Part shown: positions 1-39,065 of the stretch, in pieces
Layout of the letters: every line of letters begins with the position of its first letter
Position numbering within the stretch: the stretch's first letter is position 1
From: Myxococcales bacterium
Lineage (GTDB): Bacteria > Myxococcota > UBA727 > VGSZ01
Direction: 5' to 3'
DNA: 39,065 nt
NCBI GenBank assembly: GCA_023248635.1
Contig: JAHFED010000056.1
Location: 1 to 39,065, forward strand
The notes under the pieces: model-generated
Databases searched by the model: none
Told to the model about the DNA's origin: nothing
Seen by the model: the letters and a program-made list of their open reading frames with translations, nothing else
Position numbers and translations under genes: made by a program

Positions 1-132
1 GTGCTGCTTTGACCACGACGGCGGGTGCGGGCACGGCAGCTGGCGCCTTCGATTCCACGGGTACAGGTGCTGCTTTGACCACGACGGCGGGTGCGGGCAC
101 AGCAGCTGGCGCCTTCGATTCTACGGGTACAG
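1..132. repeat. 66-bp tandem repeat, two copies (coding, 22 aa)
   Basis: Bases 1-66 and 67-132 are two copies of one 66-bp unit that differ at only two positions. A shorter, diverged unit follows from 133. The unit is 22 codons long in the minus-strand lipoprotein, so copy-number change would keep the frame. The array may continue beyond the window. Confidence 0.85.
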
Positions 133-493
133 GCGCTTTGACTACGACGGCGGGTGCGGGGACGGCAGCGGGTGGCTTCGGCTCGGTGGCGACGGGTACG
201 GCTTTGGCGACGGGTACGGCTTTGGCGACGACGGCGGGTGCGGTGACGGCAGCTGCTGCTTTCGGCTTGGCGGCGACGGCAGGTTCGGCAACCGCTTTTT
301 TCGGCTCGGCGACGGGTACGGCTTTGGCGACGACGGCCGGCTCTTTCGGTTCCGCACGTGCCCCTGTCCCGACGTCCTCGACGGGAGAGTCAGAACCAGC
401 GTGGTAGGTCTCGGTGGCGTCTTCCCACCTCACCGCGCGGGTCTGGCAGGCAGCGACGACGAGGACGACGATGGCGACACGCGGAGCCAGCAA
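1..493 (-). CDS. Ala/Pro/Val-rich repeat lipoprotein (3' end outside window)
   Basis: I placed the start at a TTG (491-493) because AAGGGG sits five bases upstream and an in-frame TGA lies just before it. The protein opens MLAPRVAIVVLVVAACQ, a lipoprotein signal with lipobox VAAC. An acidic linker follows, then a long low-complexity stretch of alternating Ala, Val, Pro and Lys (motifs such as AVPAPAVVVKA and PVPVESKAP). In the last ~130 bases of the window this becomes exact 22-residue tandem repeats. The reading frame is still open at base 1, so the C-terminal domain is not visible. Pro/Ala/Lys spacers of this kind often hold a domain away from the membrane; that role here is inference. The opposite strand has long open frames over the same bases, but they lack a start context and a signal. 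Confidence 0.7.
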   Translation of the reverse strand, partial: MLAPRVAIVVLVVAACQTRAVRWEDATETYHAGSDSPVEDVGTGARAEPKEPAVVAKAVPVAEPKKAVAEPAVAAKPKAAAAVTAPAVVAKAVPVAKAVPVATEPKPPAAVPAPAVVVKAPVPVESKAPAAVPAPAVVVKAAPVPVESKAPAAVPAPAVVVKAA

Positions 494-510
494 GCGTACC
501 CCTTCGTGAA

Positions 511-666
511 GTCACCGACAGCGCTTCGCGTGTCCGTGAATTCACCGACAGCGCTTCGCGTGTCGGTGAATTGTCTACAGGTTCATCGCCTAGCGGCGAT
601 GAATTCACCGACAGCGCTTCGCGTGTCGGTGAATTGTCTACAGGTTCATCGCCTGGCGGCGGTGAA
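511..666. repeat. Palindromic repeat array 1 (modules A-A-B-A-B)
   Basis: The array consists of five abutting modules: A (511-540, slightly degenerate), A (541-570), B (571-603), A (604-633) and B (634-666). Module A is 30 bp with a perfect 10-bp stem, TTCACCGACA pairing with TGTCGGTGAA around a GCG/CGC inner stem. Module B is 33 bp, starts TTGTCTACAGG and carries the hairpin TTCATCGCC/GGCGATGAA. The array fills the gap between the small lipoprotein ending at 719 and the TTG start at 493. It therefore lies in the leader of the latter if the two genes are co-transcribed. Confidence 0.9.
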
Positions 667-718
667 TTCTCTGCCGCGCCGAGCTGGGTTCGCCACGCGA
701 CCCAGGTCGAGCAGATGA

Positions 719-904
719 TCAGTGCAGCAGGGAAGCCCTCACGACGGCGCGGCGAGGCGCAAGCTCGGGCAAGGGCCGTGGGACGGGCTGCGCGCCGACG
801 GCATCACCGACGCCGCACAGGGCGCAGAGATCGAAGCAGACGCAGCCCGAGAGCGAGCCCAAGGCCCCAGCGACGACGACGGCGAGCAACCCTGTTCGGG
901 CCAT
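719..904 (-). CDS. Small Cys-rich lipoprotein (61 aa)
   Basis: The start is the ATG at 902-904, preceded by AGGGAGGA a few bases upstream; an upstream in-frame extension lacks a ribosome site. The protein begins MARTGLLAVVVAG and reaches a lipobox (GSLSGC) with further cysteines close behind (CVCFDLCALC). It then becomes Pro/Arg-rich. The acylated Cys is probably the first one. I do not recognise a family. It reads in the same direction as the lipoprotein genes on both sides and could be part of one transcript with them. Confidence 0.6.
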   Translation of the reverse strand: MARTGLLAVVVAGALGSLSGCVCFDLCALCGVGDAVGAQPVPRPLPELAPRRAVVRASLLH

Positions 905-997
905 GAATCCTCCCTGCCTGGGACGAGGCACGAGGATGGTGAACCTGTCGCTAAACGTTTGCAACGCTTGTTGCGTGGGCGTTCAGTCGGTTGCTGC

Positions 998-1708
998 CTA
1001 CTCGCCTTCGCCCTCGCCCTCGCCGGCGACGGGGCAGGTGCCGGGGTCGACCGCGGGGTCGGCGAGGATGTCGCTGCACTCGGTGTCGAAGGAGAAGTCG
1101 ACGTCGCATTCGCAGGTGCAGCGATCGAATTGTTCGACCTCGGCGCAGACCGGGATGACCTGGGCTTGCAGGACCAGGCTGCGCCGCGCGCGATCGGTGA
1201 GCCGAACCTCGATGCGAAAGGGTTCGCCGTCGGCGTCGCGCACGGCGGTGAAGTTGGGGCACACCGGGATGTTGGCGTAGTTGTTCAGCGTCTCGGGGTC
1301 CTGGGGCACGCCGAGGCCGAGCGCTTCGTCGACGACCATCTGCAGCCCGCGCCCCTCGCGGCCGATGATGCGCGCTGGATCCTGGCACTCGTCGAACATG
1401 CCGGCGTTCACCTGCAGGGAACAGAGGTCCATGTTCTTGACCCGGGCGCCGACGATGAAGACCTTGCCGCCTTGGGGGGGCAGGATCAGCGGTACCTCCT
1501 GGCCGTCGACGAGCGTGGCCGTTTGGCCGTCAACGGTGCGGTAGACCAGCTCACCCGCTGGCTCGGCATCCTTGTCGCCGAAGAAACACTCGACAGGCCC
1601 TTCGCCTTCGCCTTCGCCCTCCCCCTCTGCCGGTCGCAGCGGGGGCTCACAGGAAGAGCCGAGCAGCAGGCTCGCGCCGAGGCCCAATACGAGGAACTTT
1701 AGTGTCAT
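998..1708 (-). CDS. Lipoprotein with GEGEGE linkers at both ends
   Basis: This 236-aa protein starts MTLKFLVLGLGASLLLGSSC, a lipoprotein signal with lipobox GSSC. An acidic spacer (AEGEGEGEGEG) follows directly. The body contains eleven or so cysteines, including a CTCEC cluster, which suggests a disulfide-stabilised extracellular domain. The last residues are again GEGEGEGE, encoded by a GGCGAA-like hexamer repeat that ends at the stop. Gly-Glu spacers after the lipobox are common in Myxococcota surface lipoproteins. The start lies 25 bases after the stop of the copper-monooxygenase-like gene, so the two are probably co-transcribed. The function is unknown. Confidence 0.75.
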   Translation of the reverse strand: MTLKFLVLGLGASLLLGSSCEPPLRPAEGEGEGEGEGPVECFFGDKDAEPAGELVYRTVDGQTATLVDGQEVPLILPPQGGKVFIVGARVKNMDLCSLQVNAGMFDECQDPARIIGREGRGLQMVVDEALGLGVPQDPETLNNYANIPVCPNFTAVRDADGEPFRIEVRLTDRARRSLVLQAQVIPVCAEVEQFDRCTCECDVDFSFDTECSDILADPAVDPGTCPVAGEGEGEGE

Positions 1709-1733
1709 CTGAATCGTTCGATGAGAGGAGAAC

Positions 1734-2777
1734 TCAGTTGCAAAATACGTTTTCGGTCTTGGGCCAGTAGTAGGCGAAGACGTTGCAGTGCTCGGCCAGC
1801 TCGGCGCTGTTGCCGAAGGTGTAGCAGCAGTCGCCGGCTTGCTGTGGGTCGCGGGCGTTGACCTCGTCGCAGCCTCCCTCGGGCTCGCGCCACTCGTAGT
1901 TGCACGACCACCAGATGCCGCCGTTGTTGGGCACCTGCACGTCGAGGTCGATGGTCATGGGCGGCTCGTCCCACTCGGTGGACTCGTAGATCATGGAGTC
2001 TTCGGTGGGGTGGTCGAGGGTGACGCCGTCCCAGGGGTAGATCTGGAAGCTGGTGCCACGGCCGTGGAAGTGGCCGTTCATGGCCGCGAGGTGGAAGGTG
2101 CCCTCGCCCTCGTCCGACGCCAGGCCGCAGGCACCGTCGAAGGGGGGCGGCGTCGGGTTCGAGCGGCAAATGCGGATGGACTGCTGGGTCGCAAAGAGGG
2201 TGCCCATCTCGATGGGGTTGGGCAGCGCCGATTTGTAGAAGTTGGCGCGCACTTCGCCGCCGTCGGGGGTCTCTTGGAGATCGGCGTTTACGTAGTGGCT
2301 CTGCACCATCAGGATCTCGCCGGGGGTGAACTTCTGGGCGACGCCGTCGGGGAGGGTCCAGTCGACGGCGGGGCGGCCGGGGGTGGAGTCCTGGGTGTTG
2401 ACGACGAGGGGCCAGTCGCTCCAGTTGGTCGAGATGCGGCACTCGCCGCCTTTGACGAGATCGCCGTCTTTGCCGTCGAGGTGAACCACCGTGTTCTTGC
2501 GAAAGATGTTCATGTGGTGGCTGCCGGTGCGCTGCCCCAGCTTGAAGTGGTCGATGAAGACCGGGCTGCCGTCGCCGTTGAGGTCGGGGAAGGCGAAGAA
2601 GTAGCAGTCTTGGACTTCGACGCCCGGCGGCACATCGAAGGGGGGAATGTGGATGCTCCAGCCCTCTTGTTGGGTGAGCTCTTCGACGCCGCTGATGGCT
2701 TCGCTGGGTTTCGGAGCGGGGGGATCGCAGGCGACGACGAATGCGGCGGCGGCGGCAAGGGCGACAAGGTGGCGCAT
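1734..2777 (-). CDS. Copper type II ascorbate-dependent monooxygenase-like lipoprotein (PHM/DBM fold)
   Basis: This is a 347-aa lipoprotein (lipobox FVVAC, Cys17) with GAGGGGAG four bases before its ATG. The layout matches the two-domain peptidylglycine/dopamine monooxygenase fold. SHHMN (His87-His88) and QSHYVN (His161) fit the CuH ligands, and NGHFHGRG (His236, His238) fits the two CuM histidines. In PHM and DBM the third CuM ligand is a Met in a segment of the type EEMCxxY. The matching segment here reads AEHCNVFAYYWP, so His330 stands where Met is expected. The substrate is unknown, and it may not be a hydroxylase. It probably forms an operon with the GEGEGE lipoprotein downstream. The family call is firm on motifs; the ligand swap comes from an alignment made from memory. 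Confidence 0.72.
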   Translation of the reverse strand: MRHLVALAAAAAFVVACDPPAPKPSEAISGVEELTQQEGWSIHIPPFDVPPGVEVQDCYFFAFPDLNGDGSPVFIDHFKLGQRTGSHHMNIFRKNTVVHLDGKDGDLVKGGECRISTNWSDWPLVVNTQDSTPGRPAVDWTLPDGVAQKFTPGEILMVQSHYVNADLQETPDGGEVRANFYKSALPNPIEMGTLFATQQSIRICRSNPTPPPFDGACGLASDEGEGTFHLAAMNGHFHGRGTSFQIYPWDGVTLDHPTEDSMIYESTEWDEPPMTIDLDVQVPNNGGIWWSCNYEWREPEGGCDEVNARDPQQAGDCCYTFGNSAELAEHCNVFAYYWPKTENVFCN

Positions 2778-2795
2778 GGAGCTCCCCTCTCAGTC

Positions 2796-2808
2796 TGAAC
2801 GGCGTTCA
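2796..2808. promoter_or_regulatory. 13-bp perfect palindrome upstream of the monooxygenase-like gene
   Basis: TGAACG-G-CGTTCA lies 19-31 bases upstream of the minus-strand ATG at 2777, just beyond its Shine-Dalgarno. The position suits an operator or a small 5'-leader hairpin. No matching copy was noticed elsewhere in the window, so a specific regulator cannot be named. Confidence 0.3.
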
Positions 2809-2866
2809 CCGTAGCCGATAGAGCAGGGGGCATGCCGACGATCTGCGGTGCGCAGGCGTACCAGGG

Positions 2867-3781
2867 TCACCAGGTCGCGTCGGCCAGCTGGTCGACGACG
2901 AGGTTGCCAAAAGAAGGGCCGGTGTCGTCGAAGGCATGGGGTGCCCAGAAGCCGCGGGGATCCTGCTGCAGTGTCAGAAAACGAACGTCGGCGCCGTCTC
3001 TGCTGCGATGTCCGGTGTGCACCGCCGTCAGGCTGCGCTCATTGCGCAAGGTGAAGAGCAAATCGAGCTCCCGCGCGCCCGCCCCTTGGCCGCCCGGCCC
3101 CAGAGCCGAGCGCGTGTTCAGGCGGTAGCTGAGGGCTTCGGTGGACCAGTCGTCGAAGTCACCGACGTGGTGCCAGCCCGTGCCGCGGCCATCGATGCCG
3201 GCTTCACGCAGCTGGTAGAGGGCAAAGGCGCTGCCGCCGGTGGCGTATCTTTTCAGGTCCATCCACAAGCGGTTGTCGATGCGATCAGGAGAGGGTGATC
3301 GGCGAAATGTGGGCGGTTGTTCTTCGACGAAAAGATCTGGGGCGACGCTGGCGGACTGCTCGAAGGGCACGAAGGAGTAGCGTGACGCCGCGACGCCGGG
3401 ATTCTGGGTGTCATCGTCGACGACGAGCACGCGCTTGGCCCCCGCGCCTTCGATGCGGTAGGGCAGGCGCGCGCTGAGGCCGGTCTTTCGGTAGCGCAGT
3501 ACGATGGTGTTGCCGTTGCTGCTCCAATTATAGCTGTTTGTCGTGTTGAAGCCGATCTTTCCAAAGCGAAAGAGACCGACGCTTCCCTCATGGAAATAAT
3601 AGAAGGCAACCGGCGCGTCTTCGCGCTTGCCGGCTTCGGGCCACCGCGTCCACAGCCCTTGGAGCTCCTCGTCACCAGCAGCGCCCCCGCTGCCGCGGAA
3701 CACGGCGACGGCGACGGGCCCCCAGAGGGCAGCGGCACCCAGGACGACGGCGACGGCGAGGAAAGCACGGAAGGAGCGCAT
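2867..3781 (-). CDS. Exported or membrane-anchored hypothetical protein (304 aa)
   Basis: The N-terminus (MRSFRAFLAVAVVLGAAALW) is a signal peptide or signal anchor. The mature part starts with ELQGLWTRW, followed by alternating beta-type segments (FYYFHEGSVGLFRF, NTIVLRYRKTG). This resembles the opening strand of small lipocalin-like beta-barrels, but I do not recognise the family. No catalytic motif is visible. The codons around FNTTNSYNWSSNG are less G/C-biased than in the rest of the gene. It is separated by 89 bases from the monooxygenase-like gene and reads the same way. Confidence 0.65.
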   Translation of the reverse strand: MRSFRAFLAVAVVLGAAALWGPVAVAVFRGSGGAAGDEELQGLWTRWPEAGKREDAPVAFYYFHEGSVGLFRFGKIGFNTTNSYNWSSNGNTIVLRYRKTGLSARLPYRIEGAGAKRVLVVDDDTQNPGVAASRYSFVPFEQSASVAPDLFVEEQPPTFRRSPSPDRIDNRLWMDLKRYATGGSAFALYQLREAGIDGRGTGWHHVGDFDDWSTEALSYRLNTRSALGPGGQGAGARELDLLFTLRNERSLTAVHTGHRSRDGADVRFLTLQQDPRGFWAPHAFDDTGPSFGNLVVDQLADATW

Positions 3782-3967
3782 GGACCCATGGTGCCATTGC
3801 TGCCCTCGCGCCGCAGCTTTGTGCGATCGGCCGCGTCAGCGAGGAGCGACCCGAAGGGAGCAGTGGATCGGTCGCTTTGCCTGGGTCGCGTGGCGGCAGC
3901 GGTGGCACCCCGGTCGATCAAGCCGGCGCCGTATCAACCGAGGTGATCGCCGCTGTATGTTGCGCTG

Positions 3968-4129
3968 GTGAACGTGCTCTTCACCGACGACGAGAACACC
4001 CGCTTCTTGCTGGAGCTCTCCGGGGGCACCGAACCCTTCCCCTCCGGAGCTGCCTGCCCGGCAGGCCTCGACCCCAAGACCGTCTGCCTGCTCGCCAAGG
4101 GGAGGGGCGTGCGTGCCAGACGCTCCTGA
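3968..4129 (+). CDS. Small hypothetical ORF or gene remnant (53 aa)
   Basis: The frame reads VNVLFTDDENTRFLLELSGG and on to LAKGRG, with about nine in ten codons ending in G or C, the signature of real coding DNA here. An in-frame stop at 3944-3946 sets the upper limit. GTG at 3968 or CTG at 3953 could start it, and neither has a convincing Shine-Dalgarno. The 3' end overlaps the GTG start of the next gene by 17 bases and carries that gene's ribosome site. It could be a true short gene or the tail of a broken one. No family is recognised. Confidence 0.35.
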   Translation: MNVLFTDDENTRFLLELSGGTEPFPSGAACPAGLDPKTVCLLAKGRGVRARRS

Positions 4130-4754
4130 CGGCGAGGAATTCACCGACAGCGCTTCGCGTGTCGGTGAATTGTCTACAGGTTCATCGCCTGGGGGCGATG
4201 AATTGTCTACAGGTTCATCGCCTGGGGGCGATGAATTCTCTACAGGTTCATTGCCTGGCGGCGATGAATTCTCTACAGGTTCATCGCCTGGCGGCGATGA
4301 AATGCCGCTGGCAACGGCGACCCTGAAACAGTTGCTTTCGGAACGAACGACGGCGGCGACGACGACGGCGCCCTTTCGCCTGGGTCCCGCGGTGCTGCGG
4401 GCGCCTCCCGCCGCGGTGCGCCGACCCGAGGCCGTGACGGTACGAGTCGATGACGACCCGGCGACGGCGGACTTGTTGGGCGAGCTGCTCGACATGGTGT
4501 TGGTGGGCGCCGACGACGCCGACAGCGGCCTGCCCGAGGTGCACTTGCAGTTCAAGGCCAGCGTCTTTGGGGGCTTGCACCTGCAGCTGGTGAAGCGCAG
4601 CGCGGGGCTGGAGGCGACCTTCATCGTGGCCGATGCCGCGGCCCGGCGCGCCGTCGCTGAGCACGTGGATGCCCTGGTGGCCCGCCTGCGGGAGCGGGGC
4701 TTCTCGGTGCTGTCCCACGATCTGCGTGTGCAAAGCGCCGAAGCAGCGCCCTGA
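4113..4754 (+). CDS. FliK/HpaP-like C-terminal domain protein with in-frame palindromic repeat N-terminus
   Basis: This 213-aa protein has a C-terminal ~75 residues (from PEVHLQFKASVFGG to SVLSHDLRV) resembling the flagellar hook-length/type III secretion FliK-HpaP domain: two strands, then a helix ending LRERGFSVL. The preferred start is GTG 4113, with GGGGAGGGG five bases upstream. From residue 10 to 63 the chain is encoded entirely by palindromic modules A-B-B-B-B and reads FTDSASRVGE followed by four copies of (L/F)STGSSPGGDE-type 11-mers. The alternative start is ATG 4302, directly after the last module, but it has no good ribosome site. The gene sits nine bases before mutM, whose Shine-Dalgarno overlaps this stop. 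No other secretion gene is in the window. The domain call is moderate. Confidence 0.55.
   Translation: MPDAPDGEEFTDSASRVGELSTGSSPGGDELSTGSSPGGDEFSTGSLPGGDEFSTGSSPGGDEMPLATATLKQLLSERTTAATTTAPFRLGPAVLRAPPAAVRRPEAVTVRVDDDPATADLLGELLDMVLVGADDADSGLPEVHLQFKASVFGGLHLQLVKRSAGLEATFIVADAAARRAVAEHVDALVARLRERGFSVLSHDLRVQSAEAAP
4140..4301 (+). repeat. Palindromic repeat array 2 (modules A-B-B-B-B), inside a coding frame
   Basis: The modules are A (4140-4169) and four B modules (4170-4202, 4203-4235, 4236-4268, 4269-4301). The 162 bases are exactly 54 codons in the frame of the GTG 4113 gene. B1 and B2 are identical. B3 and B4 start TTCTCT in place of TTGTCT, and B3 has one change in the hairpin arm. The array ends one base before an ATG. 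Confidence 0.92.
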
Positions 4755-4762
4755 GGAAGACC

Positions 4763-5599
4763 GTGCCCGAAGGACCCGAGGTCGAAACCGTTCGCCGATC
4801 GCTGCTGCCCCGCTTGTTGGGAGCCACGCTCGTGCGTCCGCGCGTGTCGGCGAAGAAGTTGCGCACGCCGATCACGAAAAAAGACCTGCGCGACGTCGAC
4901 GGCGCCGTCGTCACCGAGCTCTTTCGCAAGGGCAAGCTGCTGGGGATTCGCACCGAACGCGGCGGCGGCGTCTTCGTGCGCTTGGGCATGACAGGTCGTT
5001 TGGTCGTTGAGCCGAAGACGCAGCCGCCGGCCCTGCACACCCACGTACGCTTCGATGTCTGCGGGCCAGGGGCGGCGTCGGGGACAGAGTTGCGTTTCGT
5101 CGATCCCCGGCGCTTTGGTGAGGTGGTCCCCTTCAAAGATGAGGTTGAATGCGCGCTCGAGCTCGGGCGCATGGGCCCCGACGGCCTCGCCCTCGACGAC
5201 GACGACCGCGCCGTGGTTCGGGTTCGACTGCAGGCCACCGCGCGCGCCATCAAGGACGTGCTGCTCGATCAAGCCGTCGTCGCCGGCGTCGGCAACATCT
5301 ACGCGGCGGAAGCCTGCTTCGTCGCCCGCCTCTCGCCGCATCGGGCCGGCTCTTCCCTCGACGACGACGAAGCTCGGGCCCTGGTCTCGGCTGTCGAGAG
5401 CGTGCTGCAGCAGGGCGTACGGCACCGGGGCACCAGCTTCTCCGACTACGTCGACGGCGACGGCCAGCGTGGTGACAATGCTCGGCATCTGCACGTGTTC
5501 CAGCGCGAAGGCGAGCCCTGTCGCGCGTGTGGCGACGTCGTGCGGCGCGTGGTGCAAGGGCAGCGCAGCACTTTCTACTGTGGCCGCTGCCAGCGCTGA
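4763..5599 (+). CDS. mutM: Formamidopyrimidine-DNA glycosylase (Fpg/MutM)
   Basis: This base-excision repair enzyme removes 8-oxoguanine and formamidopyrimidines and nicks the abasic site. The 278-aa chain starts MPEGPEVETV, giving the catalytic N-terminal Pro2 and Glu3 after Met removal. RKGKLL (Lys58) is the conserved lysine. The segment near GVGNIYAAEACF is the helix-two-turn-helix. A C-terminal zinc finger uses Cys253, Cys256, Cys273 and Cys276. The GTG start has GAGGAAGA overlapping the previous stop codon, so translation is probably coupled to the FliK-like gene. Length and motifs are normal for the family. Confidence 0.97.
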   Translation: MPEGPEVETVRRSLLPRLLGATLVRPRVSAKKLRTPITKKDLRDVDGAVVTELFRKGKLLGIRTERGGGVFVRLGMTGRLVVEPKTQPPALHTHVRFDVCGPGAASGTELRFVDPRRFGEVVPFKDEVECALELGRMGPDGLALDDDDRAVVRVRLQATARAIKDVLLDQAVVAGVGNIYAAEACFVARLSPHRAGSSLDDDEARALVSAVESVLQQGVRHRGTSFSDYVDGDGQRGDNARHLHVFQREGEPCRACGDVVRRVVQGQRSTFYCGRCQR

Positions 5600-5639
5600 T
5601 CGCACGTGCTCGCGCTCGATCACCAAGGGACGCGGGCTG

Positions 5640-5853
5640 ATTCCCGATCTCGCTGAACTTCGACCGCGGAGCGGTCTCGTTCAGCTCCGTCGGGGATGCT
5701 CTTCTGGCAGGTCTGATGCAGACCTCGCCCCGCGCCGGCGGAGCCGGACGCGGGGCCCCCCACCAACTCCGCGTTCCGCGGGCGCGCTTCACGCGCGTCA
5801 TCCCGCGTCTTTCCCAGCTCGAAACGCGGTCGAACATCAAGGGGATGCGGGAT
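5640..5853 (+). repeat. Multi-hairpin dispersed element, copy 1
   Basis: This ~214-bp element occurs again at 30135-30348 in the same orientation with only scattered differences. It folds on paper into consecutive hairpins: a nested stem GCTGAAC...GTTCAGC enclosing GACCGC-GGA-GCGGTC; AGGTCT...AGACCT; CCCCGCG...CGCGGGG; GCGCG-CTTCA-CGCGC; and a closing ATCCCGC...GCGGGAT. It starts 41 bases after the mutM stop and ends 49 bases before the 3' end of the convergent kinase gene. It fills most of the 302-bp gap. It could be a MITE-like repeat, a structured RNA or a terminator. Confidence 0.85.
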
Positions 5854-5901
5854 GATTCCCCGGGAAGGGAGCGCCGATGGAGCCGTCGGACGGCCGGTCG
5901 C

Positions 5902-8900
5902 TTATTGGAGGGCTCGGATGGCGTTCTTGGCGGTTTCGGCGTCGGGTCCGCTCGGCGCCACCTCGAGGTACTGCTCATAGGCCGCGATGGCTTCGGTGGT
6001 CTTGCCGGCGCCGCGCAGCGCTTCGCCCAGGCCGAAGAAGGCCTCGGTGACGGCGGGCTCGCGCGCGATGATGTTGCGGAAACCTTTGATGGCCGCGTCG
6101 CTCTTGCCGAGGTCGATCTGGCTCCACGACAGCCCGAGCTCAGCCTTGCTGTCCCCAGGTTTCTTGGTGAGCGCAGCGCGGAACATCTTGGCCGCCTCGC
6201 CCGTGTGGCCGGCCTTTTGGGCCTTGGTCGCCTTGGCGAAAGCGCTGTCGTAGGTCTCTTCGACGACGACCGCAGGCACGACCGGTGGGATCGGCGTGGA
6301 GGCCGCAGGAGTCACCGCCGGGGTGCCGGCGTCGACGAGGCCAGGGGCACCCGCAGCCGCTGGATCGCCGAGCAAGGCGTGGGCGGCGATCCAGCGCAGG
6401 TCGCTGGGACTCTTTTTCAGGTGTTCGTCGACGACGGGACGCAGGGCGTCTTTGTCCCCGGCGGTCTGGGCCCTGGCGCTGTCGACGAGCAGGTGCAGCG
6501 AAGCGGGTCTCTTGTCGAAGGCGTCGACGGCGGCGTCGGCTGGGAAGGCGGTGCTGACGGCGGTCAGGGCCGCGAGGCCGTTGGCCAGCACGGCGTCGGC
6601 GCGGGCTTCATCGGCGAGCTCGGGGATGGCGGCGGCCTGGACGGCGGCGCGTTGCCGCGCTCCATCGCTGCCCAGGCTGGCGGCCACGAGCTCCGTGGTC
6701 ACCCGTGCCCAGCTGCTCTCGGCATCGTCGTCGTCGCCGGCGCTGGCCAACGCTCGGGTCGCGTACTTCTGGGCCAGCGCCAAGGCCGGTGCCGGATCGA
6801 TGCCGCTGCGGCCATCGCGCTGGGCCTGCAAGAGGGTGGCGGCTTGCTGCACGCGCCACCGCTCCAGTTGCAAGAGCGCCGCAGCGACGTCGGCGTCGAC
6901 GTCGGCCTGTTCCTCCCCGAGCAGGGGCCCGAGGTTGGCCAGCAGGGCATCGACGGTCGCTGGTTCGTCCTTGCGCGTGGCGGCCAGGGCGGCGTGGGCG
7001 TGCGTCAAGGAGGACCGGTCGCCTTCTTTGAGGGCCCGCAGCGTGTCGGGGAAGGCGAGGCGCAGCACGAGGGCGATGGCGACGAAGCTCCCCAGCACGC
7101 CGACGAGGGCCCACAGGGCCACCGGAATGCGCTTCTGGTCGGCGCGGTTGCGGGCCGGCGCTCGTCCGTTGGGATCGGTGACCACGGCCATGGATGCGGG
7201 GTCGACGCGCGGCGCGCTGGCGTCGGCGGCGGCCTTGGCGAGGGCATCTTGAATGACGGGATCGCCGATCTGCCAATGGCCTGTGTGCGAGGTCGGCAGG
7301 CTGCCCAGGTGAAAGGCCCCCGTCGCCGCCGGCAACATGGGATCGAAGGGATCCTGCGTCGTCGGCGTCCGGTTTTGCGGGTCGTTGGCCCAGCTGGCTG
7401 CGGCGCGTTCGGCGGCGGCCCGCGGGGTGGGGGCCGGGGGCTCGTCTTCGCTGGGCTCACCGTTGGGCTCGGTGGCCGCCGCCGTGCGGTTGGCCGTCGT
7501 CGAGGTGTGGGCGCTGGGGGGCTGGTGCACGGCGACGGGTGGCCCCGAGGGCGCTCGATCCCAGGTGCGGGCCGCGGCCTCGGCGGTGGCGAAGAAGCCC
7601 TGCAGCTGGGCGTCGTCGCCGAGTCGCGCGAAGCGGCCGCCGTCGGTCGACAGTTGGTCGTCTTTGGCGAGCTTTCCGTCGAGCACCCACTGCTGCAGCG
7701 TCGCCCGCTCCTGGAAATGCACGACGCTGCCATCGGCTTTGCGCACGACGAAGGCGCCGGTGGGACCCGAGGGCGGCCCGTTGACGCTCGGTTCGCGCGC
7801 CGGCTTGGGGGGTGGACGAGCTTCGACGCGGTCGGGGCGATCTTCGGGCCCGACCACGGTGGTGGGCTGGTCGCCGTCGTCGTCCTGGTCGGGCTGGGTG
7901 ACGGCCGGCAAGGCCACGGGGATGGGGCGCGCCGGGATGGGGGGAGCCGGCGCCCGCGACGACGACATCCCGAGGTTCTGCCCCGACGACGCCGACGACG
8001 ACGACGACATCCCCTGCACCTGGCCAGCGGCCGCCCGCCCGCTGCCATCGGTGGGCTCCATGGGCGTCAGGTCGCGGATGCGCTCGTCGAGCTCTTTGCC
8101 GAGGATTTGCTGCACGAAGGCCGCGACGGAGACCTCGCCCGACTGCAAGGACGTGCGATCGAGATATTCCTTGAGGCGCGCTGCGACGTCGCCGACGTTG
8201 TTGTAGCGCCGCGCCGGATCGCGCTCGAGCATCCGCAGCACGATGGCTTCGAGCTCAGGCGGAAACCCGGGCACATGTTGCGACGGTTTCGGGATGGGAT
8301 TCTGCAGGATTTTCTGTAGGGTATTTATCTCAGTATCAGCCTTGAACAATCTACGACCAGTGCACATCTCCCAGATGACGATCCCGAGCGAAAACTGATC
8401 GGAGCGACCATCGAGGGCCTCGCCCCGGACCTGTTCCGGCGACATGTACTGCAGCTTGCCCTTGACCATGCCGGCCTGGGTGCGCGACGACTTGTTGGCG
8501 GCTTTGGCGATGCCGAAGTCGACGAGCTTGGTGACGCCGTCGGCCCGCACCATGATGTTTTGGGGGCTGATGTCGCGGTGCACGATGTTGAGGGGAGAGC
8601 CACGCACATCCTTGGCGCGGTGGGCGTGATCGAGGCCCATGGCGGCCTCCATGACGATGCGAACGCTGACCTGGAAAGGCAGACCCACACCCGCCTTTGC
8701 CGCTGCATACCAAAGCTTTGAAAGATCTTCACCCGCAATGTATTCCATTGCAATGTAGTAGGTGCCGTACCAGTCGCCGACGTCGTAGATGGCGACGATG
8801 TTGGGATGGTTGAGCGTGGCGGCGACGCGGGCCTCGTCGAGGAATTGTTCGACGAACTCTTTTTCTTTGGCCAGGTCGCCACGCAGCGCCTTCAGGATGG

Positions 8901-9003
8901 CGAGTCGGTCGAGCACACCCGTCTGCCGTGCAAGGAAGACCTCGCCCATGCCGCCCTGGGCCAAGCGCCGGATCTTCTCGTACTTGCCAAACACCGAGCT
9001 CAC
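5902..9003 (-). CDS. Transmembrane Ser/Thr protein kinase with GYF-like and TPR regions
   Basis: This is a 1033-aa Hanks-type kinase. The catalytic domain spans about residues 8-282: glycine loop AQGGMGEVF (15-23), Lys38, HRD (142-144, in HRDISPQN), DFG (162-164) and SPE (188-190). After a Ser/Pro-rich linker, residues ~417-475 (VVRKADGSVVHFQE...) resemble the GYF-type domain found in myxobacterial kinases and gliding proteins. A single transmembrane helix lies at ~626-650. The C-terminal ~110 residues form TPR-like helices (AFAKATKAQKAGHTGEAAKMF). The kinase is therefore cytoplasmic with a periplasmic TPR tail, a plausible sensor or scaffold. The start is GTG 9001-9003 with AAGGTG upstream. 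Two short patches (8295-8345 and 8695-8760) use unusually A/T-rich codons. Confidence 0.93.
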   Translation of the reverse strand: MSSVFGKYEKIRRLAQGGMGEVFLARQTGVLDRLAILKALRGDLAKEKEFVEQFLDEARVAATLNHPNIVAIYDVGDWYGTYYIAMEYIAGEDLSKLWYAAAKAGVGLPFQVSVRIVMEAAMGLDHAHRAKDVRGSPLNIVHRDISPQNIMVRADGVTKLVDFGIAKAANKSSRTQAGMVKGKLQYMSPEQVRGEALDGRSDQFSLGIVIWEMCTGRRLFKADTEINTLQKILQNPIPKPSQHVPGFPPELEAIVLRMLERDPARRYNNVGDVAARLKEYLDRTSLQSGEVSVAAFVQQILGKELDERIRDLTPMEPTDGSGRAAAGQVQGMSSSSSASSGQNLGMSSSRAPAPPIPARPIPVALPAVTQPDQDDDGDQPTTVVGPEDRPDRVEARPPPKPAREPSVNGPPSGPTGAFVVRKADGSVVHFQERATLQQWVLDGKLAKDDQLSTDGGRFARLGDDAQLQGFFATAEAAARTWDRAPSGPPVAVHQPPSAHTSTTANRTAAATEPNGEPSEDEPPAPTPRAAAERAAASWANDPQNRTPTTQDPFDPMLPAATGAFHLGSLPTSHTGHWQIGDPVIQDALAKAAADASAPRVDPASMAVVTDPNGRAPARNRADQKRIPVALWALVGVLGSFVAIALVLRLAFPDTLRALKEGDRSSLTHAHAALAATRKDEPATVDALLANLGPLLGEEQADVDADVAAALLQLERWRVQQAATLLQAQRDGRSGIDPAPALALAQKYATRALASAGDDDDAESSWARVTTELVAASLGSDGARQRAAVQAAAIPELADEARADAVLANGLAALTAVSTAFPADAAVDAFDKRPASLHLLVDSARAQTAGDKDALRPVVDEHLKKSPSDLRWIAAHALLGDPAAAGAPGLVDAGTPAVTPAASTPIPPVVPAVVVEETYDSAFAKATKAQKAGHTGEAAKMFRAALTKKPGDSKAELGLSWSQIDLGKSDAAIKGFRNIIAREPAVTEAFFGLGEALRGAGKTTEAIAAYEQYLEVAPSGPDAETAKNAIRALQ

Positions 9004-9223
9004 GCGCGCACCTTACAGCTCTTTTCAGGTCCATTGAACGAGCCCCGCGCCGGAGACCGATCCAGAGCCCTGACGACCACAGACCCTGCGCAACCGACGC
9101 GGGACCTCGTCGTCTTCGCGCGATACAGTGCGCGCCGTGTGCACCTCGACCCGCACTTCTCGCCCTCCGCTCGGGCGGCTCTGTCGGCGTCCCAAAGCGG
9201 AAGCGGGCGGGCCGACGTCCGTG

Positions 9224-10500
9224 ATGCCCGAGAATTCTGTGCCCTCAGGCCGGGCGGCCAAGTGGCCGCGCGGGCTGAGGGCAAAGAGCTTCGTCGTCGT
9301 CGCCCTGGCCGGCGCCCTGGGCTGCGGGCCCTCGTTGACGTCGACGCGGGAGGCGTTGCCCTTTGCTGCCGCCGGCGTCGACGCCGCCCCCGATCCTGCC
9401 CTCGAGGGGCCCTATCCAGTGGGCGTGCAGACCATCACTCTCGTCGATGATCGGCGCACCGAGACCAATGCCGCCGGCGTCGAAGGGCCGCGCACCTTCG
9501 CCATCGAGGTGTGGTACCCGGCTCGAGAGAGCGCCCGCGACGACGACAAAGAGGTGATCGAGCTCTTCGACGAGCTGCCGGCGGACCTGCAAGAAGACTT
9601 TCGTCCCGAAGACCTCGGCAGCCTGCCGACCCTGGCTGTGCGCAACGCACCCGCCCGCCAAGACGCCGACGCCGGCGCCGACGTCGATGTCTTTCCCCTG
9701 GTGATTTTCTCCCATGGCAAGGGCGGGCTGCGCCTGCAGTCCACCTTCTACACGGCGTTTCTGGCCAGCCACGGCTACGTCGTCGCCGCCCCCGACCACA
9801 CCGGCGACACCATCGTCGAGCTGCTGCGCGAAGTGAAAGACAGCGGAAACATCCAGGCCGATTCCACCGTCCAGGCCATCGTCGATCGTCCCCTCGACGT
9901 CATCGCCATGCTCGATCTCCTCGAGGATCTGCTCCCCGAAGACGTCGCCGCCGTCACCGATCTCTCGCGGGTGGGCATGACCGGCCACTCCTTTGGCGCG
10001 CTCACGAGCTTCCTGGTGGCCACCGCCGACAGCCGCATCGACGTCGTCGTCGGCCAGACCCCGACCTCACAGGACGTCATCGCCCTGCAGCAACGCACGC
10101 CACTCCAGGAGGTCTCGATCCCCATGGTCATTCAGTCGGCCCATCTCGATCAGACCCTGCCCGAAGACACCAACGCCCGACCGCTCTACGACACGTTGAC
10201 GTCGTCGAAGGCCTGGCTGTCGTTGAGCCGCGCCGGTCATTTCACCTACTCGGATCTGTGCGTGCTCGATGTCGACGCCATCAGCGCTGCTGTCGACCTG
10301 GACGTCAGCAACGTCCTCGACGACGGCTGCGGGCCCGATGCCATTCCCGCTCCGCTCGCGCAGCCCGCGATTCGTTCGTCGGCCATCGGCGCCTTCAACC
10401 TGCACCTGCGCGGGTCCGAGGGCAGCGGGCTTTTCTTGACCCAGGCCGCCCTCGACAAGATCGCGCCCGGCGAAGGCCTGCTGCAGAGCGCGGAGGCGCA

Positions 10501-10504
<4 letters not shown>
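9224..10504 (+). CDS. PAF-acetylhydrolase-like alpha/beta-hydrolase lipoprotein
   Basis: This 426-aa lipoprotein has lipobox LAGALGC (Cys34). The body is an alpha/beta-hydrolase like plasma-type platelet-activating-factor acetylhydrolases. It has an oxyanion segment IFSHGKGG, nucleophile elbow GMTGHSFGA (Ser256), acid in SAHLDQTLPED (Asp309) and His339 in RAGHFTYSD. The substrate is unknown; a lipid or short-acyl ester is likely for the family. ATG 9224 is my choice because it gives a basic n-region before the hydrophobic core. GTG 9239 is also possible. The start region contains a 44-bp near-perfect palindrome. It is first in a five-gene chain, ending in ATGA shared with gatB. Confidence 0.82.
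9240..9283. repeat. 44-bp near-perfect inverted repeat at a gene start
   Basis: Arms 9240-9260 and 9263-9283 pair at 19 of 21 positions around a 2-base centre. The outer nine pairs are TGCCCTCAG/CTGAGGGCA. The palindrome is inside the n-region codons of the esterase lipoprotein signal peptide, translated SGRAAKWPRGLRAK. If transcribed it would form a long hairpin beside the start codon and could limit translation. Confidence 0.8.
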
Positions 10505-11933
<1,429 letters not shown>

Positions 11934-11937
<4 letters not shown>

Positions 11938-12893
11938 ACGACGCCGTCCTCGTAACCCGCGGGCTCACCAAGCGCTACGGCGCGCGCACCGCCGTCGACG
12001 CTCTCGATCTGGCGGTACGGCGCGGGTCGATCACGGGCTTTCTGGGTCCCAACGGGGCGGGCAAGACGACGACGCTGCGCATGCTCTTGGGCCTGGTGCG
12101 TCCCACCAGCGGCAGCGCCCTGGTGTGCGGTGTCGACGTCTCCACCAGTCGACCACCGGTGCAGAAGATCGGCGCCATCATCGAGACGCCGGCGGCCTAC
12201 CTCTGGCTCTCGGCTGCCGATGTTCTCTTGGTGTGCGCCCAGACCAGCGGCTTCGGGCGCAGCCGCCGCGACGTCGACGCTCTGCTCGCCCGCGTGGGTC
12301 TGGGGGGGCGGGAGCACGATCTGGTGCGCACGTTCTCCCTGGGCATGAAGCAGCGCTTGGGTCTGGCGTGTGCTCTGCTCAGCGACCCCGAGGTGTTGAT
12401 CCTCGATGAGCCGATGAACGGGCTCGACCCCGTGGGCGTCGTCGAAATGCGCGAGCTCTTGGCTGCCCTGGGCGCGGAGGGACGCACCTTGGTGGTCTCG
12501 AGCCACCAGCTGGTCGAGATCCAACAGCTCTGCAGCGACATCGTCATCGTGGTGCAGGGCAAGAAGCGTTTCGCCGGACCCATGAGCGATCTCGCCGGCA
12601 ACGAGCGCTTGCGATTGCGCCTCAGCGATGCCGTCAAAGCCCGCGCCCTCGTCACAGCTGCGGGTTTCGTGGCCGCCGCCGATGCCGACGATGCCCGCGT
12701 GATCACGGTCGACGCCGCCCATGCCCAAGCGCCGGAATTGGCCGTGCTCTTGGTGAACGCCGGCATCGGCATCCTGGCCCTCGAGCCCCTGAGCTTTGAT
12801 CTCGAACAGGCCTTCCTCGACGTCGTCGGCGGCGCCCCCGCGCTGGTTGCGCCTTCCCCTGCACCGCCGCGCCTGTTGGGCGGTGCCGCATGA
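11934..12893 (+). CDS. ABC transporter ATP-binding protein (ABC-2 type)
   Basis: This 319-aa nucleotide-binding subunit has Walker A GPNGAGKTTT (38-47), signature FSLGMKQR (135-142), Walker B VLILDE (155-160) and switch His192 in SSHQL. The layout matches single-domain exporters of the antibiotic/bacitracin resistance or gliding-type family (CcmA/BcrA-like), with a ~100-residue C-terminal extension. Its partner is the permease that starts within its own stop codon (ATGA at 12890-12893). The transported substrate cannot be inferred. Confidence 0.94.
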
Positions 12894-13684
12894 CCCTGCT
12901 CGATCTGGTGCGCGCCGAAGTCACCAAAGCAAGGTCCGCCCCCTTCGTGCGCGGGCTGCTCTTTCTCTCGGCGGTGTTGCCGCTGGTGCTCATGCTGATT
13001 CTGGCGCAGGCGATGTCCACCGATCAGGATCGTCTCTTGCGCTGGCCGTTGAGTGCTCTCTCCGTCGAGGGTTTCTTTCCCCTGGTCTCCGTCGTCGTGC
13101 CGGCGACGCTCTTGGCCTGGTTGGTCGGCATCGAGCAGACCGGCGACACCTGGAAGCTCATCCTGGTGCGTCGGCCCACGCGGGTGGGCTTCTTGATCGC
13201 CAAGCTCATCGTCGCCGGCGCCGTCTCTGCCTGCTTCTTCCTGTTCACGATCGCTTTTTGGTTGGCGGGCCACGAGCTCGTTGGCCTGTTGATCGGACAG
13301 GAGCCCACCCCCGCCGCCGATCGCGTCATCGATCGCGTCATCGTCGGCGTCGTCGGCGCCTGCCTGACCTCGGCCATCATCACCGGCTTGTCCCTGCTGG
13401 GGGCCGTACTGGTGCCCAAAAATGGCGTCGTCGTTGGCGCGATGAGCGGCTGCCTGTCGGTGATGGTCGCCAACATCGTCGACACCAAGGATGGTCCCTT
13501 GATCACCTTCGTGCGCCCGGTGGATTGGGCCGCCGCGCGCCTGCTCGGCTTCGAGCTCCCCGAGCCCTTGCAGGACCTCGATCCCACGCGCTGCGCTCTG
13601 GTGCTCTTGGTGTGGCTGGTGGTGCCCCCGGCCCTCGCACTCGTGGTCTTTGCCCGCCGCGACGTCGAGAGCGGTGCTGGATGA
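12890..13684 (+). CDS. ABC-2 family permease
   Basis: This 264-aa membrane protein begins MTLLDLVRAEVTKARSAPF, the usual cytoplasmic N-terminal helix of ABC-2 exporters. About six hydrophobic segments follow, among them LFLSAVLPLVLMLILAQ, VVVPATLLAWLVGIEQT, AVSACFFLFTIAFWLAG and ALVLLVWLVVPPALALVVF. The conserved EQTGDTWKLILVRRPTR loop after the second helix fits families where the permease regulates its own access path. It overlaps both neighbours by four bases. Confidence 0.9.
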   Translation: MTLLDLVRAEVTKARSAPFVRGLLFLSAVLPLVLMLILAQAMSTDQDRLLRWPLSALSVEGFFPLVSVVVPATLLAWLVGIEQTGDTWKLILVRRPTRVGFLIAKLIVAGAVSACFFLFTIAFWLAGHELVGLLIGQEPTPAADRVIDRVIVGVVGACLTSAIITGLSLLGAVLVPKNGVVVGAMSGCLSVMVANIVDTKDGPLITFVRPVDWAAARLLGFELPEPLQDLDPTRCALVLLVWLVVPPALALVVFARRDVESGAG

Positions 13685-15114
13685 GGCGGCGAACCCTGCT
13701 GCAAGGCATGGGCGCCATCGCCGCTGCGACCCTCTCGTGCACACCGACCACGCGCTCTCAGACCGGCGGCGTCGTCGTCGATGATGTCAGCCGTCTCAAC
13801 GAGTGCCGCGTGCGGCGGGTGGTGTCCTGCTCTTGCGTCGACGATGTCGTCGCCGCGGTCTTGCAGGCGCGGCGCGAGGGCGTGCCGGTGATCGCCAGCG
13901 GGCGGCGGTGCAGCCAAGGCGGGCAGAGCTCCATCGACGACGGCGTCGTCCTCGATTTGACGCCCCTGAACAAGATTGGCGTCATCGACGAGATCGCCCG
14001 CACCGTGACGGTGCAGGGCGGGGCCTCGTGGGACGACGTTCAGCGCGCGCTCCATCCCCGCGGTCTCGCGCTGCGCACCATGCAGTCGTCGAACGTCTTC
14101 ACGGTGGCGGGATCCCTCGCGGCCTGCATTCACGGCGACGACGTCAACGACAGCGTGATCTTCTCCACCGTGCGTTCGCTGACCCTGGTCGACGCGTTGG
14201 GGCAGGTGCGGGTCTTGGCCCCGGGCGATCCCCTCTTGCCCTTCGTCGTCGGCGGCTATGGCTTGTTCGGCGTCGTCGTCGAAGCGACTCTGTCGGTCAC
14301 CACCAATTCGCTGATGCAACACCGGGCCCGCATCCTGCGCGCCGTCGACGTCCCCGCGGTGTTCGCGCAGGAGATCGCCGGCACCAATGCTCTTTTCAGC
14401 GCCCGGGTGTGCCCCGCGCCCTCCTCCTTTTTCGACGAGACCATCGTCGAGACCTGGACGGCTGCCAACGATACCGCCGACGCATCTGCGCTCGAGCTCG
14501 GGCGAGAGGAGAATGTGCAGCGCGATCGCTTGATCCTCGACGCCAGCCGCCGCAGTCCCGCCGGCAAAGAGACCCGCTGGGCCATTCAGCGCCAGAACGT
14601 GTCGTCGTCGTCGTCGCTCAGCTTGACCCGCAACAATGTGATGCGCCCGCCCGTGGCGCCGGCGGCTTTCCTCGTCCACGATGCGGACAGCGACAGCGAT
14701 ATCGTGCAGGAGTACTTCGTTCCCGTCGCCGGCTACAGCATGTTTCTGGCAGCAGCGGCGAAGATATCGCTGGCAGATAAGACAAATATCCTGGAAGTAA
14801 AAATCAGGTTTGTGAAGGCCAACGACGACGCAGTCCTGTCTTTTGCTCTGGTGGATTCATTCTCCTTCATGATCTCGAGCAATGTGCAACGCACCACCGC
14901 GGGTTTGGCCCTTGCCCAGCGCACGACCCAGCGCTTGGTCGACGCCGTCATCGCCGCGGGGGGGCGCCACCACCTCACCTACCAGACCTGGGCGCGGGCG
15001 GATCAGGTGGCGCGGGCCTGGCCGCGGCTGCCAGAGTTTCTCGCTGCGAAGAAGGCCGCGGATCCTGGGCTGCTCTTCCAGAGTCGGTTCTTCCGAAACT
15101 GCATCAATCTCTGA
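13681..15114 (+). CDS. FAD-linked oxidase, Tat-type lipoprotein
   Basis: This 477-aa protein is of the vanillyl-alcohol-oxidase/p-cresol methylhydroxylase flavin fold (FAD-binding type 4, as in gulonolactone and arabinonolactone oxidases). The FAD region includes IASGRRCSQGGQSS, VQGGASWDDVQRAL and AGSLAACIHGDDVND, then VVGGYGLFGVVVEA. The N-terminus MRRRTLLQGMGA resembles a twin-arginine signal, and LSC at ~18-20 gives a lipobox, so a folded flavoprotein anchored outside the cytoplasm is likely. The substrate is unknown. Codons around ISLADKTNILEVKIRF (14762-14815) are strikingly A/T-rich against the rest. It ends the five-gene chain just before a strong terminator. Confidence 0.85.
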   Translation: MRRRTLLQGMGAIAAATLSCTPTTRSQTGGVVVDDVSRLNECRVRRVVSCSCVDDVVAAVLQARREGVPVIASGRRCSQGGQSSIDDGVVLDLTPLNKIGVIDEIARTVTVQGGASWDDVQRALHPRGLALRTMQSSNVFTVAGSLAACIHGDDVNDSVIFSTVRSLTLVDALGQVRVLAPGDPLLPFVVGGYGLFGVVVEATLSVTTNSLMQHRARILRAVDVPAVFAQEIAGTNALFSARVCPAPSSFFDETIVETWTAANDTADASALELGREENVQRDRLILDASRRSPAGKETRWAIQRQNVSSSSSLSLTRNNVMRPPVAPAAFLVHDADSDSDIVQEYFVPVAGYSMFLAAAAKISLADKTNILEVKIRFVKANDDAVLSFALVDSFSFMISSNVQRTTAGLALAQRTTQRLVDAVIAAGGRHHLTYQTWARADQVARAWPRLPEFLAAKKAADPGLLFQSRFFRNCINL

Positions 15115-15120
15115 AGAAAA

Positions 15121-15144
15121 AAAGAGGTCCGTGCGGACCTCTTT
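15121..15144. terminator. Bidirectional intrinsic terminator
   Basis: AAAGAGGTCCG pairs perfectly with CGGACCTCTTT around a 2-base centre. It is preceded by an A-run and followed by a T-rich stretch, so it works as a terminator on both strands. It lies between the convergent FAD oxidase and cytochrome genes. Confidence 0.9.
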
Positions 15145-15194
15145 CTGTGACATCGATGACGCCGCAGCAGCCGCCGCGCCCGGACATCAAGGGT

Positions 15195-16865
15195 TCACTC
15201 GCAGAAGCCGGCCTCGACCCACTGGGTATAAGCGGCGAACTGCCCCGCGCCGAAGGGATCGTTGACGCCGTCTTCGAACTGGTGACGCAGGGCCACGGGG
15301 AACATCGATCCGTCGATGGCCCGCTCTATGCCCGCCTCCCAAAACGAGAGCGGGGTGCCGTCGCTGTCCAGATAGAAGGGGTGGGTCACCGGCAGAGCGC
15401 CGGCGGCGACGTCGACGATGTAGCTCTCGCTGTCGACGTCGAAGCTGCCGACGGGCGGGGCCGAGGGCGCCTGCTGGGGGTCGCCAGCGGCGTGGCAGTA
15501 CATGCAGTTGTTGGTGAAGAAGTCCGAGGCCGAAGCCGTGTCTGAGGCGTCGACGACTCCGCTGCCATCGACGTCGAAGGGCACCGCTTGCTGGGTCTCG
15601 TAGCCGACGCCGCCGCAACCGCCGACGCCAGCGGCCACCGCCTGACCACCGTCGCGGCCAAAGGTCTTGATGGCGACGTCGTCGGCGCATTGGGCGTTGC
15701 GGGCGAGGCCGACGGTGATCCAATCGTTGAAGAGCGCCAGCTCGCTGGTGTAGGTGACGCCGTTGACGACGACGGGCGGGTCTTCGGCGCTGAAGTCCCC
15801 CAAGGGGGTGGCTTCGCCGAACTCCGAAGGCGGCATGGCGAGCTCACCAGGCGTCAGGGCGACGTCGACGTTGGCGTAGTCGTGGGCGATGTTGAAGAGC
15901 GGACCGCCCGGGTTGCGCACGGAGTCGACGCGGAAATCGCGCCACTGGTTGAGCACCACGGTGGCGCCGCCGCGCAGCAGGGTGGGGTCGTTGGGCTGGG
16001 TACCGCCGTGGCAGCCGGCGCAACGCGGACCGATGACGTTGTTGTAGACGACGTTGTAGCCGACGTCGCCGCAAGCGGTGTCGTCGAAGAAGGTCTCTTC
16101 GAAGGCCGGGACGTCGGGTGCTTCGCCGTCGCAGACCGTCGTGCCGGGCACGAGCACCACCGAGAAGTTCAGCTCCATGTCTTTCTCGACGCAAAAGCCC
16201 AGGGCGTTGCGCGGGATGCCATGGGGAGCGCCGTCGATGGTGGCGGTGCCGCTGATGGTGATCTTCTCCCCCTCCTTTTTCGCGTTGTAGCTGACCTCGG
16301 CGTCGCTGGTGCTGCCGGCGATGTTGGACTCGAGGGTGGCCGTGCCGTCGCCGTTGATGGTCGAGAGATCCTTGAAGGTGAATTGCAAGGTCGAGAACTC
16401 CGACGACTTGACCTCTTCGGCGATGGAGCCGCGGATGGTCTCGCGATCGCCGTCGGAGAGCTCTTGGTTTTCACCCTCGGGCAGGAATTTCACGCGGAGA
16501 TCCGGGTCGTCGGGGTCGAGGTTGGCCGCGGCGACGACAATCTTGACGTCGCCTTTGCCGGCGCTGTCGAGGTCGTAGGTGAAGATCGCCTGGGGCGCGA
16601 GCACGACGTGGGAGTGGAGCGCGCCGCAGCCGAAGGCCTCGACGCGCTTGACCACCAGGACCAGCTCGCTGCCTTCGGCCTGCACCGCGAAGTCGGTGCC
16701 ATCGATCTGCCCGGTGCCACACAGCTCGCCGCCGGCGGCCGGGTCGGGGGGCGCCCCGCATTCGCAGTTGGCAGCGAGAGCGACGACGGCGAGGGCCACG
16801 GTGGGCAAGGCGAGGCGCAAGGTGGGCTGTGGTGCTTTGCGCGCGGCCGAGAAGGGGATGGGCAT
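15195..16865 (-). CDS. YceI-like domain fused to a di-haem c-type cytochrome, exported
   Basis: This 556-aa protein has GAGGA seven bases before its ATG, an export signal ending near LAANC (Cys34) and probably a lipid anchor. Residues ~55-240 look like a YceI-type lipocalin barrel: VEAFGCGALHSHVVLAPQ, a long acidic middle, FSTLQFTFKDLSTINGDG, and GFCVEKDMELNFSVVLVP as the last strand. The second half holds two haem motifs, CAGCH (282-286) and CMYCH (454-458), and an EF-hand-like loop DVDGSGVVDASD at 431. YceI proteins bind isoprenoid lipids in known members, so a quinone-linked electron carrier is a reasonable guess but not shown. The gene faces a shared terminator. Confidence 0.8.
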   Translation of the reverse strand: MPIPFSAARKAPQPTLRLALPTVALAVVALAANCECGAPPDPAAGGELCGTGQIDGTDFAVQAEGSELVLVVKRVEAFGCGALHSHVVLAPQAIFTYDLDSAGKGDVKIVVAAANLDPDDPDLRVKFLPEGENQELSDGDRETIRGSIAEEVKSSEFSTLQFTFKDLSTINGDGTATLESNIAGSTSDAEVSYNAKKEGEKITISGTATIDGAPHGIPRNALGFCVEKDMELNFSVVLVPGTTVCDGEAPDVPAFEETFFDDTACGDVGYNVVYNNVIGPRCAGCHGGTQPNDPTLLRGGATVVLNQWRDFRVDSVRNPGGPLFNIAHDYANVDVALTPGELAMPPSEFGEATPLGDFSAEDPPVVVNGVTYTSELALFNDWITVGLARNAQCADDVAIKTFGRDGGQAVAAGVGGCGGVGYETQQAVPFDVDGSGVVDASDTASASDFFTNNCMYCHAAGDPQQAPSAPPVGSFDVDSESYIVDVAAGALPVTHPFYLDSDGTPLSFWEAGIERAIDGSMFPVALRHQFEDGVNDPFGAGQFAAYTQWVEAGFCE

Positions 16866-17033
16866 CGGAGATCCTCACGACGATCGAGGGCAGAGGTGCT
16901 GATGGTTGGTGCCCTTGGACGGCCCAAACCATCGTGAACAGGGGGACTGTGCCCCGACTGCGAAGCGGCAACAACCTCGGACGTCCGGGCCGCCGCCGCT
17001 TCCCAAGCGGGGCGACTTCGACGAAAAGCTGCC

Positions 17034-17717
17034 ATGAACTTCTTGCTGCAGCTCGTCGACGCCCTGAGGCATTTCGTCGACGTCTTCCGCCATCTCGACA
17101 ACTATTTGGGCAGCCTGGTCCTCGAGTACGGCGTCTGGATTTACGCGATCTTGTTCCTCGTGCTTTTTTGCGAGACCGGTCTGGTGGTCACGCCCTTCCT
17201 CCCCGGAGACTCGTTGTTGTTCGCCGCTGGAGCCATCGCCGCGACGTCGGAGCCGTCGCAACCCGGACTCTCGCTCGGGATCATGGTTCCCCTGCTCGTG
17301 GCCGCCGCGGTGCTGGGGGACGCCGTCAACTTCGCCATCGGCTCTCGCGTGGGGCCCGGCATCTTCGAGAGGGAGCGCGTTTCCTTCATCAAGAAGGCGC
17401 ACCTGGAAAAGACCCAGGCTTTCTACGAGCGCCACGGCAGCAAGACCATCGTGCTCGCCCGCTTCGTGCCGATCGTGCGCACCTTCGCCCCCTTCGTCGC
17501 CGGCATCGGCAAGATGCGTTATGCGACCTTCGCCACCTACAACGTCGTCGGCGCGGTGCTGTGGGTCTCTGTCTGCCTGTGCGCGGGCTTCTTCTTTGGG
17601 AACTTCCCCATCGTGAAGAAGAACTTCGAGCTGGTGGTGCTCGGCATCATCGGGGTCAGCGTGCTGCCCATGGTCGTCGAGATTGTGCGCGACCGTCTGC
17701 ACAAGAAGTCCGCCTGA
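17034..17717 (+). CDS. DedA/SNARE-associated membrane protein
   Basis: This 227-aa inner-membrane protein of the DedA (VTT) superfamily is implicated in undecaprenyl-phosphate or phospholipid flipping and envelope stress tolerance. The motifs include the re-entrant ETGLVVTPFLPGDSLLF and the conserved LARFVPIVRTFAPFVAG with its essential arginines, plus several transmembrane helices. Length and motif order are normal for the family. It is monocistronic, its stop lying 4 bases from the convergent histidine kinase stop. Confidence 0.93.
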   Translation: MNFLLQLVDALRHFVDVFRHLDNYLGSLVLEYGVWIYAILFLVLFCETGLVVTPFLPGDSLLFAAGAIAATSEPSQPGLSLGIMVPLLVAAAVLGDAVNFAIGSRVGPGIFERERVSFIKKAHLEKTQAFYERHGSKTIVLARFVPIVRTFAPFVAGIGKMRYATFATYNVVGAVLWVSVCLCAGFFFGNFPIVKKNFELVVLGIIGVSVLPMVVEIVRDRLHKKSA

Positions 17718-17721
17718 GCGC

Positions 17722-19305
17722 TCAAGCAGGGCGGGGCTGGTGGCGATCGAGGGCCGCTCGCAGCGCCGCCTGCAGGTGGTCGGCGTCGAAGGGCTTGGCC
17801 AACACCACATCGTCTTTCACCACGATGCCCCCGCGCCCGGTGATGACGACGGCCGGCAACGCCGGGCGGCGGCCCCGCAGGCGCACCAGGGTCGCGGGTC
17901 CATCCAGATCGGGCATGGTCACGTCGATGACGATGAGCTCGTAGTCTTCGTCGACGGCCAAAGCCGCCAAGCCGGAGCCAACGTCGTGCACGCTGTGGCC
18001 GAGCCGCTCGAGCAAGCGGCGGGTGGCGCGCCTCACCCGATCGTCATCATCGACCAGGAGGACGCGCAGCGAAGGCGGCTGCACCCACGCCGGCGCCAGC
18101 GACGAGAGCGCCGCCGACGACGACGACGCACAGCGCGGCAGGTGCACGGCGAAAGTGGCCCCGTGCCCAGGGGTTGCCAGGGAGCTCACTTCGACGCTGC
18201 CGCCATGGGCCCGGGCCAACCCGAACACCGTCGAGAGCCCGAGCCCGCGCCCCGAGGTCTTGGTCGTGAAGAAGGGATCGAACATGCGCGCCTGCACCGC
18301 CGGCGAGCAGCCAGGCCCATCGTCGCTGACCCGGATGACGACCTCGTCGCCGACGACGTCGACGCGCGCGCGCACGCAGCCCGATCCAGCCACCGCTTCG
18401 ACGCCGTTTTGCAGCAGGTTGAGCACAATCTGTTGAAGCTGGGCGCGATCGCCGAAGACGAAGGCATCGTCGGGACGCGCCTCGACCCGCAGCTGCACCT
18501 CACCCGCACCGGGCGAAAGGAGGCGCACCGTGTCGTCGACCACAGCGACGACGTCGACGGCCTCGCTTTGTCGAGCCCGAGCCCCGGCCGTGCACATCAG
18601 CTGCTCGACCAATTCCCGGGCGCGGGCGATGGCGTCGCCGGCGTGAGCCAGCACCTCGTCTGAGCCGTCGTCGCCTCGCGTCTTGGCGCGGGCAACATCG
18701 ACGTCGGCCTTCACCACCGCCAGCAGGTTGTTGAAATCGTGGGCTACGCCGCCCGCGAGCAGTCCCAGGCTCTCGAGGCGCCCGCGTTGTTCCTCTTCCT
18801 GGGCGCGCTCGGTGATCTCGCTGATGTCGTGGGAGAGCGCCGCAACCCGCACGACCACGCCCTGATCGTTCACGAAAGGAATGAGCTGGGTGTGGAGCTG
18901 CCGGACCCCCGCCACCGTCTTCGTCGGCGCCGAGCTCTGCTGCACGGGCTTGCGCGAGCGCGCTGCATCATCAAGCAGGGCACGAAATTCCGTACCGAAA
19001 AGCGCCTCGGCGGTCGGTCTCGGCGCGTGATCGTCGAGGTGGAAGAAGGCTTTGGCGGCAGGGTTGAGGGACTCGAGCACCATGGCTCCACCGGGGGCCG
19101 GCGCCCACAGGGACATGAGGTCTGTCGTCGCCTCGAAGAGACTCTGCAGTCGGCGTTCGCTCTCCTGGGCGCGGGCCAGGGTCTCTTTCTGCATCACTCC
19201 CAGTCGCCTCGCGGTGCTGCGCTGGCGCAAAGCGGCCAGGAGCAGCGAGACCCAGAGTGCGACCAGCACCACGAAGGCCACCACCGTCAAAGCGCGCTCA
19301 CTCAC
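17722..19305 (-). CDS. Hybrid sensor histidine kinase / response regulator
   Basis: This 527-aa signalling protein has one N-terminal transmembrane helix (~7-26), a PAS-like sensor (~50-165), a HisKA dimer with phospho-acceptor His189 (GGVAHDFNN), and an ATP-binding domain with Asn300, DDGPG and GRGLGLSTV. The C-terminal receiver (~412-520) has LLVDDDD, phospho-acceptor Asp461 and Lys504. No output domain is present, so it probably passes phosphate to a separate partner or controls its own kinase. No regulator gene lies next to it. The start is GTG 19303-19305, with only a weak ribosome site. Confidence 0.94.
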   Translation of the reverse strand: MSERALTVVAFVVLVALWVSLLLAALRQRSTARRLGVMQKETLARAQESERRLQSLFEATTDLMSLWAPAPGGAMVLESLNPAAKAFFHLDDHAPRPTAEALFGTEFRALLDDAARSRKPVQQSSAPTKTVAGVRQLHTQLIPFVNDQGVVVRVAALSHDISEITERAQEEEQRGRLESLGLLAGGVAHDFNNLLAVVKADVDVARAKTRGDDGSDEVLAHAGDAIARARELVEQLMCTAGARARQSEAVDVVAVVDDTVRLLSPGAGEVQLRVEARPDDAFVFGDRAQLQQIVLNLLQNGVEAVAGSGCVRARVDVVGDEVVIRVSDDGPGCSPAVQARMFDPFFTTKTSGRGLGLSTVFGLARAHGGSVEVSSLATPGHGATFAVHLPRCASSSSAALSSLAPAWVQPPSLRVLLVDDDDRVRRATRRLLERLGHSVHDVGSGLAALAVDEDYELIVIDVTMPDLDGPATLVRLRGRRPALPAVVITGRGGIVVKDDVVLAKPFDADHLQAALRAALDRHQPRPA

Positions 19306-19454
19306 ACCACCACGCTACGCCACGCACCCCTCAGGCTGCACCCGGGCCCTGCGCCCACAGCGACCTTCCTTGGGCACTCCGCCCGCTGCTGAAGACGTGG
19401 AGGCGGGCAGTCGTGGAGCACGACCCTGCGCGCCGAAATGTGTAGGGTTTGCCG

Positions 19455-21086
19455 ATGTCCGACGACCCGAGCCCGCCGAGCCAAACGACGACGACGAGCC
19501 CTGGGTCGGGGCCAGTGAACGGTCCAGCTCCTGCTGCTGCAGGGACCCGTGCTGCGCCGCCAGGCCTGTGGACGGCGACGACCTATTTCGCCCAGGGCTT
19601 TCCCTATTCCATCGTCATCAACCTGGCGAATCTCTACTTCGTCGCGCAGAAGGCCTCGCTCGAGGCCGTGGGCCTTACCTCGCTCTTTCACCTGCCGTGG
19701 AACCTTAAAGCCTTCGTCGGCCCCTTCGTCGATGCCTACGGCACCAAGCGACGCTGGCTGGTGGGCATCGAGCTCCTGCTTTGCCTTGCGCTGGTGGTCT
19801 TTTCTTTTGTCGCTTCGTTGAGCGACGTGCTGGTGGCCGCCAGCGTGATGTTCCTCGTCGTCGCGGTGCTCTCGGCCACCCACGACATCGCCATCGATGG
19901 CCTCTACCTCGAGGCCATCGACAAGAAAGACCAGGAGCGGCTGGTGGGCTTGCGGGCTCCGGCATGGCGCGCGGCCATGTTGCTCGTGACCGGACCCATG
20001 GCCATTCTCTGCGACAAGGCCGGGTGGGCCCTTGGCTTTGGCCTCATGGCCGTCGTCGTCGCCCTGCTCTTTGGCTTTCATGCGGCCTTCTTGCCGCGCA
20101 CCGAGATCGGGAAAAAGCCGCTGCTCGAGCTCCTGCAACGCGCGCTCAGCCGACGCTTCGCGGGTACCGCCGTCGTCGTCGCCGCTGGCATCGCTGTGGC
20201 ACGGACTCTGTGGTTGAGTGAGGGGCGGCTCGCGCTCGCAGCGGCCTTCACCGGGAGCTTTCCCGACCTCGCAGCCAAGATGGACAAACTCACCGCCGAA
20301 GCCTGGATCGGGCTCGCGCTGCTGACCTTGATGCTTGTGGGTCTGGCGCTGCTGCCCCTGTTGCGGCGACGTCTGAGCCAGAGCACTTCGGACTACGCCC
20401 GCTCTTTCGTCGCCTTCCTCGAGCAGCCCCATGCCGGTCGCGTGCTCGTCTATGTGATCACCTTTCGCGTGGGCGAAAGCTTCTTGCAGACCATGCGCTA
20501 CCCCTTTTTGAAGGCTTCATTGGGCCTGACCCAGACCGAATACGGCGTCGCCCAAGGCACTCTCGGCACCATCGCTGCTCTCGCTGCCCCCGTCGTCGGC
20601 GGCCTGCTGATCGCGCGCCTCGGGCTGCGGCGCTGCATCTGGCCCTTCTTGCTGGCGATGAACGGCCTGCACCTGACCTTCTGCGCGACGGCGGTCTTCG
20701 CCACGCAGATCAGCGCCGCGCACACGCCCGTCATCGGCGCCGCGCTCGGCATGCACGCCGTGACCCTTGTCGACGTGCGCCTGTTGATCGTCAGCGCGGT
20801 GTTGATCATCGAGAACATCGGCGCCGGCCTGGGGACCGCGGCCTTCATGGTTTATTTGATTCGCTGCTGCGTGCCGGGCCACAAGGCGGCGCACATGGCG
20901 CTGTTGACCTCGGTGATGAGCATCTCCTTCACCCTGGCTGGCGTGTTCTCGGGTTTCATCGCCGACTTCACGGGCTTCCCGCTGTACTGGGCCCTCGTCT
21001 TCGTCATCACCATTCCCGGCATGGCCTTGACCTTGTGGGTGCCGCACATTGACGAACCCGGCGCGCCTCCGGCCCTCGGCCGCTGA
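19455..21086 (+). CDS. MFS permease, AmpG-like (muropeptide-type)
   Basis: This 543-aa transporter of the major facilitator superfamily has about twelve or more hydrophobic segments. The region TTYFAQGFPYSIVINLANLY, the next helix and ATHDIAIDGLYLEAI match the AmpG family, which imports anhydro-muropeptides for cell-wall recycling. The N-terminus before residue 35 is a disordered Pro/Thr/Ser stretch. A ~60-residue cytoplasmic insertion (GRLALAAAFTGSFPDLAAKM) lies in the central loop. I chose ATG 19455 over an upstream TTG. True AmpG substrate specificity cannot be proven from sequence. Confidence 0.82.
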   Translation: MSDDPSPPSQTTTTSPGSGPVNGPAPAAAGTRAAPPGLWTATTYFAQGFPYSIVINLANLYFVAQKASLEAVGLTSLFHLPWNLKAFVGPFVDAYGTKRRWLVGIELLLCLALVVFSFVASLSDVLVAASVMFLVVAVLSATHDIAIDGLYLEAIDKKDQERLVGLRAPAWRAAMLLVTGPMAILCDKAGWALGFGLMAVVVALLFGFHAAFLPRTEIGKKPLLELLQRALSRRFAGTAVVVAAGIAVARTLWLSEGRLALAAAFTGSFPDLAAKMDKLTAEAWIGLALLTLMLVGLALLPLLRRRLSQSTSDYARSFVAFLEQPHAGRVLVYVITFRVGESFLQTMRYPFLKASLGLTQTEYGVAQGTLGTIAALAAPVVGGLLIARLGLRRCIWPFLLAMNGLHLTFCATAVFATQISAAHTPVIGAALGMHAVTLVDVRLLIVSAVLIIENIGAGLGTAAFMVYLIRCCVPGHKAAHMALLTSVMSISFTLAGVFSGFIADFTGFPLYWALVFVITIPGMALTLWVPHIDEPGAPPALGR

Positions 21087-21121
21087 GCAGCCCAAGACTC
21101 AATCATCGCGATGGCGGCAAG

Positions 21122-21248
21122 GTCCCCTCACCCCCGGCCCCTCCCCGAGGACGGGAGAGGGGAGGAGAAAACACCGTTTCTCGACGTTGAACCCTCTGAC
21201 CCTCTCCCGTTTCGGGAGAGGGTGGCCGTTGCGGCCGGGTGAGGGGAC
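21122..21248. repeat. Nested palindromic (REP-like) intergenic element
   Basis: The ends GTCCCCTCACCC (21122-21133) and GGGTGAGGGGAC (21237-21248) are perfect inverted repeats. Inside is a second perfect hairpin, ACCCTCTCCCG-TTT-CGGGAGAGGGT (21199-21223). C/T-rich palindromes of this type are widespread bacterial intergenic repeats. The 386-bp gap holds this element and the hairpin at 21451. I see no gene or clear promoter in the remaining ~200 bases. Confidence 0.8.
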
Positions 21249-21450
21249 TCTGGAGCATGCGGCAGTCGATGGGCGCATCTTGCGTTCTCGCGTACTCCAG
21301 CGGTTCGATGGATCAGCGGTGAATGAAACCGGCGACGACGTCGTCCGCTGCCCGCTCGTGCTGACCTGCTGATTGACTGGAGCCCGCGTGCCCCACGCTT
21401 TCGTTCTCCCCCATTCGAATTTCGAGGTCGACGGCGCCGCCTGAGCTGCC

Positions 21451-21470
21451 GGCACCTCGCTGGAGGTGCC
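21451..21470 (+). promoter_or_regulatory. Hairpin containing the Shine-Dalgarno of the zinc-finger gene
   Basis: GGCACCTC (21451-21458) pairs perfectly with GAGGTGCC (21463-21470) around GCTG. The 3' arm contains GGAGGT, the ribosome-binding sequence for the ATG at 21473. When folded, the stem would hide the ribosome site, so translation should depend on the structure being opened. Confidence 0.65.
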
Positions 21471-21472
21471 CC

Positions 21473-22093
21473 ATGACGTCGACTCTTCGCCCCTTCGCCG
21501 ACCTGCTCATTTGTACGCCCACCGGCGTCGCCCTCGCCCCGGCGAAGGCGCGCAAGACGTGCGGCAAGTGCGGGATCGAGCACTCCATCACCCGCTTCAA
21601 CCGCGAGCGCAAGAAGGCCGACGGCTTCTCGGCGTGGTGCAAGGGCTGCAAGTCCAAGGACCAGACGCGGCGCCGGATCGAGAAGCTCGCCGACGATCCC
21701 GATTGGCAGCTGCGCCGCAAGACCTTCGCCCGGCTCACGCGGCTCATCGCTGCTGGTGAGATCGTGAAGCCCAAGGCCTGCCCGTGGTGCGGCCAGGAGC
21801 CCAAGGCCAGAGAGATCCAGGCCTTCTTCGCCGACGCCAGCGACGCCCACACGGTGCTGTGGCGCTGCCGCTCCTGCGCCCTGGCTCAGGCCGGCAAGGC
21901 GCAGCTCTCGGTGTGTCGTTGGTGCCAGGAGCCCTTCGCGGTGCAGCGGACGGCGCTGCGTCGTGGTGGGGGCCGCTACTGCGCCGTGCGTTGTCGCAAT
22001 GCCTGGATGAAGGCCACCGGCGAGCACGTGAAGAGCGTGCCGGTGGGCGAGCGCACCTCAGCCGAGCAGGTGTTTCACGACGACCGCTTCTGA
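21473..22093 (+). CDS. Triple zinc-ribbon/treble-clef protein (degenerate HNH-like)
   Basis: This 206-aa basic protein has three Cys4 pairs: Cys30/33 with Cys56/59, Cys103/106 with Cys132/135, and Cys148/151 with Cys170/174. The first (CGKCG...DGFSAWCKGCKSK) is typical of phage and homing-endonuclease-associated fingers. The second resembles the CxxCG...WLCxxC treble clef of phage HNH proteins, but the usual histidines are absent. The third (VCRWCQEPF...GGGRYCAVRC) looks like a short FCS/MYM-type finger. It is probably a nucleic-acid-binding protein, maybe of mobile origin. It stands alone between a palindromic repeat and a strong terminator. Confidence 0.75.
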   Translation: MTSTLRPFADLLICTPTGVALAPAKARKTCGKCGIEHSITRFNRERKKADGFSAWCKGCKSKDQTRRRIEKLADDPDWQLRRKTFARLTRLIAAGEIVKPKACPWCGQEPKAREIQAFFADASDAHTVLWRCRSCALAQAGKAQLSVCRWCQEPFAVQRTALRRGGGRYCAVRCRNAWMKATGEHVKSVPVGERTSAEQVFHDDRF

Positions 22094-22097
22094 GAAG

Positions 22098-22129
22098 CTC
22101 GGCCCCCCCAACGAGGATTGGGGGGCCGA
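22098..22129. terminator. Intrinsic terminator
   Basis: CTCGGCCCCCCAA (22098-22110) pairs perfectly with TTGGGGGGCCGAG (22117-22129) over 13 bp, followed on the plus strand by TTT. It follows the zinc-finger gene stop by four bases and lies just beyond the convergent metal permease stop, serving both. Confidence 0.9.
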
Positions 22130-22138
22130 GTTTCCTGC

Positions 22139-22972
22139 TCAGAGCCGACGTTCGCGCAGCGACAGGCCCACCCTGGCCACCGCCGCCAACACCAGCGCGA
22201 TGCCAAAGGTGACGACGACGGCAGCGCCGGTGGGGAGATCGAGCTTGAACGATCCCCACAGCCCCACGGCGGAGACGACGGCGCCGAGCAACCAGGCCGT
22301 CAGCAAACGCGGCCACAGCGCCTTGGTGAACAACGCCGAAAACACCGCCGGCACGATCAGGAACGAGAACACCAAGAGCACGCCCGCCATCTGCACGCTG
22401 CTGGTGATGACGACGCCGAAGGTCGCGTAGAACAGGAGGTCCCACAGCATCGCCCGCCACCCATCGTGATCAGGATGATCGTGGTCGAAGGAGAGCTGCA
22501 GGAATTTCTTGCGGAAGACCACGTGGACGACGGCGAGGACCGCAAAGATCAGCGCGGTGATGCCGACCTCGCGCAGGGTCACCGTCAACAGGCTGCCAAT
22601 CAGGATCTCTTTGATCTCTTCGTCGCCGTGGGGAAGAAACTTAGCCACCAGGATCGCCGCCGCCGCCGCCACCGCGTAGGTGATGCCGATGAAGGCCTCC
22701 TGGGGCACGCGTTTGCGCAGCCCGCGGGTCAAGGCGAAGAGTGCTGCCCCCGCAAAGGTGAAGCAGAGCGAGACGACGTAGGACTCCGGCGTGTGTGGCT
22801 CGATGCCATTGAACGAAGCGCAGGCCGTGCCCAGGGCCGCGATCTGAGCCAAGGCAATGTCGACGAAGATGACCTCGCGGGCGAGCACGTGCAGTCCCAA
22901 GTAGGCGAGGAAGCCGGTCAAGAGCAGACAAGCCAAGAAGCCCGGCAGAATGATCTCGAGCTCGAGGCTCAT
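22139..22972 (-). CDS. Zinc/manganese-type ABC transporter permease (ABC-3, ZnuB-like)
   Basis: This 277-aa inner-membrane permease has about eight to nine helices. LAREVIFVDIALAQIAALG and PQEAFIGITYAVAAAAAIL are family hallmarks of ABC-3 metal permeases. A His/Asp-rich cytoplasmic loop (SFDHDHPDHDG) sits mid-chain. I start at ATG 22970-22972 with GGAGGA five bases upstream; the upstream extension is a poor N-terminus. It is the last gene of a four-gene minus-strand unit. The matching ATPase is not in the window. Confidence 0.92.
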   Translation of the reverse strand: MSLELEIILPGFLACLLLTGFLAYLGLHVLAREVIFVDIALAQIAALGTACASFNGIEPHTPESYVVSLCFTFAGAALFALTRGLRKRVPQEAFIGITYAVAAAAAILVAKFLPHGDEEIKEILIGSLLTVTLREVGITALIFAVLAVVHVVFRKKFLQLSFDHDHPDHDGWRAMLWDLLFYATFGVVITSSVQMAGVLLVFSFLIVPAVFSALFTKALWPRLLTAWLLGAVVSAVGLWGSFKLDLPTGAAVVVTFGIALVLAAVARVGLSLRERRL

Positions 22973-23000
22973 GGGATCCTCCGCGCCCGGTGACGCCGGT

Positions 23001-23909
23001 TCATGTGGTCCCCGCAGCGGCGACGGCGTCGACGACGACGTCGAAGAGGTCGAAATAGGTCTGCACTTTGTCAGTGCCCCCCACCATGCTCGGCACAAAG
23101 ACCACCTTGGCGCTGGTGTGCGTCGCGATCTGATCGGGCGAACGTCGGTCGTAGAAGTTCTCCATCAACAACACCTTCACGTTTTTTTCGCGCGCGACGT
23201 TGATGACCTCGATGGTGTGTTGGGCGGTGGGCTGGCTGCCCGGCTTGGGCTCGACGAAGGCGACGACGTTGAGGTGGTAGCGGTCGAGGAAGTAGCTCCA
23301 CGATTTGTGGAAGGTGACGATCGCTTGGCCGCTCAAGGGAGCCATGGCCTTGCTCCAAGCAGCCTCTTTGACGTCGAGCTGCTGTTCGAAGGCCTTGAGG
23401 TTGGCGGCGTAGGTTGCTTGGCCGGCGGGGTCCAACGACGACAAGCGCGCGGCGATGCCCCGGGCCATCAGGCGGCCGTTTTCGGGGTCGAGCCAATAGT
23501 GCGGATTGCCAAAGGGATGCACATCGCCGCCGGCGCGGTCGGCACTGGCCGTGACATCGAGGGGTTTGACCAGGGTGGACAGGTCCAAGTAGCCGGGGTT
23601 TCCCGGTGAGACCTTCGGGTTGCGTGCGCCGTTCAACAGTGGTGGCAACCAGCCGATCTCGAACTCCAAACCGATGGCTTCGACGAGATCGGCCTTGTTC
23701 AAAGCCAACATGTACGAAGGCTTGGCGTCGAGGAAATGCGGATCCTGATAGCCCTTGCACAGGGCGGTGACGTCGACGCGATCGCCGCCGACGGCCCGGG
23801 TGAGGGCCGCGGGATCCTGGGTGGTGGTGACCACGGTGAGCTTGGCCAGCGCCTGTGTCGAGGAGACGGCGACGACGGCGGTGACGAGGAGCAGGTGCTT
23901 GGGGTTCAT
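23001..23909 (-). CDS. Metal ABC transporter substrate-binding protein (ZnuA/TroA-like)
   Basis: This 302-aa periplasmic binding protein has a cleavable signal (MNPKHLLLVTAVVAVSSTQA). The three metal-binding histidines fit His58 (QDPHFLD), His137 (GNPHYWLDP) and His201 (TFHKSW). The fourth acidic ligand is probably Glu250 or an Asp in GGTDKVQTYF. The His-rich loop of classical Gram-negative ZnuA is missing, so zinc versus manganese cannot be settled. The gene lies 28 bases upstream of the permease. Confidence 0.9.
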   Translation of the reverse strand: MNPKHLLLVTAVVAVSSTQALAKLTVVTTTQDPAALTRAVGGDRVDVTALCKGYQDPHFLDAKPSYMLALNKADLVEAIGLEFEIGWLPPLLNGARNPKVSPGNPGYLDLSTLVKPLDVTASADRAGGDVHPFGNPHYWLDPENGRLMARGIAARLSSLDPAGQATYAANLKAFEQQLDVKEAAWSKAMAPLSGQAIVTFHKSWSYFLDRYHLNVVAFVEPKPGSQPTAQHTIEVINVAREKNVKVLLMENFYDRRSPDQIATHTSAKVVFVPSMVGGTDKVQTYFDLFDVVVDAVAAAGTT

Positions 23910-23960
23910 GGCTGGGTCCTGGGCGAAGAGGGGAAAGAAAAGAAAGGCGGGGCCACGTCG

Positions 23961-25286
23961 TCAGTAAGCATGGGCACCGTGGGCTCCGATCACGACCTCG
24001 AGCTGCAACATGAGGGCGTAGATTGGCGCGTCGACGTAGGTGGGGAGGTCGACGGAGCCTTCGAGGCGCAAACGCGAGAAGTGCGAGGGATAAAAGGTCG
24101 TCTGCGCGGCGTAGCGGGTGCGCAGCGACGTCCAGTCGGGATCGAGGGCGTCGTCGGGCAAGCCGCTGACGACGTCGGCCCGGATGCCGGTCTCCCACTC
24201 GGGATCGATGCGCCACACGATCTGGCTGTAGCCGCCGCCGTCGACGTCGTTGCGCTCGGCGCTGATGTCGCCGGGGACATCGGTGCGCTTGAAGACGCTG
24301 CGCCGCGTGCGGGCAAAGGCCTCGCTTTGCCAACTGAGGGACCAGCGTGAAGGAGCGTCGGGGGGGGCGTAGCGCAAGAGCAGATCGGCGCCGAAAATCT
24401 CGGCGCGGGCATCGGGGTTCACGCTGGTCCCAGGTCCTGCCTGTCCGTTGAGGCCCAGCAAGATCGCGAAGTCGTCGCCGACGGGAAAGAACTGTTCGAC
24501 GACGACGGTGCCCACCAGATCGAGGGGGGAGCGCAACTGAAGAACGTCGACGGGCGCGTAGGTGCGCGCGCAGCACTCGCCGGCGGCCTCCTGCACGGTG
24601 ACGATGAGGTTCGCGAACCAGGGCAAGGGCGTGAGCCACGACCCTTCGATGCCGAGGCCGCGGTTGTTGTCGCCGCCAAAGAACTTCCCCATCACCAGGG
24701 GTTGGTCGGTGAAGCTCCAGGCGTGGGGGTGCTGCTCGTTGATCCGTCCGAAGTGGGTGAGGAATTCCCCAGCGCGCAGCTGCAAGCTGAAGGGCAGCGT
24801 CGTCGTCGTCGCGTAAGCCTCTTCGATCTCCACGCCCTCGCTCTTGAACACGATGTTGGCATCGAAGCGGAGCACAGGATCGACGCTGGCACCCAGTGAG
24901 AGCTCAACTTGTTGGAGCTTGAAGCCGCTGCGGTTGGGATCGTGCTCACCCGTTTGCAGTGGCGGATCGGTGCTGAACCAGGCGCCGCTGCCGTCGAAGA
25001 TGAAGGCCATGTTCGGATTCGCGCTCTGGATGCCGGGGATCATCGCTCCGACGTTCACCTGCGAAAGATCGGGGACCGCCGCCGCCGACGACGACGACGA
25101 AGGCGCGGCCAGCTCCGCGGCGATGGCCGCTTCTTCTGCCGGCGTCAAAGCTGAGGATGACGGCGGTGCTGGATTGGGGATGAGGGGCGGTGGAGGAACG
25201 ACGTCGTCAGCCCGTGCTGATCGAGAGGAGAAGGACGAGGCGAGCGCGAGCACCAACAACGGTGCCGCGCGGAGAGACGCGTGCAT
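23961..25286 (-). CDS. Outer-membrane beta-barrel protein of the metal-uptake cluster
   Basis: This 441-aa protein has a signal peptide (MHASLRAAPLLVLALASS...) and then a Pro/Ser/Ala-rich linker with an SSSSSAAA run. The remainder is alternating amphipathic strands typical of a 16- to 18-stranded porin (LQLRAGEFLTHFGRINEQ, SRWSLSWQSEAFARTRRS, LRLEGSVDLP), ending in a non-canonical HGAHAY. It resembles porin-like proteins encoded beside periplasmic zinc-binding systems and probably passes metal across the outer membrane. That role is inferred from context. AGGA lies before the ATG. Confidence 0.75.
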   Translation of the reverse strand: MHASLRAAPLLVLALASSFSSRSARADDVVPPPPLIPNPAPPSSSALTPAEEAAIAAELAAPSSSSSAAAVPDLSQVNVGAMIPGIQSANPNMAFIFDGSGAWFSTDPPLQTGEHDPNRSGFKLQQVELSLGASVDPVLRFDANIVFKSEGVEIEEAYATTTTLPFSLQLRAGEFLTHFGRINEQHPHAWSFTDQPLVMGKFFGGDNNRGLGIEGSWLTPLPWFANLIVTVQEAAGECCARTYAPVDVLQLRSPLDLVGTVVVEQFFPVGDDFAILLGLNGQAGPGTSVNPDARAEIFGADLLLRYAPPDAPSRWSLSWQSEAFARTRRSVFKRTDVPGDISAERNDVDGGGYSQIVWRIDPEWETGIRADVVSGLPDDALDPDWTSLRTRYAAQTTFYPSHFSRLRLEGSVDLPTYVDAPIYALMLQLEVVIGAHGAHAY

Positions 25287-25307
25287 GGGGAATCCTGCGC
25301 AGGAGAA

Positions 25308-25700
25308 TCAGACCGAGCGGGGCAAGGGGCTCGGTTGCGCAGGGGGACCTTGTTTGGGGGCGATGACGAAGACGGGAGTGGCCGGAGCGACGACGACGCC
25401 GGAGTCGACGGCTTCGGTGGCTGCCGGTGCAAGCTCGATGGGAACGAGGGTGAGGAGCGCCGAAGGGAAGCCAAGGGATCCACCGGCGCCTGGGTTCAGC
25501 GTGAGCGGACAGTGGGCATGCTCATCGTCGGCGACGAGCTCGAACGCCGCGAGGGTGTCAACGTCGTGGGTAACCTGAACCTGAGCGCGGGCTCCGACGG
25601 TCTCGACGAGCTCGCCATGCTCGGCACAGCGGACGTGGCGCACCATGCCGTGCAGCACCGACGAGGTCTGGGCAGCCACAAACAAGAGCAGGGCCAGCAT
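25308..25700 (-). CDS. Small exported His/Cys protein, first gene of the metal operon
   Basis: The protein begins MLALLLFVAAQTSSVLHG, a signal or single helix. Two likely metal-binding clusters follow: VRHVRCAEHGE and DDEHAHCPL. The rest is Ala/Pro/Val-rich with a hydrophobic stretch near LLTLVPIEL. It ends 21 bases before the outer-membrane protein gene. A longer reading frame extends to a GTG at 25833-25835, so the start is uncertain; ATG 25700 leaves a clean divergent promoter region. The operon position and His/Cys motifs suggest metal sensing or handling, but the family is not recognised. Confidence 0.6.
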   Translation of the reverse strand: MLALLLFVAAQTSSVLHGMVRHVRCAEHGELVETVGARAQVQVTHDVDTLAAFELVADDEHAHCPLTLNPGAGGSLGFPSALLTLVPIELAPAATEAVDSGVVVAPATPVFVIAPKQGPPAQPSPLPRSV

Positions 25701-25893
25701 GGCGATCGGCGATGATCGCGCCGCGCCGACGGTGGGCTGAGTGCGGGGTGCTGGAGTCTCGCGCGCAGAGAACACGGATGAATCGATGCCATGGAATGTC
25801 GAAGCCAGCAAAGTGCTTCCTGCTTTGATTGGCACGGCTCAAGAGGCGCCACGGCGCTTGGCGTCGGCGGGTTTTTGGGAGCAACGTGCGCGT

Positions 25894-27372
25894 GTGCAAG
25901 AGTCTCCCATCGCTCTCGTCTTTGTGTGCGCTCTGGGGCTGGTGGGCTGCGCGACCACGCCCCTGCACCATGACGACGTCGACGTCGCCACTCTTCCCGG
26001 GCGGCCCCTGCGGGTAATGGACTGGCAGAGCAAAGGCGCCGCCGCCTTCGACGACCTCGCTGCCTACTTGAAGGTCGACACCATCAACCCACCCGGCCAC
26101 GAGAAAAGCGGTGCGCTTTTTCTCCAGGCGCTGCTGAAGAACCACGACATCGACAGCGAGATCCTCGACCTCCCCGATGCCGGACCCGAGCGCGCGAGCT
26201 TGATCGCACGCGTGAAATCGACACTGCCGGCGACGGCTGGTCCACTGTGCCTGGTGAGCCACATCGACGTCGTCACTGCCGAAGTCGCCCGCTGGCCCAC
26301 CGATCGGGGTCCCCTGTCTGGCGCCGTCGTCGCCGAAGAGGGCGAGACCTTCGTCTACGGACGCGGCGCCCTCGACATGAAGGGCATGGCGATGATGGAG
26401 CTGCACGCTCTCTTCGCCCTCATCGAAAGCAAGATCGAGCGCTACCGCGACGTCGTCGTCGTCGCCGTCGCCGACGAAGAAGTGAAGAGCCGGGGCATGC
26501 AGCACATGATCTCCGACGAGGTGTGGGCCAAGATCGGCTGCACCCACGCCATCAACGAAGGAGGCCTTGGGCTCAAAGACGCCATCGTCGAAGGGCAAAC
26601 CGTGTTCGCCATCTCGGTGGGCGAGCGTGGCGTGTTGTGGTCGAAGGTCGTCGCCGAGGGTCCACCAGGACACGGCAGCACGCCCATTCCCGGTCGTGCC
26701 CCCGAGCGTCTGCTGAAAGCGATGAAGCGTCTCGACGCGTGGCGCGACCAGCCGCTCATCCATCCAGCCATCTACGAGCTCCTGGCGGAGGTCGGCCACG
26801 AAGCCGGCGGCGCCCAGGGCTTCGTGCTTCAGCGTCCCTTCCTCGTCGACCTCCTGGTCAAAGATCGGCTGCAACAAAAGCCGACGACGCGGGCCATCAC
26901 CAGCAACACCATCCACCTGACGGGCTTTGGCGGCGCCGAGCAACCCAACGTGGTGCCGTCGACAGTGTGGGCCCAATACGACGTGCGTTTGTTGCCGGGG
27001 ACGACGCCGGCGGCGATGAGGGCGACCATCGAGGCCCTTCTGCACGACATCGAAGGCGTGCACCTCGAGGTGCTGGAGGAAAAAGAGCCAGGCATCAGCG
27101 ACTGGGACGATCCCCTGTTTCGCGCCTTGCAGAGAAACGCCGTCGACGGCGTCGCTCGGGCTGTCGCTGGCCCGGTCATCAGCCCCGGCTTCACGGATTC
27201 CATCTTGTTGCGACGTCGCGGCGTGAAGGCCTACGGCATCATCCCCGTCGTCATCGATGCCAAGGACTCGGCCACCATGCACGGCGACGGCGAGAGGGTC
27301 AGCCGCGAGAACATCGTGCGGGGCACCCGCACCCTGGCCCTGACCCTGGCCGACGTCGTCGGCGCCCCATGA
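25894..27372 (+). CDS. M20-family metallopeptidase lipoprotein
   Basis: This 492-aa zinc peptidase/deacylase of the ArgE/CPG2/DapE group has a lipobox (VCALGLVGC). Zinc and catalytic motifs are in order: SHIDVV, YGRGALDMKG, ADEEV, NEGG, PGHGSTP in the dimerisation lid and MHGDGERVS near the end. Residues between SNTIHLTGF and LEVLEEKEPG form the lid domain. The chosen GTG 25894 has GGGAG ~10 bases upstream; earlier in-frame ATGs such as 25786 would add an unlikely long n-region. It is divergent from the metal operon, 193 bases away. Confidence 0.88.
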   Translation: MQESPIALVFVCALGLVGCATTPLHHDDVDVATLPGRPLRVMDWQSKGAAAFDDLAAYLKVDTINPPGHEKSGALFLQALLKNHDIDSEILDLPDAGPERASLIARVKSTLPATAGPLCLVSHIDVVTAEVARWPTDRGPLSGAVVAEEGETFVYGRGALDMKGMAMMELHALFALIESKIERYRDVVVVAVADEEVKSRGMQHMISDEVWAKIGCTHAINEGGLGLKDAIVEGQTVFAISVGERGVLWSKVVAEGPPGHGSTPIPGRAPERLLKAMKRLDAWRDQPLIHPAIYELLAEVGHEAGGAQGFVLQRPFLVDLLVKDRLQQKPTTRAITSNTIHLTGFGGAEQPNVVPSTVWAQYDVRLLPGTTPAAMRATIEALLHDIEGVHLEVLEEKEPGISDWDDPLFRALQRNAVDGVARAVAGPVISPGFTDSILLRRRGVKAYGIIPVVIDAKDSATMHGDGERVSRENIVRGTRTLALTLADVVGAP

Positions 27373-27472
27373 AGACCTGTTGTGACGCGGCGCAAGATCC
27401 CTGGTCTCTGGCACCTCGAACGGCGCCGGAAGTCGGTCGACAGCCGCCGCCGAAAACGATGATGATTCCGCC

Positions 27473-29242
27473 ATGAAGTTCCCCCTCTCCGGGCCCGCGT
27501 CGACGTCGGGACGTGGCGGCGTCTTGCAGCAGCCCCCATCGACGCCGGCCATCGCCGAGGCCGACCTGCCCTCCCTCAACGACGCCGACCTCGAGCCTCT
27601 TGGCGAGGTCAAAGGTGCAGCGAAGCCAGAGCGCGCCGCCGTCTTTGACGCCCGTGCCCACGACAGGACGGCCGCCGCGAGCCTGGGTGGCCCTGCCCGC
27701 GCGACGCGCTTCGATCTGGCGGCGGCGGTGTCCTCGCTGCGCAACGAACCTCAGGCCCCCGAAGCCCAGCTCGCCAGCATCGTCGACGTCCATCTCGATG
27801 GCCTCGACCCAAAGGCGATCCAGAGCCTCATCAACCACCACCTGACCAAGCTCGGCCTGCGCAATGCCGCCGGAGAGTGGGTGCGACCCGAGCTGAAGGT
27901 CGACTTCAAAGACGTCACCTCCAAGCAGTTGAAGGATCTCAGCTGGCAGATGGCCGCCCTGGCCCGCCACAACACCTACATGCACAAGGCCGCCGGAGCC
28001 GCCGACAACGCCGCCCTCGGGGAGCTGGCAAACCTCTCCTCCGCGCAGGGCGTGGCCCGGGAGGCCGTCGTCTTTGCCTTCGTGCTCGAGAAGCTCACGC
28101 AGTCGTTTGCGACGGACCCCGATCGTCTCGACGCTTTCCTGCAGATCGCCCGTACCCCTGGAGGTCTGCTCGGCGACATGGCGGCCCAAGGCGTGTCCCA
28201 CGGCATCAAGTTCAGCATCGTCGAAGAAGCGGTCGAGGGCATCGTGCGGGCGCTGCGCCGCGGTGCCGTCGCTCCTGACGAGTTTCGCAAGCTCTTGCAG
28301 CTGAACATCAACGTGATGGCAGTGATGGACGACCCCGACAACAACGCCGCCGGCATGCGCTTGTCGGCGCGCGCTGCGGCCGAGGGCGATGGCCACAAAG
28401 CCGACGCTGCCACCCTCGACCCCAACTCCAAGCTCATTCGTCTCTCGTTCCTCGCCGACCCCACCGAGTGGGTCAGCATGTACAACACCTGGAACGCGAT
28501 CCTCGGCCTGCAGTCCGAGATGTCGCCCTTCTTCCTCATGAAGCTGCTCATCCCCTCGGTGGGCAACTTCTACGACGACCCGAAGGCGTACATGCACAAC
28601 CGCGTCGTCGCCCTCTACATGTTCATGGTGTGGCGGCAGTCGGGCCCCGATCAACTCAGCAGCGGCGAGCCGGTGAATTGGACCCTGCCGAAGGTCGCCG
28701 ACTCGCTGGCCCGCCAGAACCTCGAGAACACCCGCACCTTCGAAAAGAGAGCCCTGGCCGACGGCTTCGGCGCCGGCGAACCCATCGGGGTCTTGGCCGG
28801 GATGCTCAACCGCTATCTCAAGACTCCCGAGCTGTGGGATCAACACCAACCACTGACCCATGCCTCGATCGACGCCTTCACCAGAGATTTGGCGGCTGAG
28901 ATGCGCCAGGCATCCAAGGGCGGCGTCGTCGATGCGCAGAAAATGACGACGGGCAGCGAGTTCATCCGCGCCCTGGCCCACGACAACAACGGCGCCGGCG
29001 TCACCACCGACCAAGCCCTGGCGGCGTTGAAGGCCACCGTCGGTGCCATTCAAAGTGCCGACAGAGAGCTGCTCCTCGACGGCACTGGGCCGATGGTGAA
29101 GGCCTACCAGCTCTTGACCCGACACCGCGCTGGTCTTTCAGACGGCGTGTTGAACGCCGAAGAGGAGAAGCACGTCGTCGCCGGCAAAGGGGGGTCGCTG
29201 GCTTCGCTCTTTCTCGCCGAGATGCGCTCTCGCAGCCGCTGA
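27473..29242 (+). CDS. Hypothetical helical protein (589 aa)
   Basis: The chain has a disordered Pro/Ala N-terminus (~1-100) and then an almost entirely helical body (SKQLKDLSWQMAALARHNTYM, AYMHNRVVALYMFMVWRQ). It has no signal peptide or obvious transmembrane helix. Asp-rich loops (DDPDNNAAG, HDNNGAGVTTDQ, RAGLSDGVLNAEEE) look like EF-hand or calcium-type turns. No known domain is recognised. It stands 100 bases after the peptidase and 46 bases before the crotonase ATG on the same strand. It could be a structural or effector-like protein; that is only a guess. Confidence 0.75.
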   Translation: MKFPLSGPASTSGRGGVLQQPPSTPAIAEADLPSLNDADLEPLGEVKGAAKPERAAVFDARAHDRTAAASLGGPARATRFDLAAAVSSLRNEPQAPEAQLASIVDVHLDGLDPKAIQSLINHHLTKLGLRNAAGEWVRPELKVDFKDVTSKQLKDLSWQMAALARHNTYMHKAAGAADNAALGELANLSSAQGVAREAVVFAFVLEKLTQSFATDPDRLDAFLQIARTPGGLLGDMAAQGVSHGIKFSIVEEAVEGIVRALRRGAVAPDEFRKLLQLNINVMAVMDDPDNNAAGMRLSARAAAEGDGHKADAATLDPNSKLIRLSFLADPTEWVSMYNTWNAILGLQSEMSPFFLMKLLIPSVGNFYDDPKAYMHNRVVALYMFMVWRQSGPDQLSSGEPVNWTLPKVADSLARQNLENTRTFEKRALADGFGAGEPIGVLAGMLNRYLKTPELWDQHQPLTHASIDAFTRDLAAEMRQASKGGVVDAQKMTTGSEFIRALAHDNNGAGVTTDQALAALKATVGAIQSADRELLLDGTGPMVKAYQLLTRHRAGLSDGVLNAEEEKHVVAGKGGSLASLFLAEMRSRSR

Positions 29243-29288
29243 TGCCCCGACGTTGCGCGAGCGCGTTTTTCGATCATCATCCCGCGTC

Positions 29289-30092
29289 ATGACGACAGCG
29301 CCGCGGGTCACTCTCACCATCGTCGAGCACGTCGCCCACGTGCGCCTCAACCGCCCCGAGAAGCGCAATGGCTTCGACGTCGCCATGTTCGAGGCCCTCA
29401 TCGAAACCGGCGAACGCCTGATCGCCGATCGCAGCGTGCGGGCGGTGGTGCTCGCGGGTGAGGGCAAGGCTTTTTCGGCGGGGCTTGATTGGATGTCGAT
29501 CATGGCCGCGGGTGCGGAGGCAGCCGAGCAGCTCTTGTCGCCGTCGGGGAGCAGCCCGGCCAACGCCGCCCAACGCTCCTGCTGGGTGTGGCGTGAGGTG
29601 CCAGTGCCCGTGATCGCCGCCGTGCACGGCGCGGTGCTCGGTGCGGGCCTGCAGCTCGCCCTTGCCGCCGACCTCCGGATCGCTGCGCCCGACTCGATGT
29701 TGGGGGCTCTCGAGGTGCGTTATGGATTGGTGCCCGACATGAGCGCATCGCAGGTGCTGCTCAAGCTCGTGCGGCCCGACGTGGCCCGGGAGCTGCTCTA
29801 CACCGGCCGTCAGGTCGCCGCCGACGAAGCGCTGCGCCTGGGCCTGGTCACCCAACTGGCCGACGATCCCGTGGCCGCAGCAACGTCGATGGCCCTGGCC
29901 ATCGCTGCCCATTCCCCCCATGCCGTGCGCGCGGCCAAGGCCTTGTGCCAAGGGGCACCCGAGCTGAGCGTTGCGGCCGCCCTGGCCTTCGAGGCCACGC
30001 TGCAGAAGCAGCTGATCGGCACCAAGAACCAGCTCGAAGCGGCGCGGGCGATGATGGCCCGAGACGTCCCGATCTTCGACGATCCAACCTGA
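29289..30092 (+). CDS. Crotonase/enoyl-CoA hydratase family protein
   Basis: This 267-aa crotonase-fold protein has oxyanion-hole segments LAGEGKAFSAGLDW and HGAVLGAGLQLALAADLRIA. GALEVRYGLVPDMSASQ places Glu at the position often used by hydratases for water addition, and Asp follows in VPDM. It could act as an enoyl-CoA hydratase or a related isomerase/thioesterase. The substrate is not predictable. ATG 29289 is preferred to the upstream extension. The gene is followed by a small stem (30099-30120) and then a multi-hairpin repeat. Confidence 0.88.
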   Translation: MTTAPRVTLTIVEHVAHVRLNRPEKRNGFDVAMFEALIETGERLIADRSVRAVVLAGEGKAFSAGLDWMSIMAAGAEAAEQLLSPSGSSPANAAQRSCWVWREVPVPVIAAVHGAVLGAGLQLALAADLRIAAPDSMLGALEVRYGLVPDMSASQVLLKLVRPDVARELLYTGRQVAADEALRLGLVTQLADDPVAAATSMALAIAAHSPHAVRAAKALCQGAPELSVAAALAFEATLQKQLIGTKNQLEAARAMMARDVPIFDDPT

Positions 30093-30134
30093 GCGAGATT
30101 GGGCTCGGTCAGCAGCCCAACCCCCGCACCGGGT

Positions 30135-30348
30135 AATCCCCGATCTCGCTGAACTTCGACCGCGGAGCGGTCTCGTTCATCTCCCTCGGGGATGCTCTTC
30201 TGGGAGGTCTGGTGCAGACCTCCCCCCGCGCCGGCGGAGCCGGACGCGGGGCCCCCCACCAACTCCGCGTTCCGCGGGCGCGCTTCACGCGCATCATCCC
30301 GCGTCTTTCCAATTCAGAACGCGGTCGAACATCAAGCGGACGCGGGAT
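30135..30348 (+). repeat. Multi-hairpin dispersed element, copy 2
   Basis: This second copy matches the element at 5640-5853 in the same orientation. The outer stem ATCCCCGA/TCGGGGAT is perfect here but has one mismatch in copy 1. The AGGTCT hairpin is extended here to nine perfect pairs (GGGAGGTCT/AGACCTCCC). A one-base length difference lies in the last hairpin loop. It starts 43 bases after the crotonase stop. With the flanking sequence it fills the 352-bp gap before the giant lipoprotein start; no gene is seen there. Confidence 0.85.
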
Positions 30349-30444
30349 AAGACTCCGTCGTCGCTGGGCCGTCGTGTGCGGTGCCACCGGAACAAGCTCT
30401 GGAGCCGCACCAACGGCTCGAACCGTCGGCTCTTCGGAGGGTGT

Positions 30445-33400
30445 GTGTTTTCACCTCGGTCTGCCCCCAGCTTCGCTCTCATCGTCGTCGTCGCCAGCGG
30501 CCTGGGGTGCCCGGCACCAGAGCCGCCACCGCTGCAGGGCGTGCAGGTCGGCACCCTGGTCGGCGAGGTCTTCATCGAGGATCCCGATCGGCAGAGCATC
30601 GGCGACGCCGTCGTCACTGTGCTTGGATCCCCGGCGTCGGCGGTCTCGGTCGCCAACAAGCAGTTCGTGCTCGAGTCGGTGGCACTCGGCACGCGCACGG
30701 TGTCGATCGTGCACGAAGCGCTGGGCCGGGCCACGGTCTTCGACGTCGAGATCAAGAGTCCCTTTCAGACGGTGACCCTCGACGCCGGCGACACCACGCT
30801 CAAGCGCGCGGCGGCGATCAACGGCACGGTGTTGGGCGTGTCGCGCGAAAACCTGCCCCAGGTGTTTCTGGTGGGAGGCACGAGCCAGCAAGTGGCCAAC
30901 GTCGGCGACGACGGCACCTTTGCGCTCGCCAACCTGCCCGCGGCGCGGGTGCAGATCGGGTTTGCGGCCGTCGACCGGGGGCTGGTCGTGCAGGAGCTCG
31001 ATCTCGTCGAAGGAGAGACCACGTCGCTGAGCCCTGTCACCCTCGAAGCCAGCAGCGTCGGTGATCTGCGCATCACCGGCCGGGTGCGGCTGGCCGGCGA
31101 GACCGAGCACACCGGCATCAGCGTGATTCTCAATGGAGGCTCGCAGGTGGTGGCCGCCGACGATGACGGCGTCTACGTCTTCTCCGATCTCTCGCCGGGC
31201 TTGTTCACCATCGAGGCCCGTCGGCCGGGCTTCCGCTCGGTGCTGATGCCCACCGTCGCGCTCAGCGCAGACGGCAGCGTGGACGGCATCTTCGATGCGT
31301 TCCTGGCTCCCGGCCAAGACGACGCCAGCATCGGGGGCGGGGGAGACGGGGGCGAGGAGGGGAGCGCATTTCAAGTCTTCATCGACAACCCGCGCGTGGG
31401 CGACCGCATCTTTGCCAGCGACGAGCTGGTGCTGGGTGCCCGCCTCGAAGGCAGCGGCGCCGACGCCGTCGCCAACTCCGAGTTGTCTTGGGACTTTCGC
31501 GCTGCCGGCGGCGGAGGAGCGTTGACGAGCCTCGGCACCGGCCGCGTCGTCGTCGTCGATACGGGGGCGGTGCCGGGATTGCTGGGCGAGATCGAGCTGG
31601 TGCTCAGCGGTGTGCATGCCGGCCTCACCGACGTCGCCACCGCCACGGTCTTCGTCGATCCCTTGATCGTCACGCCCACCTTCAACGCCCGCGTTGACCT
31701 CGCGCTGGGCAGCTCGGCCATCGCCCTCCCCTCGATCAGCGTCGGCGTCGACGGCGTCATCACCCTGCCGATGACCGAGACCCAACCGGTCGCCCTCACG
31801 GCCACCGTGCTCGACGGGCGCGGCGTCGACGTCAGCGGCGGCCTCGAGTGGGCTTCGGACACGGGCTTCTTCTTCACCGGGCCCGAGAGCGCGCTCTCGG
31901 TGTTGCCCGTGGGAACCCACACCTTTGCCGTGCGCTTCTCCGATGGGCAGGACCTCATCGATGCCGCCAGCGTCGTCGTCGTCGTCGCCCCTCTCGAATT
32001 CGCGCTCACCATCGAGGCCCCGCTCGACGTGGCGGCCAACCCCGCCCCGCGCGGTGATGTGCTCAACAACCCGCCTTACTTCGATGACACCGGCGTGCCT
32101 TTGCTCGCCCTCGTCGACCATCCCTTCCAGCTGGTGTTTCCGGTGACCGCGGCGACCTGGCGCGACGGCGACGGCGACGTCATCGCCACCGGACCCCTGG
32201 TGCGACAGCTCGACGGCTCCTTCCGATTCACCGGTCGCGCCCGAGACCTGAGCCCCGGAGCGCACCTGCTCTCTCTCGAGCTCAGCGACGTGCAGGGCAA
32301 CGCCACGTCGTCGACCACGCTGATCACCGTGCAGGAGGTCGTGTTCGACGCCGTCTTTGCCCTGCCGCTCATCGACGCCGACGTCGAAGAGGGCGACGCC
32401 GTCGTCGTCGACGTCGACGTCGAGCACAGCTTGTTGGGCAATGGGCTTTTGCGCAGCGATCTGCACGTCAGCTACACCAGCTCGTTGGTCGGGCTCTTGC
32501 GCAACGCGGGCGGCGCCTCGGTGTTCGGCGTCGACGAGACGCCGGCCCTGGTCGGCATGGGCATCGGTCGTCACACGCTCACCGCCCGGGTCACCGATGG
32601 TCGGGGCGTGGCCGCCGCGACCCGGGATGTGGTGGTGCGCAGACCCGGGGTGAACATCAACATCCTCGAGCCTGCCGACGACAGCGCGCTGTCCCCCGGC
32701 TTGCCCGTGCGCTTCACCGCCACCGCCGTCGAAGACGACGCCAACGACGACGCCACCTTCCGTTGGCTCATCGATGGCGAAGAGATCGACGCGACCTTCG
32801 GCGACTACGGCACCGACGCCGCCAATCCCACGCGCTTGACCATCGATCTGGGGGCCTTCGCCGCCGACGTCGGCATCTTCGCCGATCCGCGGCTGGCCCC
32901 CGGTCCGCACCTGCTCTCGTTCTGCGCGACCCTCGAGGGACTCGACTCCTGCCAGAGCGTGGACCTCGAGGTCCCGCCCTTGGGCTTCGAGCTGTGTCCC
33001 TCGGTGTCGCCCCGCTCCATCACGGCGGGCCAAACCGAGGTGTGGGAGGAGGTACGACGCTTGAACTGCGACGTCACCGTCAACGGCGGCACCCTGATCA
33101 TCGCCCCCGGCGCCCGCATCGTCATCGACGACTTGGGCAGCGGGCTTCGCTTTCTCGCGATGGGCCCCGCTGGCGGCAGCATCCACATCGGCGACATCGG
33201 CAGCAATCGTCCGGCGATCATCGAGAGCAACACCCGGGTGGGCGCCAGCTGGTTCGGGCTGCAGCTGCAGGTTACGGGGACGACGGCGGCGTCGGTGGTC
33301 ATCGAAAACGCCATCCTGCGGGATGCCGATCGCGCGATCCGGCCCGCCTTCGGCGGTGTCTTCGAGTCCGAGCAGCAGCAGCTCTCCTTGCACAAAGTCA

Positions 33401-35949
33401 GCTTCGAAAAAGTGGGGAGTGCCTGGGAGAACCTCTGCCCCGATCTTGTCGACGACGTCACCATCGACAACGCCGACTTCTCCAGTGCAACCGCTGTGAT
33501 CTTCGAAGGCGCCTTCCCCCGCTGCTTTGCCGCTCCCCGCACCTACACGGGCTTGCACCTCAACAACGTCACCCGGGGGATCGTGCTCACGCGCGCAGGC
33601 ACGGTCACCGTCGAGAACTCGACCTTCCACACCTTCGACTCGTCGATCGAGCCCTCGGTGTTCGTGAGCACGAGCGAAGATGCGTCCGCTCGGCTCTTCG
33701 TGCAGGACTCGGTGTTCGACGACTGCGGCGACACTTTCAATCCGGTGATCGAGGTGAGCGGCTGTGTCGGTCTGACCGCGCGACGCAACACCTTCACCAA
33801 CAACCGCACCGCCGTCGCCGACGACCCCGACGAGTGCCGCTTCTTCGACAGCGATGAGTCCCGCCTGCTGCTCGTGCACAACCGCTTCGAGGGCAACGAC
33901 GTTGCCGTCGACCTTCGCAACGGCATCTCCCGCGCCGAGCTGCACCTGAACGCTTTTGTGGACAATGCCATCGACCTGCGCGCCGACGGCATCCTCATCG
34001 GCGCCACCTATGGAGTCGACGTCGATGCCCGCGGCAATTTCTTCGATCGCGGCACCCTTTTTCTGCGGGGCATTGGCGCCGGTCGTACCCTCAACCTCGC
34101 GGGCATCGTCGACTTCTTCGACGTTCCGGCCAGCGACCGGGTGGTGCGCACCACGCCCACGCTCATCAATGTCGCCCAGGCGGGCCCCACGGCAACCACC
34201 CGCACGGCACTGGTGGGACCGGACCAGCAAGCCCGTCTCACCCCCGGCATGTGCGTGGCACCCGAGGTCTTTGCCCTCGACGGAGCGGTGAGCTTCGTCG
34301 ACGACGGAGCCGCTGCTTTGGCCCCCGGCGAGTGCGCGGTCTTCACGATTGGAGCAAGCGGCGATGCCGACGGCCTCGACCTCACGCCGGTGTCCGTCGA
34401 CGACAACGGCTGCATCGACGTCGACTTCGCGCCGGGGGAGCACGCCATTTCCGTCCATTGTGCCCACGCCGCCGGCGTCGATGTTCACGATGCGCGCTTC
34501 CTTGTCGATGCCACGCGCTTCTCCGGGCCGCTGCTGGGCGCTCCCGAAGTGCATTGGTCTGGCGAAGTGGTGCTCGACGGCGACGTCACCGTTCCGGCGG
34601 GTACGACCTTGGTGATCGAGCCCGGCACCACGGTGCGCCTCGCCACCACCGATCGCCTGGCGGGGCAGATCTTTCACAACCACGGCGACAACCCCGACGG
34701 CACCGACAACAGCTGCACGGGGTGCTTCAGCGACAACGTCGTCAACGGCAGCTTCGGTGAACGTGCCCTGGTCGACATCTTCGTCGACGGCGACCTCGTC
34801 GCCGAGGGCACAGCCTTGGCGCCGATCGTTTTCCTCCCCGAAGACGCCGTCGTCGCCCCTTCGAAGTGGGGCGGCATCCGCTTGGCGCTCGGTTCCTCGG
34901 CGTCCTTGTCCCACGTCGACATCGGCGGAGCCGACATCGCGCTGCATGGGGAATTCGCGCCCATCGATCCCTTCTCCGAACCCGTCGTCGATGTCAGCGA
35001 CAGCGTGGTCCGCGAGACCCGCGTCGGTTTGCGGGGTCCTTGCCCGGTGACCTTCTCTGGCAACGTGATGAACCGCGTGATCGAGCCGATGGGCGACCTG
35101 TTCTGCAGCACCGGACTGGTGATCGCAGACTCGGACTTCGTCGACGTCGGCAATCCCTCGGCCGTGGACTTGAGCCCGCTGTTTTCCTTTGGCAGCTACA
35201 GCAGCGGCGGCAGCGACGGCGGCTCCATCGTCTTTAGCGGCGTCACCCTCTCGCGCCTGGGCGGCACCAACGAGCAGGCCTTCGTCACGACCTTGAGTCA
35301 GGCTCGCATCGCCACCATCGCCATCCGCGACAGCGACATCGAGAACATCAACGCCCTCGTGCACCTCAACGGCGATCGCCTCGGCCTCTTCGTCGCCGCT
35401 GTCGTCGAACGCACCACGGTCACCAACTTCGATCGCTTGGTGCAGGACAACGGCTTCGGCACCATCGATCGCGCCGACATCGATCAATGCCGCTTCACGC
35501 GCGGCAACGAGCTCTTCGCCACCGACGACAGCGACATGGTGCGGGACATCGAGATGACGCGCACCGCCATCAGCAACGTCGTCACGCCCTTCAAGGACAC
35601 CAGGCTCGACGGCAATTCGACCTTCCGACTCGTCGTCACCGACAACTCCTTCGACACCGCCACCGACATCTTTCAGGTCGCGCCGCTGAACATCACCACC
35701 GACCGCGCCGTCGACGCCCGCCGCAACAACTTCACCAACGTCAGCGGGCGGATCGTGGATGTGAACAGCACCGACGCCGACAGCCAGATCTCCATCGATG
35801 TCAGCGGCAGCTTCTTTGGCACCACTGACAGCGTGGCCATCGAAGCCGCCCTCGACGATCCCCAGCTCGACCTCGGCGCCGACTTCAAGGGTCGCTGCCA
35901 CTACGCACCTTTTTCGACGACGGCCTTGAACCAGGATTTGCTGCCATGA
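30445..35949 (+). CDS. Giant multi-domain lipoprotein with right-handed beta-helix regions
   Basis: This 1834-aa surface lipoprotein starts at GTG 30445 with CGGAGG four bases upstream. The signal MFSPRSAPSFALIVVVASG ends at lipobox GLGC. The first ~300 residues look like carboxypeptidase-regulatory-type beta-sandwich repeats (GTLVGEVFIEDPDRQ, ITGRVRLAGETEHTG). A Gly/Glu linker is followed by several Ig/cadherin-like domains to ~870. The second half has parallel beta-helix signatures: NGGTLIIAPGARIVI, AGTVTVENSTFHTF, PAGTTLVIEPGTTVRL, with many short N/D-rich turns. These architectures bind surfaces or polysaccharides. The stop overlaps the next start (ATGA), so the PEGA protein is translationally coupled. 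Confidence 0.85.
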   Translation: MFSPRSAPSFALIVVVASGLGCPAPEPPPLQGVQVGTLVGEVFIEDPDRQSIGDAVVTVLGSPASAVSVANKQFVLESVALGTRTVSIVHEALGRATVFDVEIKSPFQTVTLDAGDTTLKRAAAINGTVLGVSRENLPQVFLVGGTSQQVANVGDDGTFALANLPAARVQIGFAAVDRGLVVQELDLVEGETTSLSPVTLEASSVGDLRITGRVRLAGETEHTGISVILNGGSQVVAADDDGVYVFSDLSPGLFTIEARRPGFRSVLMPTVALSADGSVDGIFDAFLAPGQDDASIGGGGDGGEEGSAFQVFIDNPRVGDRIFASDELVLGARLEGSGADAVANSELSWDFRAAGGGGALTSLGTGRVVVVDTGAVPGLLGEIELVLSGVHAGLTDVATATVFVDPLIVTPTFNARVDLALGSSAIALPSISVGVDGVITLPMTETQPVALTATVLDGRGVDVSGGLEWASDTGFFFTGPESALSVLPVGTHTFAVRFSDGQDLIDAASVVVVVAPLEFALTIEAPLDVAANPAPRGDVLNNPPYFDDTGVPLLALVDHPFQLVFPVTAATWRDGDGDVIATGPLVRQLDGSFRFTGRARDLSPGAHLLSLELSDVQGNATSSTTLITVQEVVFDAVFALPLIDADVEEGDAVVVDVDVEHSLLGNGLLRSDLHVSYTSSLVGLLRNAGGASVFGVDETPALVGMGIGRHTLTARVTDGRGVAAATRDVVVRRPGVNINILEPADDSALSPGLPVRFTATAVEDDANDDATFRWLIDGEEIDATFGDYGTDAANPTRLTIDLGAFAADVGIFADPRLAPGPHLLSFCATLEGLDSCQSVDLEVPPLGFELCPSVSPRSITAGQTEVWEEVRRLNCDVTVNGGTLIIAPGARIVIDDLGSGLRFLAMGPAGGSIHIGDIGSNRPAIIESNTRVGASWFGLQLQVTGTTAASVVIENAILRDADRAIRPAFGGVFESEQQQLSLHKVSFEKVGSAWENLCPDLVDDVTIDNADFSSATAVIFEGAFPRCFAAPRTYTGLHLNNVTRGIVLTRAGTVTVENSTFHTFDSSIEPSVFVSTSEDASARLFVQDSVFDDCGDTFNPVIEVSGCVGLTARRNTFTNNRTAVADDPDECRFFDSDESRLLLVHNRFEGNDVAVDLRNGISRAELHLNAFVDNAIDLRADGILIGATYGVDVDARGNFFDRGTLFLRGIGAGRTLNLAGIVDFFDVPASDRVVRTTPTLINVAQAGPTATTRTALVGPDQQARLTPGMCVAPEVFALDGAVSFVDDGAAALAPGECAVFTIGASGDADGLDLTPVSVDDNGCIDVDFAPGEHAISVHCAHAAGVDVHDARFLVDATRFSGPLLGAPEVHWSGEVVLDGDVTVPAGTTLVIEPGTTVRLATTDRLAGQIFHNHGDNPDGTDNSCTGCFSDNVVNGSFGERALVDIFVDGDLVAEGTALAPIVFLPEDAVVAPSKWGGIRLALGSSASLSHVDIGGADIALHGEFAPIDPFSEPVVDVSDSVVRETRVGLRGPCPVTFSGNVMNRVIEPMGDLFCSTGLVIADSDFVDVGNPSAVDLSPLFSFGSYSSGGSDGGSIVFSGVTLSRLGGTNEQAFVTTLSQARIATIAIRDSDIENINALVHLNGDRLGLFVAAVVERTTVTNFDRLVQDNGFGTIDRADIDQCRFTRGNELFATDDSDMVRDIEMTRTAISNVVTPFKDTRLDGNSTFRLVVTDNSFDTATDIFQVAPLNITTDRAVDARRNNFTNVSGRIVDVNSTDADSQISIDVSGSFFGTTDSVAIEAALDDPQLDLGADFKGRCHYAPFSTTALNQDLLP

Positions 35950-37115
35950 GCCCCCTGCTGCTGCTCCTCGCCCTCGCCCACGACGCTGTCCACGACGTCA
36001 CGCCCGCCCCGGCCGCCGTGGTGACCGAGGCCAAAGAGCCCGCGTCGTCGGCAGCACCGACGAGCACTCCGCCAGCACCTGGAGAGACGAAGCCCGCGCC
36101 GGCCGCCCGCACGGGTCCCCGCATCTACATCGTGAAGCCCGCGCTCTCGGGATTGCCGCCGTCTATGGCTGCAACCATCGTGTCGACCATGGCCCAGGCC
36201 ATCGGCCGCGAGGGCTTCAGCGTGCTCACTGCTGACGACGTCAAAACCGTGATCGATCAGCAGGCCGACCTCTCGCTGCTCGGGGGCGACGCCGATCCCC
36301 TGGCTTTGTCGGCGCTGGCCACGGCGGTCGGTGCGGACATGCTGGTGGCGACGGTGGTGAGCTCCATCGACGGCGACACGGTGGTGCAGACGCGCTTGAT
36401 CGATCCCAAACGTTCGACGGTCTTGGCCCGCCGTGAGCTCAAGGCCTCCGAGCAAGGCAACGAGGTGCTGCCGACCCTCGAAGACGCCGCCCGCCTGGTG
36501 CTGCAGCCTCTGTTGGCGTCGGGGCGCGCGAGCGTGAGCGTGGCCGTCAGCGAAGAAGGGGCCAACGTCGTCGTCGACGGCGACGTCGTCGGCGTCTCAC
36601 CCGTGGACCTTCCCATCGGGCTCACGGGGGGTTTGCACCAACTCGTGGTCACCAAGGCCGGCTTCATTCGCTTTCAAGAGACGCTGCGGGTGAAGAGCGG
36701 CGATGCCCTCGCGCGCGAGGTGAGGCTGCGCCCGTCGGTCGAGTTCCTCGCGAGCTACAACGCCGACGCCGGCCTGTACCGCACGCTGGCCTGGGTCAGC
36801 ACCGTTGGCGTCGTCGTCAGCGCGGGGGTTCTCACGGCCGGCGCGATCGGCTGGATCGGGGCGGTCGACAACCAAGCCAAGGTCAATGCCGCGGCGCAGA
36901 AGGAGATCGCAGACAAGGGCATCGATGCGACGCAGCCCCGTTTCAATGAGCTCCAAACACTGCAGACCGACGCCCAGAACGCGGTCACGCCTTGGTTCGT
37001 CGCCCAGGTCGCTGGCGGCGTCGCCACCGGGGTCACCGTGTTGCTGGCGAGTTATTTCTGGGCCTTCGGCGACGACCCGAGCCGCTACGCCGACGTCGAA
37101 GCCGCTGTGCACTGA
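35946..37115 (+). CDS. PEGA-domain membrane protein coupled to the giant lipoprotein
   Basis: This 389-aa protein has an N-terminal signal-like start followed by an Ala/Pro/Glu linker. Residues ~58-180 (RIYIVKPALSGLPPS, GADMLVATVVSSIDGDTV) resemble the TolB/FlgO/CsgG-type N-terminal domain that binds surface or assembly factors. Residues ~195-255 form a PEGA domain (NVVVDGDVVGVSPVDLPIG). Two hydrophobic helices near the end (VSTVGVVVSAGVLTAGAIGW and VAQVAGGVATGVTVLLAS) anchor it. A structural or assembly role with the upstream beta-helix protein fits the ATGA overlap but is inferred. Confidence 0.8.
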   Translation: MSPLLLLLALAHDAVHDVTPAPAAVVTEAKEPASSAAPTSTPPAPGETKPAPAARTGPRIYIVKPALSGLPPSMAATIVSTMAQAIGREGFSVLTADDVKTVIDQQADLSLLGGDADPLALSALATAVGADMLVATVVSSIDGDTVVQTRLIDPKRSTVLARRELKASEQGNEVLPTLEDAARLVLQPLLASGRASVSVAVSEEGANVVVDGDVVGVSPVDLPIGLTGGLHQLVVTKAGFIRFQETLRVKSGDALAREVRLRPSVEFLASYNADAGLYRTLAWVSTVGVVVSAGVLTAGAIGWIGAVDNQAKVNAAAQKEIADKGIDATQPRFNELQTLQTDAQNAVTPWFVAQVAGGVATGVTVLLASYFWAFGDDPSRYADVEAAVH

Positions 37116-37193
37116 CCCAGCAGCGAAGCGCTCGTTGTCGCCCGCCGCGCGCTGGGCTAGCCGTCGTCGTCGTCACTCCAGCAGAGGTTCACC

Positions 37194-38306
37194 GTGATCA
37201 TTGGCTGTCCCACCGAGATCAAGACCCGGGAAAACCGCGTCGGCATCATCCCTGCCTCGGTCTTCGAGCTCACCAAGGGTGGGCACAAAGTGCTCGTGCA
37301 AAAGGGCGCGGGCTTAGGCTCGGGCATCACCGACGAGAAGTACCTGGCCGCGGGTGCGGTGATTGTCGACGACGCCAAAGACGTCTGGGGCCGCGCTGAC
37401 CTCGTCACCAAGGTCAAAGAGCCGCTGCCGCCGGAGTACCCGCTGATGCGCGCAGGCCAGATTCTCTACACCTACTTGCACCTGGCGCCGGAGCCCGAGC
37501 TCACGCAGCAGCTGCTCACACGCAAGGTCAGCGGCATCGCCTACGAGACCATCCAGGTCGGCAACACCCTGCCCCTGCTCAAGCCCATGAGCGAGGTCGC
37601 CGGCAAGATGGCGGTGCAGGTCGGTGCCTGGTGTTTGGAGAAGGAGCACGGCGGCAAAGGCATCCTGCTCGGCGGCGTCCCGGGTGTGCCCCGCGGCAAG
37701 GTCGTCGTCATCGGCGGCGGCGTCGTCGGCGTCAACGCTGCCAAGGTGGCGGTCGGCATGGGGGCCGATGTCACCATCGTCGACAACTCCCTCGAGCGCC
37801 TCGAATACCTCGAGGACATCTTCATGGAGCGCGCCCAGACCCTCTACTCGACGCAGCAGGCCATCGCCGAGCAGGTCGAGAAGGCCGACCTCGTCATCGG
37901 CGCCGTGTTGGTCGCGGGAGCCCGGGCGCCGCGCCTGGTCACCCGTGACCTGTTGAAGCGCATGGAGCCCGGCAGCGTCATCGTCGACGTCGCGGTCGAC
38001 CAGGGCGGCTGCGTCGAGACCATGAAAGTGACGACCCACGACAGCCCCACCTTCCTCGTCGACGGCGTCGTCCACTACGGCGTCGCCAACATGCCGGGGG
38101 CCGTGCCGCGCACCAGCACCTTCGCGCTCAACCACGCGACTTTCCCCTACTTGCGCCTGCTCGCCGAGCGCGGCTTCAAAGAAGCCATCCGCTCGTCGGC
38201 GCCGCTGGCCAAGGGCGTCAACACCCACGATGGCCACATCACCTACCGCGCCGTCGCCGAGGCCCACCCCGCGGCCCCCTTCACGCCCATCGAAGACCTG
38301 CTCTGA
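37194..38306 (+). CDS. ald: Alanine dehydrogenase
   Basis: This 370-aa enzyme interconverts L-alanine and pyruvate + ammonia with NAD. Conserved residues include Arg15, Lys75 (VKEPLPPEY) and catalytic His96 ([10 protein letters not shown]). The NAD fold ([19 protein letters not shown]) and [12 protein letters not shown] are in place, and the length is normal. The start is GTG 37194 with AGAGG six bases upstream. The stop is three bases before the miaE start, so the two are one transcript. Confidence 0.97.
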
Positions 38307-38309
38307 TCG

Positions 38310-38927
38310 ATGCTGCACCTGGTGGGGACGACGTCGTCGGCATGGCTGTCAACGGCGTTGTCGTCGATGGACAAGATCCTCGTCGATCACGCCCACTGTG
38401 AGCACAAGGCGGCAGTGACGGCGCTGTCCTTCGTCTCGAAGTACCCCGACGATCCGCGCCTGATCACCGCCCTGGGCGCCCTCGCGCGCGACGAGGCCGG
38501 CCACTTCACGCGCGTTGCCGAGCTCTGCGTCACGAAGGGCTTGTCGCTGGGACACCCCGCGAAAGACCCCTACGTCGAAGCCCTGCTCGGCCGCTGCCGC
38601 ACTTCGAGCGTGCTCGACGGACGCGTGGATCGCTTGCTCTGTTGCGCACTCATCGAGGGACGCTCGTGCGAACGCCTGCAGCTGTTGGCCGAAGCCCTGC
38701 CCCAGCACAAACAGGCCTTCGTCGACGACGACGTCTGCGCGCTCTACGCCGAACTCTGGCGTGAAGAAGCCACGCACCACACCCTGTTCATCGAGCTGGC
38801 CGAACGATCGTTGCGTCGATCCGGCGTCGCCTCCGCTCACGAGCGCACGTTGTCCCGCCTCCGCGAGCTTGCGGCCTGGGAGGGCGAGTTGCTGGCCCGC
38901 TTGCCGACGCGTGCCGCGCTGCATTGA
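38310..38927 (+). CDS. miaE: tRNA 2-methylthio-N6-isopentenyladenosine hydroxylase (MiaE)
   Basis: MiaE is a di-iron, O2-dependent enzyme that hydroxylates ms2i6A37 in tRNAs reading U-starting codons. The 205-aa helical chain has the ligands Glu31 ([13 protein letters not shown]), Glu62/His65 (ARDEAGHF), a Glu in [11 protein letters not shown] and EEATHH near the end. It implies miaA and miaB elsewhere and an aerobic lifestyle. It follows alanine dehydrogenase by three bases. The stop lies 19 bases before palindromic array 3. Confidence 0.92.
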
Positions 38928-38946
38928 TGTCGAGGCGTTGCCCCAA

Positions 38947-39065
38947 TTCATCGCCGCCAGGCGATGAACCTGTAGACAATTCACCGACACGCGAAGCGCT
39001 GTCGGTGAATTCATCGCCGCCAGGCGATGAACCTGTAGACAATTCACCGACACGCGAAGCGCTGT
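38947..39065. repeat. Palindromic repeat array 3 (reverse orientation, runs off window)
   Basis: Modules of the same family are read on the minus strand: B (38947-38979), A (38980-39009), B (39010-39042) and a partial A (39043-39065, cut by the window edge). B and A alternate exactly. It begins 19 bases after the miaE stop, so it probably lies in that transcript's 3' region. Confidence 0.92.

Follow-up and report, generated by a model that had tools for sequence, protein, structure and literature searches.

The window analysed here, a stretch of 39,065 nucleotides (positions 1-39065), is the whole of contig C101 of a draft genome of 6.53 Mb in 135 contigs. It contains a gene for a FliK/HpaP-like protein with an array of palindromic modules at its 5' end, and two further arrays of the same family. 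The features considered are:

511-666, plus strand: second array of the A/B family, A-A-B-A-B, intergenic
3967-4129, plus strand: short ORF with a tail similar to the C-terminal end of a sigma-54 regulator, which in relatives is encoded ahead of the gene
4097-4107, plus strand: purine-rich ribosome-binding site AAGGGGAGGGG for GTG 4113 (anti-SD duplex -11.7 kcal/mol)
4113-4139, plus strand: GTG and eight codons, MPDAPDGEE, of which the last ~3 residues (GEE) alone align with the N-termini of orthologues
4126-4129, plus strand: CTGA where the orthologues have their ATGA start/stop overlap, shifted by one base relative to the frame of the gene body
4140-4169, plus strand: module A, a 30-bp palindrome reading FTDSASRVGE, with a hairpin of ~ -20 kcal/mol including its AATT flanks
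4170-4202, 4203-4235, 4236-4268 and 4269-4301, plus strand: four B modules
4170-4301, plus strand: B sequence, linker TTsTCTACAGG and palindrome TTCATCGCCTGGsGGCGATGAA, reading LSTGSSPGGDE
4302-4754, plus strand: body of the FliK/HpaP-like gene, with ATG 4302 as the rival start codon
38947-39042, minus strand: third array of the A/B family, B-A-B and a linker, at the contig end

The array at 4140-4301 (162 bp) is composed of one 30-bp hairpin module A, whose arms are perfect over 12 bp (4138-4149/4160-4171), and four 33-bp B modules. Each B module combines an 11-bp linker with a 22-bp palindrome, at a spacing of 33 bp. The reading frame is free of stops from 4113 to 4754: it starts at GTG 4113, crosses the array and continues into a body of 150 residues, whose C-terminal domain is FliK/HpaP-like. 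In Pfam the gene body matched Flg_hook (E=1.9e-6; 28.1 bits, just below the cut-off of 29.8) and HpaP (E=0.004), and the predicted structure of the protein is poor except for the C-terminal domain. The initial annotation of this DNA had given the position of the array, its A-B-B-B-B order and its frame relative to GTG 4113, all of which were borne out. Three of the six frames of the array are stop-free by construction and the open array frame is therefore weak evidence for translation.

The modules belong to a family that is abundant in this genome. The A pattern occurs 173 times and the B pattern 246 times in the draft genome, while reversed-pattern controls gave no match across the same 6.53 Mb, so that the family cannot be ascribed to chance. 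A sample of 946 kb, taken mostly around known copies and searched for modules by a sliding count, holds 103 arrays with 316 modules. These follow a strict grammar, A-11-B-0-A-11-B, with counts on the two strands of 64 and 33 for A-11-B, 33 and 13 for B-0-A and 17 and 8 for B-11-B. The basic unit is therefore A-linker-B, 63 bp long (30 bp in hairpin A, 11 in the linker and 22 in hairpin B), with GAA|TTC at the junction. The two-module make-up described previously is thus correct in that modules A and B are present, but they are parts of a 63-bp composite unit that recurs at 511-666 and 38947-39042. The accompanying remark that module length is neutral to the frame applies to all three lengths, 30, 33 and 63 bp. 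To the left of A the flank ends in GAA (80/93/95%), and to the right of B it starts with TT (73/89%); the right flank of the window array is ATG, not TT. Among 195 genomes sampled from the phylum, this one yielded 174 A-linker-B junctions, a genome of the same genus yielded one and the remaining 193 yielded none. The same-genus copy has diverged, with stem bases that differ and are still complementary. Plasmid, phage and viral sources gave no match.

Although 89% of the sampled DNA is coding, most arrays are intergenic. With arrays masked, a home-made gene caller and stretches chosen mostly for holding arrays, 72 of 99 classified arrays lie between genes, ten inside genes, five at 5' ends and six at 3' ends, and six overlap genes partly. 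Intergenic arrays lie between convergent (15), divergent (22) and tandem (46) genes, near the shares of these classes in intergenic space. One array is found at the right end of the window contig, and arrays also lie at or close to the ends of several other contigs, which is why we think that the repeats probably broke the assembly.

Other repeat families reside alongside A/B, namely C (27 bp, EFSALRPGGQ), F2, F3 and F4. Both F2 (AACTTCAAGACGCGCCAGCGTCTTGAACATC; 33/34-bp period) and F3 (CGGCGCAAAGTGCTTCCTGCTTTGCGCCG; 35-bp period) are tandem palindrome families, present at L084, L103 and other loci, and F4 is a hairpin mosaic of ~180 bp with ~25 copies in the sample. None of 18 F3 cases was located in genes or at the edges of called genes; for C, 12 of 37 were in genes. 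In the window, two C modules (9224-9300) form the start of gene 9224-10504, whose N-terminus, MPENSVPSGRAAKWPRGLRAKSFVVVALAGALGCG, has the look of a lipoprotein-type signal and is repeat-derived in its first part. Another C module (3086-3112) lies in frame within gene 2867-3781 on the minus strand, and an F4 copy (5638-5851) has a mutM-like gene on one side and a kinase gene on the other.

Arrays of the A/B family lie in frame in genes for AroA, TsaB, a LipB/LplA-type ligase (which reads the other strand of the unit), three Ser/Thr kinases, a PilZ/AMIN protein, a MerR-type regulator and an N-formylglutamate amidohydrolase, where all hosts besides AroA and TsaB were assigned by Pfam only. In alignments with four related genomes, the orthologues of AroA and TsaB do not have the insert. 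No second aroA or tsaB was detected in the draft genome, the single weak AroA-like match (E=8.6e-4) probably being the related MurA, and aroA adjoins an aroC-like gene. Since these are the only detected copies and their orthologues are without the insert, the arrays within aroA and tsaB must be translated, judging from the sequence, unless the genes are dead. In the AlphaFold model of AroA the array residues have a pLDDT of ~33-43 and form a low-confidence loop, while the rest of the fold is mostly confident; other in-gene arrays are placed in linkers of the kinase and PilZ/AMIN proteins. A lipoamide dehydrogenase gene (L096) was dropped from the in-gene cases, as its real start is probably located after the array. 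At L079:4945-5163, a seven-module A-B array lies within an ORF rich in Gly, Ala and Ser, in a frame that stays open over a long stretch of the plus strand; the gene caller favoured a minus-strand gene there.

In-frame copies, for which the initial annotation had suggested a genome-wide count, were counted in the sampled stretches, again with the home-made gene caller. Under relaxed flank thresholds, 10 of 13 arrays with coding sequence of the same strand on both sides keep the frame and are open (binomial against 1/3, P=0.0016); the remaining three are single B copies or an array close to the end of a gene. Of 12 in-gene A/B arrays, a class partly defined by openness of the frame, ten share one reading, FTDSASRVGELSTGSSPGGDE. 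Among 151 GAATTC sites in genes, 122 are in phase 0, and in that phase a single orientation of the unit is stop-free. The site together with the stop-free orientation can therefore account for the choice of frame, and selection on the peptide is not needed.

For the FliK/HpaP-like gene itself, two start codons compete. Three orthologues (L032, L033 and L034) begin at an ATGA that overlaps the stop of the upstream gene, which in L032 encodes a sigma-54 regulator, and their starts correspond to positions 5-9 codons upstream of the array insertion point. In the window, only the short ORF at 3967-4129 is left at this place; its tail is a weak match to this regulator (43% over 23 aa, E=0.39) and its position agrees. 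With the array omitted, the window flanks GGCGAGGAA|ATGCCGCTGGCAACGGCGACCCTG match the orthologue GGCGACCGCTACCCGCGGGCGACCGCGACGCTC without gaps up to the old start region, and the array has therefore been inserted cleanly and in frame within the ancestral N-terminus. Orthologues that all started at ATG 4302 had been named earlier as the case against upstream coding; the starts of the three orthologues instead lie upstream of that position. The ancestral ATGA now reads CTGA and is frame-shifted. Therefore, GTG 4113 is not the ancestral start and a new start was required. The ribosome-binding site in front of GTG 4113 is indeed as strong as first described, as its anti-SD duplex exceeds 99.7% of those at 584 called starts. 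The SD of ATG 4302 reaches -4.8 kcal/mol, compared to a median of -4.3 for called genes, and the predicted unpaired values are 0.28 at ATG 4302 versus 0.17 at GTG 4113.

On this evidence, translation of the array from GTG 4113 and a leader before ATG 4302 are both possible, with chances that seem about even. In the latter case the array would be an untranslated hairpin leader, the start would have moved to ATG 4302 upon loss of the ancestral start and the open frame would be incidental, to which we assign slightly less than an even chance. The degraded ancestral ATGA points to such a shift, as does the ordinary SD of ATG 4302, which stands directly before a Pro codon (4305-4307) that is invariant across orthologues. 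Arrays are also open in this frame by construction, most arrays of the genome are intergenic, and N-termini bearing REPs are often non-coding and frequently annotation artefacts (PMC3733652). The SD of GTG 4113, among the strongest in the sample, argues for the upstream start, but the likelihood ratio is small because few true starts are that strong. Likewise, the SD area of ATG 4302 falls within the last B hairpin, in its 3' arm, though its predicted accessibility is no worse than that of GTG 4113. In-frame translation of the modules, as proposed initially, thus stands at the level of the genome (aroA, tsaB and other genes) but is unsettled at this locus, where the ancestral start is lost.

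We consider it likely, as the best joint explanation, that the array represents one copy of an interspersed palindromic element that is short, probably non-autonomous and tolerated in genes. The element most likely would have spread as selfish DNA into AT-rich sites of the GAA|TT type; the AATT on both sides of the unit fits a 4-bp AATT duplication and a plain GAA|TT insertion equally. After insertion, the array would most likely have grown by tandem duplication, here to four B modules. Copies in genes would be tolerated as flexible insertions in the stop-free orientation, with the unit, A and linker plus B all having lengths that are multiples of three. In most genes the frame of GAATTC gives Glu-Phe, in which one orientation reads stop-free. 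Copies that landed otherwise were presumably purged, leaving most survivors intergenic. At the window gene, the array interrupts the ancestral N-terminus 5-9 codons past the start used by the orthologues. It is unlikely, in our view, that the element is a mobile one adapted to life in genes, which a frame-neutral modular length, a stop-free orientation and a Glu-Phe (GAATTC) target would allow to enter coding sequence and expand there time and again with the frame preserved, including at this N-terminus, and which machinery other than RAYT would move.

If the arrays were functional RNA or DNA elements, such as terminators, mRNA-stability sites or REP/BIME-like sites, instead of selfish passengers, then their strong hairpins (-20 and -15 kcal/mol) and their intergenic bias would be accounted for. 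Enrichment between convergent genes is absent from the counts given above, however, changes in the stems mostly break pairs with almost no compensation, and copies exist inside genes, so we regard this explanation as improbable. Regulatory RNA was rejected as a candidate, with no match in Rfam and no stem compensation. More improbable still, to the point of being hardly credible, is that the encoded peptide is a selected, PARCEL-like protein module. The 21-residue reading does recur in about ten proteins of several kinds, but the hosts are mostly unrelated, the frame choice follows the phase of GAATTC and the insert is predicted to be disordered in AroA. Synonymous versus nonsynonymous substitutions amount to 8/22 in genes and 53/158 between genes, the in-gene ratio equalling the intergenic one and lying near random expectation, and the substitutions in the modules reveal no peptide-level selection. 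An apparent shortage of stops in intergenic copies disappeared when the substitution spectrum was considered (1.7 expected, 1 observed).

The best-known palindromic insertions that are translated are those of Rickettsia and Wolbachia, which have reduced intracellular genomes; in other bacteria, there are scattered cases among REPs. The genome studied here is large, belongs to another lineage (of Deltaproteobacteria type, probably Myxococcota) and carries several such palindrome families together. Their differing periods (63, 27, 33/34 and 35 bp) provide a built-in test of whether a frame-neutral length decides entry into genes, on which the absence of the 35-bp-period family from genes bears. 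With single-copy aroA and tsaB, in versions that carry or lack the insert, the cost and the tolerance of such insertions can be measured directly.

Several known systems resemble the A/B family in part. Protein-coding palindromes are established in Rickettsia (RPE) and Wolbachia (WPE), where interspersed palindromes of several families per genome lie in frame in unrelated genes and in solvent-exposed regions (PMC3767692, PMC10969869, PMC4224334). The A/B family shares with RPE the many dispersed copies, in-frame inserts that are absent from orthologues and a flexible or exposed location. It differs in sequence, in its GC-rich host genome of ~6.5 Mb outside the Rickettsiales and in its expandable tandem two-hairpin unit of 63 bp, compared to elements of ~100-150 bp. 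Intragenic REPs occur in several bacteria, and GTAG REPs are stem-loops of 20-40 bp in dimers and clusters that are mostly intergenic and sometimes in genes, where clusters encode up to 43-82 aa (PMC3733652). Between its two hairpins, the A/B unit has a linker that gives GTAG when read on the minus strand; its CTAC is 2-3 nt from the stems and is conserved at 81-100%, which is not above its neighbours. Unlike GTAG REPs linked to RAYT, the family shows no bias towards convergent genes and no RAYT/Y1 transposase (PF01797) was matched in the ~97% complete genome. A RAYT-driven REP, prompted by the GTAG of the linker, was therefore rejected; weak Y1 matches in two relatives have no modules nearby. 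PARCELs, too, are translated tandem DNA repeats with dyad symmetry (PMC2996958), but the motif that they encode is amphipathic, has 25 residues and is often found in membrane-targeted ORFs, whereas A/B encodes a hydrophilic peptide of 21 residues in unrelated enzymes and has most copies between genes. The window protein and ten host proteins had no Pfam match to the PARCEL-type domain (DUF285). MITEs are likewise short, encode no transposase and have imperfect terminal inverted repeats (here TTCAYCGMC), but each end of the A/B unit is itself a complete hairpin and no parent transposon was found. A literature search for in-frame palindromic insertions in myxobacteria yielded nothing. On the features tested, the A/B family thus belongs neither to RPE proper nor to RAYT-linked REPs or PARCELs. 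The parallel with Rickettsia drawn in the initial annotation, with a different sequence, holds in the sense that the family works like RPE and is separate from it (PMC3767692, PMC10969869). The A/B sequence is new, and in the way it works the family also resembles intragenic REPs.

Follow-up and report, generated by a model that had tools for sequence, protein, structure and literature searches.

The 214-bp hairpin-rich unit that occurs twice in the window, the whole 39,065-nucleotide stretch of Myxococcales DNA analysed here, has been shown to be a MITE by its TIRs, target-site duplications (TSDs), copy number and nesting, and it represents a previously undescribed family within a familiar class of element. 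The observations as a whole are best explained, with a probability of roughly 0.85, by a MITE that would be moved by a transposase acting in trans, tolerated at stop codons and loaded with an older double-hairpin core as cargo. The initial annotation had described two nearly identical, hairpin-rich copies in the same orientation, and these are indeed found where it placed them, sharing 93.5% identity across 214 bp and giving folding z values of -4.5 and -5.6 relative to shuffled sequence. Copy 1 (212 bp, plus strand), as delimited by the genome-wide family and its end definition, spans 5641-5852, between TGA duplications at 5638-5640 and 5853-5855 which are read directly from the sequence and agree with the duplication seen across the family. 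Consensus ends and folding define its imperfect left TIR of about 28 bp (5641-5668, plus strand), which pairs in the fold with an internal partner to form hairpin 1 (about 5641-5696), while the right TIR, CGCGGTCGAACATCAAGGGGATGCGGGA, is located at 5825-5852 (plus strand) by end alignment and the consensus. Between them lies the double-hairpin core, composed of hairpins 2 and 3 with a C-rich tail (5704-5764, plus strand), which is recognized by a covariance-model match, by related cores elsewhere and by covariation. Copy 2 (211 bp, plus strand), delimited by pairwise identity and the family ends, spans 30137-30347, with TAA duplications at 30134-30136 and 30348-30350 (sequence and family ends) and a core at 30200-30260 on the same strand (covariance-model match, 79.9 bits).

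Both copies follow genes whose ends are real. Copy 1 lies downstream of a formamidopyrimidine-DNA glycosylase gene (fpg; 4763-5599, plus strand; Pfam PF01149, PF06831 and PF06827) with its stop codon at 5597-5599, and is followed by a convergent gene for a Ser/Thr protein kinase with TPRs (5902-9003, minus strand; Pfam PF00069 and TPR, gene call). Copy 2 lies downstream of an enoyl-CoA hydratase/isomerase gene (29289-30092, plus strand; PF00378) with its stop at 30090-30092, and is followed by a gene for a large beta-helix/CarboxypepD_reg protein (30376-35949, plus strand; PF13620 and PF13229). The duplicated TNA begins 38 bp after the stop for copy 1 and 41 bp for copy 2.

The family was surveyed in the window's own assembly (G000; 6.5 Mb, 135 contigs), where a similarity search revealed tens of copies with 92-97% identity. 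A search with end patterns detected 178 left and 171 right ends, corresponding to about 175 copies, and reversed-pattern controls for both ends gave 0 matches in the same assembly. Alignment places the copy boundaries at CTNA|TCCCCGATCTCG...GCGGGA|TNAG, with N identical on either side of each copy, and an exact TNA duplication occurs in 84 of the 93 distinct complete copies (TGA 57, TCA 17, TAA 9, TTA 1). The 212-bp consensus carries an imperfect TIR of about 28 bp (left, TCCCCGATCTCGCTGAACTTCGACCGCG; right, as reverse complement, TCCCGCGTCCGCTTGATGTTCGACCGCG), and 71 near-full-length copies diverge from it by 2.5% on average. The unit thus combines the properties by which MITEs are recognized: TIRs, a TSD, dispersed high copy number, short length and no transposase gene. 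QMITE, MITEAba12, Correia and ERIC elements are likewise short, noncoding, intergenic and present in high copy, with TIRs and a TSD; compared with prokaryotic MITEs in general, the family described here differs in the high share of copies exactly at stop codons and in a conserved, covarying core which predates the MITE. No published description of the repeat was found in a literature search of open-licence papers.

Shortened derivatives have also been detected, the smallest of about 45 bp, and a further subfamily, with roughly 11 copies of about 162 bp each, has the left end and core in common with the main one, a different right end (TCCCAAGTCCAGTTGAAGTTCG) and TNA duplications as well. One derivative of about 46 bp, near 1684-1735 of locus L173 (G000 C102:105384-105434), consists of scarcely more than both ends, with TCA on each side. 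Contigs of the assembly often end in the repeat (e.g. C5:176, C73:37-326, C77:165, C93:88, C110:89 and C114:88); since many contig ends are made of it, the copies counted are probably fewer than those actually present, and the gaps could conceal an autonomous element.

Copies have also entered one another. In arrays at C60, C62 and C18, the left part of a copy (1-82) is followed by a full copy and then by the right part of the first (79-221). The host copy is split at the TGA of the hairpin-2 loop, which is thus a landing site for additional copies, and removal of one TGA restores an intact GGTCTGATGCAGACC. Taking into account that the uninterrupted loop is seen in other copies, the nested arrays act as an internal empty-site comparison.

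When the MITE was used as a query in related genomes, the matches were partial and mostly confined to hairpins 2 and 3, which constitute the core of about 61-68 nt. A first covariance model (R1) found the core in each of the four genomes of the family and in two others that are less closely related. Of 195 Myxococcota genomes searched with a broader model (R2), 16 gave matches, belonging to families f1, f3, f18, f19 and f30; the scores in f18 and f30 are modest (33-37 bits), and none of the copies examined there lies within a called gene. Outside the MITE, the core sits at gene 3' ends in other Myxococcota, often 0-11 nt past the stop. In one genome of the same family (G003) and one of the same order (G005) it occurs without TIRs, mostly 1-11 nt 3' of the stop, and in G032 it borders on stop codons or overlaps them, or else adjoins start regions in antisense. 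The latter genome also contains short tandem arrays in which the core recurs about every 77-81 nt (L281, L282, L285, L286). In the congeners G001 and G002 (L190-L216, L313-L317), the core is found inside a different inverted-repeat element of about 160-164 bp with ends CAGGCTGAGGTGAAAAC, for which no clear target duplication was found. A subset of cores in f18 genomes (e.g. L242, L254, L255, L299 and L305) lies at a near-constant 67-68 nt past the stop and is preceded by a conserved module, tcggtgtcgcgaatcacgccatggtttagccatgttctgac, another repeat which seems to begin near the stop.

The pairing of the core is strongly conserved. Among 78 distinct sequences in the R2-fitted alignment, standard pairs occupy 97.4% of stem cells and both partners have changed in 16 of 17 pairs, whereas sliding the partner by 1-3 columns, as a control, lowers pairing to 61% or less. 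The R1-fitted alignment agrees with these results, and an unfitted MAFFT alignment still shows compensatory changes in 9 of the 17 pairs. As judged from these sequence comparisons, the core is older than the MITE, and it has been shown to be independent of it and to covary in several Myxococcota families. The earlier impression that stem pairing is preserved has some substance for the inner core, which in other Myxococcota is found behind stop codons with no MITE involved. The associated suggestion of a structured element at gene 3' ends stands in two respects, namely that insertions strongly favour gene ends and that the inner double hairpin covaries, and fails when applied to the 214-bp unit as a whole. 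Neither the core nor the whole element matched any Rfam family at the gathering threshold, with only chance-level matches elsewhere (E up to 5), and no exact match to the core hairpins was found in viral contigs. No U-tract follows the core hairpins, the tails being C-rich, so that the pair lacks the defining mark of an intrinsic terminator. The core matters more than the MITE, given that it covaries, extends over several Myxococcota families, is absent from Rfam, sits at gene ends and travels in different mobile carriers.

With regard to function, the sequence features suggest that the core is most likely a REP-like 3' hairpin pair, possibly a terminator or an mRNA-protecting structure, carried as cargo. 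Relative to the upstream neighbour, it lies in sense 50 times and in antisense 19 times, a figure inflated by convergent regions; between co-directional neighbours the numbers are 23 and 15, a weak constraint, and the preference is strong only in G003 and G005 (9 to 2). These orientations fit two hairpins that gene ends tolerate or profit from whichever way they point better than a strictly sense RNA. It is a serious possibility, at somewhat less than even odds, that the core by itself does nothing for the host and is a palindrome, neutral or selfish, that gene ends merely tolerate. Its occurrence in both orientations, the tandem arrays in G032 and the avoidance of divergent (promoter) regions, where it was found in 1 of 59 cases, all agree with this, and covariation could also come from mobile palindromes amplified as hairpins; against it stand the strength of the covariation across families and the frequent position 0-11 nt from the stop, especially in G003 and G005. 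Another proposal can be put forward tentatively, at clearly less than even odds: the core may be an undescribed Myxococcota 3'-end element, either a bidirectional terminator or an mRNA 3' shield, which unrelated MITEs would have captured independently, thereby becoming tolerable gene-end insertions with a 3'-end signal of their own. In the reading preferred here, the core most likely acts at the single-strand level as the REP-like pair mentioned above, through termination and/or protection of the mRNA 3' end in either orientation, and would have been captured as cargo both by the MITE and by a different repeat in the sister species. For GC-rich bacteria, it makes a testable case that 3' ends can be signalled in the absence of a U-tract and that mobile DNA spreads such signals.

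Similar arrangements have been reported in other bacteria. The SPRITE, RUP and BOX elements of Streptococcus pneumoniae are likewise small, dispersed, hairpin-rich and intergenic, and insert into each other, with SPRITE being terminator-like (PMC10969869). They differ from the present elements in sequence and host, and here no U-tract is seen and a conserved core is common to unrelated carrier repeats. REP and BIME sequences are also intergenic palindromes at gene ends which are targeted by IS elements (PMC1525189), but in the present case no RAYT association was found and the core consists of two hairpins followed by a C-rich tail. Mobilization of the 214-bp unit as a REP/REPIN-type element by a RAYT (Y1 HUH) transposase would account for its palindromic, intergenic, high-copy character and its position at gene 3' ends, and the core does resemble a REP doublet; this origin is nevertheless very unlikely, as the unit bears TIRs and a TSD, neither of which IS200/RAYT chemistry is known to yield. 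Moreover, a PF01797 gene is absent from G000, G002, G005, G032 and G114, and the Y1 genes of the remaining genomes have no flanking core, nothing above 19 bits being found within about 1.5 kb. A RAYT link for the core itself was rejected, as no RAYT gene flanked by the core was found in these genomes.

Mobility of the MITE would instead depend on a DDE-type transposase acting in trans, presumably recognizing the imperfect TIRs of about 28 bp, with insertion at a CTNAG-like target and a 3-bp stagger that would duplicate the TNA, the signature present in the sequence. The IS1031-group elements of IS5 prefer TNA targets and give 3-bp repeats, and they and their derived MITEs thus resemble the present family in the TNA target and the 3-bp TNA duplication (PMC12016507). 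They differ in that PF13586 has no match in G000 and in that the MITE TIR, TCCCCGATCTCG..., is unlike the GAACCTGTC... of the ISLrh example. Searches of this assembly for the IS1031-type transposase (PF13586, DDE_Tnp_1_2) and for DDE_Tnp_4 (PF13359) were both empty, and given the PF13586 result the MITE was not filed as an IS1031 derivative. At the loci examined in this assembly, which is fragmented at repeats, no autonomous partner was found between paired MITE ends up to 3.5 kb apart; such a partner is frequently missing for MITEs, and the definition does not strictly demand one. Long TNA-bounded pairs in L173 and L086 were considered as autonomous elements and rejected, their content being host genes between separate copies.

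The only DDE_Tnp_1 (PF01609) genes in G000 belong to an IS4-type IS (Tnp_DNA_bind plus DDE_Tnp_1). Three copies or fragments are present: one at C5:3322-4698 (L111, minus strand), in hairpin 3; a truncated one at C59:61027-61854 (L112, minus strand); and a copy or fragment at C76:12050-12145 (L127, minus strand), again in hairpin 3. All three lie within or beside MITE sequence, an association that would be expected if the MITE were a deletion derivative of this IS. Such a derivation is most improbable, however, considering that the IS has TIRs of its own (CTCATGATCCGTCACATC / GATGTGATCAATCATGAG), which differ from those of the MITE and resemble the ends of L120, a Polyangiaceae relative that lacks MITE sequence, and that it enters hairpin 3 at the fixed point CGCC^GGCG, the C5 and C76 insertions facing opposite ways. 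Much as other IS elements do with REPs (PMC1525189), the IS uses MITE hairpin 3 as its target. A role for it as driver of the MITE was likewise rejected, on account of its own TIRs and the use of the MITE hairpin as its target. The IS is in itself an example of a target-specific IS, inserted at one fixed point of the hairpin in both orientations.

Placement of the MITE at gene ends was assessed with our own simple codon-model gene caller, trained on the window. Among 77 copies, the neighbouring genes are convergent in 45 cases, co-directional in 26 and divergent in 6, and the TNA is the exact stop codon of a neighbouring gene in 41 of 84 copies (33 left-end and 8 right-end cases). As the TGA or TAA is duplicated at the stop, the neighbouring gene stays intact, and the family is thus a clean example of a TNA-duplicating transposon landing on stop codons with genes left unbroken. 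The target flanks show C before the TNA in 35 of 48 cases and G after it in 31 of 48. In the surrounding sequence, 32 of 73 permitted CTNAG sites are stops, as are 52 of 315 sites that match by half and 32 of the remaining 378; weighted by the site classes used, 23.7 of 84 copies would be expected at stops compared with the 41 observed (simulated P about 5e-6), an excess that depends on our own gene caller and on a null drawn from loci near MITEs. Placement at stops by pure targeting was rejected, in that the CTNAG supply alone predicts about 24 of 84, so that a further cause has to be sought for just a part of the excess. Target choice, together with the loss of insertions that break genes, accounts for over half of the stop effect, leaving a moderate excess. 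Insertions inside genes would be purged by selection, and TGA and TAA, being TNA sites, provide a large part of the CTNAG sites outside coding sequence in this GC-rich genome, so that about half of the copies lie exactly at stops. Each insertion also puts a hairpin-rich 3' region behind a gene. A left-to-right bias like that at stops (33:8) is for the most part also seen away from stops (TGA 28 : TCA 10), indicating that the target is used asymmetrically and that the direction of the gene is not the cause.

The position 41-43 bp after a stop, from which the initial annotation had argued for a fixed 3'-UTR RNA, holds roughly for both copies of the window and does not extend to the family, in which distances to the stop range from 0 to hundreds of bp, in both orientations and beside unrelated genes, so the spacing in the window is a coincidence. 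A dedicated structured 3'-UTR RNA of about 214 nt at a fixed position after genes, suggested by the five stems and by two sense copies about 40 bp past a stop, is scarcely credible in view of the exact TNA duplications (84 of 93), the varying distances and orientations, the self-nesting and the approximately 175 copies. The same annotation had named target-site duplications at the ends and scattered positions as what would speak for a MITE, and both have been found, which together make the 214-bp unit a MITE rather than an RNA of fixed spacing. A single copy (L170; G000 C62:27500-31000) appears to lie within a called gene, a possible gene interruption.
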